Source: Nanobdellota archaeon (GTDB taxonomy: Archaea; Nanobdellota; Nanobdellia; Parvarchaeales; Parvarchaeaceae). Taken from it: DNA of 64,000 bases. Both the position numbers and the translations under genes were made by a program. Of the stretch, positions 1 to 64,000 are shown in pieces (position 1 is the stretch's first letter; each line of letters begins with the position of its first letter). The notes under the pieces were generated by a model that searched no databases, had not been told where the DNA came from, and worked only from the letters and a program-made list of their open reading frames with translations. The stretch covers positions 1 through 64,000 of the forward strand of contig JAKASS010000004.1 in assembly GCA_021818905.1 (NCBI GenBank). The letters are read 5' to 3'.

Positions 1-111
1 GTGGAATCTAAAATATTTTTTAAGGTGTTTGTCTATCCAATCACCATATTTTTCCTTTGCAACCAAAGCCACGATTGCAGATGCGTCCAAAACTATGTCT
101 TCAATGCCCAT
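1..111 (-). CDS. VapC-type PIN-domain toxin, N-terminal part (cut by window edge)
   Basis: Only the first 37 codons are in the window. They begin MGIEDIVLDASAIVAL and continue VAKEKYGDWIDKHL. The hydrophobic strand followed by D-A-S-A is the first acidic motif of PIN-domain ribonucleases, the toxins of VapBC systems that cut tRNA or rRNA. The gene follows the small antitoxin-like gene on the minus strand and its ATG (109-111) overlaps that gene by 11 bases, the usual antitoxin-toxin coupling. The remaining catalytic acids lie outside the window, so activity cannot be judged. Confidence 0.7.
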   Translation of the reverse strand, partial: MGIEDIVLDASAIVALVAKEKYGDWIDKHLKKYFRFH

Positions 112-334
112 TTTCCCTGTCTTTTCTTATTATTTCCGCTGCCGAGTTCGTAACGGGTTTTTTCAAAGAATGCGATGTTTTTCTGACGTTTTCCAAAGTA
201 CTTTCCAATCTTGCCCTATGTACAATGTCTTCCATATACACTTGTATCTCTTTTGCATAGTCTATTCCTAATGCGTCTAATCGCTTTTTCAAATCTTCAG
301 TGATCCTAACTGAAATCACTTCGCTCTTTTTCAT
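101..334 (-). CDS. VapB-like antitoxin
   Basis: The 77-residue protein starts MKKSEVISVRITEDLKKRLD. A short strand followed by two helices (EVISVRI then EDLKKRLDALGID) resembles a ribbon-helix-helix DNA-binding domain. A charged C-terminal tail (residues 40-77) would wrap the toxin. It sits directly upstream of, and overlaps, a PIN-domain toxin gene, so the inferred role is neutralising the toxin and repressing its own promoter. The family call rests on length, fold pattern and context rather than on a diagnostic motif. Confidence 0.65.
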   Translation of the reverse strand: MKKSEVISVRITEDLKKRLDALGIDYAKEIQVYMEDIVHRARLESTLENVRKTSHSLKKPVTNSAAEIIRKDRENGH

Positions 335-619
335 ATCATACGAAAGCCGTCTATTTTTTTATAGTTTACTATATATACACAATTAAATCTTTTAAATCCA
401 AAGATTTTTGGCCGCTAATAAAATAAAAAAACATGAGTTTATTGCAATAATTTTTCAATGAGATGCATAAGCGTAGGAATATTAATAAAAATTGATAAGA
501 TTATATAATAAATCAATATAAAAATATAGAAATATAAGAGATAAAAGTATTTATATGATAATAATCCTTTATTAATATGAAATTAAGTTGCATTATTGTG
601 CGATTTATACGAAAATTAT
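335..619. other. AT-rich divergent promoter region
   Basis: This 285-base gap separates the minus-strand VapBC from the plus-strand AbiE pair. It is very AT-rich, with several TATA-like stretches (for example around 357-376 and 500-575). No coding sequence or RNA gene is apparent. It probably holds both promoters; no particular box can be assigned with confidence. Confidence 0.5.
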
Positions 620-1213
620 ATGAAACCAGCTGAAATAATAGAAATGTTTAAAGAAAATGGCAAAAGAACGTTCAATTTATCCGAATATGCCGCTATGGCG
701 AATAAATCTGATAAATATTCGTCATTGATACTTTCAAAAAATAAAAACATAAAAAGAATAGAAGGCGGCAAATTTTACTTAAACGACACAAATATATATG
801 AGATCGCAAGTAACATAGTCTACCCTTCGTATATATCCTTGTTTTCGGCGCTGAGATATTATAACCTTACGACTCAGACATTCAATACGATATTCGTGCT
901 ATCTCCTAAAAGCCATAAAACCCTTGAAGCGGAAGGATATAAGATAAAGTTCGTGAAGATGGATAAGACTAAGATCTTTGGCTACGCACGCAAGGGCGGC
1001 GCTTTTATAGCTTCGATAGAAAAAGCGACAGTGGACTGCATTTATTTTGATCTATCCGAAGAATACGTTAAAACTGCTTTGTCCGAAGCAGAAAACATGG
1101 ATTACCGGAAGCTTTTTGCCTATGCTTACTTGATGAAAAGCGAGAAGCTACTGTCAAAGCTTGGCAGGCTTATCAAAGAATCCAGTGAGAACGTAGTGTC
1201 GAACGATCAGTAA
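620..1213 (+). CDS. AbiEi-type antitoxin / transcriptional regulator
   Basis: About 197 residues with an N-terminal winged-helix-like part (FNLSEYAAMANKSDKYSSLI) and the C-terminal AbiEi pattern: EIASNIVYPSYISLFSAL, then a strand-rich region and FIASIEKATVDCIYF. In type IV AbiE systems this protein represses the operon and opposes the nucleotidyltransferase toxin encoded next. ATG 620 is chosen over an in-frame TTG at 596 because the paralogue at 60642-61316 begins at the equivalent point (MKAKDF against MKPAEI). The toxin gene starts one base after the stop. Confidence 0.8.
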   Translation: MKPAEIIEMFKENGKRTFNLSEYAAMANKSDKYSSLILSKNKNIKRIEGGKFYLNDTNIYEIASNIVYPSYISLFSALRYYNLTTQTFNTIFVLSPKSHKTLEAEGYKIKFVKMDKTKIFGYARKGGAFIASIEKATVDCIYFDLSEEYVKTALSEAENMDYRKLFAYAYLMKSEKLLSKLGRLIKESSENVVSNDQ

Positions 1214-1214
1214 T

Positions 1215-1970
1215 ATGATTAGCAGAAAAGAACTTTTAGAGCAGGGGGGCCTGAATAAATTCAATGTACAGCAGTCGGAAATAGATTATCTCCAGCACAT
1301 AGTCCTTGCTTTCCTGTACAAAAACCCGCAGAACGGATTGATATTCAAGGGCGGGACTGCCTTGCAAAAGGCTTACGGTTTGGGCAGGTTTTCAGAAGAC
1401 CTCGACTTCGATGCGGAAGGCGAAAACGTCAATGCTTTCATAGAAAATGCCATAAAAGGCGTTAAAAACTATTACGATCTTGATTATAAATTTACGGAGA
1501 ATGGACTTTCTTCTACTTTTAATCTGAAAATAAAAGGCCCGTTATTCGATGGAAATGACATTTCAAGGGAGACTATAAGGCTAGAATTAAGCAAGCGGGA
1601 AAAGCTTTTGCTAGAAGCCGAAAAGGTCTTTATCACACCTTCTTACAAGGATCTTAAGACATACGAATTAATCGTGATGAAAAAAGAGGAGATCCTTGCT
1701 GAAAAGATCAGGGCATTGGTTTACGGAGATCGTGCAAGAGACGTATACGACCTGTGGTTTTTGCTGGGAAAAGGGACAAAGGTGGAGAGAGAGTTGATAA
1801 ACAAAAAGCTTGGCCTTTATTCAAAAGGCAAAAATCTGGCGGATTTTGATTTAGCAAAAGAAATAGAGAAAGAACGTAAAAAATGGGGCACTGAAATAAG
1901 TTTATTGACAAAGACTCTGCCTCCTTTCGATGAAGCTAAGGAAACCATCTTAGCTGCGTTAACAAAGTGA
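1215..1970 (+). CDS. AbiEii-type nucleotidyltransferase toxin
   Basis: The 251-residue protein carries the AbiEii/DUF1814 signature LIFKGGTALQKAYG followed by RFSEDLDFDAEG (residues about 41-70). The GGT and D-x-D residues form the nucleotidyltransferase site. Further family elements are the lysine-rich EEILAEKIRALVYGDRARDVYDL block near residue 155 (quoted in part: AEKIRALVYGDRARDVYD). AbiEii toxins modify tRNA 3' ends with nucleotides and cause growth arrest or phage abortive infection. It is adjacent to its antitoxin gene and is a full-length, undamaged copy. A second pair lies at 59885-61316. Confidence 0.85.
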   Translation: MISRKELLEQGGLNKFNVQQSEIDYLQHIVLAFLYKNPQNGLIFKGGTALQKAYGLGRFSEDLDFDAEGENVNAFIENAIKGVKNYYDLDYKFTENGLSSTFNLKIKGPLFDGNDISRETIRLELSKREKLLLEAEKVFITPSYKDLKTYELIVMKKEEILAEKIRALVYGDRARDVYDLWFLLGKGTKVERELINKKLGLYSKGKNLADFDLAKEIEKERKKWGTEISLLTKTLPPFDEAKETILAALTK

Positions 1971-2058
1971 GCGGGAAATCCCGCATGCTTTAGTGGCGGG
2001 ATGGGGGCGAATAAAAGGATGGAAGCTGATCTCTTGTCGGTCACTGCATGCAGAAAGC

Positions 2059-2112
2059 TTTAAATACTATGTATATTCTATAAACTACTTAGTAGTAGAT
2101 TAATTAAGGAGG
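2059..2112 (+). promoter_or_regulatory. TATA box and strong Shine-Dalgarno for the 2120 gene
   Basis: A TTTAAATA box lies at 2059-2066 and an AAGGAGG at 2106-2112, seven bases before the ATG at 2120. Together they imply a leadered mRNA, in contrast to the leaderless layout of many genes here. The same TATA plus AAGGAGGTTT arrangement precedes the mobile-unit gene at 40836. Confidence 0.55.
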
Positions 2113-2119
2113 TTTTAAA

Positions 2120-2434
2120 ATGGTAACGAAACGAAAGGTTTTAACGGAATTGCTAAAAGACGCGGGAAGCGGACTTAAATGCGCGGCGAAAGGATGGGCT
2201 ACTTATTCTAAATATCCGGTGCTGTGGAGCGCCGGTGAGGCCACCGTGGCAGGATTTGTTGAAGGGGCTATTTACAGTGCGGCAGGGCTGACGGCGGGAT
2301 TACTTGCGCTGAATTCGCCTTACACAGATCTAACACTTTTAGGAATACCGATAACGATGGTCGGACGCGGCTTACATTACAAATACAGCGAGAAAAAAGC
2401 TGAATTAACCGCGCGAGAAGAATTAGATGCGTAA
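2120..2434 (+). CDS. Small membrane-associated protein of unknown function
   Basis: The 104-residue product is not recognised. Residues 1-30 are basic (MVTKRKVLTELLKDAGSGLK). Residues about 45-70 form a glycine/alanine-rich hydrophobic stretch (VAGFVEGAIYSAAGLTAGLL), followed by a shorter hydrophobic segment near 77-86 and a charged tail. One or two membrane helices are plausible. A strong Shine-Dalgarno supports real translation. It stands alone between the AbiE pair and the convergent aconitase gene. Confidence 0.55.
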   Translation: MVTKRKVLTELLKDAGSGLKCAAKGWATYSKYPVLWSAGEATVAGFVEGAIYSAAGLTAGLLALNSPYTDLTLLGIPITMVGRGLHYKYSEKKAELTAREELDA

Positions 2435-2524
2435 GAGCGATAAAAATATGGACGAAGACTTGGAAAGGAGTTTGCTATCAAAATGAGAGATTCGACACGC
2501 GAGTCTATCCTTCAGAATCACCAC

Positions 2525-5341
2525 TTATACCACAAGTTTTTTGATTACGTAATTTAGTATCCCGCCAGAGCGATAATATTCTAGCTCGATTTGGGAGTCT
2601 ATACGGCTAGCTAATGTCGCGCTTGTGATCTGTCCATTGTCTGACCTTGTAAAGGTCAGCTCTATTTTGTCTCTCGGGCTCATCTCGTTCCTTAGATTGA
2701 TCGATACGGGCTTGCCGAAGTCTATCTTAAGAGACGCCGCGTCTTCGCCTTCTTTGAATTGTAATGGCATGACACCCATACCGATAAGGTTCGATCTGTG
2801 TATTCTCTCAAAGGTCTTTACGATCACCGCTTTCACCCCTAAAAGTGCGGGGCCTTTTGCGGCCCAATCCCGGCTGCTTCCTTGTCCAAAATCTTTCCCG
2901 CCGAACACTACCAAAGGGATTTTTTCTTCCTTATATTGCGTGGCTGCATCGAATATGCTCACCTGCTTTTTGTCGGGATAATGCAAAGTAAATCCACCTT
3001 CTACACCCGGGACCATAAGATTCTTTATCAGGTTATTTGCAAACGTGCCGCGCATCATCACCTCATGGTTTCCCCTTCTTGAACCGTAAGTATTGAAGTC
3101 TTCAGTCTTCACGCCTAAAGAAGAAAGGTATTTACCCGCGGGGGTATTAGGGCTAAAACCTCCAGCCGGTGAGATATGGTCAGTAGATATTCCGTCGCCG
3201 AAAGCCGCTAAAACCCGCGCATTTTCGATTTTGGATATTTTTCTATCTTCTCCTGGGTCAAAGCCGTCAAAGAATGGGGGCAGTCTTATATATGTGCTCT
3301 TGTCTTCCCATCCATACACTTTCCCTTTAGGGATAAAAAGACCGTTCCAGTACGGATTGACTTCGAATATGTGACTTCCGTATTCTTTTTCGAACAATTC
3401 TTCTCCGACGACCTTCTTTACTATCTGATTTATCTCATCTTTTGTTGGCCAGATGTCTTTTAGATAGACATCGTCGCCTTTGTCGTTTTTTGCCAATGGT
3501 TCAGTCGTAAGGTCTTTTAGGACCGTCCCCGCTATCCCAAACGCAACCAGTAGGGGCGGAGACATCAAATAATTTGCTCTGGTGTCCGGGTTTATCCTGG
3601 CTTCATAGTTACGATTTCCCGATAGCACACTGGCGACCGCTAGTTTGTTTTGATTTATGATACTACTCTGGGGTTCTATCAGTTGTCCTGAATTTCCTAT
3701 GCAGCTTATACAGCCATAAGCGACCAAAGAATATCCTAATTTTGCCAATGGTTCTATAAGGCCTGCTTTCTCCAGGTATCTCGTCACGACTCTAGAACCG
3801 GGCCCGAGGCTGGTTTTCACTTTTCTTGTGTCTACCTTCAGGCCTTTCTCCAAAGCTTTTTTAGCGAGCAGCCCCGCGGCGATCATTACGGCGGGATTGC
3901 TGGTATTAGTGCAGCTAGTTATAGATGATATAACGACGTCTCCGTCGGACAGTGTAGTTTCATATCCGTCCGGATAGGTCAACTTGACGCTCTTGACTTT
4001 TTCATGATCTGTTGTGGCTCTTTGAACGCCCGCTTTTGCGACAGCACTTTCAGAAGCTAACCTCGCCAGATCCGCGGCCGTGACGCCATTTGTAAGTTTT
4101 TGTGCGGACAGGAACGTGTCTTTAAAATTATTAGGCAAAGCGCCCAGTGGCAACTGTTGCTTTGGCTGGCTTGGCCCAGATACACTGGGCACGATTTTTC
4201 CTAGATCTACCTCGAGTATATCGCTGTATTCTACTTTATTGTAGTCTATATCGAACATTTCCTGGGCTTCATAATATTTTCTTATCAATTCTAACTGTAT
4301 ATCTTTTCTCCCCGTAAGCTTCATGTAAGTCAAAGTCTCTTCGTCCGGAGGAAATACCGCTATCGTCGCGCCATATTCTGGACACATATTAGAAAGCGTC
4401 GCTCTGTCTGGCAGCGAAAGACCCTTTAAGCCATCGCCCAAAAATTCGACAAACATCCCAACGACCCCCTTCTCCCTAAGCATTTTTGTCAGTGTAAGAG
4501 CAAAGTCCGTTGCAGTCGTCCCTTCCTTTAACTTTCCAGTCAAATTTACACCGAGGACTTTGGGGGTCACAAATGAGACTGGTTGATCTAGTAACGCAGC
4601 TTCGGCTTCTATCCCCCCGACACCAAAGCCGACGATGCCCAGAGCGTCTATCATAGTCGTATGGGAGTCTGTCCCGACAAGCGTGTCTGGAAAAGCGATT
4701 GTTCCGTCTTTGGTCTTCTTTAATGTGACACACGTGCCAAGATATTCTAAGTCGACTTGGTGGCAGATCCCGGCGGATGGGGGGAATACCCTCAGGCCGC
4801 TGAAAGCCCCATTGGCCCATTTCAATAACTGGTATCTTTCCTTGTTACGCTCCACCTCTTTCTCCTGGTTCTTTGCAAATGCATCGGGCCGATTAAAGAA
4901 GTCTACCTGCACAGAATGGTCGATTATAAGATCAGTGGGCATTATTGGTTGTACCAAGTCCGCCGACTTTCCAAGTTTAACGACGTAATCTCGCATTGCG
5001 GCTAGGTCTACAATGGCCGGTACGCCGGTGAAGTCCTGCATCAATATTCTGGAGACCTTAAATGGTATGTCCCTATCCGCTGGATCTTTTGGGTCCCAAT
5101 TTGCTAAGGCTTTGACATCCTCCCCGGTCACAGCTTTGCCGTCTAAATTTCTAAGTAAAGATTCTAGTACGACTCTTATCGAGAACGGGAGGCGTGCAAA
5201 GTCCAACCTTAGATCCCTGCCTAAAGCAGGCAGCGAGTAATAAGTTATTTCTTGAGAATCGGATAGTCTAAAGGTCGCGGTGACTCCCGAAAGTTTACTG
5301 CTCAAGCCGGCAGATTCCGATCGTATAGTTTTCGATGCCAC
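2525..5341 (-). CDS. acnA: Aconitate hydratase (AcnA type)
   Basis: The 938-residue enzyme interconverts citrate and isocitrate in the cytosol through a [4Fe-4S] cluster. The cluster ligands are visible as ISSCTNTSNP (near residue 472) and GCISCIGNSG (near 540). The substrate-site motif SDHTT-like DSHTTMIDALG and the swivel-domain VVFGGKDFGQGSSRDWA are also present. Length and domain order match the bacterial/archaeal AcnA/IRP1 family. It is one of several TCA enzymes in the window, encoded on the minus strand and separate from the plus-strand sdh-suc-citrate synthase block. Nothing is missing. Confidence 0.96.
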   Translation of the reverse strand: MASKTIRSESAGLSSKLSGVTATFRLSDSQEITYYSLPALGRDLRLDFARLPFSIRVVLESLLRNLDGKAVTGEDVKALANWDPKDPADRDIPFKVSRILMQDFTGVPAIVDLAAMRDYVVKLGKSADLVQPIMPTDLIIDHSVQVDFFNRPDAFAKNQEKEVERNKERYQLLKWANGAFSGLRVFPPSAGICHQVDLEYLGTCVTLKKTKDGTIAFPDTLVGTDSHTTMIDALGIVGFGVGGIEAEAALLDQPVSFVTPKVLGVNLTGKLKEGTTATDFALTLTKMLREKGVVGMFVEFLGDGLKGLSLPDRATLSNMCPEYGATIAVFPPDEETLTYMKLTGRKDIQLELIRKYYEAQEMFDIDYNKVEYSDILEVDLGKIVPSVSGPSQPKQQLPLGALPNNFKDTFLSAQKLTNGVTAADLARLASESAVAKAGVQRATTDHEKVKSVKLTYPDGYETTLSDGDVVISSITSCTNTSNPAVMIAAGLLAKKALEKGLKVDTRKVKTSLGPGSRVVTRYLEKAGLIEPLAKLGYSLVAYGCISCIGNSGQLIEPQSSIINQNKLAVASVLSGNRNYEARINPDTRANYLMSPPLLVAFGIAGTVLKDLTTEPLAKNDKGDDVYLKDIWPTKDEINQIVKKVVGEELFEKEYGSHIFEVNPYWNGLFIPKGKVYGWEDKSTYIRLPPFFDGFDPGEDRKISKIENARVLAAFGDGISTDHISPAGGFSPNTPAGKYLSSLGVKTEDFNTYGSRRGNHEVMMRGTFANNLIKNLMVPGVEGGFTLHYPDKKQVSIFDAATQYKEEKIPLVVFGGKDFGQGSSRDWAAKGPALLGVKAVIVKTFERIHRSNLIGMGVMPLQFKEGEDAASLKIDFGKPVSINLRNEMSPRDKIELTFTRSDNGQITSATLASRIDSQIELEYYRSGGILNYVIKKLVV

Positions 5342-5380
5342 TACAATGATTGATTTTCTTAAATTTAAACGATTATTTGA

Positions 5381-5929
5381 CTATAGGTATGGGCCTAGCT
5401 TTTTGGCACTTTCTTGCACACTCAGTCTCTTAATTTCGTCCGCATGCTCTGGTTCATTTCTTCTCGCTTCCCTTTTATTGTTACGTTCTTCTAATTCTTT
5501 CTGGCGGGTATAATAAGAACTTAAGATTTGTTTATAGTTTCTGCTAGCAAGGCGGTGAAGTCGCTCTTCCCATGGCCCCTCGACAAAAGGTTCTATTTCG
5601 ATTTTCGCCGCGTATGGGCCCGTTTCTGTTAAATCTGATGCTTTATCTACAGGTTCGGTTGAACGCAAATGGAATAATAAATTTCCTCCTTCATAAACAT
5701 AGAAATCATCTCCATAAATACAGTATTCGCCGCTTGCGTGCACAAAACGGAAGTTCTTATAGCTGGCTTCCCAAGTTATCTCCGTTCTATAACTGTGCTC
5801 TACGCGGTGTGTAATCGCGCCGTGCTTTATAGCAGCGTACTCTATAAGTTGCAAAATCCCAAAAAGTCTTTCTGCTCTATTCTTTACTTTTTTCTCAGCT
5901 AATACAACGTCATCTAGTCTTCTAGCCAT
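5381..5929 (-). CDS. Hypothetical protein
   Basis: The 182-residue product is not recognised. It has a basic N-terminus (MARRLDDVVLAEKKVKNRAERLF), a central strand-rich part rich in aromatic residues (ITWEASYKNFRFVHASGEYCIYG), and a strongly charged helical C-terminus from about residue 130 (YYTRQKELEERNNKREARRN). No signal peptide or membrane segment is seen. It is followed at 40 bases by the aconitase gene on the same strand but no functional link is evident. Start ATG at 5927-5929 is preceded by an AT-rich promoter region. Confidence 0.55.
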   Translation of the reverse strand: MARRLDDVVLAEKKVKNRAERLFGILQLIEYAAIKHGAITHRVEHSYRTEITWEASYKNFRFVHASGEYCIYGDDFYVYEGGNLLFHLRSTEPVDKASDLTETGPYAAKIEIEPFVEGPWEERLHRLASRNYKQILSSYYTRQKELEERNNKREARRNEPEHADEIKRLSVQESAKKLGPYL

Positions 5930-5991
5930 AACACCACTCAGTTTATGATAGTCAATGCTAATATTTATATATCCTAAGAATCTTATTTAGA

Positions 5992-6678
5992 CTAAGAATA
6001 TTTACGTAAAAGATCATTTTCTACGATCTTTGCAAGTTTAGGATTATTCTTGCGAACGAAATCCATATAGCTTACACAAAGCTCTTTGCTGGCTGGGCTT
6101 AGTTCACCCGTATCGCTGTCAACGCCTTCGGGAACCCACATTAAGTAGGCTTTTTCAAGATGCGACTTTGGGTCTTTCCTTATCTGTGGGCCAATAAGCC
6201 CCTTTACCGTATCCCATATCCAATACTTGCCATTTACTTTTTCGCAGAACCTTAAAACTGCCGGTAATGGAAAACCGCTTGCAATGCCGAACTCGTCGGT
6301 GTTTTTTGCGTATAAGTGGTCTCTATTGTCATATTTGTCGGTGCTTACGCTGAATTCGATGCTAACATAGTATTTCTTTTGTCCCATGTTGAATTTGCTT
6401 CTTATGTCCACCCCTGAAAGATCGGCACAAAGACCCAATTGCTTTGTAAGTATATCCTTGATCCGTTTTCTTTCTCTTTGAGCCGCGGCATGGCCGTCGT
6501 TAAATCTTACCGGTGAATCGCTGACACCCTCTAGGTGGAAATTGATATAACCGGCAGGCACTAATCCGTTCGAGATTAGGTATAGATTTAGGTGACTGTG
6601 AAGATCAAGGCCATAATCTTTAGCCGAGTCGTTTACTATCTCTTCTAGGCTAAGTGACTTGATCGCCTTACGTCCCAT
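5992..6678 (-). CDS. Hypothetical protein
   Basis: A product of about 228 residues beginning MGRKAIKSLSLEEIVNDSAK; it is not recognised. It appears soluble, with mixed alpha/beta composition, and contains a WIWDTVKGLIGPQIRKDPKSH segment, quoted in part, near residue 165. A longer in-frame start at 6759 exists, but a TATA-like TTTATATATTA (about 6702-6712, minus strand) lies 25 bases before ATG 6678, typical of leaderless archaeal transcripts, so the shorter form is preferred. No neighbour suggests a role. Confidence 0.55.
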   Translation of the reverse strand: MGRKAIKSLSLEEIVNDSAKDYGLDLHSHLNLYLISNGLVPAGYINFHLEGVSDSPVRFNDGHAAAQRERKRIKDILTKQLGLCADLSGVDIRSKFNMGQKKYYVSIEFSVSTDKYDNRDHLYAKNTDEFGIASGFPLPAVLRFCEKVNGKYWIWDTVKGLIGPQIRKDPKSHLEKAYLMWVPEGVDSDTGELSPASKELCVSYMDFVRKNNPKLAKIVENDLLRKYS

Positions 6679-6910
6679 AATTCTATTATAAAGAAGCCGG
6701 ATAATATATAAAACTATGATATTCGTTATTTGCTCTCTGTTTTTAAGGCCATAAGACAATCCTTGAACGTCGCCTTCATTTCCACCTTTTAGGTTTTTTG
6801 ATCTTTACTAGAAAAGTTTCTGCCTATGATTTTTGACGCGGCATAAATTTCATGTTCTTTTATATATCTAATTTTTATCATGCGGATTTTATTTTCTAAA
6901 ACCTAGATCT

Positions 6911-8329
6911 TTATTTTTTCTTTTTAGGAGTATCCGGCGAAGTAAGCTTGAAAGGGTCGAATATCTCGTCTAGCTGCTTATCCGGAAGGACTTTCATCTC
7001 TTTAGCCACGTCTTTTATGGATCTATTCTCCTTCAGGGCCCGCTTCACGACTTCTGCAGCCTTTTCGTATCCGATGTATGGATTTAATGCGAGTCCGACG
7101 CCCGGGGTCTTGCTTACCAGCTTTTCTATCCTTTCTTTGTGGGCCACGATGCCGGTGACGGCCTTGTCTACAAAAAGCCTGATTGTCTTGTCGAGTATGT
7201 TTATGTTGTGGGTCATGCAGTAGATTATAAGCGGCATCATTATGTTCAATTCTAGCTGCCCGGCCTGTGCGCACATCATTATGGCTTCGTCGTTCCCGAT
7301 CACCTGAAAGCACACCATCACCAAAGCTTCTGCCATGCTGGGATTCACTTTGTCCGGCATTATTGATGAACCCGGTTGGACTGGTGGCAGGGATATCTCG
7401 CCAAGCCCGGTCACCGGACCAGAATTAAGCAGGCGCATATCGTTTGTTATTTTTATCAGATCTACTGCGAGTAGCCTTAAAACGGAAGAAGTCTCCAGAA
7501 AATCGGCCATAGAAGACGTGCCTTCTGGTAAAAATTCCGTCTGCCGTAGATCAAAGCCGGTAGCCAATCTTAAAGAGTCTACCATATATTTTCGATACTC
7601 CGGGTTAGCGTTTAGCCCCGTGCCTACTGCCGTCGCGCCTATGTTTATCTCCCCAAGATTTTCTATGGCATTGTCGATTCTTCCCTCGTTTCTTCCGACC
7701 ATCCTGGCCCACGTTTCGAACTCCTGCCCCAATCTTATCGGGGCGGCATCCATAAGGTGCGTCCTTCCGCTTTTGATTATCTTGTCAAACTCTCGCGCCT
7801 TGTCCATGAGCGCATCTTTAAGATAGGTAACGGTTTCCTTTAGCCTCATCAATAGGGTTATGGTAGTTATTCTCATCGTAGTAGGTATGACATCGTTCGT
7901 GGACTGGCTTTTATTCACGTCGTCATTTGGATGTATAAGAGAATATTCGCCCCTCTTCCCGCCTAGAAGTTCTATTGCCCTGTTAGCGATGACCTCGTTT
8001 GCGTTCATGTTGTTGGATGTCCCTGCGCCGGCCTGGTAGACGTCTACCACGAACTGGTCCCTTAGTTTTCCGCTTATTATCTCGTCCGCGGCTTTCATTA
8101 TGGCCTTCGCCTTTTTTGCGCCTAAAAGACCGGATCTCATGTTCGCTTCGGCGGCGGCTCTTTTTACGATCACTAGGGAAGTTATAAATTCTGGATAAGG
8201 CCTTATACCGGATATCGGGAAATTGTCGACCGCCCGCTGAGTCTGCACGCCCCAGTATGCATCTTTAGGTACTTCGACTTTTCCAAGATAATCGTGCTCA
8301 GTCCTAAATCCCATATTAAGATTACACAA
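6911..8329 (-). CDS. Class II fumarase / aspartate ammonia-lyase family enzyme
   Basis: The 472-residue protein has the superfamily signature GSSIMPDKVNPSMAEA (near residue 325), whose flexible loop carries the catalytic serine. It also has QSTNDVIPT and a KSGRTHLMDAAPI motif. Fumarases hydrate fumarate to malate; aspartases deaminate aspartate to fumarate. The sequence is mixed: YWGVQTQRAVDNFPISG and AGTSNNMNANEVIANRA occur in both groups, and the aspartase-like GTS is notable. The other TCA genes in the window favour fumarase, but substrate cannot be fixed from sequence reading alone. Start could be at MGFRTEHDYLG, five residues in. Confidence 0.88.
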   Translation of the reverse strand: MCNLNMGFRTEHDYLGKVEVPKDAYWGVQTQRAVDNFPISGIRPYPEFITSLVIVKRAAAEANMRSGLLGAKKAKAIMKAADEIISGKLRDQFVVDVYQAGAGTSNNMNANEVIANRAIELLGGKRGEYSLIHPNDDVNKSQSTNDVIPTTMRITTITLLMRLKETVTYLKDALMDKAREFDKIIKSGRTHLMDAAPIRLGQEFETWARMVGRNEGRIDNAIENLGEINIGATAVGTGLNANPEYRKYMVDSLRLATGFDLRQTEFLPEGTSSMADFLETSSVLRLLAVDLIKITNDMRLLNSGPVTGLGEISLPPVQPGSSIMPDKVNPSMAEALVMVCFQVIGNDEAIMMCAQAGQLELNIMMPLIIYCMTHNINILDKTIRLFVDKAVTGIVAHKERIEKLVSKTPGVGLALNPYIGYEKAAEVVKRALKENRSIKDVAKEMKVLPDKQLDEIFDPFKLTSPDTPKKKK

Positions 8330-8374
8330 ACAAAGTAAATAAAAGCTATCATCCGCCCTTTATTTGGATCTTGT

Positions 8375-8869
8375 TTATAATGTCCTTATCCTTTCTACCA
8401 AGCCAAAATCCATCAGGTCCTTGCTTACGGTTTCCGGGACAAGGTGTCTCCAGCTTTTGCCATTCTTTATCTTTTCCCTGATTTTTGTGCCCGACAATTC
8501 GCTTCTTTTTACTAAGCCGGGCGTTTTTACCTTGAATCCGTTCCTGACAAGGATCTTTTTCGTCAGCGGGTTATTTGTATAGACCGAATCGAATTGAGGT
8601 AGAAGCTGCTGCAATTTAAAAGCCCACAGGTTATCGTTTCCGACGTCCTCGACAGGCACGATATAAAACTCCCTCACCTTTAGATCCCACAGGACATGCG
8701 TTATGATCACTAGCCTTTCGCCCGCGGTTAGCGGGTTCTTGTCTGTATTGGAGAATTGTGCGCTCCCTACCGCGATCACGATCGAATCGTTCGTTTTTAT
8801 CATCTCCTTGAGGACAGCCAAATGCCCGTTATGGAATGGCTGGAATCTTCCTATGAATAGACCTCTCAT
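8375..8869 (-). CDS. nadM: Nicotinamide-nucleotide adenylyltransferase (archaeal NadM)
   Basis: The 164-residue protein joins NMN and ATP to make NAD. It opens with MRGLFIGRFQPFHNGHL, containing the HxGH nucleotidyltransferase motif (here HNGH), and has the second motif SGTKIREKI near residue 127 (the ISxTxIR element, with G in place of S). Length agrees with the archaeal NadM family. It follows the fumarase-like gene by about 45 bases on the same strand. The TATA-like AT run at 8873-8885 may drive it. Confidence 0.93.
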   Translation of the reverse strand: MRGLFIGRFQPFHNGHLAVLKEMIKTNDSIVIAVGSAQFSNTDKNPLTAGERLVIITHVLWDLKVREFYIVPVEDVGNDNLWAFKLQQLLPQFDSVYTNNPLTKKILVRNGFKVKTPGLVKRSELSGTKIREKIKNGKSWRHLVPETVSKDLMDFGLVERIRTL

Positions 8870-8915
8870 AAAATATTATATATAACCTAGTACATAAACT
8901 TTACCGGGACACAGT

Positions 8916-10178
8916 CTATTGTCCCTTAGATACCCTTACTTTAGCAAGCGGCTTCGGCATGCTAATTTCCGTCCCATGGCTACGTGCAAAAAGGTATGCG
9001 CCGAGTGTGGTGACTATATTTGTAAAGATTATCACGTATGTGACCAACTGTACGTAAGAACCGGCATGCGGTATCCCATAGCTTAGCGAAAGTATGGCTA
9101 GTGTCGCCGGAGTTACTCCAAGGGCGCATATAAGAGTTATGATTTTCCTATCCTTGCTAAGTGTGGATCTGAATGTGGATATTCTGCTGGCCAAGGTCCT
9201 TGTCGATACAAGTATAAGTGTAATAGCGCCCCCGGCAAGAATGCCTAGGACGATGCTGTTCAACGCTATACTAAAAATCAACCCTAGAAATACAAAGAAA
9301 ACCGTCTCTAAAAGAAAGCTCATCTCGTCTTGGAAATCTGCAAGTCTTGTCCCTAGCCAATCTATGTTTATGCCCTTTTTTATTAACTCGCCAACAAAAG
9401 AATTGTTGCCTAAGATGACGCCAAAAACTAGTACAGAAAGAAGACCGCTGCCCCCCGCCAGCGTGGTAATGACGTATGTAAGAAGGACGAGTCCGACTGT
9501 CAGTACGTAGGTGTATTTATATTTTTTGACATAATCCAAGGTGAAGAGCCAAAGAAGCGCAAGCACAAGTCCTATAACTATCCCTATAGAAAATGAAGAT
9601 ATCAATGAAGATGCAGCAGAGAGCAGACTTAAAGCCCCGGTTTGGTATAACCCGACAAAAGTAACGAACAGTATCACCGTGAATATAACCGTAAGCGCAG
9701 ATTCTAAAGTCAAAAATGCGATTGTCTGTTCTGGAAGCTTTAAGCCCCTAGAAACTGGAACGACCACCGCTGGAGTCAGCTCTCCTCCAAGTATCGCTCC
9801 GAATATAAGCGATTGTATCCAACCCCATCCGAGTATGTAGTTTGCAAAAATCGCTATAAGGATCGTGCTGCTAAACACGTATATAATGACTTGGACTATT
9901 ATTCGATTGCCTATCTGCAACAGAGTCTTGATTTTTATGTCCATGCCGCCATAAAAAAGGACCATTATAAGCGTAAGCTCAGCTATCGTACTAAGGGCCG
10001 GAAGTATTAGACTTTGTGAGATCAGACCGAGTATAGGCCCAATGACGACGCCGAGCAGGATAAGGGAAAGGACAGAAGGGACCCCCGTTCTTTTAAAAAA
10101 TACGTCAGCAACAAATCCTATCAGTATAACGCCCGCAGCGACTGCAAATATCGTGCTCGGGTCTATGCTCATACCCAC
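8916..10178 (-). CDS. Cation/proton antiporter (CPA family), second of tandem pair
   Basis: The 420-residue integral membrane protein has about 12 hydrophobic helices. It resembles NhaP/Kef-type antiporters that exchange Na+ or K+ for protons. Family-like segments include VLSLILLGVVIGPILGL (helix 2) and FGAILGGELTPAVVVPVSRG in the middle, where many CPA1 members carry a T/S-D-P motif; here the sequence is E-L-T-P. The N-terminus overlaps the stop of the upstream paralogue by 10 bases, so the two are translationally coupled and could form a pair. Proton/cation exchange would suit an acidophile, but the ion is not determinable. Confidence 0.82.
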   Translation of the reverse strand: MGMSIDPSTIFAVAAGVILIGFVADVFFKRTGVPSVLSLILLGVVIGPILGLISQSLILPALSTIAELTLIMVLFYGGMDIKIKTLLQIGNRIIVQVIIYVFSSTILIAIFANYILGWGWIQSLIFGAILGGELTPAVVVPVSRGLKLPEQTIAFLTLESALTVIFTVILFVTFVGLYQTGALSLLSAASSLISSFSIGIVIGLVLALLWLFTLDYVKKYKYTYVLTVGLVLLTYVITTLAGGSGLLSVLVFGVILGNNSFVGELIKKGINIDWLGTRLADFQDEMSFLLETVFFVFLGLIFSIALNSIVLGILAGGAITLILVSTRTLASRISTFRSTLSKDRKIITLICALGVTPATLAILSLSYGIPHAGSYVQLVTYVIIFTNIVTTLGAYLFARSHGTEISMPKPLAKVRVSKGQ

Positions 10179-11434
10179 TTTTCTACGTCGCTTACTTTCT
10201 TTCTTTGTTTGACGCTTTTAGGCGGCGTTTGTACTTCCAGGTTTCCCCTCTGCATAAACAGCATTACCCACGTTATCGTTATTGTCGATATTATAACCGC
10301 GAAAATCACGTCTATAAACCCCACATTCAATATGCCATATGCTATCGGCAAAGTAGCGACAACTGCTGCCGCGGTCCCTCTAGAGACCATGGAAGACGCC
10401 AACCTCTTGTCATCCTTAGAAAATTCTGATTTGGTGAGCGCCAACTTCGTCCCTACCAGTCTTGCCATCAGCAAAACAAGCGCTATGGCTACGCCAAGTA
10501 AGAAATCGTAATAATCGTTCAATAGTATCAATCCACCGAAATATACAAAGAAGAAAGACATCGTAAAAAAAGTTATCAGGTCATTAAAGCTTTTCGATTT
10601 TTCGTTTATCGTGAACGAGGCACTGTGTCTGTAACGTAAGGCCTTGTATAGGTCCTCGCCGTTTGCTATCACTAGACCGAATATCAAAGCGGAAACCGGA
10701 CCGCTCCCCCCGATGTCCTGGACGAGTATGTACAAGACGAAAACCAGTGCGAGAGAAGCTACATACGAGTAAGCGTAGCGGTTCCTCTGGAGATAGCTCA
10801 TCGCCGGGATCCAAGCGATCGCCAGGGCCGCGCCCAACACGATGCCTATAGAAAACTGGGACACTAGCGCGGGCACCAGCGCCCCTATCTGATAATTATT
10901 TAACAATACCGCCCCGATTATAACAAGGACAAGTATTATGCAAACCGGTTCGGTTATGGCCGATTCTAAATTTATAAGGCCACTTTTTTTGTCTTTCGGT
11001 GAATCGACCTTGCTGAGGGATGGGATCACCTCCGCGCTTACGCTTCCGACCGCGAAAGCGGTAATTATAGAGACCAACGGGCCGTACCCCAAAAAGTACA
11101 TCAATGCAAACACAAATCCGGCCGACACGGCAAAGTTTACAAAAGCGGATATGGCTGCCCTGTGAACAAGCCCTGCGAGTTTCTTTATCTTAAGGACTAG
11201 CCCCGCGTTGAAAAGCAGGATAAGTATTACCAGCACAGAGATGAAAGGCAATGCGGAAAGCAGGACCGAGATTTTGGCAAGCGAAAAAATGGGTACTAAT
11301 AGTATCCCAAACACCATCAGCCACACCATATAAGGTATTGACGTCTTCTTTGCTATGGCCCTGCCTATAAAACCTATGAGCAATATGGCGGCCGCGCCAA
11401 GCATAAAAAAATTTAATTCTGTATAGTCCAACAT
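10169..11434 (-). CDS. Cation/proton antiporter (CPA family), first of tandem pair
   Basis: The 421-residue polytopic membrane protein is homologous to the downstream gene. Both have helix 2 of the YMVWLMVFGILLVPIFSL type and a central FAVGSVSAEVIPSLSKVDSP, where E precedes V-I-P as in the partner's E-L-T-P. The C-terminal tail is basic (SVKQRKKVSDVEKWV). The overlap with the second gene by 10 bases suggests co-expression and perhaps a heteromeric exchanger. The aspartate pair typical of electrogenic Na+/H+ antiporters is not seen at the expected place in either protein. Confidence 0.82.
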   Translation of the reverse strand: MLDYTELNFFMLGAAAILLIGFIGRAIAKKTSIPYMVWLMVFGILLVPIFSLAKISVLLSALPFISVLVILILLFNAGLVLKIKKLAGLVHRAAISAFVNFAVSAGFVFALMYFLGYGPLVSIITAFAVGSVSAEVIPSLSKVDSPKDKKSGLINLESAITEPVCIILVLVIIGAVLLNNYQIGALVPALVSQFSIGIVLGAALAIAWIPAMSYLQRNRYAYSYVASLALVFVLYILVQDIGGSGPVSALIFGLVIANGEDLYKALRYRHSASFTINEKSKSFNDLITFFTMSFFFVYFGGLILLNDYYDFLLGVAIALVLLMARLVGTKLALTKSEFSKDDKRLASSMVSRGTAAAVVATLPIAYGILNVGFIDVIFAVIISTITITWVMLFMQRGNLEVQTPPKSVKQRKKVSDVEKWV

Positions 11435-11543
11435 AGTTAAAAGTGTCTTTTATATCTTAAATATATGCCGCTTATTTTTCAAATCAATCGAAAATCTTTT
11501 AATAGTTTGAGGTTTAATTTTACTATAGAATACCGCCTTTATA

Positions 11544-13283
11544 ATGGAAACTTTGGACTTTGACTTAATAATATTAGGCAGCGGCATAGCCGGCCTGACG
11601 GCAGCCATACACACTACCAACGCGAGTAAAGGGAACGTAAAGATTGCCGTAATAACCAAACTTCACGCGATGAGGAGCCACTCGGTTTCTGCCGAAGGCG
11701 GCATATCAGGCGTACTGTACCCGGACGAAACCCGTGACTCTACCGAGCTGCATGCCTATGACACAATAAAGGGCTCTGATTATCTAGCCGACCAAGATGC
11801 CGTGGAAATGCTTGTAAAAAACGCACCCACGGAAGTAAGGTTCTTTGACCACATAGGCGTTTCATGGAATCGCGATGACAAAAGCCATATACAGCAAAGG
11901 GCATTCGGTGGCATGAGCATACCGAGGACGGCATTTGCGGCCGATAAAACCGGCTTCTTCATGATGCGCGCCCTTTACGATGAAGTATCCAGCATGAAAA
12001 ACATCTCGATATTCCACGAACACTTTGCCTACGGATTATTAATGGATAGAAACAGATTCGTTGGTCTTTCTGTCATTGACTTGGCTACTGGCTCATCAAA
12101 CATTTTCAAGGCAAAGACCGCAATAATAGCTACGGGCGGTGCGTCAAGGCTTTACAGCTTTACGACTACCGCACATTCAACAACGGGAGATGGGATTGCT
12201 CTTGTGTACAAAGCCGGTTTGCCTTTAAAGGACATGGAATTTGTTCAATTTCATCCGACGGCGTTAGTGCCAAATGGTATCCTAATAACTGAAGCTGCAA
12301 GAGGGGAAGGCGGATATTTACTTAATTCAAAGGGAGAACGTTTCATGGAAAAATACGCAAAAAGCAAGATGGAGCTTGCCCCTAGAGACATCGTTTCGCG
12401 TGCGATAATTACCGAGATAAAATCCGGCAATGGTTTTAAACACGAAGAATCTGGACTCGGATACATAAACCTTGACCTTAGACATCTTGGTGAAAAAATG
12501 ATAAATGAAAGACTGCCGATGATAAAAGAGATTGCACAAAAGAGCATCAACTTGGATCCTATCAAGGACTTATTACCCGTAAGGCCCGCCGCCCACTTTA
12601 CGATGGGCGGGATAAACACTGATACCTTTGGAAGAGTACTTGTTGATGAAAATAAAACGCCGGCAAGCGGACTTTGGGCGATAGGCGAATGCGGCTGTGT
12701 GAGTGTTCACGGCTCTAATCGTTTGGGCAGCAATTCATTGAGTCAGTGCTCGGTATGGGGCAGGATAGCCGGCAACGCCGTTGCGAAATACCTAGAAATA
12801 AATAAGTCAAGCGTAAGTGTTTCCAAAGAAGTGGCAGCATCCGAAGAGCGAAAGATACTAGACTTATTTAATAGAAAAGGCAGCACTAATCCGTATTTTG
12901 TCAAATCCGAACTTCAAAAAACTATGGATGAAAATCTATACGTTTATAGAAACAGAGAAGACATGATGAAGGCACGAAGACGGATAGCCGATCTAAAGGA
13001 AGCTTTCAAAGATGTTTATGTCCAGGACAAAGGTAAAATCTTCAATACGAACCTACGCGATGTGCTGGAGATAGAAAATTTACTCGAACTTGCTGAAGCT
13101 GTGACTATATGCGCAATAAACAGGAAAGAGAGCCGTGGGGCACACGCCGTCGTTGAATATCCAAACAGAGATGACGTAAGCTGGTTAAAACATACCATAA
13201 TATACAGGACTGCAAGAGGCACTGGAATCAGTTATGCGCCGGTAAAAATAACGAACTGGAAGCCGGAGCCCAGGGTCTATTGA
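11544..13283 (+). CDS. sdhA: Succinate dehydrogenase / fumarate reductase flavoprotein subunit
   Basis: The 579-residue catalytic subunit oxidises succinate to fumarate. The N-terminal FAD fold shows ILGSGIAGLTAAIH. The histidine that usually binds FAD covalently is in MRSHSVSAEGGISG. The active-site regions FHPTALVPNGILITEAARGEG and HGSNRLGSNSLSQCS are quoted in part (EAARGEGG; NRLGSNSLSQ). The C-terminal EXRGAHAVVEYP-like part is intact. It opens a block of sdhA, a small membrane protein and sdhB with spacings of one base or overlaps. The promoter is upstream around 11490-11515 (AT-rich with TTTAAT). Confidence 0.96.
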   Translation: METLDFDLIILGSGIAGLTAAIHTTNASKGNVKIAVITKLHAMRSHSVSAEGGISGVLYPDETRDSTELHAYDTIKGSDYLADQDAVEMLVKNAPTEVRFFDHIGVSWNRDDKSHIQQRAFGGMSIPRTAFAADKTGFFMMRALYDEVSSMKNISIFHEHFAYGLLMDRNRFVGLSVIDLATGSSNIFKAKTAIIATGGASRLYSFTTTAHSTTGDGIALVYKAGLPLKDMEFVQFHPTALVPNGILITEAARGEGGYLLNSKGERFMEKYAKSKMELAPRDIVSRAIITEIKSGNGFKHEESGLGYINLDLRHLGEKMINERLPMIKEIAQKSINLDPIKDLLPVRPAAHFTMGGINTDTFGRVLVDENKTPASGLWAIGECGCVSVHGSNRLGSNSLSQCSVWGRIAGNAVAKYLEINKSSVSVSKEVAASEERKILDLFNRKGSTNPYFVKSELQKTMDENLYVYRNREDMMKARRRIADLKEAFKDVYVQDKGKIFNTNLRDVLEIENLLELAEAVTICAINRKESRGAHAVVEYPNRDDVSWLKHTIIYRTARGTGISYAPVKITNWKPEPRVY

Positions 13284-13284
13284 A

Positions 13285-13698
13285 ATGGAAAACAAGGTTA
13301 CCTATGACGTAAGAGGAAGTCAAACAAATCTAAAAAGACAACTTTCATTCAATCAAGAAGGTTTTATTCACATGGTTTTTTACAGGGGCCTGATAATAGT
13401 TTCTATGATCTCCTTCTTAGTTTTTCTGCTTAGCTTTTGGTTCGCATGGATGTCCCAAGCCATTGGATACCTAATCCTAATTATTTGGATACTTTTCATA
13501 CCCCAGGTCTTCTCTTTCCTTAAAGGCATCTCAATGATTGGCAGCAAAGGGCTAGAGTTTGGGCACCTTAATGAGTCGTACGCTTCCACTTTGAAAGTAA
13601 ATCATAATGTTCTTTTTATGTATAAATTGGTCCCATACATAACAACTGGGATTTTCGTCTTCGGGCTAGGATTGTTTATTTTCGGGGTGTTGCTATGA
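13285..13698 (+). CDS. Putative succinate dehydrogenase membrane-anchor subunit
   Basis: A 137-residue protein with an amphipathic N-terminus (residues 1-30) and hydrophobic helices at about 31-52, 54-76 and 110-135. It is placed one base after sdhA and overlaps sdhB by four bases, the position of an SdhC/SdhD anchor. The sequence does not match known cytochrome b anchors, and its few histidines (about residues 29, 94 and 106) cannot be assigned as haem ligands by eye. The role as quinone-side anchor is inferred from context. Together with the membrane-spanning start of SdhB it would give four to five helices. Confidence 0.65.
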   Translation: MENKVTYDVRGSQTNLKRQLSFNQEGFIHMVFYRGLIIVSMISFLVFLLSFWFAWMSQAIGYLILIIWILFIPQVFSFLKGISMIGSKGLEFGHLNESYASTLKVNHNVLFMYKLVPYITTGIFVFGLGLFIFGVLL

Positions 13699-14708
13699 AA
13701 GAATCCTGGATCTCATTACCGACGATATACATGCCAATGGTCGGAGTTCCGATACTGCTTTTCGCATATACGCTTTCTGTTTTAGCCGGTTTGCATTCTA
13801 TCGATAGAATATTGCTCGATCTTTCTATGGTGGGCTTGTTAGTATTTGGTGTTTCGGGGTTCAGGGACGTCTATATAAAGCACTGGAAGGGAAAACGTAC
13901 AAAATTGAGGCCAGCCGTGGTCTTAAACAAAGAAAACCAAGAGAACGCTGGGAAAGCTGACGCTGGTGCGAGGACGGTAAAGTTCAATGTAAAAAGGTTT
14001 AATCCGGACACGCAAAGACTTGAAGAATCGATTTATAACGTAGAAACCGACGCGTTCTCGAACGTGCTTGATGGACTTTTAAAAATAAAGACGAAAACCG
14101 ACCCGACCTTGTCGATGAGATACAGCTGTAGGATGGGGATCTGTGGCTCTTGTGGTATGGTCATAAACGACAAGCCGTCGCTTGCGTGCGAGACAAACGT
14201 ATGGGAAAATATAAAAGACGAAAAAATAACGGTCGCGCCAATGCTGGGGCACCCATTGCTTAAAGACCTTGTGACCGACTTCGATGATTTCTTCGAGAAG
14301 CATCTTTTTGTAAATCCTTATCTATTCAGAAACGATTTGGGGGAAAAATATCACCCGACCCAGCAATACAATCAAACAAAAGAACAGCTTGACAAGTTCC
14401 TTCCCTTCTCAGACTGCATAATGTGCGGACTATGTTTAGATGCTTGTCCAGTTGTCAACACTAACCAAGAGTTTATAGGGCCCCAGGCATTGTCACAAGC
14501 TTACAGGTACTATGCCGATTCTAGAGACGAAGCTGGGAAAGCCAGACTTGACCACATAGACCTGCTTAAAGGAGTCTGGGGCTGCGAATTTGCCGCATCG
14601 TGTTCGGACGTATGTCCAAAAGGAGTCGACCCGGCGTTTGCGATACAATTGCTTAAGACTGAGATAATAAAAAACGACTTGATTAAAAGTAAAGAAAGCA
14701 AGAGTTGA
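13695..14708 (+). CDS. sdhB: Succinate dehydrogenase iron-sulfur subunit with N-terminal membrane anchor (fusion)
   Basis: The 337-residue protein combines two hydrophobic helices (about residues 10-31 and 38-54) with a complete SdhB. The [2Fe-2S] ligands are in YSCRMGICGSCGMVI and later LACET. The [4Fe-4S] ligands are in CIMCGLCLDACP. The [3Fe-4S] ligands are in CEFAASCSDVCPKGVDP. Ordinary SdhB proteins are about 230-260 residues and soluble, so the extra 80-100 residues look like a fused anchor subunit. Overlaps: four bases with the upstream membrane gene and with the region just before tldD. Electron transfer from FAD to quinone is the expected role. Confidence 0.93.
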   Translation: MKESWISLPTIYMPMVGVPILLFAYTLSVLAGLHSIDRILLDLSMVGLLVFGVSGFRDVYIKHWKGKRTKLRPAVVLNKENQENAGKADAGARTVKFNVKRFNPDTQRLEESIYNVETDAFSNVLDGLLKIKTKTDPTLSMRYSCRMGICGSCGMVINDKPSLACETNVWENIKDEKITVAPMLGHPLLKDLVTDFDDFFEKHLFVNPYLFRNDLGEKYHPTQQYNQTKEQLDKFLPFSDCIMCGLCLDACPVVNTNQEFIGPQALSQAYRYYADSRDEAGKARLDHIDLLKGVWGCEFAASCSDVCPKGVDPAFAIQLLKTEIIKNDLIKSKESKS

Positions 14709-14710
14709 AC

Positions 14711-16084
14711 ATGTTAAACGAGGACACGGTAAAGTTTTTTGCGTCGAACGTAAAAAGCGGTTTCTATGGCGACATACGGCTAAACGAAAGTGAAGGCACG
14801 CGTTTTGTCATAGAAAATGGCAAGGTCAGAAGGGTTTCGCAGACTAGCGACTCTGGTTTTGGGCTTCGGATAATGAAAGATGGTGTATGGGGCTTTGCGT
14901 CATCTAATAAACTGTCAAAAAAGTCAATAAAAAATGCGCTTGCTTCCGCGTGTTCGTACGTAAATTCAAGGACAAAATCAAGGATAAGATTTGAAATAAG
15001 CCCCGAAATGAACACTGCAAACGTTAAAGTCCCTTGGCAAAAGGACGTAAGAGACATAGAACTATCTGAAAAACTGGCTTTAGTTAAGGCGGCTGATAGA
15101 GCTGCGAGAGGAAAAGAGACCGTATCTACGTTGTCAGCATACAGCGATATGGTCATTCATTGGATTCAAGGTAGCACCCTTGGCAACATCTTATCTTTCT
15201 ACGAATCTTATCCCAGCCTTGGGGTTTCATCATTTGTAAAAGACTCTGCTGGGATCCAATCGGTCAGAAAAACTTTGGGTGGGAACTGCGGTTTTGAGAT
15301 ATTTAAACGCGGTTCTGCCGAGAAACTCGGAGAAACTGTTCTTGAAGAGGCGAAAAACCTTGTAGGCGCTAAGGTAGTTAATGGGGGGAAGTACGATGTA
15401 GTGCTGGACCCGTCAATGACTGGGGTGTACACCCATGAGGCATTCGGCCATGCGACGGAAGCGGATGGCATACTTGCAGGCGCGTCGGTTCTCGAAGGCA
15501 AATTAGGAAAAGTTGTGGGTAAAGACACGGTGACTATAATAGATGACCCAACTATGCCAGGGGAACGTGGCTCATTTAAATTTGACCAAGAAGGTACAAA
15601 GGCAAAGAGACGCGTGCTCGTGGAGAACGGCGTATTAAAGAATTATCTGAATACGCTTGAAACTTCAAACAGGCTTAGACTAGGGCCTAATGGCGCCGCT
15701 AGAAGCATGGATTATTCTTGCAGGCCTATCGCTAGGATGTCTAATACATTCATAAAGCCAGGGGATTTCAAAGACGACATATATGAAGACATAAATGAAG
15801 GAATCGCATTCTACGGCTTTCAATATGGGTATGTGGATCCGGCCAGCGGAAAGTTCATGTTCAAATCACAATATGGTAGGATGATACGAAACGGAAAATT
15901 AGCAGAATTTATAAGAGACGCCGCACTTACTGGCTCCACGCTTGAGATCCTGAACAGGATCGATGCGATAGGAAAAGATTTTTCCCTTGATGGCGGGACT
16001 TGCGGCAAAGAGGGACAATGGGTTCCGGTAACAAGCGGCGGACCAAGTATACGTGTAAGGCAGGTGGTGGTCGGTGGACAGTGA
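14711..16084 (+). CDS. tldD: TldD family metalloprotease subunit
   Basis: About 457 residues. TldD and TldE form a heteromeric zinc protease that trims unfolded peptides. The zinc motif HEXXXH is visible in THEAFGHATEADG (near residue 240), which marks this copy as the catalytic TldD subunit. The C-terminal GGTCGKEGQWVPVTSGGPSIR-type sequence (quoted in part: GQWVPVTSGGPSIR) is characteristic. ATG 14711 is preferred over a TTG six bases upstream. The gene overlaps the partner tldE at 16074-16084 and follows sdhB directly, so the operon probably continues through. Confidence 0.93.
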   Translation: MLNEDTVKFFASNVKSGFYGDIRLNESEGTRFVIENGKVRRVSQTSDSGFGLRIMKDGVWGFASSNKLSKKSIKNALASACSYVNSRTKSRIRFEISPEMNTANVKVPWQKDVRDIELSEKLALVKAADRAARGKETVSTLSAYSDMVIHWIQGSTLGNILSFYESYPSLGVSSFVKDSAGIQSVRKTLGGNCGFEIFKRGSAEKLGETVLEEAKNLVGAKVVNGGKYDVVLDPSMTGVYTHEAFGHATEADGILAGASVLEGKLGKVVGKDTVTIIDDPTMPGERGSFKFDQEGTKAKRRVLVENGVLKNYLNTLETSNRLRLGPNGAARSMDYSCRPIARMSNTFIKPGDFKDDIYEDINEGIAFYGFQYGYVDPASGKFMFKSQYGRMIRNGKLAEFIRDAALTGSTLEILNRIDAIGKDFSLDGGTCGKEGQWVPVTSGGPSIRVRQVVVGGQ

Positions 16085-17387
16085 AAGCATACTAAGAGTG
16101 ATAAGGGGGACAAAATTGGATGCGGGACTTGATATTCGGATTACCGAGGACCATTCAAGCTCATTGAGCATAGAACGCGGGGAATTTATGGGGGGGCAGG
16201 CAGACATAGAGAAGGAAGCAACTATAAGATGCATCTATAAAGACAAAAGTTCTTTAGTGCATTTATCAATAAATTCAATAGAAGATCTGAACCTTGGCGT
16301 GGCAAGAGCATACAAATTAGCCAAAACCATTGGATCTGAAGACGGGCAATCAACGTTCTCTGTACAGAAACACATAAATAAACCCAATCCTTTAAGTAAA
16401 AGAATAGATAAAGTAAAAAATTCGGACATTCTTTCAAGAATGCTTTCTGCACAAAAAGAAGTATCTAAGTTGGGACACATCCATTCTGTAAATATATTTT
16501 CTGGTCATTCACACACAAATCTTTACGCCGCAAACAGCAATGGAATAAACGGAGACTGGGAAGGAAGCTCCGCTTTCCTCAGAGCGGAGGTCATAGCCAA
16601 AGACGGCACTGAACAGACCACCGGTTCTAAAGGCGCCGAAAGTCTTGACCCATATGGAATAGATTTTGATGATGTAGTAATAAAAGCTTCTAATACGGCT
16701 AGAGGAATGCTTGGCGCGAAATCAGCCCCTACATTTAAGGGTGATTTGTTACTGAGCCCAGAGGCTGCTAATCTTATATTTGGCAAATTCGTTTCTGCCA
16801 TGAACGGGGAAGACATACTAAAAAAGAGAAGTTTTCTTACCGGCAGAAAAGGCCATGCCGTCGCCTCGAAATTGATAAAACTGCGAGAAGAAAACTGGTT
16901 GAAAAGAAGCCCTCGCAATCGCCAATTTGACGATGAATTAATCCCTACTTCTTCCAAGGATTTGGTGTCTGATGGATTGCTAAGGACTTATCTACACAAT
17001 ATATACAGCGCAGAAAAAACGGGGGAAAGGCCGACTGGAAACGGATTCTTCGGCTTAGACGGTTCATCAATAGATACTACAAATGTTGTCTTAAAGGCGG
17101 GCAATGTAAAAACTGAAGACTTAATATCGCGGATTAAAAGAGGAATTTACATGCTCGAGACTGGCGATTCGCCAAATATGGCTACGGGGGATTTATCTGC
17201 TATGGTAATGAATGGCTATTACATCAAGGATGGAGAAATAAAATATCCAGTGAAGGAAACTATGGTCGGGGTAAACATGATAGACTTGATGAAAAACGTT
17301 AGCGTTTTAGGATCAGAATATATCGGTTTGGACGGAGTTTTTACGCCGGCTTTACTTGTAAACAACGTACAAATCTCCGGAAAATAA
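16074..17387 (+). CDS. tldE: TldE/PmbA family protease subunit
   Basis: The 437-residue protein starts at a GTG inside the end of tldD and is the non-catalytic partner: it has the fold but lacks HEXXXH. The C-terminal region has the family pattern NGFFGLDGSSIDTTNVVLKAG and ISRIKRGIYMLETGDSPNMATGD, quoted in part (IKRGIYMLETGDSPNMATG). It forms the TldD/TldE peptidase in the cytosol. The last gene before a patch of mobile-element debris, it probably ends this operon. Confidence 0.92.
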   Translation: MDSESILRVIRGTKLDAGLDIRITEDHSSSLSIERGEFMGGQADIEKEATIRCIYKDKSSLVHLSINSIEDLNLGVARAYKLAKTIGSEDGQSTFSVQKHINKPNPLSKRIDKVKNSDILSRMLSAQKEVSKLGHIHSVNIFSGHSHTNLYAANSNGINGDWEGSSAFLRAEVIAKDGTEQTTGSKGAESLDPYGIDFDDVVIKASNTARGMLGAKSAPTFKGDLLLSPEAANLIFGKFVSAMNGEDILKKRSFLTGRKGHAVASKLIKLREENWLKRSPRNRQFDDELIPTSSKDLVSDGLLRTYLHNIYSAEKTGERPTGNGFFGLDGSSIDTTNVVLKAGNVKTEDLISRIKRGIYMLETGDSPNMATGDLSAMVMNGYYIKDGEIKYPVKETMVGVNMIDLMKNVSVLGSEYIGLDGVFTPALLVNNVQISGK

Positions 17388-17600
17388 TATTTAAAATCTG
17401 CTTAGCAGAAGAAATAGGAAAAAGAAGAAATAGGAAAATCTACACGGCGTAAATATAGAAGAAGTAAAAATGGAAACAACAGTATTTGATACAAATGTTA
17501 ATCTAGACAGATGGTGGATTTGCCCACGTACTACTGGCTGCAAAAATATGCGCTGAAGAGAACGTTTCCAGATAAAATTCATTTAGGACATCTCTTTTTT
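17388..17600. other. Gap with no supported gene; debris beside a dead transposase
   Basis: The stretch is AT-rich at first and then holds a short plus-strand open frame (17511-17669, 52 codons) that runs into the IS630 remnant. The first part of that frame (MVDLPTYYWLQKYALKR) could belong to the dead transposase but is not convincing. No RNA gene or promoter is evident. Confidence 0.4.
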
Positions 17601-17977
17601 ATGAATTCCACCCTTTCCTCGGGAGTCATCACCGGCACTCTTATCGACTTGTATCCAAAGCTAGCATAAGCCCCATAAAGAAGCTCCTGCTGTACGTGGA
17701 AGACTTCCGCGTGCATAGTTCGAAGAAGATAAAGCGCTTCCTAAAGCGGCATCCCGACCTCAAAGTAAGGTTCTTTCCCCCTTATTCTCCATGGCTTAAT
17801 CCCCAGGAATACTGGTGGAACCATATCCGCAGGAAGCTGCTTGACAACCGCTTCTTCCGATCCGCAAGGCAGATGGCCTTTGCTATGGCAAGGTTCGTAA
17901 ACTCCGTGCCTCCAGAAGAAGTGATGAGCATATGCTCGCTGAACCCCCTTAGAAAGACATTAAAGGACGGAGTGTAG
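17601..17977 (+). pseudogene. IS630-family transposase, truncated and frameshifted
   Basis: The 3' half encodes the DDE_3 core end: LLLYVEDFRVHSSKK, then VRFFPPYSPWLNPQEYWWNH with the last catalytic E. The preceding codons in another frame (MNSTLSSGVITGTLIDLYPKL, quoted in part STLSSGVITGTLIDLYPK) continue sensibly into it if one base is changed near 17660. The N-terminal half of the protein is missing and no inverted repeats were found, so the element is dead. It lies between tldE and sucC. Confidence 0.75.
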
Positions 17978-18056
17978 GATTACTTTCGAGGATTGCTATA
18001 ACTAAGAAATTTAGTGATTAAAACAAGAATTTATTTGATTAGGTGCATCCAATAAA

Positions 18057-19160
18057 ATGGTAAACCTCCTTGAATTCCAAGGAAAAGAGATGTTTAGGAA
18101 ATATAACATACCTGTCCCTAACGGCAGACTTCTCAAAAGTGAAAATGAAATAAAAAAGCTTGACGATCCTTCTGTTCTAAAAGTGCAGGTACCTACCGGT
18201 CATAGGGGCAAATCTGGCGGGATTTCGATAGTTAAGACCTTGACTGAAGCGTGTAAGGCGCTCGAAAACATGCAGAAAATGAGCTTTGACGGCTTTTCGC
18301 CAAAGGGGTTCCTTTTGGAAGACATGGTAAAACATACATCAGAAATATACATAAGCATAAGTCTTGACAGGGGCCGACGCTCGCCGGTGTTGATAGCATC
18401 CTCGCGGGGCGGTGTCGACATAGAAAATGTTCCTAAGGGCAAGATAGTTACGTTTAATCTAAACCAGTTGATAGGAATACCAAACTATGTCAAGCGCCAA
18501 TTGCTTAAAGATTTAGGCCTAAAGGAAACTTTGAGTGGAGAATTGTATAGCTTAATCGATCGCTTGTGGTCGCTTTACAAGAACGAGGACGCCGAATTAG
18601 TCGAAATAAATCCTTTGGCAGTTACGGAGAACGGGTTAATTGCTTTAGACTCAAAAATCTCTATAGACGATGATTCGTTATTCAGGCATAAAGAGCTAAG
18701 TCCGGACCTTGGGACAGACCCGCTTGAAATCAAAGCCAAGAAAGAGGGAATAGCTTTTGTAAGGTTAGACGGTGATATAGGTCTTATAGCAAATGGTGCG
18801 GGGCTTACCATGGCAACTATAGACCAAATCGCGCTTCTTGGCGGCAAAGCTGGAGACTTCCTTGATCTAGGCGGAACCGATGACCCTGCAAAAGTCGCAA
18901 AGGCCATAGAACTTGTAGCAGAATCCAATCCAAAAACCGTTCTAATAAACGTATTTGGGGGCGTAACAAAGGCAGACACTGTCGCGAACGGCATAGTCTT
19001 GGCGGTGAAAGCAATAAAACCAAGATTCAAAATATTCGTAAGGCTCAATGGATTCAACGCGGAAAAGGGCAAGAAGTTACTGACGGCTAATGGAATAAAG
19101 GCGTTCAGCGAAATGGGAGAAGCTGTAAGTGCCGTTGTGCTCGCTTCAAAAAAGGTGTAA
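18057..19160 (+). CDS. sucC: Succinyl-CoA synthetase beta subunit (ADP/GDP-forming)
   Basis: The 367-residue protein has the ATP-grasp N-terminal domain (VNLLEFQGKEMFRKYNIPVP) and the C-terminal CoA-ligase domain (IANGAGLTMATIDQIALLGG; FLDLGGTDDP; INVFGGVTKADTVANGI). It converts succinyl-CoA to succinate with nucleotide phosphorylation, together with SucD encoded six bases downstream. Length is slightly under the bacterial norm of about 388. It is part of a run of oxidative TCA genes ending with citrate synthase. Confidence 0.95.
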   Translation: MVNLLEFQGKEMFRKYNIPVPNGRLLKSENEIKKLDDPSVLKVQVPTGHRGKSGGISIVKTLTEACKALENMQKMSFDGFSPKGFLLEDMVKHTSEIYISISLDRGRRSPVLIASSRGGVDIENVPKGKIVTFNLNQLIGIPNYVKRQLLKDLGLKETLSGELYSLIDRLWSLYKNEDAELVEINPLAVTENGLIALDSKISIDDDSLFRHKELSPDLGTDPLEIKAKKEGIAFVRLDGDIGLIANGAGLTMATIDQIALLGGKAGDFLDLGGTDDPAKVAKAIELVAESNPKTVLINVFGGVTKADTVANGIVLAVKAIKPRFKIFVRLNGFNAEKGKKLLTANGIKAFSEMGEAVSAVVLASKKV

Positions 19161-19166
19161 AAATTT

Positions 19167-20039
19167 ATGTCGGTCTTATTAGATAAAAACACGAAAGTGA
19201 TTGTTCAAGGGATAACCGGGCACCAAGGGGAGTTCCACACAAAGGCGATGTTAGAGTTGGGTACAAAGATAGTGGCGGGAGTCACCCCTGGAAAAGGTGG
19301 CACGATTATATCTGGAATCAAAGTCTACGACGACGTGAAGACGGCAGTCGATTTTACTGGTGCAAATGCGTCGGTCGTATTCGTGCCCGCGCCGTTCACA
19401 CGTGATGCAGTATTAGAGGCGATAGATGCCGGTATAAAACTCCTCGTTATAATAACCGAACACGTCCCATCACATGATATGATAGATCTCTTATTATACG
19501 CTAGGATGAATGGCGCTACGATAATAGGCCCAAATTGTCCGGGCATCGCGGTCCCTGGCATAGGCAAGCTCGGCATAATCCCTAACTCTGTGCTAAAGAA
19601 AGGCAGAATCGGAATAATATCGCGGAGCGGCACTCTAACCTACGAGATAGTAAACTCTGTAAGCGTGGCCGGCCTTGGAGAAAGCACAGTTATAGGCATG
19701 GGCGGCGATAAGGTCCCCGGCACGGATTTCGTTGATGCTCTGAAGCTTTTCAAAGATGACGGTGATACCGATGCAATAATACTCGTGGGTGAGATAGGCG
19801 GGGGTGCTGAAGAAGAAGCCGCCACGTTTGTGAAATGGAACATTAAAAAACCGGTAGTAGGCTTTATCGCGGGAATATACGCGCCGTCGGGGAAACGGAT
19901 GGGACATGCTGGCGCAATTATTTCGGGCAATACCGGAACCGCCGAAAGCAAGATAAATGCATTTAAGTCTGCTGGGATAGAGGTAGCAAAAAACCCGGAC
20001 GAAGTTGCAGTTTTACTTAAAAGAAAAATAAAACGTTGA
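19167..20039 (+). CDS. sucD: Succinyl-CoA synthetase alpha subunit
   Basis: The 290-residue protein has the CoA-binding Rossmann start [19 protein letters not shown]. Other family motifs are [11 protein letters not shown], the [10 protein letters not shown] loop, and [11 protein letters not shown], whose histidine is the phosphorylated active-site residue. Length matches SucD. With SucC it makes the substrate-level phosphorylation step of the TCA cycle. The stop is followed by a 125-base spacer with a TATA-like TTTAAATA near 20080 before the thioredoxin gene. Confidence 0.96.
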
Positions 20040-20164
20040 CGATTCGACAACTGACGTCAACTAAAAACCCAATTTGAAAAATTTAAATAATAGCGACTAC
20101 AAAATTATAACATGCCTAGCTTACCTTAGCATTAAAAACTAGAATAAACTTCGCAACAGGGAAA

Positions 20165-20479
20165 ATGGATGTAAAAGGGCAAAAGCAGTTTGAAACTGAA
20201 GTTCTTAAGTCGACCGTTCCAGTTCTTATAGATTTCTGGGCAACTTGGTGCCCGCCATGCAAAATTTACGGACCTGTAATAGAAGAAGTAGCAAAAGAGA
20301 ATGAAGGGAAAGTAAAATTAGTCAAGATAGATGTTGACCAAAACGAAGATATCGCTTCGCATTATGGGATATCGAGTATACCGACTACTTTCCTTGTGGA
20401 AAAAGGGAAAGTAAAGGCAAGCTTCGTCGGTGCGATACCAAAGGACAAACTTAGAAAGTGGCTAACGGAAAATTTATAA
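20165..20479 (+). CDS. trxA: Thioredoxin
   Basis: The 104-residue protein has the thioredoxin fold and active site FWATWCPPCKIYGP (C-P-P-C in place of the common C-G-P-C). The cis-proline loop is ISSIPTTFLVEKG. No signal peptide is present, so it is cytosolic. It lies one base upstream of the oxidoreductase alpha gene, which suggests co-transcription; reduction of that enzyme's or neighbouring disulfides is possible but unproven. Confidence 0.95.
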   Translation: MDVKGQKQFETEVLKSTVPVLIDFWATWCPPCKIYGPVIEEVAKENEGKVKLVKIDVDQNEDIASHYGISSIPTTFLVEKGKVKASFVGAIPKDKLRKWLTENL

Positions 20480-20480
20480 T

Positions 20481-22283
20481 ATGGTCGATTTTGGCTGGAT
20501 GACCGGCGGTAAACAGGGGGGCGGTATAGATTCTGCGCTGGGGCTGTTCTCAAGGATGCTGATGAAATATGGCTATTATACATACGGGTACCGTGAATAC
20601 TTCTCGAACATAAAGGGGATGCACAGTTTTTTTACCGTTAGAGTTTCCGATAAGAACGTGCGATCGCTTGGTTCCCTCGTTGATCTAGCAATCTTCTTTG
20701 ACAATGAATCCGTTTTTGGCGAGAAAAATCCTTCAGGAGAAATAGTCCATGACGGACACATACGCGATATAAAACCAAATGGGATGATGATAGTCGATTC
20801 AAAGACTGACGTTTCAAAGATACCACGAAAAGACATAAAAGTATTTCAGATGGATTTTGATTCGATAATAAACGATAGCGCAAAAGAAGTGGATGCAAAA
20901 GCTAGTGAATTAATGATATCTAAGAACGTGATATGCGTCGCAGCTTCTGCGCACCTTTGCGGGTTGCCTACCCAACAGATTGAAGAAACTTTAAGAGAGC
21001 TCTTTAGCAAGAAGTCCGAGGACGTAGTAAAGATGAACGTCACGGTCGCGGATAAAGCGATAAAATACGTAGACGATAAAAAAATACCGAAGCCGATAAC
21101 ATTACAGTTGTTACCAAAAAAAGATTTGCTGTACATGGAAGGATTTGCAGCAAGCGCATTAGGAAAGGCGATAGCTGGTTGCAAGATGCAAGTTTATTAT
21201 CCCATAACGCCGGCGAGCGACGAGAGCAATTTCATAGAAGTGCATCCAGAACTTGGGATACGTGTCATACAGCCTGAAAGCGAGTTAGCCGTAGTAGCTA
21301 TGACAACTGGCGCGGCTTTGACTGGTGTTAGATCTTCTCTTTCTACTTCTGGACCTGGTTTATCTTTAATGGCAGAAACTACAACGTGGGCAGGGATAAC
21401 CGAAACGCCTTTGGTCTTGGTAGACCACCAGCGTGGCGCCCCAGCAACCGGACAGCCGACAAGAACGGAACAAGCCGATTTACTTTTTGCTACACATATC
21501 GGGCACGGAGATTATGGAAAGATAGTAGTTGCGCCCGGAAGCATCGAAGAATCTATAAGTGTTACCGCACTAGCTTTTAACTACGCTGAAAAATATCAGC
21601 TGCCGGTGATCGTCTTAGGGGAGAAAAATCTCTCTCAGGCTTCGGTCGGCATGGACAAGGCCGTTGTAAACAAAATAAGAGAGGATTACAGATTAGATAG
21701 AGGAAAACTTGTAAAAGAAGGCGGTGTGGGATATAAAAGGTATGCGTTCACGCCGGACAACGTCTCGCCTCGCGCAGTACTTGGCGATCCCACTACGATA
21801 ATGTGGGCCACTGGAGACGAGCACGACGAAAGGGGTCACATCTCAGAAGAGACTACAAACAGGAACAAGATGATGGAAAAAAGGACACAGAAAGATGGTC
21901 TTATTCTTTCACAGATCCCAAAAGAGGAAAAATTCAATCTATTCGGAGACCCGGCAAAAGCTGACTTATTGGTGGTCGGTTGGGGCGGGCCATCGATGGC
22001 TGTCATAGAAGCGCTCGGAAACGGAATGGCATTTTTACAGCTAAAATTGATAGAACCTTTACCAAACGAAGTCAAAGAACTACTTTCAAAGGCAAAGAGA
22101 GTCGTATGCATAGAGCAGAACATTGGCGGACAGCTAAGAGAACATATAGCCTCTAAGACTGGGATAGTCATACAAAATCAGATCCTGAAATACAACGGCA
22201 GGCCGATGAGATACGATGAAGTCAGAGACGGCCTCGCTAGAATAATGAAAGGCGAGAAGAGGGTGGTTTTAAATGCTTACTAA
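20481..22283 (+). CDS. 2-oxoacid:ferredoxin oxidoreductase, fused gamma-alpha subunit
   Basis: The 600-residue protein has an N-terminal gamma domain (TGGKQGGGIDSALGLFSRML) and an alpha domain with the YYPITPASDESNFIE motif near residue 236, the YPITP loop that contacts CoA/substrate. This two-subunit layout is that of the Sulfolobus-type enzymes. The enzyme decarboxylates 2-oxoglutarate and/or pyruvate to acyl-CoA and reduces ferredoxin. Between sucD and citrate synthase, a 2-oxoglutarate role in the TCA cycle is likely; breadth of substrate is unknown. The end overlaps the beta gene by 11 bases. Confidence 0.93.
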   Translation: MVDFGWMTGGKQGGGIDSALGLFSRMLMKYGYYTYGYREYFSNIKGMHSFFTVRVSDKNVRSLGSLVDLAIFFDNESVFGEKNPSGEIVHDGHIRDIKPNGMMIVDSKTDVSKIPRKDIKVFQMDFDSIINDSAKEVDAKASELMISKNVICVAASAHLCGLPTQQIEETLRELFSKKSEDVVKMNVTVADKAIKYVDDKKIPKPITLQLLPKKDLLYMEGFAASALGKAIAGCKMQVYYPITPASDESNFIEVHPELGIRVIQPESELAVVAMTTGAALTGVRSSLSTSGPGLSLMAETTTWAGITETPLVLVDHQRGAPATGQPTRTEQADLLFATHIGHGDYGKIVVAPGSIEESISVTALAFNYAEKYQLPVIVLGEKNLSQASVGMDKAVVNKIREDYRLDRGKLVKEGGVGYKRYAFTPDNVSPRAVLGDPTTIMWATGDEHDERGHISEETTNRNKMMEKRTQKDGLILSQIPKEEKFNLFGDPAKADLLVVGWGGPSMAVIEALGNGMAFLQLKLIEPLPNEVKELLSKAKRVVCIEQNIGGQLREHIASKTGIVIQNQILKYNGRPMRYDEVRDGLARIMKGEKRVVLNAY

Positions 22284-23241
22284 CATGAATGAGAAAAATA
22301 TCGCTCCCGTCGTAACTCCACCACTTACCTTAGCTAGTCTTACATCAGATGCAATAAATGATTGGTGTCCGGGCTGTGCTGACAGCGGCATAGTTTTAGC
22401 TTTAAAGAACGCGATAGTTGCCGCAGGTTTAGATCTAAAGAAAACTGTAAGCATCTCCGGCATAGGCTGTTCTTCTAAGCTTCCTCACTTGGTAAACGTA
22501 AATGGCGTCCATACCTTACATGGAAGACCCATCCCATTCGCAGAAGGAATAAAATTAGCTAATCCGGAACTAACCGTCATAATAGACAGCGGAGATGGCG
22601 ACACTTATGGAATAGGCGCGGGCCATTTCGTAAGCGCTGGTAGACGAAATGTGAATATAAAATTATTTGTACATAACAATGGAGTCTATGCATTGACTAA
22701 AGGACAAGCAAGCCCGACTTTACCGGAAGGAAGGAAAGTAAAAGGGATCCCCGAACCGAACATAAACGGCGCTTTGAGTCCTCTGGCTATTGCTATCCTT
22801 GCCGGTTATACGTTTGTCGGAAGAACTCAGGGTTACAATCTGAAGGAGCAGACCGACCTGATGGTAAAAGCAATAAAACACAAAGGTCTTGCGCTTCTCG
22901 ATATACAGCAAGGTTGTCCTACCTACAACCCAGAGTTTACGAATGCTGCTTGGTTTTCTCAACATCTTCACCCCCTACCAAGTGATTATAATGGGGTAGT
23001 AAGCAACCCGACAGACATGGATGAAGTAAACAAAAAGAAACTGCAAGCGATCAATACGCTTCTAAACGAGACTACAGAAAGTCTTAATACCGGGGTCTTC
23101 TTCCAGTGGGAAAACGCTGACACTTTTGAGGATAGATTAATAAAAAGAGGAATAAAGCCGCCTCTGACTCAAGTGATAAGCGACAAAGACGGCAAATCTA
23201 CTATAGACTTAAGTAAAGTCTTTGAAGAGCTTTCAGTGTAA
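22273..23241 (+). CDS. 2-oxoacid:ferredoxin oxidoreductase, beta subunit
   Basis: The 322-residue thiamine diphosphate subunit has DWCPGCADSGI with two cluster cysteines, GIGCSSKLPHL, the TPP motif GDGDTYGIGAGHF ending near HNNGVYALTKGQ, and a further cysteine in QQGCPTYNP. It also binds the single [4Fe-4S] cluster of this enzyme class. The start overlaps the alpha gene; an alternative ATG at 22285 would give MNEKNIAPVV. It pairs with the fused gamma-alpha subunit for oxidative decarboxylation of 2-oxoacids. Confidence 0.94.
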   Translation: MLTNMNEKNIAPVVTPPLTLASLTSDAINDWCPGCADSGIVLALKNAIVAAGLDLKKTVSISGIGCSSKLPHLVNVNGVHTLHGRPIPFAEGIKLANPELTVIIDSGDGDTYGIGAGHFVSAGRRNVNIKLFVHNNGVYALTKGQASPTLPEGRKVKGIPEPNINGALSPLAIAILAGYTFVGRTQGYNLKEQTDLMVKAIKHKGLALLDIQQGCPTYNPEFTNAAWFSQHLHPLPSDYNGVVSNPTDMDEVNKKKLQAINTLLNETTESLNTGVFFQWENADTFEDRLIKRGIKPPLTQVISDKDGKSTIDLSKVFEELSV

Positions 23242-23267
23242 AGGAAAGATAATATCGAGGAGGGATT

Positions 23268-24422
23268 ATGAACGGCAATGAAGTGAAGATAAGCATTGGA
23301 TTAGAAGGGATTTACATAGCGGAGACTAAGGTCTGTAAAATAGACGGCATTGCCGGCAAGCTCTGGTACAGGGGTTATCCGATAGAGAGCTTAGCCGCCG
23401 ACTCAAGTTTTGAGGAAGTCGCTTACCTCCTTCTTTATGGTTCACTTCCGAAGAAAACGGAACTTGACTCTTTTGCCGAACAGCTCAAAAAAGAGAGAGA
23501 TATTTCTGATAATATAAAAATGATAATAAAGAGCCTCGCACAAAAATCCCACCCTATGGACGTACTTAGAACCGCGGTATCTGCTCTATCGTCGGAAGAC
23601 CCAGAACTGACTGATAATTCTCCTGAAGCCAATCTTAGAAAGGCGGTCCGGCTTACGGCAAAGATGACGACTATTGTGGCCGCGATAGGAAGGATGCGTG
23701 CTGGAAAGGATTACATTAAGCCAGATAATAGCCTGGGGCATGCCGAAAACTTCATGTACATGCTTAGTGGTTCAAAACCAAATAAAGAGGTAGCAAAATT
23801 CATAGACCTGATGCTAGTACTGCACGCCGAACATGGGACAAATGCGTCCACGTTTTCTACGATGGTGACCGGCTCTACGCTTGCAGATCTATACGCCGCG
23901 ATCACGTCGGGAATATGCGCTTTAAAGGGCCCGCTCCATGGCGGAGCAGACGAAGCGGCGCTTAAGATGATGCGGACGATCGGGGACCCGGCTAATACGG
24001 AGAAGTACATAGAGGACGCTCTCGCTGGAAAGCAAAAGATAATGGGCTTCGGCCACAGAGTATACAAAACTTACGATCCGCGGGCAAAAATACTACGTTC
24101 ATGGTTCACAGACATCGGGTCTAAATCGTCTGGAGAAGTGAAAACCCTTACTGAAACCGCGCTTAGGGCCGAGAAGATGATGATAGAAAGACTCGGCGCT
24201 TCCCATGGGATATGGCCGAACATAGATTTTTTCTCTGGGCCACTTTACATATGGGCAGGCGTGCCGGCCGAACTTTTCACTCCGATTTTTGCCGCTGCAA
24301 GAGTGACTGGCTGGTCCGCTCACATGCTGGAATATTGGCCTAACAATAAGATTTTTAGACCTTTGGATCACTATACTGGCCAATTAGATCTAAAGTATAT
24401 AAACATAAATGACAGAAAATAA
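23268..24422 (+). CDS. gltA: Citrate synthase
   Basis: The 384-residue enzyme condenses acetyl-CoA with oxaloacetate. The catalytic histidines and aspartate are in LKGPLHGGADEAAL, MGFGHRVYKTYDPRA and the downstream IDFFSGPLY. Length fits the short archaeal/Gram-positive type. A GAGGAGG Shine-Dalgarno sits just before the ATG. It ends the plus-strand run of TCA genes (sucC, sucD, trx, oxidoreductase, citrate synthase). A 2-methylcitrate synthase role is possible for this family. Confidence 0.95.
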   Translation: MNGNEVKISIGLEGIYIAETKVCKIDGIAGKLWYRGYPIESLAADSSFEEVAYLLLYGSLPKKTELDSFAEQLKKERDISDNIKMIIKSLAQKSHPMDVLRTAVSALSSEDPELTDNSPEANLRKAVRLTAKMTTIVAAIGRMRAGKDYIKPDNSLGHAENFMYMLSGSKPNKEVAKFIDLMLVLHAEHGTNASTFSTMVTGSTLADLYAAITSGICALKGPLHGGADEAALKMMRTIGDPANTEKYIEDALAGKQKIMGFGHRVYKTYDPRAKILRSWFTDIGSKSSGEVKTLTETALRAEKMMIERLGASHGIWPNIDFFSGPLYIWAGVPAELFTPIFAAARVTGWSAHMLEYWPNNKIFRPLDHYTGQLDLKYININDRK

Positions 24423-24468
24423 AAACGGACCATTTACGTTTTGCTACACGAGGCCAATCGCGTTTTAA

Positions 24469-24480
24469 GGCATAAATATC
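24469..24480 (+). promoter_or_regulatory. TATA box of the cysteine-rich minigene
   Basis: GGCATAAATATC lies about 24 bases upstream of the ATG at 24500, the distance expected for a leaderless archaeal transcript. It supports that the tiny downstream frame is a real gene. Confidence 0.5.
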
Positions 24481-24499
24481 CAAAGATCAATATGATAAT

Positions 24500-24595
24500 A
24501 TGAAAAAAACGTCTAAGAAAAGAGCTGTCAACTGCACTTGCAAATGTTGCAAACATCCCGACACCAAGTGTGACTGCAGCTGCGGTTGTTGCTGA
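24500..24595 (+). CDS. Cysteine-rich miniprotein, metallothionein-like
   Basis: This 31-residue frame begins MKKTSKKRAV and ends with 20 residues holding nine cysteines in C-x-C and C-C groupings (CTCKCC, then CDCSCGCC after a KHPDTK spacer), plus one histidine. Such spacing is typical of metal-thiolate peptides that chelate Zn, Cu or Cd. The basic N-terminus could bind nucleic acid or simply aid solubility. A TATA box sits at leaderless distance. It stands alone between citrate synthase and DNA ligase. Function is inferred from composition only. Confidence 0.65.
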   Translation: MKKTSKKRAVNCTCKCCKHPDTKCDCSCGCC

Positions 24596-24673
24596 TCGAC
24601 GCTGAAATATTTTTAGCTGCCGGTTTCTATCGATAAGCATTAGTTATAAATCCGCTAGAAAACTATTGATTCT

Positions 24674-26401
24674 ATGAGGTTCGAAGAACTTAGCCGATAC
24701 CTATTAAGATTGGAGTCTACAAGCAAAAGACTTGAGATGTTTGACATACTTTCTGATGCCTTTTCAAAGGCCGATAAAAAGGACATAGCCAAGACCGTAT
24801 ACCTTATGCAGGAGGAGCTTATGCCGCCTTTCTTTAATGTCCAATTAGGCATCGCGGACAGAATGGTGGAAAAAGCCATAGCAGACGCTTATGGCGTTGA
24901 TCTAGAAACCGTAAAATCGTCAAATAAAAAGTTGGGCGACCTCGGTGAGGTAGCCGAAAAATACGGCAAAGGCGCGGAAAAATCGAGGCTAACGGTTTCC
25001 GAGGTCTACGACAGAATATTCAAACTATCGCAGATGTCCGGCGAAGGCAGCGTTGAGACAAAGATAAATTCCCTTTCAGACCTGTTGAAAGAATGCTCCC
25101 AACTCGAAGCAAAATATATAATAAGGTTCGTGATGGGCAAGCTAAGACTTGGCGTAGGGGAAGCCACCATAATGGAAGCGCTATCAAAAGCAAAGACAAA
25201 CGATAGAAGATTCAAGGCGGAACTGGAACGGGCGTTCAACCTTTGTTCTGACCTTGGGTATGTAGCCGAGGTATTTTATGATAAGGGTGAAGGGGGCATT
25301 AAAAAATTCCAGATAGAAGTCATGAGACCGATAAGACCCGCGTTGGCGGAGCGGCTTGGAAGCGCCGAGGAGATAATAGACAAACTGGGCAGATGCGCCA
25401 TAGACCAAAAATTTGACGGCTTTAGGTCGCAGGTGCACAAAAACGGCGACGAGGTCAAGGTATTTTCCAGAAACCTTGAGGACATAACCCATTTTATGCC
25501 GGAGATAGTCTCTGCGGTCAGAAAATTAAAACACGAGAAACTGATATTCGACAGCGAAGCACTTACTTACGATGAGGATACAAACACATTATATCCGTTT
25601 CAGATAACTATACAGCGAAAAAGAAAACACGGTATAGCAGAGATATCGGAGAGTTACCCACTTCGGCTATTCGTATTCGACCTAATGCTCATCGATGATG
25701 AAAGCCTTATGAACAAGCCATACAAAGAACGGCGAGCAAGAATAGACGAGATATTCAAAGATGGAGAAACCATCTCTAAGTCAAAAATAATAATAACGGA
25801 CGACCCAAAGGAACTTACAAAGTTCTTTGAAGAAACGATAGGCTCTGGGCTAGAGGGGGTAGTCGCTAAGAAGCTTGATGGAATTTATTCCGCTGGCGCA
25901 AGAAACTTCAATTGGATAAAAATAAAAAGATCATACAAATCCCAACTTAATGACACGATCGATATCGTGATATTGGGTTATTTCAAAGGGCGGGGAATGA
26001 GGGCGGACTTCGGGATAGGCGCGGTTCTCGGCGGAGTATATAACAAAGCCAAAGACACTTTCGAGACTATAACAAAGGTCGGCTCTGGCTTCTCTGAGGA
26101 ACAATTTAAGATTCTCAGAAAAATGCTTGACCAGATAAAAGTCCCACATAAACCGGCAAGGGTAGATTCTATAATGATCCCAGATGTATGGGTAGACCCA
26201 AAATATGTAATAACAGTAAAGGCGGATGAAATAACTAGAAGTCCTACGCATACGTGTGATATGAAAAATGGAGTTGGCTATGCGCTTAGGTTCCCTAGAG
26301 CTGTCATGTTCATAAGGGGGGACAAAAGTGCCGCAGATGCAAATACGTCTAAAGAGATAGTAGAAATGTTTAATAACCAGAAGAAGGTTGAATTAAGATA
26401 A
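24674..26401 (+). CDS. lig: ATP-dependent DNA ligase
   Basis: The 575-residue replicative ligase of archaeal type seals nicks using ATP. It has an N-terminal helical DNA-binding domain (residues 1-190), the adenylation motif AIDQKFDGFRSQVHK with the AMP-accepting lysine (near 243), FDSEALTYD, GLEGVVAKK, WIKIKRSY, and an OB-fold end. A TATA-like AGTTATAAATCC is about 30 bases upstream. The stop is one base from the agmatinase gene, so the two probably share a transcript. Confidence 0.96.
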   Translation: MRFEELSRYLLRLESTSKRLEMFDILSDAFSKADKKDIAKTVYLMQEELMPPFFNVQLGIADRMVEKAIADAYGVDLETVKSSNKKLGDLGEVAEKYGKGAEKSRLTVSEVYDRIFKLSQMSGEGSVETKINSLSDLLKECSQLEAKYIIRFVMGKLRLGVGEATIMEALSKAKTNDRRFKAELERAFNLCSDLGYVAEVFYDKGEGGIKKFQIEVMRPIRPALAERLGSAEEIIDKLGRCAIDQKFDGFRSQVHKNGDEVKVFSRNLEDITHFMPEIVSAVRKLKHEKLIFDSEALTYDEDTNTLYPFQITIQRKRKHGIAEISESYPLRLFVFDLMLIDDESLMNKPYKERRARIDEIFKDGETISKSKIIITDDPKELTKFFEETIGSGLEGVVAKKLDGIYSAGARNFNWIKIKRSYKSQLNDTIDIVILGYFKGRGMRADFGIGAVLGGVYNKAKDTFETITKVGSGFSEEQFKILRKMLDQIKVPHKPARVDSIMIPDVWVDPKYVITVKADEITRSPTHTCDMKNGVGYALRFPRAVMFIRGDKSAADANTSKEIVEMFNNQKKVELR

Positions 26402-26402
26402 T

Positions 26403-27254
26403 ATGTTACTTTACGAAGGAAAAGATTCTTTTTTAGAAGAGATTGTAGACTTCAAAAAAGCTAAATATGTCCTGCTCCCTGTTCCGATGGACATAACAAC
26501 AACATACCTTAAGGGCACAAAGTTCGGTCCTAGGTCTATTATAGAAGCCTCCAGGTCGCTCGAAAATTATGACAGCGAACTTGATTTTGAAGTCAAGGAC
26601 GTTATTTTTACTTCCGGTGAATTGGAGATACCGCCGGATGCTACCAAGGCCATCGATGTAATAAAAAGCACCGTATCCGATGTGCTTCTCGAAAAGAAAT
26701 TCCCAGTACTAGTCGGTGGAGAGCACACTATAACATATGGCGCATCGCTAGCTTTTGGCGAGGATGTTGTTTTTGTGATATTTGATGCGCATGCCGATTT
26801 CAAAAAAGACGTGCTTGGTTCTCCTATCAACCATGCAAGCAACTCAAGACTAATAAACAAAAGAAATAAGGTCATACTTGTAGGTACAAGAAGCCTAAGC
26901 CAAGAAGATAAAAAAGACTTAGAGAAGAGCAAGATACCGATTTTCCGGGCGCAGGACTACGGCGGATTAAAAACTAATTTGAGCGAGCTCAAAAATTTGA
27001 TAAAAGACAAAAGGGTATACATAAGCATAGATATGGATGTATTTGATCCTTCTCTTGTTCCTGGTGTCGGCACACCGCAACCAGGCGGAATTCTTTATGA
27101 AACGATGTTGGATTATCTTAAGGTCATCATCGGGTCTGGGGACCTGGTAGGTTTTGACGTAAACGAGGTAAGACCACTCGGTGAAAACAACGTAACCGAG
27201 ATACTTGCAGCGAAACTGATCGTTGATTTAATAGCGCTAAGAGAAACGAATTAA
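26403..27254 (+). CDS. speB: Agmatinase (ureohydrolase family)
   Basis: The 283-residue protein has the binuclear manganese motifs GGEHTITYG, FDAHADFK and SIDMDVFDPSLVPGVGTP of the arginase/agmatinase family. Archaeal members mostly cleave agmatine to putrescine and urea for polyamine synthesis. It follows DNA ligase by one base. Arginase or formiminoglutamase activity cannot be excluded by eye, but the SFDVNEVRP-type ending (here FDVNEVRPLG) suits agmatinase. Confidence 0.9.
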   Translation: MLLYEGKDSFLEEIVDFKKAKYVLLPVPMDITTTYLKGTKFGPRSIIEASRSLENYDSELDFEVKDVIFTSGELEIPPDATKAIDVIKSTVSDVLLEKKFPVLVGGEHTITYGASLAFGEDVVFVIFDAHADFKKDVLGSPINHASNSRLINKRNKVILVGTRSLSQEDKKDLEKSKIPIFRAQDYGGLKTNLSELKNLIKDKRVYISIDMDVFDPSLVPGVGTPQPGGILYETMLDYLKVIIGSGDLVGFDVNEVRPLGENNVTEILAAKLIVDLIALRETN

Positions 27255-27262
27255 ATTTCGAT

Positions 27263-27928
27263 CTATTCTATGTGCTTGTTTTCTGATTTGACTTCCCTAT
27301 AATCTTTCATTATCTCTTTATATCCTACTAGATCGCCTTTAGAATCTCTAACGTCTTCAAGTTCAGTGCGGTATGGCGTGTCGTAGCAATCACCGGATTT
27401 CCTTATTTGTATGGCTTCGTAAGCTGTGTTTACCCTTCTCTTGTATTCGTCTTTTATGTCAAACAAAGACCCGACCATCCCATTCAAAACATAAGTTAAT
27501 TTTTCATCTCTTTTCCCTCTGTTTATTTCAAGCGCTGCTCTTTCTAGTGCGCCTACTGTTTGAGCATATAGCCAGTACCTAAACTCCTCCTTCCATGCGC
27601 CTTTTTGCACCATCTTTCTTGGTACTAGTTGTATAAGCCGTGTTATAGAATAATTCATTTCGCCAAGCCAGGGCGGCCTGTGATCATGCCCTTTTGCAAC
27701 CTCGAACATCTCATCGGCAAGCGCTTTCGCCTTTGTGTCTAACTTAGGTTTCTTATTATTTAACTCTAAATCATATAAGGTGTCAAATATCTCGAGTATG
27801 CTTTTTTCGTAGAATGTGGCTATCTCACCTGTCCCCTTTATCTTTACAAGAGCATCAGAAATTTCTTCTGCCAGGTCGTTTACCCTTCTGTCAAGAGCTG
27901 GCCTGTCTTTTTCTGGTATATACGGCAT
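27263..27928 (-). CDS. Conserved protein resembling DUF6899
   Basis: The 221-residue protein begins MPYIPEKDRPALDRRVNDL and contains EMNYSITRLIQ, YAQTVGALERAALEINR and AYEAIQIRKSGD. This resembles the common small bacterial/phage pattern MPYI...NY.IT...VG.LE...E..R....YE..K...GD (DUF6899) recalled from other genomes, but with a long insertion. Function is unknown. It converges on agmatinase with a nine-base gap and has its own TATA-like AT run upstream at 27930-27950. Confidence 0.6.
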   Translation of the reverse strand: MPYIPEKDRPALDRRVNDLAEEISDALVKIKGTGEIATFYEKSILEIFDTLYDLELNNKKPKLDTKAKALADEMFEVAKGHDHRPPWLGEMNYSITRLIQLVPRKMVQKGAWKEEFRYWLYAQTVGALERAALEINRGKRDEKLTYVLNGMVGSLFDIKDEYKRRVNTAYEAIQIRKSGDCYDTPYRTELEDVRDSKGDLVGYKEIMKDYREVKSENKHIE

Positions 27929-28012
27929 ATTATTATTTGATTATACGTTTGAAGTTATTAAAGTTTTGCGGCTCCGACCTTATTTATAAATTTGTGCTAG
28001 CTTAGTAAGAAA

Positions 28013-28468
28013 TTACTTGGACTCTTTAATATAAGCAAAAAACGTATCTATCGCGGTCTTTGCTTCATCTAAAGTAGGGTACTCTGCAATTTCAAGGCCA
28101 TCAAAGCCGGCTATCATAGCGGATAATTTTTTATCGCTTTGAAGCCTATACAAACACGGGGTTCTTTTTCTTTTGTTTTTGCGGCAGCGATAAATTCTTC
28201 TCTACTATCCTGCCTAATTCGTATCCCCCCAGACTTGCCTTTGTGACCTCCACGATAACGATATTAGATTCGTATGGCCATTTTATGTCCCTTTCGTGAA
28301 TCTGCGGATCTGTGAGTCCCCCTTCATTGCCGGCTGCGGATACGTTTATGTCGCCTACATTTTCGGTTAGTGCCTCCCATATTTACTCGGATAATCTATG
28401 ATCCTGTGATAAATCTCAACGTCTTCCCTGCCGCCCCTAATAGAACCAGAAAAATATATTTTGTCCAT
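28013..28468 (-). pseudogene. Nucleoside 2-deoxyribosyltransferase-like gene, two frameshifts
   Basis: Three successive minus-strand frames together give one protein. Frame one: MDKIYFSGSIRGGREDVEIYHR up to SKYG (quoted in part). Frame two: EALTENVGD, then GGLTDPQIHERDIKW and VIVEVTKASLGGYELGRIVE. Frame three: CLYRLQSDKKLSAMIAG and a helical end to KESK. The order and motifs (GSIRGG; HERD; E-V-x-x-x-S-L-G-x-G/Y-E) match DNPH1/nucleoside deoxyribosyltransferase proteins, which cleave deoxyribonucleotide N-glycosidic bonds. Breaks lie near 28375 and 28165. They may be mutations or sequencing errors. Confidence 0.75.
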
Positions 28469-28482
28469 TAAATTCTACCCAC

Positions 28483-30600
28483 TTAAGTAAGATGCGTTGC
28501 GCCGAGCACAAGCCCGCCGACCGATGAGAATACGAGTGTAACTATAAATGCGAGCACCATGTAAAGCGCCATTGATATCAGAAGGATAGACGCGATGTTT
28601 TCCCTAAGCACTATCTTGTCTCCTGGCTGTGATATATTTGATATCGCGTAAGCGATTATGATACTAAGAGTTATAAGATAAACCCCTATTATCAACTGGA
28701 AAGTGTAAAGTGGTATCTGGCCACCGCTTAGGTTGAAGAGACTAAAAGCGAAGGGGACTACCGATGCTACCCCGCCTACGCTGCTGTTTGCTCCACCACT
28801 TACGCTCGTCTGAACGGTACTTATCGTTCCAGCGAGCGACCTCAATACGGTTCCGATGAGCGTCGTTAGACCGACGACTATCCCAGCCATGACTGGACTA
28901 AGCAGCCCGACTTCTACTCTCATACCCGAAGTAACCTCCTCAAGAAGAGATTTTACCTGACCGTCTATCCTGCGTAGATTAGATAGGTGTTTAGATATGT
29001 AAAGTGTAGCTGCCGACGCATTCGCCACGCTTTTCTTTGCAGATTCTATAAATACTCTTATCCCCGCTATGACCATAGGAGACGGGAAATACCTTGTTGA
29101 ACCGTTGACAGCATTGAAGAAGGCTTCCTTAAGTGACATTCCCAAATTTCTTATGTTATTGACAGTAACGGCAAAGAAATCTGACATCGGGGTGTTCTTC
29201 ATCGTCTCGCTTACTTTTATTATAGTTGTTTCTGGCGGGAATCCCTGCGAAAGGAATGAACCCATCTGGAACATGGCACTGCCAAAAGAATTCTGTACTC
29301 TCATCAACTCGTCTTCAGTTTCCCTTAGCTGTATAACCGACAATTTAAAGTAAACGGCGATAGAGAAACCTATCCCGGCGGTTATGAGCAGTGAAACGTA
29401 TATCTGCGTAGGCCCGAAAACCAAAAGATAAGGTGAAAGAAGCACGACTATAGCCATAAAAAATATCAAGACGGCCGCGGCTGGGATCAGTGCGCTCATC
29501 GTTATTTTCTTGTTTCCTATTTTAAGGAAAAAGTTCCCCATTTTAGGCAGGCCTGGGACTAAGCTCAGGTCCGGCGGAGCAAATCCAGCCGGTCTGGCTA
29601 ACAGCCTTTCTCTTATAAGGAAGTAAACTATCAAAGGTAAACCAACGTCGTACATAAGCGCCAGCAATACGCCAAAGTCTGGTATCGAAACAAAGGCCAT
29701 CAGCATCGGTGCTAGAACAAGACCTAGTACGGGTAATACCATCCCAAGCATGTAGACCGTGTTAAGCGGCTCTTTCAGCGTAGATGCATATTCTGTCATA
29801 GATTCGAAAGTGCCGCTTAATATCCTCTGTGAGGCTTCATCCAATAATGCTAGCCTGCCTTCTTCGCTTTCCTGATATACGGAGCTTTCTACAAGGAAAA
29901 GGGCATCTGTAAATGCGGGGCTGGACTTGGCCCATCTCAAAGAATAATCATCGAGGGCTTCTTTTGTATTAGTATATTTTCTCGCCGCTGTATCCCAGAT
30001 CAATTTTTTGAGATCGAATGAAAGGTAGGTGTTCAGATTATCCGACGCAAATTGTATCGCGCCTTCTAAGTTTGGGGTCTGTCTCATGTAAATCACAAGA
30101 TAAAGTATCAAGGTAACAAGGTCGCTGGAAGACTTACTCAGTCTGACCATCATCTGTTGTTTTGGATAATATTGCACCCAAAAGAAACCTATGACTCCTA
30201 AAAATATTATCATCAGACCACCAAGCAACTGGCCTAGGACCATTAATGCTACTCCGAGCAGAAAACCGACTAGTATGAGAAATATCCCAAAGCCGTAAAG
30301 CTGCTTTGCATCGAAATCGAAACCTAGGAGATAAAGAAGGGTATTAGTCTTTTTCTCTGCGTCCTTATTTATGCTGAACTGGAACAGCTTGCCTACGGTG
30401 GAAGAGCCAAAAACTATCAGTTTCGATAGAAAAGACGGATTCTTTTCTTTGAACACTTTGTACTCTATCGATTTTAGGTCGTTCCTTATTTCTTCATCTT
30501 TACTGTATAGCTCTTTTGGCACGAGCTCGACGCTAGTGTAATATTTCTCTATAAAATCCTTTGGGAGAGGATTTACAGTCACTTTCTTCCTTTCATCCAT
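28483..30600 (-). CDS. Archaeal type II/IV secretion (TadC/FlaJ-like) membrane platform protein
   Basis: The 705-residue protein has two T2SSF-like cytoplasmic domains between clusters of hydrophobic helices (about residues 105-150, 275-335, 365-425, 575-600, 625-700). It is the inner-membrane platform on which the ATPase works in archaeal pili or archaella. The coding start lies inside the end of the ATPase gene (overlap 22 bases). No pilin gene or prepilin peptidase is seen nearby, so whether the machine makes a pilus or exports proteins is open. Confidence 0.85.
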   Translation of the reverse strand: MDERKKVTVNPLPKDFIEKYYTSVELVPKELYSKDEEIRNDLKSIEYKVFKEKNPSFLSKLIVFGSSTVGKLFQFSINKDAEKKTNTLLYLLGFDFDAKQLYGFGIFLILVGFLLGVALMVLGQLLGGLMIIFLGVIGFFWVQYYPKQQMMVRLSKSSSDLVTLILYLVIYMRQTPNLEGAIQFASDNLNTYLSFDLKKLIWDTAARKYTNTKEALDDYSLRWAKSSPAFTDALFLVESSVYQESEEGRLALLDEASQRILSGTFESMTEYASTLKEPLNTVYMLGMVLPVLGLVLAPMLMAFVSIPDFGVLLALMYDVGLPLIVYFLIRERLLARPAGFAPPDLSLVPGLPKMGNFFLKIGNKKITMSALIPAAAVLIFFMAIVVLLSPYLLVFGPTQIYVSLLITAGIGFSIAVYFKLSVIQLRETEDELMRVQNSFGSAMFQMGSFLSQGFPPETTIIKVSETMKNTPMSDFFAVTVNNIRNLGMSLKEAFFNAVNGSTRYFPSPMVIAGIRVFIESAKKSVANASAATLYISKHLSNLRRIDGQVKSLLEEVTSGMRVEVGLLSPVMAGIVVGLTTLIGTVLRSLAGTISTVQTSVSGGANSSVGGVASVVPFAFSLFNLSGGQIPLYTFQLIIGVYLITLSIIIAYAISNISQPGDKIVLRENIASILLISMALYMVLAFIVTLVFSSVGGLVLGATHLT

Positions 30601-32822
30601 AGATTAAATGCCTTTACTATTCTGCTGCCTTCTGGTGGCTTGCCTGATTCCTCCTTCAACTTGTTTACTATGTCATAATATTGGTCTATGGCGAGCGAAG
30701 TAAACTTAGCTTCTAGGATAGATTTGTCGTTCGTCTTATCTGAATAATCAGAGATCATCTGTAGGATGTCTCCTCTCGCTTGTATGTTGTCCAAAACGGC
30801 GTCCCAGTTTCCTGCCCAGCCTTCAACATTGGATGCGATTTCTTTTACTACATAGCTATTCCCTTCGAGGAGGTCGTTTGTAGGGACGAGCATATCAGTA
30901 TTTATATCGTACTTTACAAGGTCTACAAAACCGTTCTCATATTTAGGGTCTTCGTTCCAGTCCTTTCTTACTTCAGTTATGTTTAATATGCGTCTTTTCT
31001 CGCTAAGCCGGTCCATGCTCTTTATCTTGTTCGCGGAGATTATCAAGTCTGTAGCCTTGAAGCTTGTCCTCGGTACGCCAAGATCGTTCACAACCCTGTC
31101 GAAAACGCCGTAAGGATTGTCGCCGTGTATTGTGCCCATAACTACATTTGAAAGAGCCCCTACACGCATAGCTTCATAAAGGGCCTTAGCCTCCGTGCTT
31201 CTTACCTCGCCTACTATCAGGGAGCTGTCGCCGAGCCTAAGCGTTGTTCTTATACCTTCCTCTGCGGACATTTCTGATTTCTCGCCTATTATTGCGCTCT
31301 GCACTTTCATTGAAAGCATGTCGTACCCTAATTCAGTAAATGAGTCCGTCGGTATCTCAAGGGTGTCCTCTACAGTTATTACCCTGTATTTTTTCATCAG
31401 CAAAAGCATGAGCGCAGTAAGGAAAGAAGTCTTACCCGAACCCCTAGTACCACTTATAAGAACGGTCCTAGCTCCTTCTACGCAAAACCATAGCAAGCCC
31501 GCGGCAAATGGCGATATCATCTTGTTGTTTACGAACAATGGAATGGTCCATGGAGCTTCCCTATGCCTTCTGAATGCTATACTAAGCCCCCCCGGCGACA
31601 ATGGTCTCTGCACTATGGCGACTCTAGCACGGATGTTTTCCGTCGTCAACTCGGTATCAAGGACCGGGTGTCCCTCGTCCAGAGATCTTCCGGATACAAG
31701 TCTAAACCTAGAAGCCCATGCATCGACTTCCTTTGCATTAGGGATGATGTTTGTTGAACACTCGCCATAAGTTATGTGCTTGACAAAAAGCGGCGACTTG
31801 CTTATCGGGGCATTTATATAAACGTCTTCCACTTTCGAATCCGAAAGTATGACTTCGGTCATCCCGAAACCTACGGTAAGCCTTACCAGTATCTTGGAAA
31901 GTTTTTCTATGTCCTTGAACCCTAGATTATATCTGTTCTTTTCGTTTATTTCGCTGACCATGTCCTTTCCTATGTTGAAGAATATTTCGCGCATCCTTAT
32001 CGGGTCTGTGAATTCAGCTTCTTGTGGTTTGTAGTCTATCAGGGCGGTCCTCACTTGATCCAATATATTGTATTCATCCACATTCAGCAGAAGCTCCGGG
32101 GGCGCGAGATGGTAAAGATACTGAGAAACACCGGGCAGACGGTATATAGTGACTTCTGTATTATCGGAATCGCTGAGCTGGTAAGTTTCAACTTCTATCG
32201 CCGATAAAGGCGGCTCGGCCATTATCCTGGTGTAAGTGAAATTTGGCCTTATTTGGGGCTTAAGCAAAGCCTTGTACGGCGACCTATCACCGATTTTGTA
32301 ACCTAGAATGAACTGCGTGCTTTTTTGTACTACGGCAAGCGAACTTATGGTGTTCATAAGAGAATCAAATCTTGTTATAAATGCTGTAAGGCTTGGCGAA
32401 GGGTTGTTCTTTGCCCTGGCTTTTATCTCCCTCTCTGCCCTTACTCCAAATACGTAAGCGCCTACCGGGTCTCTTTTGATCCTGTCAAATAAAATGTAAT
32501 TAAAGAGAGATATATCGTCTGCCAAAGTCCGCTGCGTCTCTTCATCGAATGGCCCCGCTATTTCTGACTGGAACAGCGCTTTGTAATGGCCAGCAAGGTC
32601 GTTGAACAGGTCGACTGCGTCCTTTGTATAGATATAATTTCTATCACTTACGATTACTAGAGAAGTCACGCTGCCGGATTCTAATATCGCATTTACTATC
32701 TTTTCAAATATCTCCTCGTTGTCTTCCGGGTTTGGGTAAAGGACATTCAACGGAACTTTATAAGTTAATACGATCTCGCCTTCTTCTCTAGAAACGGTAT
32801 AATCCTTCCCCTTTGCTTCCAT
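30579..32822 (-). CDS. Type II/IV secretion system ATPase (TadA/FlaI/VirB11-like)
   Basis: The 747-residue protein has a long N-terminal region and a C-terminal RecA-like ATPase. Walker A is ISGTRGSGKTSF; the Asp box/Walker B region includes VITVEDTLEIP and SLIVGEVRSTEA; the His box is VMGTIHGDNP. It hydrolyses ATP to power filament assembly or secretion through the overlapping downstream platform protein. Length exceeds FlaI (about 550) and fits other archaeal type IV pilus ATPases. A sedolisin gene lies 64 bases upstream on the same strand. Confidence 0.92.
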   Translation of the reverse strand: MEAKGKDYTVSREEGEIVLTYKVPLNVLYPNPEDNEEIFEKIVNAILESGSVTSLVIVSDRNYIYTKDAVDLFNDLAGHYKALFQSEIAGPFDEETQRTLADDISLFNYILFDRIKRDPVGAYVFGVRAEREIKARAKNNPSPSLTAFITRFDSLMNTISSLAVVQKSTQFILGYKIGDRSPYKALLKPQIRPNFTYTRIMAEPPLSAIEVETYQLSDSDNTEVTIYRLPGVSQYLYHLAPPELLLNVDEYNILDQVRTALIDYKPQEAEFTDPIRMREIFFNIGKDMVSEINEKNRYNLGFKDIEKLSKILVRLTVGFGMTEVILSDSKVEDVYINAPISKSPLFVKHITYGECSTNIIPNAKEVDAWASRFRLVSGRSLDEGHPVLDTELTTENIRARVAIVQRPLSPGGLSIAFRRHREAPWTIPLFVNNKMISPFAAGLLWFCVEGARTVLISGTRGSGKTSFLTALMLLLMKKYRVITVEDTLEIPTDSFTELGYDMLSMKVQSAIIGEKSEMSAEEGIRTTLRLGDSSLIVGEVRSTEAKALYEAMRVGALSNVVMGTIHGDNPYGVFDRVVNDLGVPRTSFKATDLIISANKIKSMDRLSEKRRILNITEVRKDWNEDPKYENGFVDLVKYDINTDMLVPTNDLLEGNSYVVKEIASNVEGWAGNWDAVLDNIQARGDILQMISDYSDKTNDKSILEAKFTSLAIDQYYDIVNKLKEESGKPPEGSRIVKAFNLWMKGRK

Positions 32823-32886
32823 ATCAATCTAAGCCCAAAATTCGCGCTTTATATTCATTCTATTAGATTTTAATAATAAATATACT

Positions 32887-35328
32887 TCAAAACGGTGTAG
32901 CTCTACGTCGCGACCTTGTTTTTCGCCTATGCTTCAGCTCCTCGTATGCCCCGAATAATACAAGAATCACGCTTATTACGCCTATTATCAGGTATATCTG
33001 ATAAATAAAGGGCGTTATATTAAGAGTCTGAGTTGAACCAGACAGGCCTTGGTATTCATAATCGCTTCCATAAGCGCTGACGGAGATATTATAGCCAGAA
33101 TCTGGTACATCTACGAAAGTTACCACCCCTGCGATGCCAGTCGAATTTTTCAGGGAAAGATTGTCATAAGCGAATGTTACGCCCGCTGAAATTATAGGGA
33201 TCCCAAGGTACAAATCCAGTGAAATGCTAATGTTAGAAACTGGCAGGGTTATATTCTGACTGCTATTTGAAGGCGAAAGATAAACCGGGGATTTTAAAAC
33301 GTTGAAACCATTGCCAGCCAGCACTATCTTTTGTATGGAAAAGTCGCTATCCGACTGTGCCCACACGGTATTGTTGTAAAATGCGCTGTTCGCACCTGTA
33401 GTCCTTATAGAAATCTCTGTCGCTGAAACGGCCCTCTGGTCAGAAGAAAGTAGATTGATGTAATATTTTGATTGTTCAACGAATTGAACTGTTATTGATC
33501 GTGCGACAAGCTGGCTTGCGTTGTATGATATGTATCTAGAATTACCTACATAATACGGACTCCCGCTATAATTAATAACGGTATCCGGTATGCTCAATAT
33601 GTCTCCTCCGTTCTTAACCTCGGAAAGATACGTTGATGTCGTATTTGAGAGAGGCACGTAATAAAGATATGACACCAAAAGATTTGCCCCCGCGGGGGCG
33701 CCAGCCAAGCTGAAAGTTGTAAACGTTCCCTTGTTCCAAACAAAGGTCAAATTAAGCGGCGCGTCTACCGCCAAAGACCCCGAGGCCCGATAAATCGTTG
33801 GACCGTTGTCCACGCTATAGCCTGAAAGGGAATAGCTTTTATTCTCATAGGTCAGATTCAGGAGCGATGAGACCTGTAAAGTGCTGCCTTCGTTTAAAAA
33901 TTCACTTGTATTAGTGTAGCCGCCAACATCGAATTCATTAACTTTATATTGGGTGTTAAAGTCTGCTGTTACTGTCCCAGAACTAGTTACTGAAAAACTT
34001 GTTGGGTCACTTGTTGAATTGACTTCTCCAGAAAACGACGCAAATACGTATCTAGTAGTAGAACTTGAGTTTACGGCGCTATATACTCTTAAGGATACCG
34101 TCTCGCCAAAACTAAAGTTTACTGCGGTCGAAGAGGTATAATTAATCCCATTTATGTTGAAAACCGTACCTTGCGAATCAGAGGTAAAGTATATTTGATA
34201 AGCCGTTTTTGACAAGACCTGCACAAGTTCGTACGCCTTTGGAGTACCTATACCTGTTACCATGTTGTAACTACCATTTGCCGAATAAACGTCGTTGCTG
34301 CCACCGTCTATAAAATTGAATGTAAGACTTCCCTCATCGTAGTAAGCTGAATATAAACTATCCAAAGAAAGCGCTCCGATGCCCCCAGATTCTTGATTGA
34401 CGAGCGCATCCAGGGCTGCCCATGCCGGCGCGGCTATGCTCGTACCGTAATAAGCGCCCCATCTAGAATCTACATAAGCGCATATTTGTGTGCCTGCATT
34501 AAAAGAAACGTCCGGAATCATCCTATTTGAACTTAAATCGGGCTGCGCTGCCGGCCTGGGAAAGAATTTACTTTCTCCGCCGCCGCTCCCGTTCCATGCC
34601 GTCTCGCCTTGATAATCGCCATTGCTTCCGACAGACAAAACGGTGCCGCCGACCCCTATTACATACGGACTAGACGCAGGAAAGTTCACATTGGGAGTAT
34701 TAAGCCCATTATAAGCGCCGGTATCTCCGGATGCCGCAAATACAGATATTCTCCTTTGAGATGCCGCTGCGAAAACGCCATCTAACTGATTTATTTGAGC
34801 GGAACTGTAGGGTGCTTCTGAAGAACCCCAGCTTAAAGATATCGTTCCGACTGGAAGATTGTAGACAGTATAATTTATAGCATTGAAAAGCCATGATTCA
34901 TTTGGGGCTATAACCAAATATATGTTCGCGCCAGTCGCAAGAGAATGCGCGACTTCCACGTCTAAAGCCGTTTCGGAAGTCCAATTCTTGGATTGATCAT
35001 TCGGCTGGCCAAATGGATATACGAGGAAGAGGTTTGAGCCGTTGGTCAATGCCGGGAGACCATATTCGGAATCAAACGCGTTCACATCTGACAGCAGGTT
35101 CGGGTCGCCATCAGCAACGACTATCGCAATGCTCTCCCCTTTTCCAGTTGTGCCCTGTGAATACAGCGAAGTAAAACCATAAGCAGTTTGTATCTGAGAA
35201 GGGGTTAGGTCGCTGCAAATACCGCCCTGCAATGGTGCGTAAGCCATGTTTAGGTTGATTGCTGCGTGCGAAGTCCCGAAAGATAATGCCAATAAGACAA
35301 AAATCAAAACTAAAAGCGTTTTCCCCAT
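32887..35328 (-). CDS. Sedolisin-type acid serine-carboxyl peptidase (S53), membrane-anchored
   Basis: The 813-residue protein starts with a signal peptide (MGKTLLVLIFVLLALSFG). The S53 catalytic core follows: ETALDVEVAHSL holds Glu and Asp, AASGDTGAY the oxyanion Asp, and YYGTSIAAPAWAA the Ser (residue about 295). Residues about 375-760 form strand-rich, Ser/Thr/Asn-rich domains. A membrane helix (YQIYLIIGVISVILVLFGA) and a basic tail end the protein. The large propeptide of typical sedolisins is absent. These enzymes work at low pH, so an acid habitat and outside-facing digestion are inferred. Confidence 0.9.
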   Translation of the reverse strand: MGKTLLVLIFVLLALSFGTSHAAINLNMAYAPLQGGICSDLTPSQIQTAYGFTSLYSQGTTGKGESIAIVVADGDPNLLSDVNAFDSEYGLPALTNGSNLFLVYPFGQPNDQSKNWTSETALDVEVAHSLATGANIYLVIAPNESWLFNAINYTVYNLPVGTISLSWGSSEAPYSSAQINQLDGVFAAASQRRISVFAASGDTGAYNGLNTPNVNFPASSPYVIGVGGTVLSVGSNGDYQGETAWNGSGGGESKFFPRPAAQPDLSSNRMIPDVSFNAGTQICAYVDSRWGAYYGTSIAAPAWAALDALVNQESGGIGALSLDSLYSAYYDEGSLTFNFIDGGSNDVYSANGSYNMVTGIGTPKAYELVQVLSKTAYQIYFTSDSQGTVFNINGINYTSSTAVNFSFGETVSLRVYSAVNSSSTTRYVFASFSGEVNSTSDPTSFSVTSSGTVTADFNTQYKVNEFDVGGYTNTSEFLNEGSTLQVSSLLNLTYENKSYSLSGYSVDNGPTIYRASGSLAVDAPLNLTFVWNKGTFTTFSLAGAPAGANLLVSYLYYVPLSNTTSTYLSEVKNGGDILSIPDTVINYSGSPYYVGNSRYISYNASQLVARSITVQFVEQSKYYINLLSSDQRAVSATEISIRTTGANSAFYNNTVWAQSDSDFSIQKIVLAGNGFNVLKSPVYLSPSNSSQNITLPVSNISISLDLYLGIPIISAGVTFAYDNLSLKNSTGIAGVVTFVDVPDSGYNISVSAYGSDYEYQGLSGSTQTLNITPFIYQIYLIIGVISVILVLFGAYEELKHRRKTRSRRRATPF

Positions 35329-35391
35329 AAAAACATAAAGTATCGCCGCTTTAAATTATGTCGTTTTGTCGGATAAAGTATCTAGAAAAAG

Positions 35392-35399
35392 TTAAATAC
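35392..35399 (+). promoter_or_regulatory. TATA box for L44e-S27e
   Basis: TTAAATAC, preceded by a purine-rich AGAAAAAG, lies about 25 bases before the L44e ATG at 35421. The spacing indicates a leaderless transcript. Confidence 0.5.
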
Positions 35400-35420
35400 T
35401 ATACATTTTAATATAACTGA

Positions 35421-35714
35421 ATGAAATTACCAGCGCAGGTAAAAAGGTACTGCCCATATTGTAAGATGCATACTATACAGAAAGTAATACAAATCAAAGG
35501 CGGCCAAAGAGGTACGCTTACTGCGGGAAGCAGAAGAAAGGGATGGAATCTAAATCACGGATACGGGTCCACTCCGTACCCCATGTTTGAGCACGCAAAG
35601 CGTCTTGGCATAAAGCAATCCAAAAGATACGATTTAAGATATAAATGCACTAAATGCAATAAAATGACTACTCAATCTAGGGGCAATAAAGCCAAGAAAC
35701 TTGAGATAAAATAA
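35421..35714 (+). CDS. rpl44e: Large ribosomal subunit protein eL42 (L44e)
   Basis: The 97-residue zinc protein of the archaeal/eukaryotic 50S subunit begins MKLPAQVKRYCPYCKMHT, with the second cysteine pair in YKCTKCNKMTTQ. It sits near the ribosomal E site. The archaeal order L44e then S27e is present here, with a three-base gap. This pair is one of the clear markers that the window is archaeal. Confidence 0.97.
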   Translation: MKLPAQVKRYCPYCKMHTIQKVIQIKGGQRGTLTAGSRRKGWNLNHGYGSTPYPMFEHAKRLGIKQSKRYDLRYKCTKCNKMTTQSRGNKAKKLEIK

Positions 35715-35717
35715 ATT

Positions 35718-35909
35718 ATGGATGAGATAATATTCAAACAGACAGAAAGCAACTTCGTCAAAGTAAGGTGCCAGAAGTGCAAGAACGAACAGGTCATCTT
35801 CACCAAGCCGGCTTCTACTGTAAAATGCTTGGTCTGCGAGGAAGTTCTAGCAAAATCGACTGGCGGAAAAGCGAATATAGTCGCAGAAGTTATAGAGAAT
35901 TATTCCTAA
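35718..35909 (+). CDS. rps27e: Small ribosomal subunit protein eS27
   Basis: The 63-residue zinc-ribbon protein of the 30S subunit has the C4 pattern VRCQKCKNEQVIF then VKCLVCEEVL, and the GGKANI motif in its C-terminal half. It follows L44e by three bases and is co-transcribed with it. In other archaea the next gene is usually eIF2-alpha; here a minus-strand gene follows instead. Confidence 0.96.
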   Translation: MDEIIFKQTESNFVKVRCQKCKNEQVIFTKPASTVKCLVCEEVLAKSTGGKANIVAEVIENYS

Positions 35910-35937
35910 TAAACCGCGGCCACGAATGCCCGTTAAT

Positions 35938-36366
35938 TTATAAAATTGCGACCATTGGACCGTCGTAGACCATATTTATTTTATCGGTTTTAACATCATA
36001 TAGGGCTAGGCCGGTGTGCTCTATTCTGTGATGCTCCAGATTTGGGTCTATGATGAACCCTCTAGCGTCACCTTCATATTCGACTAAATCCTTGCGTCGC
36101 GCATCAAATACCGTTTGTATACTCCAAGTAGATCTGTTTCTTTGCACGAAAGAAAGGTTTGCATACCTAAGGGCAGGCACATACGCGGTTATTCTAGGGT
36201 CATTGGGGCCATAAGCCAAGAATCTCGGGGTTTCCATGCGTATCTCTCCCGGTCCTAAGATAGCTTCCATCCTGCCTTTCCAAGTAGCTTTGAGTTCCCT
36301 TATCCGGTCAGTTTCTACGCCCAAGCGTTCTGCCAAACCGGAAAGCAATGAATTTTTTAATTGCAT
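35938..36366 (-). CDS. Hypothetical protein
   Basis: The 142-residue product begins MQLKNSLLSGLAERLGVETD and is not recognised. It seems soluble, with strand-rich middle sequence (RFLAYGPNDPRITAYVPAL) and a hydrophobic ending (YDGPMVAIL). It is convergent with S27e and divergent from the nitroreductase gene, sharing a 68-base promoter region containing TTTAAAGGTATAAATTA. Confidence 0.55.
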   Translation of the reverse strand: MQLKNSLLSGLAERLGVETDRIRELKATWKGRMEAILGPGEIRMETPRFLAYGPNDPRITAYVPALRYANLSFVQRNRSTWSIQTVFDARRKDLVEYEGDARGFIIDPNLEHHRIEHTGLALYDVKTDKINMVYDGPMVAIL

Positions 36367-36434
36367 TCTATATTTAGAACGATAAAGTATTAAAACCTTT
36401 AAAGGTATAAATTACCGCTTTGACAAGAATATTT

Positions 36435-36974
36435 ATGGACGCATACGAAGCGATGAAAAACAGGCAAACGACATATTCATTTTCTAATAAACCGCTCAAA
36501 GAGGACGTAGTCATAAAATTATTGGATGCCGGCAGACTTGCCCCGGCGGCCGGTGGCATACACGAATGCGAATTTGTAGTGGTTACCGAACAACCAAAGA
36601 AAGACGAACTAAGCAAGATATGCCTCACTCCTATGATAAATACGGCGCCATTCATCGTCGTTGTTTTATGCAACCCACAAAAACTTAGAGCCACCTTCGG
36701 AGATGAAGGTGATGTCTACTGCGTAGAGAACGCTGCGCTGATCATAGAGAATGTAATTTTATACGCAGCCGAACTTGGGATAGGAAGTGCCTGGATTGCT
36801 ACCGTGCAACAGGAAGAAGTCAAAAAACTTTTACAGATACCAGAAAATTATGTCGTAAGGGGCATAATCCCGGTAGGTTATCCTTCAAAGGAAGGTTTGA
36901 ATTCTACTCCAGCTATGCTGCCGAGACTCGAAGAGATAACCCATATAGAAAGCTTTAATAACAAGCCGGCATAA
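36435..36974 (+). CDS. Nitroreductase family protein
   Basis: About 179 residues with an FMN-binding nitroreductase fold: AMKNRQTTYSFSNKPL at the N-terminus, AGRLAPAAGG, ENAALIIENVILYAAELGIG with the dimer helix, and RGIIPVGYPSKEG. Members use NAD(P)H to reduce nitro compounds, quinones or flavins. The true substrate is unknown. The internal ATG 36435 is preferred over a TTG at 36420 because its start aligns with the family. Sec61-beta follows 12 bases downstream. Confidence 0.88.
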   Translation: MDAYEAMKNRQTTYSFSNKPLKEDVVIKLLDAGRLAPAAGGIHECEFVVVTEQPKKDELSKICLTPMINTAPFIVVVLCNPQKLRATFGDEGDVYCVENAALIIENVILYAAELGIGSAWIATVQQEEVKKLLQIPENYVVRGIIPVGYPSKEGLNSTPAMLPRLEEITHIESFNNKPA

Positions 36975-36986
36975 TAAATAAAGATT

Positions 36987-37151
36987 ATGTTCAACAAAAA
37001 AGGCCAGGCAAGAATGCCCTCATCATTTGGTGGGTTGGTGCAGTATTACTCTGAATACAAAAGCAAGATAACTTTGAAGCCAGAGTATGTAATAGTGTTA
37101 GGGATCGTCCTAGTCACTATAGTAGTTGTCTTAGAAGCAGCATTTGGATAA
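36987..37151 (+). CDS. secG: Preprotein translocase subunit Sec61-beta (archaeal SecG)
   Basis: The 54-residue frame encodes MFNKKGQARMPSSFGGLVQY, then a short linker (SEYKSKITLKPEYV) and a single C-terminal helix (VIVLGIVLVTIVVVLEAA). The MPSS-x-x-G-L motif followed by a tail anchor is diagnostic of archaeal Sec61-beta, the small subunit of the SecYEG channel. It lies just after the nitroreductase gene. A hairpin with a following T-rich run sits ten bases after the stop. Confidence 0.9.
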   Translation: MFNKKGQARMPSSFGGLVQYYSEYKSKITLKPEYVIVLGIVLVTIVVVLEAAFG

Positions 37152-37160
37152 ACAAAAAAT

Positions 37161-37204
37161 AAAAGATGGCTTTTATGTCCGAGTACTCACAAAAACCATC
37201 TTTT
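37161..37204 (+). terminator. Hairpin after secG, likely transcription terminator
   Basis: AAAAGATGG (37161-37169) pairs perfectly with CCATCTTTT (37196-37204), with an unpaired centre, and T/A-rich sequence follows. It lies ten bases past the secG stop and between convergent genes, so it could end transcription from both sides. A small RNA is a less likely alternative. Confidence 0.5.
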
Positions 37205-37279
37205 AATTTAATAATTAAATTGAATTTTATCTATTAAAAAACTCTCTGGAAACTATTGGAAACTATCCTTAGCTCATTT

Positions 37280-37609
37280 TTAAGGTTTTTTCGATAGAAA
37301 CGTTTCTAAATCCTCTCCGTCGGTTTTTGAAACTATGCTTTGAGGAGACATTACCCTCGTTACATTTCTTCCGAAGTCGACTACAAGCATAAAAGGAAAT
37401 CCTTCGTAATTTTTGTCTTCGTAGCCGTAATAATAAAATCTGTCTCTACTCGTGGATTTTATCTGAAAGAATATGCAATGCCCGTTCTTGAATGCTATAA
37501 GGTCATATTCTCCGAGGCTGCCGCCTGCTCTAATCACTTTCCAGCCGCGTTCAATCAGAATAAGTTTTACTTTTCTTTCTATTCTATAGCCCTTTACTTT
37601 ATTTAGCAT
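37280..37609 (-). CDS. hjc: Holliday junction resolvase Hjc family (altered active site)
   Basis: The 109-residue protein has the Hjc layout: KGYRIERKVKLILIERGW with the first acidic residue, AGGSLGEYDLIAFKNG with the catalytic Asp, then IFFQIKSTSRDRFYY. In characterised Hjc enzymes the last motif is E-x-K; here it reads Q-I-K, so one metal ligand is changed. The enzyme resolves four-way junctions in recombination. Overall fold is well preserved, so either the mutation is tolerated or the protein is a structure-specific binder. Start ATG 37609 lies two bases from the next gene. Confidence 0.85.
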   Translation of the reverse strand: MLNKVKGYRIERKVKLILIERGWKVIRAGGSLGEYDLIAFKNGHCIFFQIKSTSRDRFYYYGYEDKNYEGFPFMLVVDFGRNVTRVMSPQSIVSKTDGEDLETFLSKKP

Positions 37610-37610
37610 G

Positions 37611-38579
37611 CTAAATTCTTTTTATTTTGTTGGTCTTGCCTAGAGATTGAAGTCTAATTAGCCTGAACCTAGAAAGCTTTGAAAGTATCTTGCTCATCTT
37701 AGATTTGGAGAAACCGCTCGCTGCTATAAGGTCTTTTTGCGCGGTAGATTTACCCGGCTTTATCATCTTAAGAACTTTGCTTTCATCGTCATTCAATAAT
37801 TTTATAAACGGATTTAGTCTTTTTGGGGACACAGCTGGCACGGTGGACCAATGTTTAGATCTCATCAATATTATCAAAGCTATAATTATTCCTATTACGA
37901 CTATGCCCGCAATAAAATACGAAGTAGCCGGTTGAGATGCCGGCGCAGGAAAACTTGCCGAATATGAAACCGTGAAGAACCATTCGCCGGGCGTGTTGAA
38001 AGAGGCCCAACTAACTTCCTTGTTATTGCCTGTTAAGTTTGATACTGCATATTTAGGATTGTACGATATTAAACCGGCGCCCGAAGGTAATACTATAATC
38101 GTTCTAAGCAGTGTCGGGCTAAAGGCTATGAATGTAAACGTCGAATTAAACTGTGAACTCTCGGTATAACTTGTCGTAAATGAATAAGATAATGTAAAAA
38201 TGTCTGCGCTATTTACGTTGGGTATTTCAAGTATGGTACAAGTTCGGGATAAATTTAGCGTCGTACATTGAGAGGATGGTATCTCGCTGAAAGTATAAGG
38301 CTGACCAGTCAGGAACAATTTTATGTCTGCTGCATAATCTGGCAGCGTCAGGTTTATTTCCCCGCTTCCATTGTAATTAAACGTATATTCCACGCTGGAG
38401 GTAGCCGATGTTTGGGATTGCTGTGTTATTGTATTTGTTATGTTTACGTAAGCTACTCCTGCGCCACTGACCCCTGCCGGTAAACTAGAAGCGAATGAAT
38501 TTTCTACGCTCCCGTGACTTAAGCCTAGAAAAAGAAAAAGCGACGCTATTACAACGAAAATAATCACTCGGGTTTTCAT
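37611..38579 (-). CDS. Membrane-associated protein with C-terminal winged-helix domain (COG2512-like)
   Basis: The 322-residue protein has an N-terminal signal sequence (VIIFVVIASLFLFLGLSHG), a strand-rich extracytoplasmic region (about 25-215), one membrane helix (FIAGIVVIGIIIALIILM) and a cytoplasmic winged-helix domain (DDESKVLKMIKPGKSTAQKD onward). This layout is known from archaeal membrane-bound predicted regulators. It could sense an outside cue and act on DNA. It begins 78 bases from a 9-bp target duplication of a mobile unit, and the region holding its promoter is next to the insertion. Confidence 0.7.
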   Translation of the reverse strand: MKTRVIIFVVIASLFLFLGLSHGSVENSFASSLPAGVSGAGVAYVNITNTITQQSQTSATSSVEYTFNYNGSGEINLTLPDYAADIKLFLTGQPYTFSEIPSSQCTTLNLSRTCTILEIPNVNSADIFTLSYSFTTSYTESSQFNSTFTFIAFSPTLLRTIIVLPSGAGLISYNPKYAVSNLTGNNKEVSWASFNTPGEWFFTVSYSASFPAPASQPATSYFIAGIVVIGIIIALIILMRSKHWSTVPAVSPKRLNPFIKLLNDDESKVLKMIKPGKSTAQKDLIAASGFSKSKMSKILSKLSRFRLIRLQSLGKTNKIKRI

Positions 38580-38649
38580 ACGTTATTATACAAAACGTTG
38601 ATATAAATGTGTTTTTGGTGGCTGCTATAATAGAACTAGCTATTCACAA

Positions 38650-39567
38650 CTATGTCAAAGGGTTATGGCTCTGTAGAAATCCTATGATAATAATATAAGC
38701 AAGCTGTATGAATCGCCGGATGTCGTAGATTACGTCGATCACCTTCACTTCCTTTATCTTGTTCCAATGCAGCCTGCTGCCCAAGGTGGAGCCGAACTTC
38801 CTCTTCTCCACGGAGTTGACAGTCTCCACAAGGCTTCGTTTGTGGTACTCGTCGAGTGGAAAGTCCGTCTTCATCAGCTTTCTCCATCTTCCCCTGGTCT
38901 TCCATACGGGAACGTCTTCATTCCTTGCAGGAATGATAGATCCTGCGTGGAGCTTCTCCCTTGAAAATTGGTGATTTCTCTCCGGATCGTATCCTTTATC
39001 GGCCAGTATCCTATCGATCTTTACTATTTCAGCGGCTTTCTTCATGAGTGGTCTGAAGGTCTTATTGTCGCTTTCATATCTTCGGTTGGAGGAAGAAGCG
39101 GCTATCGCTTTCGTCTTCGGGTCTACGACGATGGAATGCTTGGTAAACTCACTTATACGCCGTTCTTCGCCTATTCTCCACAAGTAATGGTAGGAAGCAT
39201 TGCGTTCGTCGTATCCGGTGGAGTCTATCGCTGCGTCCATCCTTCCTATCCCGAACAGTCCGAACGCCAAGGACAGCATCGCATCCCATACTCGCATCGG
39301 TATCCGTTTGAAGAACTTCTGCAGTGTCGTATAATGGGGGACATTATCGAAGTCAAACAACCCTTTAAGCTCTTCCAGCTCGTCTACGACGTCCCGATAA
39401 GGCTTTCTCTCGTGTCTCATCAGGCAGATGCAGGCTGCCAGCTGTGGCTGCGTGTACGTCTTCTTGGAGAACTTGTTCGAGAAGGGCGACAACGCTCTCC
39501 CCGCTACGCCCAATACGATGGACGCAAATCTTTTATAGTAAGACTCCCTTCTCTTTTTCATAAGCAC
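38650..39567 (-). CDS. IS5-family (IS903-like) DDE transposase
   Basis: The 305-residue transposase has the DDE residues in DAAIDSTGYD, ADKGYDPERNHQF and RSLVETVNSVEKRKFG (YHKRSLVETVNSVEK). The start is GTG 39567 or ATG 39561. The reading frame runs through the left inverted repeat and out of the element: its stop lies at 38650, in the neighbouring DNA and upstream of the 9-bp duplication, so the last residues (SHNPLT) come from the target site. The protein appears intact. Confidence 0.92.
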   Translation of the reverse strand: MLMKKRRESYYKRFASIVLGVAGRALSPFSNKFSKKTYTQPQLAACICLMRHERKPYRDVVDELEELKGLFDFDNVPHYTTLQKFFKRIPMRVWDAMLSLAFGLFGIGRMDAAIDSTGYDERNASYHYLWRIGEERRISEFTKHSIVVDPKTKAIAASSSNRRYESDNKTFRPLMKKAAEIVKIDRILADKGYDPERNHQFSREKLHAGSIIPARNEDVPVWKTRGRWRKLMKTDFPLDEYHKRSLVETVNSVEKRKFGSTLGSRLHWNKIKEVKVIDVIYDIRRFIQLAYIIIIGFLQSHNPLT

Positions 39568-39632
39568 CTCTTTTTTGTTTATTTCCTATAATCATCAAGG
39601 AGGTGCTTACTTTAGAGGATTTCTACAGAGCC
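38667..39632 (-). mobile_element. Complete IS5-family insertion sequence (IS903-like), 966 bp
   Basis: The ends are 17-bp perfect inverted repeats: GGCTCTGTAGAAATCCT (38667-38683) and its reverse complement (39616-39632). The repeat resembles the IS903 end, and 9-bp duplications are the rule for that group. Flanks of this single IS do not match each other, but AAGGGTTAT at 38658-38666 matches the flank of a lone right end at 41754. It forms the left end of the larger mobile unit. Related copies or ends occur at 47173-47205, 48311-48389, 61429-61446 and 63958-64000. Confidence 0.9.
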
Positions 39633-39647
39633 CAAAAAATATATTCC

Positions 39648-40759
39648 GTTGCATAACTCAGTGATGACCTTATAGCTCATCATAGTGATCCTCCTTTCTT
39701 TGCGTCGTCGACGCGTCTGCATCAGATCTTCAACAACGAGTTATACAACAGCAGCTTCAGGGTCATCTCGTTCTTCACCTTCTTCCATACGCGGGAAGAA
39801 GCGTGGCTCCCGTATACCCGTTTGAAGGCGGAGAAGAACGATTCAATCAGCCATCTTCTGCCGTATCCGACCTTCTCCTTCCATTTCTTCTGGTAGTAGC
39901 GCATCACTTCACGTTCATTGAAGAGTACGGTGCCATCGGTGACGGGAGGATGCTTCCTCTCAAGATGACCGTGGGGAAGCAGGCTGAACTGCTCCATCAC
40001 CGCCTTCTTCCTAGGAAGACAGCCCGGGGCGGTGGGAGAGGCGGTCTGTCTTATCTTTATCCCGGACCGTATGCCGTGCTTATCAAGGAATGAAAAGTTA
40101 TCCTTCGCATCGTAGGCTCCGTCGGCGTAGACGGTATCGCCCCTTCTTGCGGCTTCCCTGATCATGGCAAGGGACTTCCTGTTGTCGGCCACGTGCTCGG
40201 AAGTCAGCCTAAAGTCCACGATCTCCATCTCCTCCACGTCTATCATCGCGTGCAGCTTGTGGAACTTAGGCTTGGAACCATACCTGGAATCCCTATATCC
40301 TCCGCGATCGGAGACGGATATCCCCGTGGCGTCTATGGCGAGGAGCCTGCCTTTCCTTTCGCTTTTGGTGACCGTCCATTCGAGTCTTATCGTGGATAAC
40401 CTTCTGTCTATAGTGGTATGGTCGGGAGAATAGCCATACATCCTTCTCACTAAAGCTTCGGTCTGCCTTAGCTTTGGGCAGAAACAGGACCTGAAGAAGC
40501 TTATCGCCATTATCAGGTCGTCCGAATAAAGGAAAGGCCTTCCTTCCTTTCCTTTATTCATCACGGTAAGTCTTTGCGGTTCTTTATGCAAAACGCGATC
40601 TATTTTAGCTATCACCGTCTCAGATCTTCGTTGGAGGCTGTCCTTCTTTTCCATGTTTTTCACCTGGTTTGAAGGATCTCCTCCACAAAGATCCTTTTTT
40701 TAGCTTGTTAGAAGCCATATCCTTGTAGATACGGCTATTCTATTAATGAGTTATGCAAC
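39648..40759 (-). mobile_element. Second insertion sequence, nested in the mobile unit
   Basis: GTTGCATAACTCA (39648-39660) and TGAGTTATGCAAC (40747-40759) are perfect 13-bp inverted repeats around one transposase gene. It is an IS5-family element of another subgroup, unrelated in ends to the neighbouring IS. I see no clear target duplication. It lies within the cargo portion of the composite unit, so it arrived later or was captured. Similar end-like sequences occur at about 63688-63701 and 63847-63860. Confidence 0.8.
39722..40663 (-). CDS. IS5-like transposase of the nested IS
   Basis: The 313-residue protein has DDE residues in LLAIDATGISVSDRGG, TVYADGAYDAKDN and GRRWLIESFFSAFKRVYG. The N-terminal RPFLYSDDLIMAISFFR and RMYGYSPDHTTIDRRL match a helical DNA-binding domain. 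It is full length and uninterrupted, so the nested element may be active. Its promoter and inverted repeat lie immediately upstream (40664-40759). Confidence 0.9.
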   Translation of the reverse strand: MKNMEKKDSLQRRSETVIAKIDRVLHKEPQRLTVMNKGKEGRPFLYSDDLIMAISFFRSCFCPKLRQTEALVRRMYGYSPDHTTIDRRLSTIRLEWTVTKSERKGRLLAIDATGISVSDRGGYRDSRYGSKPKFHKLHAMIDVEEMEIVDFRLTSEHVADNRKSLAMIREAARRGDTVYADGAYDAKDNFSFLDKHGIRSGIKIRQTASPTAPGCLPRKKAVMEQFSLLPHGHLERKHPPVTDGTVLFNEREVMRYYQKKWKEKVGYGRRWLIESFFSAFKRVYGSHASSRVWKKVKNEMTLKLLLYNSLLKI

Positions 40760-40780
40760 CGAATACGAAGCGATAAAAGC

Positions 40781-40824
40781 TTTATATATTAGTTCACTTC
40801 ATAGGAACAATTAAACTAAGGAGG
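40781..40824 (+). promoter_or_regulatory. TATA box and Shine-Dalgarno of the mobile-unit cargo gene
   Basis: TTTATATATT at 40781-40790 lies 45-55 bases before ATG 40836, and AAGGAGG at 40818-40824 is 11 bases before it. The layout copies that of the 2120 gene. Confidence 0.5.
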
Positions 40825-40835
40825 TTTAACGAATT

Positions 40836-41585
40836 ATGGAAAATGAAAAAAAGGGCAAAAAAGGATTGTCGCAGATACTGTTTGGAATACCAAGAAAAGA
40901 AGTGGTAAACGGCTATAAATTCTTATCTCAAGACATGAGAAGCCGGTATGGCGATCGCCCACGATGGTCGCTGGGCGTTCCGCTCACTTATGACGGCAAA
41001 ATCAGACCCTGCAGTAGCGGTTTCCACGCTTCGCTGGATCTGTATTCAGCCTATAGAAATTCTCCGATAGGGGACCGTCTTTTCGAGGTGGAAGCGCGCG
41101 GAGTCGTCGAAGGCAAAGACGGTCTGTTCGCAGCCCGCGAAATGACACTCGTGAGAGAGATCGATTTGGAAAGCTTGTCGATAGACTACGCCATAAATTG
41201 CGCTAAGCACGTCCTTCGTCACTATGAGGAAATATATCCGGGAGACGATCGACCGAGAAAAGCGATAGAAGCCGCGGAGAACTATCTGAATAGTCCTTCC
41301 GAAAAGAACCGGTCTGCTGCTAGGTCTGCTGATTGGTCTGCTGAGTCTGCTGCTGAGTCTGCTGCTAGGTCTGCTGATTGGTCTGCTTGGTCTGCTGCTA
41401 GGTCTGCTGATTGGTCTGCTTGGTCTGCTGCTAGGTCTGCTGATTGGTCTGATTGGTCTGCTTGGTCTGTTGCTAAGTCTGCTGCTAAGTCTGCTGCTGA
41501 GTCTGCTGGGTGGTTTAATAATGGGTTTTCTGAAGAGGAAAAATGGCAGAAGAAGTTGCTTGAAGAGTTAGTAAAGAAATACTGA
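40836..41585 (+). CDS. Repeat protein carried by the mobile unit (DUF7666-like start, Imm-like repeats)
   Basis: The 249-residue cargo protein has three parts. Residues 25-125 resemble DUF7666-type domains: GVPLTYDGKIRPCSSGFHAS (the C..GFHA motif), RLFEVEARGVV and AAREMTLVREI. Residues 126-155 have CAKHVLRHYEEIYPGDDRPR and KAIEAAENYL, known from small immunity-like proteins with similar repeats. Residues about 160-225 are repeats of SA-x-x (SAARSADWSAWSAARSADW). It ends with a charged helix. Functions of these families are not established; phage and mobile DNA are their common settings. Confidence 0.65.
   Translation: MENEKKGKKGLSQILFGIPRKEVVNGYKFLSQDMRSRYGDRPRWSLGVPLTYDGKIRPCSSGFHASLDLYSAYRNSPIGDRLFEVEARGVVEGKDGLFAAREMTLVREIDLESLSIDYAINCAKHVLRHYEEIYPGDDRPRKAIEAAENYLNSPSEKNRSAARSADWSAESAAESAARSADWSAWSAARSADWSAWSAARSADWSDWSAWSVAKSAAKSAAESAGWFNNGFSEEEKWQKKLLEELVKKY
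41313..41510 (+). repeat. 12-bp coding minisatellite (TCTGCTNNNNNN)
   Basis: About 16 near-repeats of TCTGCT plus six variable bases encode the SA-x-x tetrapeptides of the cargo protein. Larger blocks (for example TCTGCTGATTGG followed by TCTGCTTGG) repeat in tandem. Copy number is probably variable between strains because of slippage. Confidence 0.85.
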
Positions 41586-41738
41586 CGAAAAAGCGTCTGC
41601 TCTATAAAGGGATGCGCACGATCCGCCGGGCGCAAGGTCGGGCTGATCGCAGCCATGATCATCACGACTACGCCGCCGATGATTTTGTGATCCAGATATG
41701 TGAGCGCGGAAAATAAACGCCAGATATTCATCGAAAGC

Positions 41739-41754
41739 GGATTTCTACAGAGCC
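41739..41754. repeat. Lone IS right end closing the mobile unit
   Basis: GGATTTCTACAGAGCC is the outer 16 bp of the IS right end without adjoining transposase. It is followed directly by AAGGGTTAT, the copy of the sequence before the IS left end at 38667. The adjacent inner DNA (41586-41738) shows no gene that I trust. Confidence 0.8.
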
Positions 41755-41769
41755 AAGGGTTATAAAAGA

Positions 41770-41777
41770 TTTAAATA
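41770..41777 (+). promoter_or_regulatory. TATA box of the eL43-rpoP-pcc1-pfdB operon
   Basis: TTTAAATA, with the purine-rich AAAAGA BRE-like stretch before it, lies 25 bases before the eL43 ATG at 41802. The mobile unit ends only a few bases upstream of the element. Confidence 0.55.
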
Positions 41778-41801
41778 GGAGTAAAAATAAAAAGAAGAGA
41801 T

Positions 41802-41999
41802 ATGAGAACGCCCAGATATGGAGTCGGAGTAAGGAAAAGACTGGACGAAGTACACAAACAAAGAAGCCAAAAATACCAATGCCCTAGATGCAAGAAACTT
41901 ACGATGAAAAGAGTTTACAGCGGCGTTTGGAAGTGCAACAAATGCGGCCTAGAGGTAGCTGACAATGCTTACTCTATGTCGATAAAAACAATAAGGTAG
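41802..41999 (+). CDS. rpl37ae: Large ribosomal subunit protein eL43 (L37Ae)
   Basis: The 65-residue zinc protein begins MRTPRYGVGVRKRLDEVHKQ and has the C4 zinc ribbon YQCPRCKKLTMKRV then WKCNKCGLEVADNAY. It is short relative to many L37Ae proteins (about 70-90), but has all four cysteines. It leads the conserved archaeal cluster eL43, rpoP, pcc1, pfdB with a six-base gap to rpoP. Confidence 0.96.
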   Translation: MRTPRYGVGVRKRLDEVHKQRSQKYQCPRCKKLTMKRVYSGVWKCNKCGLEVADNAYSMSIKTIR

Positions 42000-42005
42000 G
42001 ATGTT

Positions 42006-42146
42006 ATGACAAAATACAAATGTTTTTCGTGCGGCGCTTCGGTGGATTCCACCGAATTAAGGGAGTTGATAAGGTGCCCATATTGCGGGGGCCGAGTGTT
42101 GATAAAGAAACGTCCAGAAGGCGGGCATCATGTCAAAGCAAGATGA
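42006..42146 (+). CDS. rpoP: DNA-directed RNA polymerase subunit P (Rpb12-like)
   Basis: The 46-residue protein begins MTKYKCFSCGASVDSTEL and has the second cysteine pair in RCPYCGGRVLIKKRPE, forming the zinc ribbon of archaeal RpoP. The conserved R-C-P-x-C-G-x-R-x-L segment contacts RpoB/RpoC-equivalent assembly interfaces. It overlaps the start of pcc1 by 17 bases, evidence of tight co-translation. Confidence 0.94.
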   Translation: MTKYKCFSCGASVDSTELRELIRCPYCGGRVLIKKRPEGGHHVKAR

Positions 42147-42381
42147 AGGGTGCGGCATCCAGTTGACGCTGGAGGTAAAACCGAGTTCTGGTTCTTTGAA
42201 AAGCTTTGAAAACGCCTTGTCTGACAATCTACGTTCTAGCGAACGGGTCACAGTAGATACAAAAAGCGCGGATGGAAATTTATATATATCGATAAAAGCT
42301 AAAGATACTAACATATTGCGTTCTGTTGTAAACAACTATCTGAACGCGATAAAGATGTTAGAGGATACGGATAAATTATGA
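42130..42381 (+). CDS. pcc1: KEOPS complex subunit Pcc1
   Basis: The 83-residue protein is a small alpha/beta fold: an N-terminal strand (IQLTLEVKPS), an amphipathic helix (FENALSDNLR) and a second helix (VVNNYLNAIKMLED). Archaeal Pcc1 follows rpoP and precedes prefoldin beta in many genomes, and this placement makes the call. Pcc1 dimerises KEOPS, which makes t6A at position 37 of ANN-reading tRNAs. It overlaps rpoP by 17 bases and pfdB by four. Confidence 0.82.
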   Translation: MSKQDEGCGIQLTLEVKPSSGSLKSFENALSDNLRSSERVTVDTKSADGNLYISIKAKDTNILRSVVNNYLNAIKMLEDTDKL

Positions 42382-42689
42382 ACGAAGAGGATTACGAGAC
42401 TTTAAGGCAGCAATTGCAAGTCGAGATGACCCAGAAGCAGACTTTGCAGCTTCAATACAACGAGCTTAAAAGGACGCTCGACGACGTGGAAAAATCTGGC
42501 GAGGATGAGAAGCTTTTCGAGATGGTCGGCAGTATCCTCGTAAGCAAAAACAAGAAAGAGATCTCTTCTAACTTCAAGGAAAAGATGGAGATACTCGAAT
42601 TCCGGCTTAAAACGGTATCGAAATCCGTCGATGAAACGACAAAGAGACTTCAAGAAGCCCAAAAGTCGCTCGAAAAGAAGCATATCTGA
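42378..42689 (+). CDS. pfdB: Prefoldin beta subunit
   Basis: The 103-residue protein has two coiled-coil helices (about 1-45 and 65-103) separated by a short beta region (LFEMVGSILVSKNKKEI). The first helix is glutamine-rich (YETLRQQLQVEMTQKQTLQL). The E-L-K-R-T-L and MVGSI-like elements are typical. Prefoldin hands unfolded proteins to the thermosome. Last gene of the eL43 operon; a 49-base gap follows before the NUDIX gene. Confidence 0.92.
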   Translation: MNEEDYETLRQQLQVEMTQKQTLQLQYNELKRTLDDVEKSGEDEKLFEMVGSILVSKNKKEISSNFKEKMEILEFRLKTVSKSVDETTKRLQEAQKSLEKKHI

Positions 42690-42738
42690 TTTGGGCCGTA
42701 AACAAATGTTTTTATTGCCGCAGTCTTATTGATAGCAA

Positions 42739-43305
42739 ATGGCCGACGAACCGGTAGAGATATACGATAAAAACAACGAGCCGCTCGGCATCACAAAATT
42801 AAAGAGTGAAGCCCATAGGACTGGTTTGTGGCATCGTGCTGCGCATGTATGGATTTACAACGATAGGGGAGAACTGCTCATGCAGAAGAGAGCAAAAACA
42901 AAGGATCTTTTCCCGGATAGATACGATATTTCCGCTGCTGGACATGTAACTGCGGGGGAGGACCCGATATCTACAGCACTAAGGGAGACAAAGGAAGAGA
43001 TAGGCATCGACATAAAAAAGGAGGACCTGCGATTATTGGGTATAAGAAAAACGCAGATCATTTTTGAACGGATACGCAACAACGAATTCTGCTATGTGTA
43101 CATTCTAAGACTAAATTTGGATCTTAAATCCCTAAAGTTGCAAAAAGAAGAAGTGTCTGGGGTTAAAATGTTTAAGATAGACAAATTAACAGAAGACTTA
43201 AAGGCGCACCCAGACATGTTCGTGCCGCACGCCTATTTGAATGATTTGATGGCAGAAGTGCGTAGACTTACAAGAACGGGCGATATGCCGCTTAAAACAT
43301 ATTAA
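42739..43305 (+). CDS. NUDIX hydrolase
   Basis: The 188-residue protein has the NUDIX box GHVTAGEDPISTALRETKEE continuing IGID (GX5EX7REUXEEXGU). The start (VEIYDKNNEPLGITKLKSEA) and WHRAAHVWIYNDRGELLMQKR resemble the YfcD group and the isopentenyl-diphosphate isomerase branch of the superfamily. It may hydrolyse a nucleoside diphosphate derivative; isomerase activity is less likely because the catalytic cysteine/glutamate layout of Idi is not evident. Its own start lies in an AT-rich gap. Confidence 0.88.
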   Translation: MADEPVEIYDKNNEPLGITKLKSEAHRTGLWHRAAHVWIYNDRGELLMQKRAKTKDLFPDRYDISAAGHVTAGEDPISTALRETKEEIGIDIKKEDLRLLGIRKTQIIFERIRNNEFCYVYILRLNLDLKSLKLQKEEVSGVKMFKIDKLTEDLKAHPDMFVPHAYLNDLMAEVRRLTRTGDMPLKTY

Positions 43306-43313
43306 TCAGCCAG

Positions 43314-43703
43314 ATGTCTAAAGATTTCTTGTACGATCATATGACACACAAAGAAAAGCTTTTTCGGGAGAAACTTAGAATATTGTACTCCGAATTAAGA
43401 ATTGTGCAGCGCGCGATGGACAAGTATGGCGGCCTAGTATTCCAGATACGCGGCTAGGAAATATCTGTATGGTCTGCACTTATGGCGATAGCACTTGAAT
43501 CCGACAGACTTCAGATAATTCTCCTTGCCGTGCTTGCGCCGTTTATGTTCTGGGCATTTGACAGCTTGCACCGTTCAGTCCTTCTAAAAGTCTATTGTAA
43601 GTCCATCGGCATAGATCCAACTGTCTTTGCGGTCCTATCCCCACGGTCTTATTCGGGTATGATCTGGATCTGTAATTACGCATATCTTTTCGATATTCTA
43701 TAG
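43314..43703 (+). pseudogene. Small membrane protein gene interrupted by in-frame TAG
   Basis: A single frame of 129 codons runs from ATG 43314 to 43703 except for TAG at 43455-43457. Upstream it reads MSKDFLYDHMTHKEKLFREK and ends KYGGLVFQIRG; downstream it continues EISVWSALMAIALESD and a hydrophobic helix (LQIILLAVLAPFMFWAF). In the same frame, the TAG probably replaces a tryptophan TGG in an IRGW-E motif. It could be decay, sequencing error or read-through. The family is not known to me beyond this shape. Confidence 0.65.
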
Positions 43704-43813
43704 TTATATTATAAACCATAAATAACTATAGCTTTTCATCCCCCATCTTCCGAAAGGGGGATTCTCGGCGATACTAGTTAAATGCTTTTATTGTCTCTAG
43801 TTATAATAATCCT

Positions 43814-44776
43814 ATGTTCGATGTTGTTACCCTGGGTTCCGCGACTAAAGATATATTCCTATTCACAAAGAACAGCAGTTTAAAGCCAGGAATAAACAAA
43901 CATTTTCTTGAGATACCTCTTGACAAGAAAATAGAGGTGGAAAAAACTTTAGAATTTAGCGGCGGCAGCGCGACAAATGCAGCTGCGACTTTCGTAGGCT
44001 TCGGAAAAAAAGCCGCGGCGATTGCAAAGATAGGAAATGATCAAAACGGCATCTTTGTTATTAACGACCTGCAAAAATTAGGCGTTTCTTCTGAGTACAT
44101 AGTAAGGGGCGATGGAGAAACTCCTTTTTCAAATATCGTCGTATCAGGGAATGGTCACATGATATTGTTTATTTACCGTGGTGTCGAAAAAACGCTAAAA
44201 ACCGACGAATTAAAACTAGACTTCAAAACAAAGTGGTTGTATATCGGTCCGCTTGGCGGAGAAAGCTACAAGATACTACCAGACGTAATAAAATATGCAA
44301 AAGAAAACGAGATTAGGGTGGCTTTTAACCCGGGTTCGAACGAGCTTAACTTGAAGCTGAAGAAAATGGAGCCGATACTAAAAGATATTGACATAATAAG
44401 CATGAATGACGAAGAGGCGAGAAGCTTTGTAGGTTACGGAAATGACGTAAAAAATCTTATAAAACTTGGCAATTCCGTAAAAGGCACTGCTATAATCACG
44501 CGTGGAGAAAGGGGCTCTCTCGTACTCAATGAAAGGCAAATCTATGACGCCGATGCTTTCAAGGTAAAACAGATAAACTTTGTTGGGGCCGGAGATGCTT
44601 TCTTGTCCGGTTTTGTAAATGCGCTCATCGATGACAAGGACATACAAGATGCGATAACGCTTGGAAGTTATAACGCTAGCGGCGTCGTAAAACATTACGG
44701 GGCGAAAAGAGGGATAGTAAATGAATACCCAAAACAAAAATTAAAAATCGGGAGGACTGAATATGGAAAAAAATAA
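43814..44776 (+). CDS. PfkB/ribokinase-family sugar kinase
   Basis: The 320-residue kinase has the PfkB signatures FSGGSATNAAATFVGFG near residue 48 and NFVGAGDAFLSGFVNAL near 255, with the catalytic Asp in GAGD. It phosphorylates a sugar or nucleoside with ATP (or another donor). In this cluster with aldolase, ROK kinase and triosephosphate isomerase, a phosphofructokinase role is attractive but not shown. It overlaps the aldolase gene by 14 bases. Confidence 0.87.
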   Translation: MFDVVTLGSATKDIFLFTKNSSLKPGINKHFLEIPLDKKIEVEKTLEFSGGSATNAAATFVGFGKKAAAIAKIGNDQNGIFVINDLQKLGVSSEYIVRGDGETPFSNIVVSGNGHMILFIYRGVEKTLKTDELKLDFKTKWLYIGPLGGESYKILPDVIKYAKENEIRVAFNPGSNELNLKLKKMEPILKDIDIISMNDEEARSFVGYGNDVKNLIKLGNSVKGTAIITRGERGSLVLNERQIYDADAFKVKQINFVGAGDAFLSGFVNALIDDKDIQDAITLGSYNASGVVKHYGAKRGIVNEYPKQKLKIGRTEYGKK

Positions 44777-45500
44777 CTTTAAGACAGAAGGAATATACCT
44801 TGCATACGACCATGGGGTGGAACACGGACCGGTTGAGTTCAATGAAAAGAGTGTTTCTCCTAATTATATAATAGACATAGCAAAAAGGGCGGAGGTAGAC
44901 GCTCTTGTCCTTTTAAAAGGAACTGCAAGACATTACTATAAAAAAGGCATCGGGATTCCCCTGATAGTAAAACTCAATCAAAAAACTAGTTTGTACAATG
45001 GCGAGCCTTTCTCTAATCAAGTTTGCAGTGTAAAGGAAGCGATTGCTCTTGGGGCTTCCGCAGTAGGCTATACAGTTTATGCAGGGAGCAGATATGAACA
45101 TCGTATGCTGAAAGAGTTTGGCAGGATAGAAGAAGAAGCCCATAAGTACGGGCTACCGGTGATAATGTGGTCTTATCCGCGCGGAGAATCGATAAAAGAC
45201 GATCAGGCCCCAGAAGTCGTAGCATATGCAGCAAGAATTGCGCTGGAAATGGGCGCGGACGTAGTCAAATTAAAATATCCAAATGATGAGTCGAAGCTGA
45301 GATGGGTCGTGGAGAGCGCAGGCTCAACTAAGGTGTTTCTTTCTGGTGGAAAGGCTGTAGACGACGACACTTTCGAAAATATGGTTGAAAATGTAACAAA
45401 GGCCGGCTTTAGCGGCATTGCAGTCGGCAGGAATGTATGGCAGAGCAATGACCCGATCAAAAGAATAAAGAAGATACGAGAGATAATTTCCTCGGCTTAA
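44763..45500 (+). CDS. fba: Fructose-bisphosphate aldolase, archaeal class I (DhnA type)
   Basis: The 245-residue TIM-barrel has the family start GIYLAYDHGVEHGPVEF, the loop LIVKLNQKTS, and ADVVKLKYPNDESKL, whose lysine is in the position of the Schiff-base residue. It cleaves or forms fructose-1,6-bisphosphate. Related LsrF/ADH synthase enzymes share the fold, but the glycolytic neighbours favour aldolase. It overlaps the PfkB gene and is eight bases from the ROK kinase. Confidence 0.9.
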   Translation: MEKNNFKTEGIYLAYDHGVEHGPVEFNEKSVSPNYIIDIAKRAEVDALVLLKGTARHYYKKGIGIPLIVKLNQKTSLYNGEPFSNQVCSVKEAIALGASAVGYTVYAGSRYEHRMLKEFGRIEEEAHKYGLPVIMWSYPRGESIKDDQAPEVVAYAARIALEMGADVVKLKYPNDESKLRWVVESAGSTKVFLSGGKAVDDDTFENMVENVTKAGFSGIAVGRNVWQSNDPIKRIKKIREIISSA

Positions 45501-45508
45501 TATAATCT

Positions 45509-46351
45509 ATGAGCAAGAAAAAAGTCTGTATAGATGTGGGGGGCACAAAGACCATATTTGCTGTTCTTGATGAAAAACTAAACGCAGAAAACAGTGTATA
45601 TGTAGATACTCCGAATACGCTTAATGAATTCTTGGAAGTGCTAAATAAAAACCTAAAACTGTTCAAGTTAGACTCTGATACGGTAAATGTTTCTATAGCC
45701 GGCAGGGTGGACTACGGCGGGAAAGTTATTTTCTGCCCAAATCTGCCGCTGAAGAACTTCAATTTAAAAAACGCGATTAAAAAATACTTTAAAAAAGTCT
45801 ATATCGACAACGATGCTAATTGTTTTGCGCTGTACGAAATATTCAAAGGTTTCTTGAAAAACAAGAAAAATGGCATAGTCATAGTGTGGGGAACCGGAGT
45901 CGGGGGCTCATTAGTGTTAAATGGAAAAATATACCGCGGTTCTGGTCTCGCATCTGAAATGGGACATATAAAAACTATGACGGAACCAGAAACCGATACA
46001 GAAAGTTTAGTCGGGGGGCGCCGGCTTAAAGAACGTTTTGGATATTCCGGCGCGGAATTACAGGCTTTGGCGGAATCTGGCGACATATACGCAATTTCTA
46101 AATTCAAAAAGATAGGGGAGATATTTGGCCGTTATCTTGCGTCTTTAACTTACCTACTCGATCCAGAGATAGTAATTATCGGTGGCAGTTTTGTAAAGTC
46201 TTGGAAATTCCTCGAGGATTCTATTAATGGCGCAATAAAAACAGAGACTCTCAGAGGAAAGCTAGAAATAAAAACGGATAACGATAAATTCTATGTTATA
46301 AAAGGATGTTACTTCTTAGATGAATATGCGAAGCTTGATAATAAATTATAA
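45509..46351 (+). CDS. ROK-family sugar kinase (glucokinase-like)
   Basis: The 280-residue protein has the phosphate loop VCIDVGGTKTIFAVLDE, YIDNDANCFALYE with the catalytic Asp, and WGTGVGGSLVLNGKIYRGSG. GLASEMGHIK follows, but the usual zinc motif with three cysteines (C-x-C-G-x-x-G-C-x-E) is absent; the sequence there is TMTEPETDTESLVGGRRL. Such cysteine-free members occur. It probably phosphorylates glucose or another hexose. The end overlaps the isomerase gene by 32 bases. Confidence 0.88.
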   Translation: MSKKKVCIDVGGTKTIFAVLDEKLNAENSVYVDTPNTLNEFLEVLNKNLKLFKLDSDTVNVSIAGRVDYGGKVIFCPNLPLKNFNLKNAIKKYFKKVYIDNDANCFALYEIFKGFLKNKKNGIVIVWGTGVGGSLVLNGKIYRGSGLASEMGHIKTMTEPETDTESLVGGRRLKERFGYSGAELQALAESGDIYAISKFKKIGEIFGRYLASLTYLLDPEIVIIGGSFVKSWKFLEDSINGAIKTETLRGKLEIKTDNDKFYVIKGCYFLDEYAKLDNKL

Positions 46352-46979
46352 GGCGTACGCCGAAGGCATAGATAACGGCCTAGAGATAGCTGCCATCGCG
46401 AAAAAGACGTCAAAAAAGACGGGGGTCGACATAATAGTCGCGCCGCCACTGAGTTTATTGCCTAGCACTTCGCGCGTGGTAAAAAGTTTCTCTCAATCTA
46501 TGGAAGCGCTTGAACCGGGGCCATTTACGGGCCACATCACATGGTACGAAATACAGAAAAGTGGGGCGTCTGGTACGCTGATAAATCATTCAGAGAATAG
46601 AGTGAGCATCGAAGAAATAAGCAGGACGGTCAACGTATGCAGACGCGTCGGCCTACTTTCTGTCGTATGCATACAGAACATGGATGAAGCGGTGGCGATC
46701 GCCAGTTTAAATCCTGATTTTATCGCGTACGAACCACAGGAACTGATAGGCGGTAACATATCCGTTTCTACAGCCAAGCCAGAGACAGTGAGAGAGTTCT
46801 GTTCCTTCGTAAGAGCTAGGTCTAAATCTTCGCCCCTTATAGGCGCCGGGATAAAAACTTCTGTCGATGTGGCTAAAAGCGTAGAACTCGGAAGCGATGG
46901 GATACTAGTCGCATCTGGAGCGATAAAAGCCGATGACCCGGCCAAGGCCATATTTGATTTAGCGCGACCTCTGTCTTAA
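46320..46979 (+). CDS. tpiA: Triosephosphate isomerase (archaeal short type)
   Basis: The 219-residue enzyme interconverts dihydroxyacetone phosphate and glyceraldehyde 3-phosphate. Motifs: IINYKAYAEG with the substrate lysine, TLINHSENRV with the catalytic histidine, FIAYEPQELIGG with the catalytic glutamate, and LIGAGIKTSVD with the phosphate loop. Length suits the archaeal form (about 220-230). ATG 46320 or 46326 may be the start. It closes the sugar-phosphate cluster. Confidence 0.95.
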   Translation: MNMRSLIINYKAYAEGIDNGLEIAAIAKKTSKKTGVDIIVAPPLSLLPSTSRVVKSFSQSMEALEPGPFTGHITWYEIQKSGASGTLINHSENRVSIEEISRTVNVCRRVGLLSVVCIQNMDEAVAIASLNPDFIAYEPQELIGGNISVSTAKPETVREFCSFVRARSKSSPLIGAGIKTSVDVAKSVELGSDGILVASGAIKADDPAKAIFDLARPLS

Positions 46980-47260
46980 TCCAAACCGTTTGCCCGAATA
47001 AAGCTGCAGATGTTTATTTAGTACACGGAGAACTTCCTCACAATCAAATCTAAAAACCAAATTAGAAGGCCTTGGATACGCAGACATCGGTCACGATAGT
47101 CGACGCACCTATGCCGTCTAGAAGCTTGATCCAGAACAGCGCCCAATCGTTTGCGTTGCCGTCTACATTAAAGGGGTGCTTACTTTAGAGGATTTCTACA
47201 GAGCCTTATATTTAGAAAACTGTTAAAATACCGACGTTTATATAATGTTAAAGTATTTAA
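46980..47260. other. Mobile-element debris, no intact gene
   Basis: About 280 bases. On the minus strand a 3' gene fragment reads FNVDGNANDWALFWIKLLDG then IGASTIVTDVCVSKAF and a stop near 47064; it is not recognised. At 47173-47205 lies the right end of the IS seen at 38667 (GGTGCTTACTTTAG then AGGATTTCTACAGAGCC at 47189-47205). The IS body is gone. No promoter for the preceding gene. Confidence 0.6.
47173..47205. repeat. Solitary right end of the IS903-like element
   Basis: GGTGCTTACTTTAGAGGATT onward to GAGCC is identical to the outer 33 bases of the IS right end at 39600-39632. Nothing else of that IS lies beside it, so this is a relic or the edge of another cargo unit. Confidence 0.8.
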
Positions 47261-47288
47261 ACATATGTAAACTATATTTAACATATGT
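47261..47288 (+). promoter_or_regulatory. Paired ACATATGT element over the nucleotidyltransferase start
   Basis: ACATATGT occurs at 47261-47268 and again at 47281-47288, centres 20 bases apart. The second contains the ATG (47285). The palindromes lie between a TATA-like TTTATATAAT (about 47238-47247) and the gene. The same arrangement occurs before the paralogous gene at 57607-57635, so it is probably an operator for the gene's own helix-turn-helix protein. Confidence 0.6.
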
Positions 47289-47809
47289 TAGATATAATTA
47301 ACGACTTAGCCCCATTTTTTGAAGACAATTATGCGCGTATAAACATAAGGCGCTACTCGCGACTCATGAAAATATCTCCGCCCACTGCGTCAAAATTATT
47401 GAAAGGATACGAGGGGGCAGGTTTACTCGAGAGTTCGAAATATGAACGATATATCTTTTTTAACGCAAAGCGCGATAATAAAAATTTTATTGATCTTTCC
47501 AGGATATACTGGCGCAATAAACTCGAGGATTTAAGTTCATTTTTGATGGGCCGATCTATAATAGAGCCTGCAATAGTGCTTTTTGGCTCCCTCTCTAAAG
47601 CGGAGGTCAAAATCGATTCGGATATAGATTTAGCGGTCATAGGCCTGAATAATGGGTCGGAGTCATTAAAAAATGCAGATCTTATGATATTTGAGAAGAA
47701 ACTTGGTAGAAAAATAGAAATATTCGGGTTTAAATCGCTTGCGGACGCAAGTAAGCTTCCAATCTGGAAGGCGATACTAAATGGATATATGTTAAGAGGT
47801 TTAATGTAA
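47285..47809 (+). CDS. HTH-nucleotidyltransferase (MNT) of a HEPN/MNT pair
   Basis: The 174-residue protein has a winged-helix-like N-terminus (RRYSRLMKISPPTASKLLKG) and a minimal nucleotidyltransferase core, VLFGSLSKAEVKIDSDIDLA, with the G-S and D-x-D metal residues (DSDIDLAVIG). In HEPN/MNT toxin-antitoxin systems the MNT protein modifies and silences the HEPN ribonuclease. The HEPN gene follows by four bases. Autoregulation via the paired ACATATGT element is likely. Confidence 0.85.
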   Translation: MLDIINDLAPFFEDNYARINIRRYSRLMKISPPTASKLLKGYEGAGLLESSKYERYIFFNAKRDNKNFIDLSRIYWRNKLEDLSSFLMGRSIIEPAIVLFGSLSKAEVKIDSDIDLAVIGLNNGSESLKNADLMIFEKKLGRKIEIFGFKSLADASKLPIWKAILNGYMLRGLM

Positions 47810-47813
47810 AAAT

Positions 47814-48221
47814 ATGGATTGGAAGGAATGCTTTGATTCGGGCATGGTGAAAGAAGTAAAGCCAGACAAAGAGATGATAAATGCCCTCTTGTATTCAGCA
47901 GATAATAGGATGAAATCGGTCGATATGTTAGAGACAGACAATGTGACCGCAAATTCAAAACTTTCGTTAGCTTACGACGCGCTTAGGGAAGTGATAGAGG
48001 CGCTAGCGATCAAGCATGGATACAAGATATACAATCACGAATGTTATACATGTTTTCTTAGAGAAATATTAAAATATGATCCTGAAGCAGAGGAATTTGA
48101 TACTTTAAGGAGAACTAGAAATAAAGTAAACTATTACGGAAAAGAACTTTCTGTCGATGAATCAAATCTTTTAATCAAGAAGATCAAAGCACTTAAGCTG
48201 TTTATCACTAAGAATTTATGA
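47814..48221 (+). CDS. HEPN-domain protein (toxin partner of MNT)
   Basis: The 135-residue helical protein has the HEPN layout: helix with KLSLAYDALREVIEALAIK, then the late motif TLRRTRNKVNYYGKEL. Many HEPN ribonucleases have R-x4-6-H there; this copy has R-N-K-V-N-Y-Y-G, the typical RN...YYG form of small HEPN proteins, with N in place of H. Whether it is an active RNase is unclear. It follows the MNT gene by four bases, a recognised toxin-antitoxin pair. Confidence 0.8.
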   Translation: MDWKECFDSGMVKEVKPDKEMINALLYSADNRMKSVDMLETDNVTANSKLSLAYDALREVIEALAIKHGYKIYNHECYTCFLREILKYDPEAEEFDTLRRTRNKVNYYGKELSVDESNLLIKKIKALKLFITKNL

Positions 48222-48310
48222 ATCCCGATAAAAAGTCCTAGTCCGCTCTCGATACATGATGACTGCTATGTCAATCGCGGTCTTTTAATGAGAGATCCTT
48301 AAATCGTCTA

Positions 48311-48403
48311 TATAAGAAATAAACAAAAAAGAGGTGCTTATGAAAGAGAAAAGAGGGCCTTACTATAAAAGGTTTGTGTCTGCGGTCTTGGGGGGGGGGG
48401 GGG
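48311..48403 (+). pseudogene. Transposase 5' remnant of the IS903-like IS, ending in a run of 14 G
   Basis: ATAAGAAATAAACAAAAAAG and the following GAGGTGCTTATG match the start of the IS gene at 39540-39592. The frame reads MKEKRGPYYKRFVSAVLG, like MKKRRESYYKRFASIVLG of the intact transposase. At 48390-48403 the sequence becomes 14 consecutive G and homology stops. The rest of the transposase and the IS end are gone. The remnant abuts the 3' end of the DUF929-like gene. Confidence 0.8.
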
Positions 48404-48440
48404 AAGAAATAAATGGTCTACTGAAAGATCGAGGACGCGG

Positions 48441-49589
48441 TCATATCTGGGCTATTATATTTTTGGCCTGCGTCTTTACTGCAGTCGTATTACAAATACT
48501 TTCTGTAAGCCCGGTATAAGAGCATAACATAGCATCGATGAACGATACGCCGTCATTGAAAACCTGACCTACCGAAGAGTTTGTTTTTAGTTCATTGTAA
48601 ACTTGGGTTATGTTAAATCCATTGAATATGTCAGGAGTTAGCATGGAAGAAACCGATATAAAACTTCCGCCTATATCCAGAAATGGCATGAAATTGCCTA
48701 ATATAGAATTTAACTCTGAGCCGGAGTTCTGGTCATATTCGAACAATTCACGATACGCTACCGAATTTGCGAGAGTGCTTGCATTGTAAGATTCTAAATT
48801 GAAGAAGCGACTTGAGAATGCCATGTCACTTAGATTGTAGGCTGGCTGCGGGCCAAAGACGACGGCAGCGGATGCTGCTGTTTCCTTAGAAATTGAGACT
48901 ATGGAAGACTTGAACGTCCCGAAATTTGAAAGGGCGTTTTCGAGTATCAGGCTTTGCATTGCGCTAAACGGCGAGTCACTGTATACGAATATTATGTCTG
49001 TTTTATTTCCAGAAGTTATGTTAGTGTTGTTGAACTGCATCAAAACTATCATCGGATTTATTACCCTTGATAGTGTAGAGCCGGGAGCTAGGTCGTAAAC
49101 TCTTGATAAATTGTATACGTCAAATGCTGTTATAGTCCTGTTTTGAATGATGTTAAAGTAAGTCACATTACGAGTCAATGCTGCGACAAACGGGGTATTC
49201 AAAACGTAGTTATTCCCCACAGAATTGAAGATATTCGTGTACAACAGGCTGCTCAAAAGAGCGCTCGAAGTAGCAGTAGTCGCTGGGAGAACTGCGGATG
49301 GCAAGGTTGTTATATCATTATTCTCTATGAACGCATTTCCTAATACGGAGCCGTAGTCCAAAGATGCTGTCGTACTCGAATATCCATTTTCTTCTAAAAG
49401 AGAATAAAGCCGGCTCGGAACGCCATTTGAACAATAAACACAATTTGGATTGTACACCGAAACATATGACGTGTTCAAATCCGGAGTACTACTTTGAAAA
49501 ATGTTTGAAGAAAAAACTAAATAAAGGGCGATTACTAGCGCCGCCGCTATTACAATAATTACGGACAGAAGCTTAATTCTTTGCATCAT
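48441..49589 (-). CDS. Extracytoplasmic thioredoxin-like protein (DUF929-like)
   Basis: The 382-residue protein has an N-terminal signal anchor (LLSVIIVIAAALVIALYLVF), then a redox-like site YNPNCVYCSNG (C-x-x-C), and a long Ser/Asn-rich region. The C-terminal pattern (PFLDIGGSFISVSSMLTP, ending GLTESICNTTAV) resembles archaeal DUF929 proteins. It probably faces outside the membrane and may act on disulfides. The stop adjoins IS debris at 48440, so the last residues could be altered. It overlaps surE by 17 bases. Confidence 0.7.
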   Translation of the reverse strand: MMQRIKLLSVIIVIAAALVIALYLVFSSNIFQSSTPDLNTSYVSVYNPNCVYCSNGVPSRLYSLLEENGYSSTTASLDYGSVLGNAFIENNDITTLPSAVLPATTATSSALLSSLLYTNIFNSVGNNYVLNTPFVAALTRNVTYFNIIQNRTITAFDVYNLSRVYDLAPGSTLSRVINPMIVLMQFNNTNITSGNKTDIIFVYSDSPFSAMQSLILENALSNFGTFKSSIVSISKETAASAAVVFGPQPAYNLSDMAFSSRFFNLESYNASTLANSVAYRELFEYDQNSGSELNSILGNFMPFLDIGGSFISVSSMLTPDIFNGFNITQVYNELKTNSSVGQVFNDGVSFIDAMLCSYTGLTESICNTTAVKTQAKNIIAQI

Positions 49590-50367
49590 AGAACATAGAT
49601 CTTATGTTTGTTATTTTTTCCGAGTCATGGACTGAAAGGACTATCGGGGTAATAGTTATGCTTCCATCCAAAAGCGCACGGACGTCGCCGTCTTTTTCCA
49701 AATCCTTTTTTAGAGTACTGTAAAGCCAATAATATTCTTTGCCGTGCGGGTCTTTGTTCTCCTTGACTATATCCTCAAATACTTTTCTGTCCGTCTTTAC
49801 TACCTTTATAGGCGTGTTAGGCTTGACGTTCACTGGAAAGTTTACATTGAGCATCTCTATCTCCGAAGGGAAACCGTGTTCCTTTATCTTAGTTAGTATC
49901 GAAACTAGTCGGGAGTGCAGGCTCTCCATCGCTTCTTTCGCTTCGGCCCCGGATTCGTCTACATAGTGCAGGAAACATTTTGAAAAAGCGACACTGGGTA
50001 TGTTGGATATTGATGAGAATATCGCCGCCGATACTGTACCAGAGGAATAAACCGCCATAAGACCTGCGTTCATGCCGGTATTGATTCCTGAAAGGACCAT
50101 AGTTATCTTATCCTTGAAAAGATGGTTCAACGCCATAAAAACGCAATCTGCCGGGGTGCCTGACACCGATATGCACGGCATGTCTTCGTATTCTAGCTTC
50201 TCGACTCTAAGTGGCTTGTGAAAAGTAAAACTCATGCCGCTTGAACTTTGTAGTTTATCCGGGGCAACAACTACGACATCACTACCAAATACCTTTTTTG
50301 CGGCGCGGTATAAAACATTTATCCCTGCGCTCTTATATCCGTCGTCATTCGTTACTAAAATTGTCAT
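49573..50367 (-). CDS. surE: 5'/3'-nucleotidase SurE
   Basis: The 264-residue phosphatase begins ILVTNDDGYKSAGINVL with the catalytic N-D-D metal motif, followed by CISVSGTPADCVFMALN and MVLSGINTGMNAGLMAVYSS, quoted in part (GINTGMNAGLMAVYSSGT). It hydrolyses nucleoside monophosphates. The length is normal. It is on the minus strand ahead of the DUF929-like gene, which begins inside it. Confidence 0.95.
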   Translation of the reverse strand: MTILVTNDDGYKSAGINVLYRAAKKVFGSDVVVVAPDKLQSSSGMSFTFHKPLRVEKLEYEDMPCISVSGTPADCVFMALNHLFKDKITMVLSGINTGMNAGLMAVYSSGTVSAAIFSSISNIPSVAFSKCFLHYVDESGAEAKEAMESLHSRLVSILTKIKEHGFPSEIEMLNVNFPVNVKPNTPIKVVKTDRKVFEDIVKENKDPHGKEYYWLYSTLKKDLEKDGDVRALLDGSITITPIVLSVHDSEKITNIRSMFYDAKN

Positions 50368-50462
50368 ATCTCTTTATTGCCGAATCTTCTAATTTATGAA
50401 GTTTCTTTATATAAATAGGCAGGTAGTCACTGAATCCTTCCGAGCAGAAATATTGAAGTTAT

Positions 50463-50759
50463 CTAGCCAAAAAGACTGCTTAAACCCGCTGCTGCTTCTT
50501 CGGCCTTAGGCTCTTCCTTCTTCTCTTCTTTCTTGCTTTCATGCTGCGCTGGCGCCTGTGCCGCTGGTGCGGCTACTGCAGAAACTTGTGCTTCGCTTAT
50601 TACTTTGTCAATGTCGACTCCTTTGAGCGCTGAAACGACTGCCCGTATCTGGCCTTCGTCTGGCTGGCTCCCAGTGGCCGAGATTACGCTCTTAATTGAA
50701 TCTTCATTTATCTCCTTTCCTAAGCTGTGCAATAACATCGCTGCGTATACATACTCCAT
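50463..50759 (-). CDS. rpl12: Ribosomal protein P1 (archaeal L12)
   Basis: The 98-residue stalk protein has the archaeal start [20 protein letters not shown], the hinge of alanine/proline, then [14 protein letters not shown] and the conserved end AGLSSLFG. It recruits translation factors to the ribosome. It is in the usual archaeal L1-L10-L12 order and follows L10 by six bases. Confidence 0.96.
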
Positions 50760-50765
50760 ATTGAT

Positions 50766-51611
50766 TCATTTGCCTCCTGTGACTTTGGTCAATGCGCCGG
50801 CCTGTGCCGATGCCTTAGCCAATATGTCTTTGATAGTCGATTTTGAGACTATATTTCTATCTACAGATAAAAATCTTACTCCTATATAAATCTTTTTAAT
50901 CATGCTTTTTATCGAATATTTGTTTAGTATCCCTGCCCCGATCGACAAAGCGAGCGACCTTGAGAATGCCGTGCTGACTTCGTTTATGTATTCCGCGGGC
51001 ATCTTGTACAAGACTGATTTTCCAAAGATTATCTTGTCATTAAACGCGTAATCTATCGAAAGCATCAATTCCTTCGGCTTTATTTCCATGCTTGAAAGTA
51101 TGGCGGCTATCTTGTCGCCGACTTGTACGCCTCTTTTTACTACGGTAGTATCGGCTATGATTGATATCTTGCCGCCTTCGTTCTTTGTCTTTACGCCTAT
51201 GGAGGAGAATTGGGAAAGCATTGGTCCGGGCGGGAATGGCGTAGGGCCTGCGGGCAAAACGATGTCTTCAGGTGCCGCTTCGCCTGCTTTTAGCTTTGCG
51301 TAAGCCTTGTTTTGCACCGCCACTCTGGCCATCTCGAACGGGTCCAAATCTGACAACAGTAACACGGGCATCTTTATTTCTTTCGATTTTTCTGCCAGCG
51401 CCGGATTTATCTTTTTAAGAGCATTGTAGATGACTATCTTGTTCGTGTAGACGAAGTCCGCTTTTCCTCTAAAGGCCTTCCTCACCTGTTCGAAATTATC
51501 CGAAGGGAACCCGGAAATTTCGACTACTGCCAGCGTCTTATATTTTGCGAGCGATTTACTCAGTTTTTCCGACTCCGCGGATTTTTTTACGGCCCCTTTT
51601 GATCTGTTCAT
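50766..51611 (-). CDS. rpl10: Ribosomal protein P0 (archaeal L10)
   Basis: The 281-residue protein has the P0 core: LAKYKTLAVVEISGFPSDNF, GKADFVYTNKIVIYNALKK, and PAGPTPFPPGPMLSQFSSIG. The C-terminal part (residues 215-281) has L12-binding helices but ends at ALTKVTGGK. The acidic tail ending in a G-L-F motif, found on most archaeal P0 proteins and shared with P1, is missing. It overlaps L1 by four bases. Confidence 0.94.
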   Translation of the reverse strand: MNRSKGAVKKSAESEKLSKSLAKYKTLAVVEISGFPSDNFEQVRKAFRGKADFVYTNKIVIYNALKKINPALAEKSKEIKMPVLLLSDLDPFEMARVAVQNKAYAKLKAGEAAPEDIVLPAGPTPFPPGPMLSQFSSIGVKTKNEGGKISIIADTTVVKRGVQVGDKIAAILSSMEIKPKELMLSIDYAFNDKIIFGKSVLYKMPAEYINEVSTAFSRSLALSIGAGILNKYSIKSMIKKIYIGVRFLSVDRNIVSKSTIKDILAKASAQAGALTKVTGGK

Positions 51612-52252
51612 ACGGCCACCGGCTTACCCATCGTCGGCTTTAGGTAAACATGTTTTATAGATGCTTCTCCGTTGACGAAGCCCGCCCTGACCGAAGAGTA
51701 GATGGCAGTCACATTTCCGACTATCTTTGAATCTTCCATCTTTTCATCGCCTACCTTTACAAGTATCGCATTGTTCTTCTTTGTCGTTATTTTAGTGGCG
51801 AACTGTAGTTTTTCTACGGCCGCTTTAAGATTAGAGGCCGGTGTTATTACCGTTCCTGTCTTCGGATTTGGCATCTTGCTAAGAGCGGAAAGCTGCTTGC
51901 CGAACTTTGCGGCTACGGGAGCCATTATAGTCGCCTCCGCGAAGAAATAATCATATTCCTTGGAGAGCTTTCTCGTCGATTTCTTATCAAATTTGGCGAA
52001 ATCGTCCTTCAATACTAATCTAGAGAAGACGCCTTGCGATTGTGTGGACATGTCTTTATCGACGAATGCGCAGGTCTTTACGTCCCTTACTTTGTTCGGC
52101 AGGTAGACCACCGTGTCTATAGCCTCTTCTGACTTTGCTCTTCTGGGTTTTGTTATTATCACTAAGTCGATAGACTGATTGAATTTCTTCTTTGACTTCT
52201 CTGCTTCCTTCTTCACCGCCTTTATCGCATTCTCTAAATTTTGAGCGTCCAT
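51608..52252 (-). CDS. rpl1: Ribosomal protein L1
   Basis: The 214-residue protein has SIDLVIITKPRRAKSEEAID, the ATIMAPVAAKFGKQLSAL region and MPNPKTGTVITPASNL, the RNA-contacting signature of uL1. It binds the L1 stalk of 23S rRNA and often its own mRNA. It leads the L1-L10-L12 operon. L11 is not present upstream; a HAD gene is there instead. Confidence 0.96.
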   Translation of the reverse strand: MDAQNLENAIKAVKKEAEKSKKKFNQSIDLVIITKPRRAKSEEAIDTVVYLPNKVRDVKTCAFVDKDMSTQSQGVFSRLVLKDDFAKFDKKSTRKLSKEYDYFFAEATIMAPVAAKFGKQLSALSKMPNPKTGTVITPASNLKAAVEKLQFATKITTKKNNAILVKVGDEKMEDSKIVGNVTAIYSSVRAGFVNGEASIKHVYLKPTMGKPVAV

Positions 52253-52328
52253 AATCGGAATATTATGAAGTTTGCGCTTTTAAAGTTTACCCGGGTCGAG
52301 AAACCGCGGGTTTCATCGGATCTAAAAC

Positions 52329-52991
52329 CTAGTCCCTAAACCGCTCTAAGTCCTTTTTGACCGCTGAAGCTAATCCGCTTATGTCATTATAAAACTCGTC
52401 TGACCCACTCAGCTCTTTTCTGTTGAATACGCCTATGAATCTTACGTGCGCACGCTTTGAAGCGATGGCATCGTAAGGGCTGTCGCCGACGTAAAAGGAC
52501 TTCTTCTTTTTCGCCCCGAGGACGCTAACGGATCTGTTCACTATATAAGGATCCGGTTTATCGTGAGAACGGCTGTCCGGGTTTATTATCACCTTGGATA
52601 TCTTATTAAGCCCCAAGACCCGGGTAAACTTTCTTAGTTCATTCGTATTCATAGACGTCGCTATGCAAAACTTTATGCCGTTTTCTTTTAGAAACCCGAT
52701 GAGTCCGAGTACGCCCGGATATATTTTTACCCGTGCCGCTATGTTTTTGTCTGTGATTATATCGAGTTTCGTTTTCTTTATTTTGCCATATGTCCCGCTC
52801 GTGATCTTTATGTGGAACTTTTTCGCCGCTAATTTAAGAAGCGTCTCTGTGGGGTATCTTATAGCTTGCCCCATGAAGCTTTCGGGGATATCATAACCGC
52901 CCAGCACGCTCTTTATCGCGTACTTCGTGGCGGTCTCGTGTATCTTGAGACTGTCTATAAGGGTGCCGTCTAAGTCAAAAATCAATGCCAT
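52329..52991 (-). CDS. HAD-superfamily phosphatase
   Basis: About 220 residues with HAD motif I MALIFDLDGTLIDS, motif II FCIATSMNTN, motif III lysine in SHDKPDPYIV and motif IV VGDSPYDAIASKRA. Helical cap after motif I, so a phosphoglycolate-phosphatase/beta-phosphoglucomutase-like subgroup. A TATA-like GTTAAATATT about 24 bases before ATG 52991 makes that the probable leaderless start; a further ATG at 53006 is inside the promoter. Confidence 0.88.
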   Translation of the reverse strand: MALIFDLDGTLIDSLKIHETATKYAIKSVLGGYDIPESFMGQAIRYPTETLLKLAAKKFHIKITSGTYGKIKKTKLDIITDKNIAARVKIYPGVLGLIGFLKENGIKFCIATSMNTNELRKFTRVLGLNKISKVIINPDSRSHDKPDPYIVNRSVSVLGAKKKKSFYVGDSPYDAIASKRAHVRFIGVFNRKELSGSDEFYNDISGLASAVKKDLERFRD

Positions 52992-53021
52992 TGGATAGGG
53001 CGGCATGCTTAATATTTAACG

Positions 53022-54002
53022 TTAATCCGCAATGTTCAACATGGAGTCTATTATCAGTTTTGACGCTTCTTTCTCGGAGAAACCCCTAGAGGCAAGGTAG
53101 AAAAGTTCCGCTTTGTCTATGTCTTCTATAGCTGAGGAGTGCCTTGCGGATACGTTCGTGGCTTTTATATCGAGCATCGGTACGGAGTCGGTGAACGCGT
53201 CTCCCTCGCTTAGGTTTATGGTCTTTGTCTCGAAATTTCCGCTGCATTTTTCTTTATGTATCTTTAGCATCCCTCTGAATATCAATGAAGACGGTCCATC
53301 TACGACACCCCTCCCACTGACATTTGACTTGCTGTTGAACCCCGAGTGAAGAACGTTTTGCACGCAATCGTAATGCGCTCCTTTGTCTGCGTACACGTAT
53401 ATCTTAGAATCTACCGAAGCATTCTCACCTAGGTCACAGTCTCCATGCAAAAATAGGAAGGGATCTTTTATGTGCTTGTTTATAATGGAAAGTTTTGAAT
53501 TGTCTTTCAGGACTTCCTTTATTCTTATGTAAGTTATTCCGCTGCCATTTGACTCAAACTCCAATTGGTTATCTGAACTGGCTTCGCATTCGACCCACAA
53601 GGTTACGAAGGAGAGATTGTAGTCCCCCATCGATATTTTTAGCCTCGAATTTTTCCGCATTCTCGCTTTTATCGAACCTAAAAGTGAATCGTTTTTCCCA
53701 AATTCCAGTACGCTGTCTCCGTCTACTTCTCCAGTCAAGTTAAAATTTTGGAATTTTCTTATTATGTTCAACGGTGTCTCGTTTGCCCCCTCAAAAAACT
53801 CTTCGTAACCCGAATCTTCAAATCCACCCCTTTCTGTCGGTGAGACCTTTTCTATCACATTAAAGTCAGAAATATCGAGCTTAGAGAAATCCGTGTATGC
53901 CTTTACAGTCGGTGAATCTTTCCATTCTTTCTTCCGTTCAGAAAGTACGCCATTTTCTTTTATTATTGTCCCTATAGTCTGCATATAGCTACCCTGTAGC
54001 AC
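53022..54002 (-). CDS. sufD: SufD-like Fe-S cluster scaffold protein
   Basis: The 326-residue beta-helix protein is the shorter SufBD partner. It has the C-terminal family pattern DAFTDSVPMLDIKATNVSA then RHSSAIEDIDKAELFYLASR and GFSEKEASKLII. It works with SufB and SufC in assembling Fe-S clusters. Start GTG 54002 overlaps sufB by 14 bases; ATG 53984 is an alternative that lies after the sufB stop. Confidence 0.9.
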   Translation of the reverse strand: MLQGSYMQTIGTIIKENGVLSERKKEWKDSPTVKAYTDFSKLDISDFNVIEKVSPTERGGFEDSGYEEFFEGANETPLNIIRKFQNFNLTGEVDGDSVLEFGKNDSLLGSIKARMRKNSRLKISMGDYNLSFVTLWVECEASSDNQLEFESNGSGITYIRIKEVLKDNSKLSIINKHIKDPFLFLHGDCDLGENASVDSKIYVYADKGAHYDCVQNVLHSGFNSKSNVSGRGVVDGPSSLIFRGMLKIHKEKCSGNFETKTINLSEGDAFTDSVPMLDIKATNVSARHSSAIEDIDKAELFYLASRGFSEKEASKLIIDSMLNIAD

Positions 54003-55425
54003 CGGGAAGTGTTGAGATTTCTATTTCTATCAGTTTGTTTATCTCGACTGCAAATTCCAAAGGTATCTCTTTAAGAACAGAATCCAAGAAGCCCAATACT
54101 ATCAAAGACCTGGCTTGGGTCTCGGTTAACCCTCTTGACATTAGATAAAATAACTTATCCTTAGATATCTTCCCGACCGTAGCCTCGTGATAGACCTTGG
54201 CAGTCGGACTAAGGACTTCATTGTGCGGGAATGCAGCTGTTACCGCATTGTCTTCCAGAAGCAACGAATCACACTGCGTGTAAGCCTTCGAATTGGCCGC
54301 ATTCTTGTTTATTCTTAATAATCCCCGATACACGGCTGAACCGCCCCCCATGCTTATCGATTTGGAGATTATCTTTGCACTTTGGTTTGGTGCCGACATT
54401 ATGACCTTCGAACCACTATCTTTCCAAGTGGCGGGTTGCGCAAACGAAACGGTAAGATTTGAACTGCTAGCGCCCTCTCCTATAAGATAAGAAGCGGGGT
54501 AGAGCATTGTAACCTTTGAGCCGAGAGTCGCTTCTACCCACTCCATCTGTCCTTTTTCTCCGACTATCGCGCGTTTTGTGTTTAGGTTATAGACATTTCT
54601 GCTCCAATTTTCTGCTGATATGAATTTTACTTTTGCGCCTTTATTTACGAAAACTTCCACTATGGCGGCGTGCAAGGCTTTGCTGTCTGGTTCATAAACC
54701 GCTGCACTACAACCTTCTGTATACGTTACCTCGCTTCCTTCGTCTGCGATTATCAAGGTGTGCTCGAATTGGGCGCCTTCTTTCCTATTCATCCTAAAGT
54801 AAGTCTGGAGCGGCGTCGTTATCTTTACGCCTGGGGGTATGTAAATGAACGCCCCCCCACTCCATACTGCACCGTGTAGTGCTGCAAATTTATTATCCGT
54901 GAAAGGGACTGCCTTCATAAAATACTTTTTGACTAGATCTGGATGCTCTTTTAGAGCCGTATCTACGTCCGTAAAAATTACGCCCTTATCGGCCCATTCT
55001 TTTCTTAACTTTGAGACGACACCATCCGAATCGAATACGCTTAGCGACCCTGCGAGGATCTTTCTCTCGGCTTCCGGTACTCCTATTTTTTCGTATGTAT
55101 CTTTTATTTCCTTCGGTACTTTTTCCCAATCATTTGTCAAGTCTGCATTCGGCGGGGAATAATAATAAAATTTACTGAAATCCATATCCTTGTCCAACTC
55201 TGGATAACCCCATGTCGGCGTAGGCCTTTTCAGGAACTCTGCGTAAGAATCTAATCTGAGTTTAAGCATCCATTCCGGTTCTTTCTTTATTTTCGATATC
55301 TCCCTTACCAGTCCTTCGCTTATGCCGGCGCCGAGATCATGTCTGTATTTTGTATCCGTATGGAAACCGAACTTATAGTCCATCCCGACTTCTCTTAATT
55401 CCTGTACTTTCTCTAGTCCATCCAT
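53989..55425 (-). CDS. sufB: Fe-S cluster assembly protein SufB
   Basis: The 478-residue scaffold has the SufB pattern: AVWSGGAFIYIPPGVKITTP, YTEGCSAAVYEPDSKALHAA, and the end HEATVGKISKDKLFYLMSRG. The conserved cysteine of SufB is in the EGCSA motif. It forms clusters in the SufBCD complex. It overlaps sufC by 13 bases and sufD by 14, a tight operon. Confidence 0.96.
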   Translation of the reverse strand: MDGLEKVQELREVGMDYKFGFHTDTKYRHDLGAGISEGLVREISKIKKEPEWMLKLRLDSYAEFLKRPTPTWGYPELDKDMDFSKFYYYSPPNADLTNDWEKVPKEIKDTYEKIGVPEAERKILAGSLSVFDSDGVVSKLRKEWADKGVIFTDVDTALKEHPDLVKKYFMKAVPFTDNKFAALHGAVWSGGAFIYIPPGVKITTPLQTYFRMNRKEGAQFEHTLIIADEGSEVTYTEGCSAAVYEPDSKALHAAIVEVFVNKGAKVKFISAENWSRNVYNLNTKRAIVGEKGQMEWVEATLGSKVTMLYPASYLIGEGASSSNLTVSFAQPATWKDSGSKVIMSAPNQSAKIISKSISMGGGSAVYRGLLRINKNAANSKAYTQCDSLLLEDNAVTAAFPHNEVLSPTAKVYHEATVGKISKDKLFYLMSRGLTETQARSLIVLGFLDSVLKEIPLEFAVEINKLIEIEISTLPGATG

Positions 55426-56120
55426 ACAAAACCGTCCTTCTCTATTTTAGCGGCCATCTCTTTTCCGCCAGAAGCTTCTATTCTCCCGTTTTTTATTATA
55501 TTGACTTGATCGACATTGAGATACTTGAACACGGCTGGGTTGTGAGTCACTATAAGGAAACCAGAATCGGATCCATTTATCAGTTCGGAGACCGACTTTA
55601 GGCTATCTACGTCTAGGCCGGAGTCGAATTCGTCTACTAGCGCGTACTTCGGTCTGAAAAGAAGCATCTGCAATACTTCCAGTTTCTTTTTCTCGCCGCC
55701 GGACGACGTAGTATTCAGGTTCCTGGATAATATCTCTCTATCGAAATTCATCTTCTTTACGACGGAATCCAAGTTCTGCGAAAAATCTGAAGCGCTGCCC
55801 ATCATTTTTTGGTACGCTGCCCTGACAAATCTAAGCGAGTTCAAACCTTCTACGTCTTGAGGTTCTTGGAATATCATAAAAAGACCTTTCTTAGATTTTT
55901 CATTTGGCGGGAGCTTTGTTATGTCTTCTCCGTCAAGAAGAACTTTACCACTAGTCATCGTGTAGGCGGGGTCGCCCATCAGGCTTTTGCATACCGTGCT
56001 CTTGCCGCTGCCGTTCGGACCCATAAGGATTATTTTCTTGCCGGATCCGATGAAAAGATCCACTTTATTCAGTATCTGCTTGTCTCCTACGGAAACGCTC
56101 AGGTCTCTTATCTCAAGCAT
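55413..56120 (-). CDS. sufC: Fe-S assembly ATPase SufC
   Basis: The 235-residue ABC-type ATPase has Walker A ILMGPNGSGKSTVCKSL, the family loop FMIFQEPQDVEGLNSL, signature TTSSGGEKKKLEVLQML and Walker B YALVDEFDSGLDVDSL. It drives the SufBD scaffold and is not a transporter. It lies directly after the small regulator gene (overlap 8 bases). Confidence 0.96.
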   Translation of the reverse strand: MLEIRDLSVSVGDKQILNKVDLFIGSGKKIILMGPNGSGKSTVCKSLMGDPAYTMTSGKVLLDGEDITKLPPNEKSKKGLFMIFQEPQDVEGLNSLRFVRAAYQKMMGSASDFSQNLDSVVKKMNFDREILSRNLNTTSSGGEKKKLEVLQMLLFRPKYALVDEFDSGLDVDSLKSVSELINGSDSGFLIVTHNPAVFKYLNVDQVNIIKNGRIEASGGKEMAAKIEKDGFVWMD

Positions 56121-56487
56121 GCTTATCCCTCTTCTTTGACATCTCTACGAGGCATATGAACGGCGTCATCTCCTTTTTCAGGATCGCCCCGGATGCCCGG
56201 GTCTTCTCGCATATCTCACAGGTCTTGAAAATCATATCTGCGCTTCCGGCCGATATATCGTCAGCGAGTCTATCAAAGTAAGCCGACAGTTTATTATTTG
56301 ATTTCATTTCTGATGAAAAGCTGCCACGCAACTTCTTATTATATTGGGAGATCGCAGGTTGGGTGACGTTCAGCAGTTTGGCTATTTCCTCTTGGGTGAT
56401 ATTCCTGTCCAGGAGTTTTTCGGTCAATATCGCCCTTGCGGAAGGGACTATTTCGTTCAAAGTCTTTTTACAGAACAGTTCTGGCAT
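56113..56487 (-). CDS. HTH regulator with four cysteines (COG2522-like), head of suf operon
   Basis: The 124-residue protein has a helix-turn-helix (ITQEEIAKLLNVTQPAISQY, residues about 30-49) and cysteines at about 6, 90, 93 and 112 (LFCKK; TCEICEKT; FICLVE). This matches small archaeal predicted regulators of the COG2522 type. Four cysteines and its place at the head of sufCBD suggest an Fe-S-sensing repressor. That is an inference. The gene overlaps sufC by eight bases, so it is in the operon it may control. Confidence 0.75.
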   Translation of the reverse strand: MPELFCKKTLNEIVPSARAILTEKLLDRNITQEEIAKLLNVTQPAISQYNKKLRGSFSSEMKSNNKLSAYFDRLADDISAGSADMIFKTCEICEKTRASGAILKKEMTPFICLVEMSKKRDKHA

Positions 56488-56565
56488 ATTATTACTATTC
56501 TAATACTTATGGCGTACTTATAAATATAACGGCGTTATAAAAAGAAGTAAAACCGCAAAAATTTG

Positions 56566-57039
56566 CTATCCTTTGATCGTGTCTATAATCCTTTTTCTGT
56601 AGTCTTTTACGGTATCATCGGTCAATTTATTAGTGAGATTTATTATATTGTTTACGATTATTTTTGCCCTGTTGAGTTCCTCGTGCAATTCTGCATCGCT
56701 TTTAGTCTTTAAATAATATTGTGCGTCTATCCTAAGATCCCTTGCTTTTTTGATGTCATTCACGTCGATTTTCTTATCGAGAAGAAACTCTGCGATTTCG
56801 ATCGAGCAGTCGTGATTCTCACATTTTATGCCCACTATCGTAAGAAATGAGTATAACGCATAATATTCTGCATAGTATATCATCGAAGTGGACCAAACGA
56901 GATCCTTGGATTCTAGCGTCAATTCCGCGGATTTTAACGTTTGTTTGGATAAATTAATGAAAGACGAACTTATATTGGGATTAGGGGGCATAAGTTTAGC
57001 TCCCGCTTTCTTAAAACACCAATTTATCTTACTTTCCAT
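56566..57039 (-). CDS. HEPN-domain protein (second HEPN/MNT pair)
   Basis: The 157-residue protein has a helical HEPN layout: FINLSKQTLKSAELTLESKD, then IYYAEYYALYSFLTIVGIKC. The R-x4-6-H region reads KKARDLRIDAQYYLKTKSD, with R-I-D-A-Q-Y-Y, so no histidine in the catalytic place. It overlaps the MNT gene by 11 bases. It probably acts as toxin or nucleotide-binding partner of the MNT protein. Confidence 0.75.
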   Translation of the reverse strand: MESKINWCFKKAGAKLMPPNPNISSSFINLSKQTLKSAELTLESKDLVWSTSMIYYAEYYALYSFLTIVGIKCENHDCSIEIAEFLLDKKIDVNDIKKARDLRIDAQYYLKTKSDAELHEELNRAKIIVNNIINLTNKLTDDTVKDYRKRIIDTIKG

Positions 57040-57610
57040 ATTTCTCGATTACCTTTTCTATAAATAAGTCTAATCCTTTGATCAGTACGTGATTTTCCAT
57101 GACTTCTTTCAACAATGGCTCCCCCTTTTCTATGGCATCACAAAAAATACTATATTCCATCCGAATTTCATGTATCTTTACTGGTAGGATATAGGACGGC
57201 AAGTCCTCTTTGCACCTTCCATCGGTCACTACGAGCATGTCTAAATCACTTTCTTTTGTCTGGCCCCCTCTCGCGTAACTTCCAAATATAGACAATGTAT
57301 GTATATGATCGATCCTCTCCACCTGCCTTATAAACTCCTTAAAAATGTCGTTCTTTTCCATAAATTTGATTTTCTTATATGTTTCGCTGAGAAGAATAAA
57401 ACTCGACAGGAGCGGCTCATTGAAATTAAGCGCCATTATTTTGGACCTGCCACTCTCCTTATATTTGATAACGCCAATGGATATCAATTCGCTCAAAAGT
57501 TTACTGGTTTTTGCAGCATTTTGACGCAGTATCCTCGCAATCTCCCTAACGTGCAATAAAGAACTTGGTCTCGAGAATAGGAGAGTTATTATTTCCGAAT
57601 AACCAAACAT
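57029..57610 (-). CDS. HTH-nucleotidyltransferase (MNT) of the second HEPN/MNT pair
   Basis: About 193 residues with an N-terminal winged helix (LLHVREIARILRQNAAKTSK) and MNT core LSIFGSYARGGQTKESDLD with G-S and D-x-D. It is the antitoxin-like transferase of the pair. ATG 57610 is preferred over ATG 57631 because each lies in an ACATATGT element and the inner one corresponds in position to the start of the paralogue at 47285 (MFGYSE against MLDIIN). Confidence 0.82.
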   Translation of the reverse strand: MFGYSEIITLLFSRPSSLLHVREIARILRQNAAKTSKLLSELISIGVIKYKESGRSKIMALNFNEPLLSSFILLSETYKKIKFMEKNDIFKEFIRQVERIDHIHTLSIFGSYARGGQTKESDLDMLVVTDGRCKEDLPSYILPVKIHEIRMEYSIFCDAIEKGEPLLKEVMENHVLIKGLDLFIEKVIEKYGK

Positions 57611-57635
57611 ATGTATATATTTATTAAACATATGT
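57607..57635 (-). promoter_or_regulatory. Paired ACATATGT element over the second MNT start
   Basis: ACATATGT lies at 57607-57614 and 57628-57635, centres 21 bases apart, both containing an in-frame ATG on the minus strand. The layout repeats that at 47261-47288. Both belong to genes with N-terminal helix-turn-helix domains, so an autoregulatory operator is inferred. Confidence 0.6.
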
Positions 57636-57862
57636 TTATATTATTTATACATATATAAATACTTGATCAAAGTCTTTCTATCGGCCCGCGACAGAAGATC
57701 GATGCTTCTTTTACTTTCGGCAGGTATTTAGACACGAGCTCTTCCGATTCCTTTTCCGACGACTAAGCGATCATTAATTCTAGAAGAGATTTAAGTATTT
57801 TAATTGAATCATGATAAATAAGTATTCATACTTAGTCCACCTATTCTACTTAGGTGACGAAT

Positions 57863-58084
57863 ATGACAAATATGACGCTAGCAGTTCCACCGGAACTAAC
57901 AGAACTTATGAAGAAACATAAAGATATAAAATGGAGCGAAGTCGCTAGACGGGCGTTAATCGAAAAAGCGAAAGAATTAGAACTAATGGACAAGATTTTG
58001 GCGACGAGTAAATTGACCGAAAAAGATGCGCTTGAGATTGGTAAAAAGCTTAAAGAAAACATGGCAAAAAGACATGGTTTATGA
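57863..58084 (+). CDS. VapB-like antitoxin
   Basis: About 73 residues beginning MTNMTLAVPPELTELMKKHK, with a short N-terminal strand, DIKWSEVARRALIEKAKELE helix, and a charged tail. The M-T-L-A-V-P-P-E-L ribbon and SEVARRAL helix match ribbon-helix-helix antitoxins. The stop TGA overlaps the VapC ATG (ATGA at 58081-58084). An AGGTGA before ATG 57863 may be a Shine-Dalgarno; a GTG at 57854 is an alternative start. Confidence 0.78.
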   Translation: MTNMTLAVPPELTELMKKHKDIKWSEVARRALIEKAKELELMDKILATSKLTEKDALEIGKKLKENMAKRHGL

Positions 58085-58425
58085 TTCTTGTTATCGACGC
58101 AAACTGCATTATCGCGGCGCTTATTAGAAACAGTAAATCCCGCGAAATAATTATAAGCGGTAAATTTGATCTGGTTTCTCCCGATTATTTACTCGATGAG
58201 ATAAATAAACATTTAGAATACATAACAAATAAGAGTGGCATATCTCTGGAAGAATTGAAACTATTGCTTGCTCTTCTGATACGTAAAATACGTATCATTC
58301 CACACGGAGATTATAAAGCCAAGACGAGTCTAGCGCAGAAAATAATGAGAAAAGACGTAAAGGATGTTCCTTACGTAGCGTGTTGTTTAGCGTTGAATTG
58401 CGATGAAGGCCGCTTACAAAAGTAA
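58081..58425 (+). CDS. VapC-type PIN toxin, C-terminus replaced
   Basis: The 114-residue protein has the PIN start MILVIDANCIIAALIRNSK and the later KDVPYVACCLALN segment that precedes the last acidic motif (W-S/T-x-D). After LALNC the sequence is DEGRLQK and a stop, so the last acidic residue and helix are lost. The following bases belong to another gene's 3' end (58404-58598), so a deletion has joined the two. The first motifs are intact, yet activity is doubtful. Confidence 0.75.
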   Translation: MILVIDANCIIAALIRNSKSREIIISGKFDLVSPDYLLDEINKHLEYITNKSGISLEELKLLLALLIRKIRIIPHGDYKAKTSLAQKIMRKDVKDVPYVACCLALNCDEGRLQK

Positions 58426-58598
58426 AAATCTTGCCGGCTATTTACAATTCTGGGATGACAATAAATGTATACGGTAAAAAATCTGCTTTGGTTTTGTGGA
58501 GCAAGCACCCTATAACAATTATACTAGACAACGCGGAGATAAGCAAAAACCTTAAATTATATTTCGAATTGTCGTGGTCAGCATCAAAAAATTTTTGA
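58404..58598 (+). pseudogene. 3' remnant of a TrmB-like regulator gene
   Basis: In a frame different from vapC, KVKILPAIYNSGMTINVYGK then SALVLWSKHPITIILDN and AEISKNLKLYFELSW run to a TGA at 58596-58598. The pattern GMTINVYG-K-A-L-W-P-I-I-I-N-x-E-I-x-x-x-F-x-x-Y-F-W is the C-terminus of archaeal TrmB-type regulators. The rest of the gene is missing. It marks the scar of a deletion that fused it to vapC. Confidence 0.65.
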
Positions 58599-59459
58599 TT
58601 TTGTCTGAGTCTTTGGTCTTAATACTACAAAGGAACCTTCACTTAACAGTTTTTCGTCTGAGTCTTTGACGTATCTAAAGGCTGTAGAAGTTTCTGATTG
58701 TTTGTATTCGAAAACTTTATTTATGGAAGCATCTAAAATATAAGTTTCTGAATTTATTCCCTGGTCTGGATATATTTTTGGGAATGCGAGCACCACCCAT
58801 GCGTGTTCACAGAAATCATCTTTGTCCTCTAAAATATAGCCGTTCCCCACCGTAGATCTTCCACCTAACCGTTTTATCTCTGGATCATTTGAAAGCAAAT
58901 AGTTCAGAACCAACGCCTTTTCAAAGCATACTGCCGGCAGGTCTCTAGTCAGAATATCCTGCAGATTTATGATCTTATCATCATACAGTCTGCCCCAGAC
59001 CACATCCATTGCTTTGTCTGACTCCTTACCCAGGCCGTCAAATAGGTTCGGTATATTGTAGATCGCTGCCGGATAGCCAAAAAGTCTTTCTATCGCAGTC
59101 TTTTCTTTATTTTGTTCTATCTCCTTACTTAACAGGCGTTTCATAATATCGTGCTCCGGAATAGAAACCAGATAGGTCAAATTGCGGCACAGATCTCCAG
59201 GTCCTATCTCTGCTGCAGAAAAACTTATCTTGTCATAGTTTTCATCTAAACTGTCAAGTATCTGATCTAATGGTTTCGATGCGCCGGGGTATTTCGTCTT
59301 TACCGTCTCAAAAAGTTTGGCGATGCGTTTTTTGGATGTCCCTACGCTAGTCTCGGTGTCTCTATCCAAATATTTTTCTAAAAGAGACTGTTCTTTTGCC
59401 GTTAAAGATCCGCCGACGATTTCCACTTTTTTTTCGGGTAAAGACTTTACTTTCATCAT
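58584..59459 (-). CDS. Transglutaminase-like cysteine protease fold protein
   Basis: The 291-residue protein has an N-terminal helical region (about 1-175) and a C-terminal part with a Cys-His-Asp pattern: LPAVCFEKALVLNYLL, then DDFCEHAWVVLAFP and ETYILDASINKVF. The order and spacing are those of transglutaminase-like hydrolases. Substrate unknown. It lies between a VapBC scar and a broken small gene; the family name is inferred from the triad alone. Confidence 0.6.
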   Translation of the reverse strand: MMKVKSLPEKKVEIVGGSLTAKEQSLLEKYLDRDTETSVGTSKKRIAKLFETVKTKYPGASKPLDQILDSLDENYDKISFSAAEIGPGDLCRNLTYLVSIPEHDIMKRLLSKEIEQNKEKTAIERLFGYPAAIYNIPNLFDGLGKESDKAMDVVWGRLYDDKIINLQDILTRDLPAVCFEKALVLNYLLSNDPEIKRLGGRSTVGNGYILEDKDDFCEHAWVVLAFPKIYPDQGINSETYILDASINKVFEYKQSETSTAFRYVKDSDEKLLSEGSFVVLRPKTQTKSKIF

Positions 59460-59506
59460 ATTATAAGGACGGTGTTTTTATAAAATAACCTATAAAGTCT
59501 TTTGAC

Positions 59507-59700
59507 TTAGTTTTTAGTGCGACGTTTACGTCCGGTACCGTCCCTCGGTAGTGAGTCGCCTAACGTCCCCAAATCGTTTATGTAGGACTTTCGGTAGTAT
59601 TTTATAAGCCTTACGGCTAGTCTAGCGGTCTTGCTGTCTCTTCTCTGTACCGGCTCATAAGCTGGCCCAGAGTCGTGTTTTCCAGGTCGTTAGTTTCCAT
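59507..59700 (-). pseudogene. Small basic protein gene, one frameshift
   Basis: The first frame reads METNDLENTTLGQLMSRYRE from ATG 59700 and reaches a stop; a second frame continues DSKTARLAVRLIKYYRKSYI, then NDLGTLGDSLPRDGTGRKRR and TKN with stop at 59507. The junction is near 59635. Total length 194 bases, one short of a multiple of three. The protein would be about 64 residues and is not recognised. A sequencing error is possible. Confidence 0.5.
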
Positions 59701-59781
59701 TCTTTTTTTAATCTCCTATTTTAAGATATACTTTATAGTAGTTATAAGATTGGAATGGCTATTTAAAGGTTTGTTTTTGTG

Positions 59782-59840
59782 GTAGGCGCATGCATTGGGG
59801 ATGGAAAGCGCCCAATCAAATTCGCTTTATGACTGCCTAC
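59782..59840. other. Nested-hairpin sequence, candidate structured RNA
   Basis: GTAGGC (59782-59787) pairs with GCCTAC (59835-59840), and inside that ATTGGG (59794-59799) pairs with CCCAAT (59811-59816). The two-level stem lies in an otherwise gene-free 180 bases. It is not a tRNA: no T-loop is seen. A small RNA or a cis element are both possible. Confidence 0.35.
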
Positions 59841-59884
59841 TCAAAGAAAGTCTTTCCTTTATAGTTTTTAGGCGCCCATATCGC

Positions 59885-60598
59885 CTATTTTGTTTTACCG
59901 GCCGTATTTTCAGCGTCGACAAAAGACTTCAAAACAAAGCCCGCGGTCTCCTCAAAACCGGGTGGCTGTCCCATAAGTATGTCTAGCTCTTTATTCCATT
60001 CCGTTTTAAGATCGGCTATCCTTGAAGTCAGTACGGCGAAATCGAATCTGGCAGCGTAGTATTCGAGTTTTTTATTTATCAACGCGAAATCTATCTTCGC
60101 GTCTTTCTTTAACAGGAAATATGCGTCATATAAGTCCCGTGGCCTCCTCCTTGTGAGCAGCGCCCTAGTCTTTTCCGCCATCATCTCGTCTTTGTCCATC
60201 ACAAGCACCAACTGTGCTTCCAAGTCGCGGTATTTTGGTATAAGCCTGATTAGTAGGGGTTTCAGTAGAGTTTTTTCCCTCGTGCTTATCTCTATTATGA
60301 TTGTCTGAATAGATCGCTGTTTCTCGAAAAGAGGCCCCTCTATCTTGAGATTGAATGTTACCGAGCGTTCACTTTCGGTCTTCTTAAATGAACTGTTATA
60401 AAGCCGCTTCAGACCCTGCAGAGATTCTTCCACTCTTTTTATCTCGTCCGCTGAATTCACGGTGAAGTCAAGATCTTCGGAAAAACGATCCAGCCCGTAG
60501 CATTTTTGTAGAGCAGTCCCTCCTTTAAAAATCAACCCTGCTTTTGCCAGCTTGAACACTTCTAGAAGTACGACATACTGCAAGTAATCCTTCTCCAC
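59885..60598 (-). CDS. AbiEii-type nucleotidyltransferase toxin (second pair)
   Basis: The 237-residue protein has LIFKGGTALQKCYGLDRFSE then DLDFTVN, the AbiEii nucleotidyltransferase site, and EMMAEKTRALLTRRRPRDLY. It parallels the toxin at 1215-1970. The annotated start is GTG 60598, but coding homology to the paralogue continues 17 codons upstream (LTKSELLEYKTWPNRYQ against the paralogue's ISRKELLEQGG region) where only CTG (60647-60649) is available. That start would overlap the antitoxin by eight bases. Confidence 0.82.
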   Translation of the reverse strand: MEKDYLQYVVLLEVFKLAKAGLIFKGGTALQKCYGLDRFSEDLDFTVNSADEIKRVEESLQGLKRLYNSSFKKTESERSVTFNLKIEGPLFEKQRSIQTIIIEISTREKTLLKPLLIRLIPKYRDLEAQLVLVMDKDEMMAEKTRALLTRRRPRDLYDAYFLLKKDAKIDFALINKKLEYYAARFDFAVLTSRIADLKTEWNKELDILMGQPPGFEETAGFVLKSFVDAENTAGKTK

Positions 60599-60641
60599 CT
60601 GGTACCTGTTGGGCCAGGTCTTGTATTCCAGAAGTTCACTT

Positions 60642-61316
60642 TTAGTCAGCGTATAACACTCTCCATCTTGTGTCTTTTACGTGCGCATTGGCCGATAAGC
60701 GTGCGTACATTCTGGAACGGAAAGGGAGAAGATCATCTGCATCAAGACCACTTCTTTCAAGCATGAATCCAAGGCGGTTTATCATCGCTTTATCGTCCAT
60801 TGCTTTTGCGTATTTTTTTAGCTTTCCCGTATCTAAGTCTACTCTCATGTTACTAAAGCTTTCCGATACGTAGAAAAAGTCCGCGCCGAACACCAGACAG
60901 TCGACGATCGCCTTCTCGCGGCTGGCGATAAAAACATTTCCATCGTTTATATAACCGAAGAATCTACTGCGTTTCAACTTTATGAACCTCACGCCGTAGC
61001 CCTCCACATTCAAGCGTTTATGCTGCCTTAAGGCCATTACGTCTATAGACACGGGAATCTGTGTTATACTCTTATAATACGCTAACGCGTATACAAGGCT
61101 TATATATGAGGGATGGACCACATTCGATGCCACTTCGATCGGGTCAGTCCCATCTAGGTAGTATTTGCCGCGTTCTTGGTGTTTGACTAAATCTATTCCT
61201 GACAAGAATAGCGAAACGTAATTTGATGGTTTTCCGATTATCTTGACCGCATCGTTAAGGGTGAATACGTTAAGGTTCTTTGCATTCAGTGCACGGACAA
61301 AATCCTTCGCTTTCAT
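60642..61316 (-). CDS. AbiEi-type antitoxin / regulator (second pair)
   Basis: The 224-residue protein begins MKAKDFVRALNAKNLNVFTL, with DPIEVASNVVHPSYISLVYA, then VFIASREKAIVDCLVF. These correspond to the elements of the antitoxin at 620-1213, so the two are paralogues. It represses its operon and blocks the nucleotidyltransferase. Upstream DNA (61317-61365) is a run of TATATTTATA repeats that may be its operator. Confidence 0.82.
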   Translation of the reverse strand: MKAKDFVRALNAKNLNVFTLNDAVKIIGKPSNYVSLFLSGIDLVKHQERGKYYLDGTDPIEVASNVVHPSYISLVYALAYYKSITQIPVSIDVMALRQHKRLNVEGYGVRFIKLKRSRFFGYINDGNVFIASREKAIVDCLVFGADFFYVSESFSNMRVDLDTGKLKKYAKAMDDKAMINRLGFMLERSGLDADDLLPFRSRMYARLSANAHVKDTRWRVLYAD

Positions 61317-61428
61317 ATATTGTATATTTTATATACTTATATTTATACTTTTATATTTATATAGAGATACGAAATTTACAAAAGGAATATCTTTTAAGTC
61401 TTAGAAGTTCAGAAACGCTTAAATCACC

Positions 61429-61446
61429 GGCTCTGTAGAAATCCTA
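61429..61446. repeat. Lone left end of the IS903-like element
   Basis: GGCTCTGTAGAAATCCTA repeats the IS left end at 38667, but the following bases do not match the IS. It is preceded by TAAATCACC (61420-61428). It probably marks the left boundary of a second cargo unit that includes the 61618 gene and the IS starting at 63958. Confidence 0.75.
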
Positions 61447-61617
61447 AGCCATAGCAGAAATTATCCTGGGCCTCGCTCTTTTTCCAATGGATTCTTCATT
61501 GAATCGCGTGCTGCTCTAAGTATTTCTGTTTGTCGATGCGATAGTGAAAGACATTGATTTAATAAGTAACTACTATAAAATGAAGGGCTTATATAATAGT
61601 TATATCCATGAATATGC

Positions 61618-63423
61618 ATGAGACTTGAAGAGGTATTGCAAGACCCCGTTAGGATAGCTACTATAGACCGGCTTGGACCAAGTGTCCGGCTTGCGATAGA
61701 AAAAACCATCGGGAGATATGAAGGAGCAGCTGCCGGGGCTGTCGCTAATGGATTGGGATGGATTGCTGCGAATATTAAGGATAAAGATGCCGCTGTCGAA
61801 TGTGCAAGGGCCATCGGGAGATATGAAGAAGCAGCTGCTGAGACTGTTACTGATGGATTGGAAATGATCACTTGGGATACTAAGGATAAAGACACTGTGA
61901 TAAATGTCGCTAAGATAATGTCGCTTGATGAGATAGTGAATACCATTGGGAGATATGAAGGAAAGGCTGCTGGGGCTGTTGCTTATAAATTGGGGGTAAT
62001 CGCTGCGAATACTAAAGATAACGACACTGTGATGAATGTCGCTAACATTATGTCGCTTGAGGAGATAGTGAATGCCATTGGGAGATATGAAGGAGAAGCT
62101 GCCGGGGCTGTTGCTTATGGATTGGGGAATATCACTTTGGATACTAAAGATAAAGATGCCACTGTCGAATGTGCAAGGACAATCGGGAGATATGAAGGAG
62201 AAACTGCCGGGGCTGTTGCTTATGGGTTGGGGAATATCGCTCGGGATACCGAGGATAAAGACACTGTCGTTTTGGCATGCGACATCGTAAACAGGGCCGG
62301 AAACAATGTACTCGATTTATTGTGTGCGCAAGACTTCGTAACCATCCATAAGAAGGGGCTGGATACGCTTATAGAAGGAAAGGAAAGTCTCGATGCTGTG
62401 ACCGCTTACGTCAAGTCAGGGGAAGGACTGCCTATCCCCACGCAGGAGAATATCGCCGATTATCGGAGGATAGCGAACGGATATGTCTCCGGTGAATACG
62501 GCATAAGCAAAGGACTGGGTATGAACCAGATACTTATGCTGTTCTCAGTGAAGAAGGAAGACCGTAAAGGATTGGCTGCCCTTGTAAACGCTTCAAGCGA
62601 GAAGGACAGGAAGACGTATTCGATCACTATGAACGATACGGAAGACCGTTCCTTGAGGATAGATCACGGTAAGCTGCCTTATCTCTCCCTTATAGCGGTA
62701 GTAGGTTCAAGGGATCCTGAAAAGGAGACGGAAGCCAGAGGCGTCCTGGGCAAGATAGTGGGTGAAAAGGCTATCAGACGCGCAAGGAACGCCTTCGATT
62801 CCGGCTATAAGTCCATGATCGGGAAGATAGCCGGCTACGTAAAAGAGGGACGCGTGGACCAAGCCATCAAAGAGCTTAAAGACACCAAAGACGAGGCCAT
62901 AAACGACGTACTCGCAGCCGCAGATCACAGGGAGATCGGTATCACGGGAAAGAACGTCCTTGAAGCGGTGGAAAGCAATGATCCACTGGATTATGACGGC
63001 AGGGTACAGATCGCCTGCGTTTATCTTCCCAGAGGATATGAAGAAGGGATATACGATTACTGTAAAGACAAGAGATTCAGCCTTATAAGGTATAGTATAG
63101 GCGGCAGATCGTTAGGGAGCGCCATATGCTACATGGAAGACGACAGACTCCTGGTCGATTCCGTAGAAGGGCACCGCACCTTCAGGAAACCCCAGATATT
63201 CGATGCCGTTTACAGGGACCTTATCGCAAGAGCCGGGGAGAAAGGCGCAAAGGAGATAATATTCAGCGCCGACGGGGTGAACGAGACCCCGAGGGAGTTC
63301 ATGGCCTACCTTAAAAGCCTCGGATGCAGAAAAGGGAAAGCCAAGATGAGACTCGATACTGAAGGATATCTGGAAGCCGATGAGGACATGGTGGAAGGGT
63401 ATGTGCACGGACTCCCACAATAA
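61618..63423 (+). CDS. Repeat protein with acetyltransferase-like C-terminus, cargo of a second mobile unit
   Basis: The 601-residue protein has five helical repeats between residues about 29 and 235, each starting IGRYEG and continuing like AAAGAVAYGLGNIA then DTKDKDAAVECARA. Repeat length alternates (about 35 or 44; the longer holds NVAKIMSLDEIVN). The middle region is novel. Residues about 450-595 resemble a GNAT fold: GGRSLGSAICYMEDDRLLVD, EGHRTFRKPQIFDAVYRDL, then FSADGVNETPREFMAYLKSL. Catalysis is unproven. TATA-like CTTATATAATAG is at about 61588. Confidence 0.7.
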   Translation: MRLEEVLQDPVRIATIDRLGPSVRLAIEKTIGRYEGAAAGAVANGLGWIAANIKDKDAAVECARAIGRYEEAAAETVTDGLEMITWDTKDKDTVINVAKIMSLDEIVNTIGRYEGKAAGAVAYKLGVIAANTKDNDTVMNVANIMSLEEIVNAIGRYEGEAAGAVAYGLGNITLDTKDKDATVECARTIGRYEGETAGAVAYGLGNIARDTEDKDTVVLACDIVNRAGNNVLDLLCAQDFVTIHKKGLDTLIEGKESLDAVTAYVKSGEGLPIPTQENIADYRRIANGYVSGEYGISKGLGMNQILMLFSVKKEDRKGLAALVNASSEKDRKTYSITMNDTEDRSLRIDHGKLPYLSLIAVVGSRDPEKETEARGVLGKIVGEKAIRRARNAFDSGYKSMIGKIAGYVKEGRVDQAIKELKDTKDEAINDVLAAADHREIGITGKNVLEAVESNDPLDYDGRVQIACVYLPRGYEEGIYDYCKDKRFSLIRYSIGGRSLGSAICYMEDDRLLVDSVEGHRTFRKPQIFDAVYRDLIARAGEKGAKEIIFSADGVNETPREFMAYLKSLGCRKGKAKMRLDTEGYLEADEDMVEGYVHGLPQ

Positions 63424-63523
63424 ACTACTTTCTTCCTAGATGTCGGCTCCGCGGTTCGCTCAGTAATAGTGCGTTTTGACTACGTGGCCTGTCGGATACG
63501 ATTTAAATCTGTGATCGCGCATA
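63424..63523. other. Short spacer after the repeat protein gene
   Basis: About 100 bases between convergent genes. I see no gene, promoter or clear hairpin in it. Confidence 0.4.
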
Positions 63524-63640
63524 TTATTTTACCCTCTTGACTTCCATATAGTCTCCTTCTTTTAGTCCTTGATCATTCGGGATAGTCGTGATCAATCGGT
63601 TTGTAGCCTCGTCTTTCCATATCTTTCTTATTATTCTCAT
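63524..63640 (-). CDS. Small AbrB-like protein
   Basis: The 38-residue frame reads MRIIRKIWKDEATNRLITTI, then PNDQGLKEGDYMEVKRVK. The pattern I-x-x-T-I-P-x-x-x-G-L-x-E-G-D-Y-x-E-V is that of archaeal SpoVT/AbrB-type swapped-hairpin proteins, which act as antitoxins or regulators. A TATA-like TTTATAATAAT lies about 25 bases before the ATG, which supports translation. No partner toxin is adjacent. Confidence 0.6.
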   Translation of the reverse strand: MRIIRKIWKDEATNRLITTIPNDQGLKEGDYMEVKRVK

Positions 63641-63741
63641 AGTATTATACGATAATTATTATAAATGCCATTATTTACCGCGAGGCTGTTGCATAATTCG
63701 ATTGCAGAAGGCACTGTTACCAAATACGGTTGGTGAATCTT

Positions 63742-63795
63742 AATTACATCGGCTGCCATCTTTATTTAAGGTGAAAATGGAAAACCGATGTAATT
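63742..63795. repeat. Inverted repeat around a broken transposase start
   Basis: AATTACATCGG (63742-63752) and CCGATGTAATT (63785-63795) are perfect 11-bp inverted repeats with 32 bases between, covering the start codon of the downstream remnant. This may be an IS end or a translation-blocking hairpin. Confidence 0.5.
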
Positions 63796-63957
63796 ATTGT
63801 AAAAGCAGCAGTGTGGATTTAAATGGTTTTAGAAAGACAATAGGCGTGTGCATAACTCGACCAGCAAACCTTTATTCTAAGCCTAAATCGCCTAAAGAAG
63901 CCGGTCTTAATAGTGCAGATGATGGTCAGAGATATCCTTTGTTTTATGAAACTAAGA
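63771..63957 (+). pseudogene. Transposase N-terminal remnant with zinc-ribbon start
   Basis: The frame begins MKMENRCNYCKSSSVDLNGF, then RKTIGVC, the C-x-x-C..N-G form of zinc-ribbon starts in IS1-like and related transposases. The rest is degraded, and the IS at 63958 interrupts it. The TGCATAACTCGA at 63849-63860 resembles an end of the nested IS at 39648. Family is uncertain. Confidence 0.5.
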
Positions 63958-64000
63958 GGCTCTGTAGAAATCCTATGATAATAATATAAGCAAGCTGTAT
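63958..64000 (-). mobile_element. IS903-like insertion sequence, cut by window edge
   Basis: GGCTCTGTAGAAATCCTATG and the next 23 bases are identical to the left end of the IS at 38667, in the same orientation. The transposase 3' end is included; the rest lies beyond the window. It is probably a further full copy, forming the right part of a second cargo unit. Confidence 0.85.

Follow-up and report, generated by a model that had tools for sequence, protein, structure and literature searches.

The beta domain of vertebrate metallothioneins consists of about 30 residues, among them nine Cys with C-x-C motifs and no aromatics, and binds three divalent ions. Bacterial metallothioneins of the SmtA/BmtA type are small and Cys-rich, with His as an extra ligand, and a structure with a Zn3Cys9His cluster has been described for PflQ2 MT of Pseudomonas fluorescens (PMC7387436). 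In archaea, the zinc-finger micro-proteins of Haloferax volcanii carry two C(P)XCG motifs, providing four Cys for one Zn, and AlphaFold yields no evidence on metal binding for peptides of such kind (PMC11241148). The phrase 'archaeal metallothionein' itself occurs in no paper of the open-access literature searched.

The window analyzed here, a 64,000-nt stretch from the genome of a Nanobdellota archaeon (G000), contains a 31-residue, nine-Cys ORF between the genes for citrate synthase and an ATP-dependent DNA ligase (Table 1), exactly where the initial annotation had placed it. All nine Cys (positions 12, 14, 16, 17, 24, 26, 28, 30, and 31) are confined to the C-terminal 20 residues, as had been claimed, and together with one His they constitute the candidate metal ligands; the residues before the cluster form the basic start that had also been pointed out, the whole peptide having eight K/R versus two D/E. 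The TATA box reported at a leaderless distance is likewise present. Its spacing from the ATG fits a leaderless archaeal promoter, and it is retained as CATAAATA in both of the closest relatives of G000, G024 and G012, with the TATA-like boxes TATAAATA and TATAAATG located at a similar distance from the ORF in G019 and G004, respectively. The ligase gene, which follows the end of the ORF after a gap of 78 nt in G000, is preceded by a separate TATA-like element, and the two genes are therefore probably on separate transcripts, as far as can be told from the sequence; this suggests that ligase expression starts from a promoter of its own rather than by transcription through the 31-aa ORF.

Table 1. 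Features of the family A locus in the window
Feature	Position	Strand	Description
Citrate synthase gene, neighbor of the ORF	23268-24422	+	PF00285
TATA-like box of the ORF	24470-24479	+	GCATAAATAT, ~26 nt 5' of the ORF ATG
Family A ORF	24500..24595	+	MKKTSKKRAVNCTCKCCKHPDTKCDCSCGCC; 31 codons + TGA (range includes stop)
Cys cluster, residues 12-31	24533..24592	+	C-T-C-K-C-C-K-H-P-D-T-K-C-D-C-S-C-G-C-C
TATA-like box of the DNA ligase gene	24643..24651	+	GTTATAAAT, 5' of the ligase ATG (24674); from sequence, three-species alignment
ATP-dependent DNA ligase gene, neighbor of the ORF	24674-26401	+	PF01068/04675/04679

The ligand inventory of the 31-aa peptide, nine Cys and one His, is also that of PflQ2 MT (PMC7387436), and the peptide resembles bacterial metallothioneins of the SmtA/BmtA type in being small and Cys-rich with His as a potential extra ligand. 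However, the family to which it belongs, hereafter family A, differs from the bacterial proteins in its length of 29-36 residues, in its spacing (C-x-C-C...K-C-x-C-x-C-x-C-C), and in its archaeal host. In contrast to SmtA/SmtB-type operons, the gene lacks an adjacent SmtB-like regulator, and unlike named bacterial metallothioneins the family has no Pfam or NCBIfam match; for the window protein, no family was found at E <= 10, although sequences this short seldom score. Sequence searches of PHROGs and the PDB gave no match for family A either. With the vertebrate beta domain, the 31-aa peptide shares its size, the nine Cys, the C-x-C motifs, and the lack of aromatics, but each of its Cys groups ends in a C-C pair and it contains a His, and the PDB search did not match the peptide to this domain. 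As a very small archaeal protein with conserved Cys, it is reminiscent of the C(P)XCG micro-proteins of H. volcanii, yet it has no C(P)XCG motif and about twice the number of Cys. The metal-thiolate signature put forward in the initial annotation thus stands as far as composition and spacing are concerned, which are metallothionein-like and devoid of zinc-finger motifs, but the peptide matches no named metallothionein family. The fitting name is metallothionein-like, rather than member of a named metallothionein family.

Family A is present in 10 of the 28 genomes of the genus, namely the window genome and G012, G024, G013, G019, G022, G004, G006, G023, and G027, the G006 copy scoring E = 8e-9 with profile A2, which itself contained the G006 sequence. 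G023 (L507, G023:C2) and G027 (L508, G027:C4) are 99.4% identical over nearly 8 kb, and their copies are therefore counted once; the two are listed as different species, and one may be mis-binned or the pair may be very close. The distinct sequences have seven to nine Cys each (22-31% of residues), and alignments A1 and A2 reveal the core C-x-C-C-x-H-x(3-4)-K-C-x-C-x-C-x-C-C, along with shortened variants. One His is found in seven of the nine distinct sequences, the exceptions being those of G022 and G006.

The family A gene is upstream of the DNA ligase gene in six genomes (G000, G012, G024, G013, G019, and G006), whereas the copies of G022, G004, and G023/G027 are elsewhere and not beside the ligase, and citrate synthase precedes it only in G000, G012, and G024. 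Hence, the proposal to look for the frame between citrate synthase and ligase in relatives was borne out in part: homologs exist in nine other genomes, but the slot is occupied in three genomes only, G000 being one of them. A 210-aa gene of unknown function (L389:3376-4008) separates the family A gene from the ligase in G012 and in neither G000 nor G024. Family A was not found in the other 18 genomes of the genus, several of which are incomplete. Outside the genus, profiles A1 and A2 were run against two overlapping samples from the class and phylum (378 and 371 genomes, over 400 in all) and retrieved no convincing full-length relative; weak hits were sporadic, being partial or containing stops. 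In addition, tblastn against plasmids and phages gave no match, Cys-pattern scans of viral contigs matched low-complexity sequence or the wrong strand, and the matches listed for a degenerate 8-Cys pattern in genome contigs were low-complexity sequence. As far as searched, family A appears to be restricted to one archaeal genus.

The ORF is very short and is overlapped on the opposite strand by a 68-aa ORF (24434-24640), features that would be in line with a chance ORF or an antisense artefact without a product. Such an explanation is extremely improbable, as nothing comparable arises in simulated sequence: 60 replicas of the window generated with an order-1 Markov model (3.84 Mb in total) yielded ~28,500 ORFs with lengths of 20-70 aa, none of which has at least six Cys per 20 residues. 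The best Cys count per 20 residues is nine in this ORF and five in the next ORF of the window, and the binomial probability of at least nine Cys in 31 residues is 4e-13 at 0.65% Cys, the frequency in long ORFs of the window. The comparative data are strongly opposed to an artefact as well. The frame is conserved, and the Ka/Ks check against the two closest relatives that had been proposed gives dN/dS values of 0.18 (G000-G024), 0.07 (G000-G012), and 0.12 (G024-G012), which are rough, given the shortness of the ORF and a dS close to saturation in one pair. For the DNA ligase, the same pairs give about 0.04, 0.04, and 0.01; the values of the ORF, well below 1 but above those of the ligase, thus indicate purifying selection less tight than that on the ligase. 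Across the three pairs, Cys codons show six silent and no replacing changes, non-Cys codons show 18 replacing changes, and the sole indel in the ORF, 6 nt in G024, is in frame. Neither loss of the frame nor random replacement of Cys, which the initial annotation had named as evidence against the gene, is observed: the frame occurs in nine other genomes, and the changes in Cys codons among the three closest genomes are silent. Judged from these comparisons, the 31-aa ORF is a real coding gene that is selectively maintained. Two other candidates were rejected, antisense coding because the opposite-strand ORF is interrupted by stops in G012, and an RNA gene because Rfam and tRNA searches gave no match and the fold is ordinary (z = 0.11).

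The function of the product can be viewed in several ways. A structural zinc micro-protein, holding one or two Zn and binding DNA, RNA, or protein through its basic tail, perhaps in relation to the ligase, would agree with the basic N-terminus of most family A members and with the location of six of the 10 copies upstream of the DNA ligase gene. We consider this unlikely, since C(P)XCG is absent and the Cys are spaced as C-x-C and C-C, eight or nine Cys in 20 residues exceed the need of one finger, and hydrophobic or aromatic residues for a core are almost lacking; moreover, the gene is not adjacent to the ligase in G004, G022, and G023/G027, and the 210-aa gene intervenes in G012. The Cys-Cys terminus just before the stop and the short distance to the ligase in G000 might also bring to mind a leader peptide rich in Cys that would sense the supply of cysteine through its own translation and would attenuate the DNA ligase gene downstream. 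Against this very improbable scenario, the downstream gene varies (the 210-aa gene in G012, a convergent gene in G004), the ligase is located elsewhere in G022 and G027, non-Cys residues are conserved too (the MxK start, His, and Lys), the RNA fold is unremarkable, and the ligase has a TATA-like box of its own.

Cys content alone is unable to discriminate a metal store from a thiol-redox or Fe-S peptide, in which the Cys would serve for redox buffering or coordinate an Fe-S center, and metallothioneins scavenge reactive oxygen too (PMC7387436), which counts for such a role. Nevertheless, the ferredoxin-type CxxCxxC motif is absent, and the conserved His with C-x-C/C-C spacing better fits polythiolate metal clusters, making a thiol-redox or Fe-S function improbable.

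The product is most likely a metal-binding, metallothionein-like peptide, as its composition and Cys arrangement predict. It has the very high Cys content of metallothioneins (nine of 31 residues; about 20-30% being the usual range), their conserved C-x-C/C-C arrangement, which is apparent in alignments A1 and A2 and in the Cys codon counts, and few or no aromatics, these being absent in eight of the nine distinct sequences, with two Tyr in the G006 copy. On the other hand, the variability of the family, in both the number of Cys (7 to 9) and the loss of His in two members, counts against a metallothionein, as do the missing matches to curated metallothionein models, the lack of adjoining metal genes in the loci examined, and the 18 genomes of the genus in which the gene was not found. 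Overall, this real gene is probably transcribed on its own and makes a cytosolic peptide of 31 residues that buffers or sequesters metal in a metallothionein-like manner via a metal-thiolate cluster. Mechanistically, the C-terminal 20 residues, with nine Cys, one His, and no aromatics, would enclose a few thiophilic metal ions in a small cluster, about three in the case of Zn(II)/Cd(II) and a larger number in that of Cu(I), whereby the peptide would buffer or sequester metal as metallothioneins do, and the lysine-rich N-terminus would form a soluble extension that may have an additional role. We infer transcription, translation, metal binding, its stoichiometry, the identity of the metal, and the physiological role. 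The peptide may protect the cell against acid-mine metals; from genome size and gene content, a small-genome acidophile of the Parvarchaeota kind is a plausible host.

No metal genes adjoin family A in the loci examined, and an SmtB-like metal-responsive repressor was seen by eye neither beside the ORF nor among the ORFs at other copies. Elsewhere, G000 encodes a 694-aa P1B ATPase of the copper type (G000:C18:39454-39999), whose sequence contains a CPC motif and, N-terminally, a YHS/TRASH-like Cys motif; about eight further genomes of the genus encode similar ATPases. The CPC-motif ATPase indicates that soft-metal handling matters to the cell. Its YHS/TRASH-like N-terminus takes the place of an HMA domain, which was detected in none of the 28 genomes of the genus versus 13 of 14 control genomes. 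It is tempting to speculate that the family A peptide takes over part of the role of a copper chaperone.

Relatives without family A often have other Cys-rich mini-proteins, differently placed. These types are grouped here by Cys-richness, and homology among them is not claimed. A 22-residue type (family B), of which MAEEEKEEKCGCGCGCNCGCSD is one example, is found in 14 genomes, weak matches included, and in eleven of them its start lies about 20-36 nt downstream of pyrG, a gene identified as CTP synthase by its sequence. This mini-ORF is acidic, with C-G-C repeats ending in CGCSD (e.g., G014:C18:36859-36924, L408), and in some genomes the next gene encodes a protein of 69-86 aa in which MAYKFSCRATGLDCDF occurs. 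Other types include MANEEPRKEEDKSCDCGSGCGCGCC in G011, MDKKEKTKKQTESKDDSCNCGCGCC in G004, and MSEEKNDKKDGCGCGRAEGSEEGCCCGKC in G015, the last of which occupies the citrate synthase-ligase slot, the same as family A. The ligase tree nests G011 and G015 within the clade with most family A genomes (100/99 support), and this placement hints that Cys-rich types replace one another, a hint limited by incomplete genomes and by the pyrG linkage of the 22-residue type. The idea that families A and B strictly exclude each other was rejected: G023 and G004 carry family A plus another Cys-rich mini-ORF, and B is tied to pyrG, itself undetected in nine of the 10 family A genomes (G022 being the exception), including G000, which is listed as 100% complete. 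Most of the remaining genomes of the genus do have pyrG.

Genes this small are readily omitted from annotations. As a conserved family under selection, family A provides a defined peptide of 31 residues for synthesis and metal-binding tests, and a search model for comparable genes in other archaea. We advance only tentatively, as a possibility open to considerable doubt, that it represents the first archaeal metallothionein family, and that most genomes of the genus would have a Cys-rich metal-buffering mini-protein whose types have been repeatedly swapped. If true, the function would be kept while sequence and locus turn over, from family A to the 22-aa pyrG-linked type or to types of 25-29 aa.

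Follow-up and report, generated by a model that had tools for sequence, protein, structure and literature searches.

Passenger genes can be moved by one intact insertion sequence (IS) together with a second end, as is already known. ISEcp1-type transposition units consist of an IS and a distal, alternative right end, and Tn903 is a composite transposon that is flanked by IS903. The retrotransposon Ty3 is guided by the promoter machinery to a fixed place near the transcription start, and the protein contacts that guide it have been shown. Among bacterial elements, TnGBS/ISLre2 and ISKra4 insert at a fixed distance upstream of sigma-A promoters (15-17 bp for TnGBS), and Ty3 of yeast has been cited as an analogy; for ISH6 of archaea, a preference for promoters or intergenic regions was only suggested, from its AT-rich target (PMC3942029).

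We analyzed a stretch of 64,000 nucleotides (the window) from a Nanobdellota archaeon. It contains a 3,088-bp block (38667-41754) that is bracketed by two copies of the 9-bp direct repeat AAGGGTTAT (Table 1). From left to right, the block holds a complete IS (IS-A), the 9-mer CAAAAAATA, a second IS (IS-B), a cargo gene with a DUF7666 domain, and a solitary 16-bp IS-A end, which lies 2.1 kb beyond IS-A's own right end. Neither IS has equal flanks by itself: AAGGGTTAT and CAAAAAATA adjoin IS-A, and CAAAAAATA and CGAAGCGAT adjoin IS-B. A first-pass annotation of this DNA had described the perfect 9-bp duplication, the complete left IS with its 17-bp inverted repeats, the lone 16-bp copy of the right end, the second IS and the repeat-protein gene inside the block, and the mismatched single-IS flanks; we found each of these again, at the positions in Table 1. 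The reading frame of the IS-A transposase overshoots the left end of the IS by 17 bp, and there is no further IS-A sequence beside the 16-bp end. As for the source of the stretch between the cargo gene and this end (41586-41738), matches within the genus were only about 20 bp long, and there were none in plasmids or phages.

Table 1. Features of the inserted block and of its target, in window coordinates
Feature	Position	Strand	Remarks
IS-A transposase, 305 aa, DDE	38650-39567	-	NCBIfam transpos_IS5_2, 180.7 bits (cut-off, 140)
Target duplication AAGGGTTAT, left copy, 9 bp	38658-38666	+	
IS-A, complete IS5-family element, 17-bp perfect inverted repeats (GGCTCTGTAGAAATCCT)	38667-39632	-	
CAAAAAATA, 9 bp between IS-A right end and IS-B left end	39633-39641	+	Putative target duplication, left when elements stacked previously at the donor
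IS-B, second IS5-family element, ends TATTC[CG]GTTGCATAACTCA	39642-40765	-	
CGAAGCGAT, 9 bp at IS-B right end, abutting the BRE of the cargo gene (BRE downstream)	40766-40774	+	
Cargo gene BRE/TATA (AAAAGC TTTATATA)	40775-40788	+	Conserved in the G025 homologue
Cargo gene, 249 aa: DUF7666, Imm5_like match, and Ser-Ala-rich repeat tail	40836-41585	+	
Solitary 16-bp IS-A end GGATTTCTACAGAGCC, right boundary of the unit	41739-41754	+	
Target duplication AAGGGTTAT, right copy, 9 bp	41755-41763	+	
eL43 BRE/TATA (AAAAGA TTTAAATA), target promoter, left intact	41764-41777	+	
eL43 (ribosomal protein L37ae), downstream of the target	41802-41999	+	

Both elements belong to the IS5 family: IS-A (Table 1) and IS-B (174.9 bits) exceed the curated cut-off of transpos_IS5_2, and the calls from Pfam and NCBIfam are DDE_Tnp_1 and IS5_2, with no match to a Mutator family. 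The first-pass annotation had called the unit IS903-like. IS-A agrees with this in two features: its ends (GGCTCTGTAGAAATCC) begin with GGC, and perfect 9-bp duplications surround six intact copies that stand singly in the genome; IS-B also makes 9-bp duplications (its copy on contig C4 has ATTTTTGTG), but its ends begin with TATTC. The closest annotated relatives on plasmids are archaeal and bacterial IS5 elements that are about 30-35% identical.

Could the matching 9-mers be due to chance? The genome is a draft assembly of 0.94 Mb in 25 contigs, in which we counted IS-A ends by pattern and BLAST searches. There are 48 ends with at most two mismatches, and the reversed-pattern control gave 0. 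Among these ends, 11 pairs have perfectly matching outward 9-mers, as compared with 0.005 pairs expected by chance, which excludes a chance origin for the match around the block. The 11 pairs are six single IS-A copies that each lie within one contig, three copies whose two ends are on different contigs, a rearranged pair that also involves two contigs, and the pair around the block. The last is the only same-contig pair that exceeds one IS, with 3,072 bp between the starts of the ends instead of 950-951 bp. Many contigs of the draft terminate within IS copies, which speaks for the possibility that the assembly fused unrelated copies into a false unit. We consider such an artefact extremely improbable: this IS-A copy is about 9-10% divergent from the other full copies in the genome, the cargo gene and the right part of the block occur once, and the 9-mers on the two sides agree.

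Comparison with relatives reveals the site without the block. In two genomes (G025 and G026), the interval between the regulator and eL43 aligns on both sides, lacks the block, and has one copy of the target position. The first-pass annotation had proposed looking for an empty site with a single copy of the 9-mer. The block-free interval is there, but the exact ancestral 9-mer was not seen: the target letters have diverged to TAAGATTAT and GATAGTTAT, each with 6 of 9 matches to AAGGGTTAT. More broadly, 19 relatives have the two flanks on a single contig, and in 18 of them the size of the gap is about what is expected without a 3.1-kb insert. We rejected the nineteenth (G010) as an independent insertion at eL43, as it holds an unrelated gene that resembles those for surface proteins. 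The named relatives of the genus in a public collection are metagenome-assembled genomes labelled Nanoarchaeota or Candidatus Parvarchaeota. An arrangement that the first-pass annotation had named as contrary to its reading, with the cargo gene beside eL43 but no IS, was looked for in the relatives and not found. Its other proposal, to find the 3.1-kb unit elsewhere, yielded nothing: the genome has no second copy of the unit, of the cargo gene, or of the right part, and no IS-A ends were found near cargo homologues in other genomes or relatives. Because the 9-bp duplication matches and relatives have the empty site, the sequence comparison supports the view that the block was inserted as one unit.

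We estimate a probability of about 70% that the 3,088 bp were inserted in a single event, by means of the left end of IS-A and the distal bare end, into a target upstream of a promoter. The IS-A transposase would have skipped the right end of IS-A and cleaved the distal 16-bp end instead, taking along IS-B and the DUF7666 gene. That one transposase moved the 3.1-kb segment via its own left end and a distant right end had been proposed in the first-pass annotation, and the duplication and the empty site support it; we infer the transposase's choice of ends, and also that the right end was already bare at the time of transposition. A point against a single event is that the unit was observed just once, with no copy at a second site. 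No other duplication-flanked unit was found in the genome: two other loci combine an IS-A end with cargo (C15 and window position 61429), and their flanks are unmatched or they run to the end of the contig.

The block resembles ISEcp1-type units in that one complete IS and a distant second end lie within a single target duplication, with a passenger gene between them. This is a likeness of working only, as the transposase families differ; here, the IS is an archaeal member of the IS5 family, the duplication is 9 bp, and the distal end is a perfect match (16/16) instead of a weak one. The block also resembles Tn903, with IS5-family ends that begin with GGC, a 9-bp duplication, and an internal passenger gene. 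Like a composite transposon, it has a single target duplication around the whole (AAGGGTTAT, with the empty site in relatives). However, there is only one complete IS copy, the other side is a bare end with just 16 bp of the IS, and a second type of IS lies inside. The block might nevertheless have entered as a composite transposon between two full IS-A copies, the right one of which would since have lost all but its terminal 16 bp. Erosion is common in this genome, with IS-A remnants of 28, 40, 64, ~91, 93, and 119 bp, and one locus on C15 looks like an eroded composite, with an AbiE operon between remnants of 93 and 408 bp. But such a deletion would need an endpoint precisely at the inner boundary of the 16-bp repeat, and no other IS-A sequence is left there. 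Although this coincidence of an exact edge also weighs, to some degree, on a single insertion with a bare right end, we view a later deletion as the less likely of the two.

The site that the block occupies appears to follow a rule. Exactly 6 bp separate the duplication from the TATA box of eL43, with the BRE directly adjoining the duplication, and the start codon of eL43 begins 25 bp after the TATA box. When we examined the outward flanks of all IS-A ends, we saw the same arrangement on one side of most insertions: 9 bp, a BRE-like stretch of 6 bp, and a TATA box. Across the 10 sites in this genome that are proven by a duplication, the logo is one-sided (the target site duplication [TSD], then NNAAAN, then TTTAWATA), with no mirror motif upstream, and in 7 of the 10, an open reading frame starts at most 70 bp past the TATA box. 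Copies of IS-B have a register identical to that of IS-A. The register also appears in most copies, in genome G002, of a cousin that is about 46% identical, and at a site that G002 and G001 have in common.

We then analyzed 80 loci with related transposases from genomes of the same class, for which the ends were called from an inverted repeat and an exact duplication of 7-10 bp, without using the TATA box. Ends and a duplication were obtained for 14 of the 80 loci (12 distinct); the other 66 of these distant loci had no detectable ones. Among about 44 offsets on the two sides, the best match to BRE/TATA started exactly 2 bp past the duplication (+2) in 12 of the 14 loci (10 of the 12 distinct ones), and it started at +3 and +4 in the other two. 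Where the duplication is 8 bp long (L176, L179, L222, and L227), the motif shifts along with its edge. We pooled the 10 sites from this genome with the 12 distinct loci, leaving out the rearranged pair. The pooled score at +2 was 8.86, as compared with a mean of 4.87 (standard deviation, 0.34) at other offsets (z = 11.7), and 19 of the 22 sites had the motif at +1 to +3. The rearranged IS-A pair (C17:63958 with C24:18336) lacks a clear TATA box, and a few other insertions also lack one in register. Three distant insertions with duplications, two on haloarchaeal plasmids and one bacterial, did not show the BRE/TATA motif, so the rule need not cover all relatives within IS5, although this is a small control. 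Judging from their insertion sites, then, IS-A, IS-B, and related elements of this class land directly in front of archaeal core promoters.

Might this register be due to survivorship, with insertions within genes lost and only those upstream of promoters remaining? About 89% of the window lies within open reading frames of at least 90 amino acids, with both strands counted, and the scarce intergenic space is mostly promoters. But survivorship should give a spread of distances. Instead, the peak spans a single base, occurs on one side only, and tracks the edge of both 8-bp and 9-bp duplications; and the two haloarchaeal relatives and the bacterial relative with duplications, albeit a small control, show no such motif. 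Thus, we regard survivorship as a very improbable explanation. As for a mechanism, we tentatively suggest that bound TBP/TFB might direct the IS5-type transposases of small (DPANN-type) archaea to the BRE edge, as an archaeal counterpart to the targeting of Ty3; alternatively, the transposase may recognize the DNA motif itself. Both would reach a fixed place near a promoter; for Ty3 the contacts have been shown, whereas here the place is known from insertion sites. If guidance by TBP/TFB is correct, the elements could live in gene-dense genomes and bring passenger genes to safe sites near promoters.

TnGBS/ISLre2 and ISKra4 likewise spare the core promoter by inserting at a set distance upstream of it, and here the peak is 6 bp before the TATA box. 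Those elements are bacterial and have Mutator-type transposases, whereas these are IS5-type elements that use archaeal BRE/TATA, with 6-bp spacing and in both orientations. ISH6 is likewise an archaeal IS with an AT-rich target, but in ISH6 it is the AT-rich motif that is duplicated as the target, whereas here the TATA box is at a fixed distance outside the duplication. In the full-text literature, which leaves most subscription journals outside its scope, we found no report of IS5-type elements that are keyed to archaeal BRE/TATA. Similarly, for IS903 solo ends, archaeal promoter targeting, IS elements of DPANN archaea, and IS903 target choice, the only item on the subject was PMC3942029. Promoter-upstream targeting is known in bacterial elements, and as far as this limited coverage of the literature goes, the archaeal IS5 case is new. 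Gene-dense small genomes are expected to tolerate few insertions, yet in this one, IS5-type copies and fragments number in the dozens. A rule that directs insertions to the position immediately before the core promoter would account for this tolerance, and also for the arrival of genes carried by IS elements beside working promoters. IS insertion sites could also provide a simple route to real promoters in uncultured archaea.

A landing rule common to the group, with a 9-bp target directly upstream of BRE/TATA, would leave the core promoter whole and would allow the same promoter-adjacent 9 bp to be used repeatedly, which would build a stack of the form X-IS-X-IS-X-promoter. One target has been re-used by two elements on C4 (G000:C4, L104 716-3150), where ATTTTTGTG is present three times around IS-B and IS-D, a third IS5-type element. 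Since the promoter-adjacent 9 bp can be a repeated target, stacking would explain the arrangement IS-A|CAAAAAATA|IS-B in the unit, and also a similar IS-A|9 bp|IS-B pair on C3, which has a different 9-mer. So CAAAAAATA would be common to IS-A and IS-B through the kind of stacking that is seen for X=ATTTTTGTG on C4. The mismatch of CAAAAAATA and CGAAGCGAT around IS-B, which counts against this account, would imply an extra step at the donor, such as an adjacent deletion or the recombination of IS-B with another of its copies.

Re-use of one another's duplications raises another explanation for the block: IS-A alone might have inserted with AAGGGTTAT, and IS-B, the cargo gene, and the extra end might have been added later, between IS-A and the right-hand duplication. 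The copies at C17:63958 and C24:18336 both have TCTTAGTTT, which points to recombination between IS copies. But re-use places the newer element on the promoter side; the remnant should then lie to the left of the IS, the opposite of the observed order. Also, the addition of a block ending in a 16-bp end that is flush with AAGGGTTAT would need recombination inside those 16 bp. So, stepwise assembly is improbable, and we prefer insertion of the whole block in one event.

The cargo gene may itself be mobile or linked to phages, because the relative G006 has about five copies of the DUF7666 family (L054, L059, and L061-L064) and because relatives lie on viral contigs from IMG/VR. The alignment search with the cargo protein identified 10 genome loci and 24 viral loci. 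There were no confirmed matches to the IS-A transposase in the genome contig collection, and none on viral contigs when the single cargo protein was the query.

There are other traces of IS-A in this genome. The AbiEi/AbiEii operon on C15 (L065 960-3032) has an IS-A-type remnant of 93 bp on one side and an IS-A remnant of 408 bp on the other, with unmatched flanks, and the locus is probably an eroded composite transposon. The TCTTAGTTT that window position 63958 has in common with the IS-A copy at G000:C24:18336 points to inversion or recombination between IS copies. Within the window, two adjoining parts of a single IS-A right end are now separated by 1.1 kb and point in opposite directions (47166-47205 and 48311-48380), which suggests that an inversion may have split the element. 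Finally, a solitary 28-bp IS-A-type end is followed by an internally repeated protein of 601 amino acids that has no Pfam match (window 61429-63423), and a repeat relative of this protein adjoins an IS-A copy on C24 (~10500-11111).
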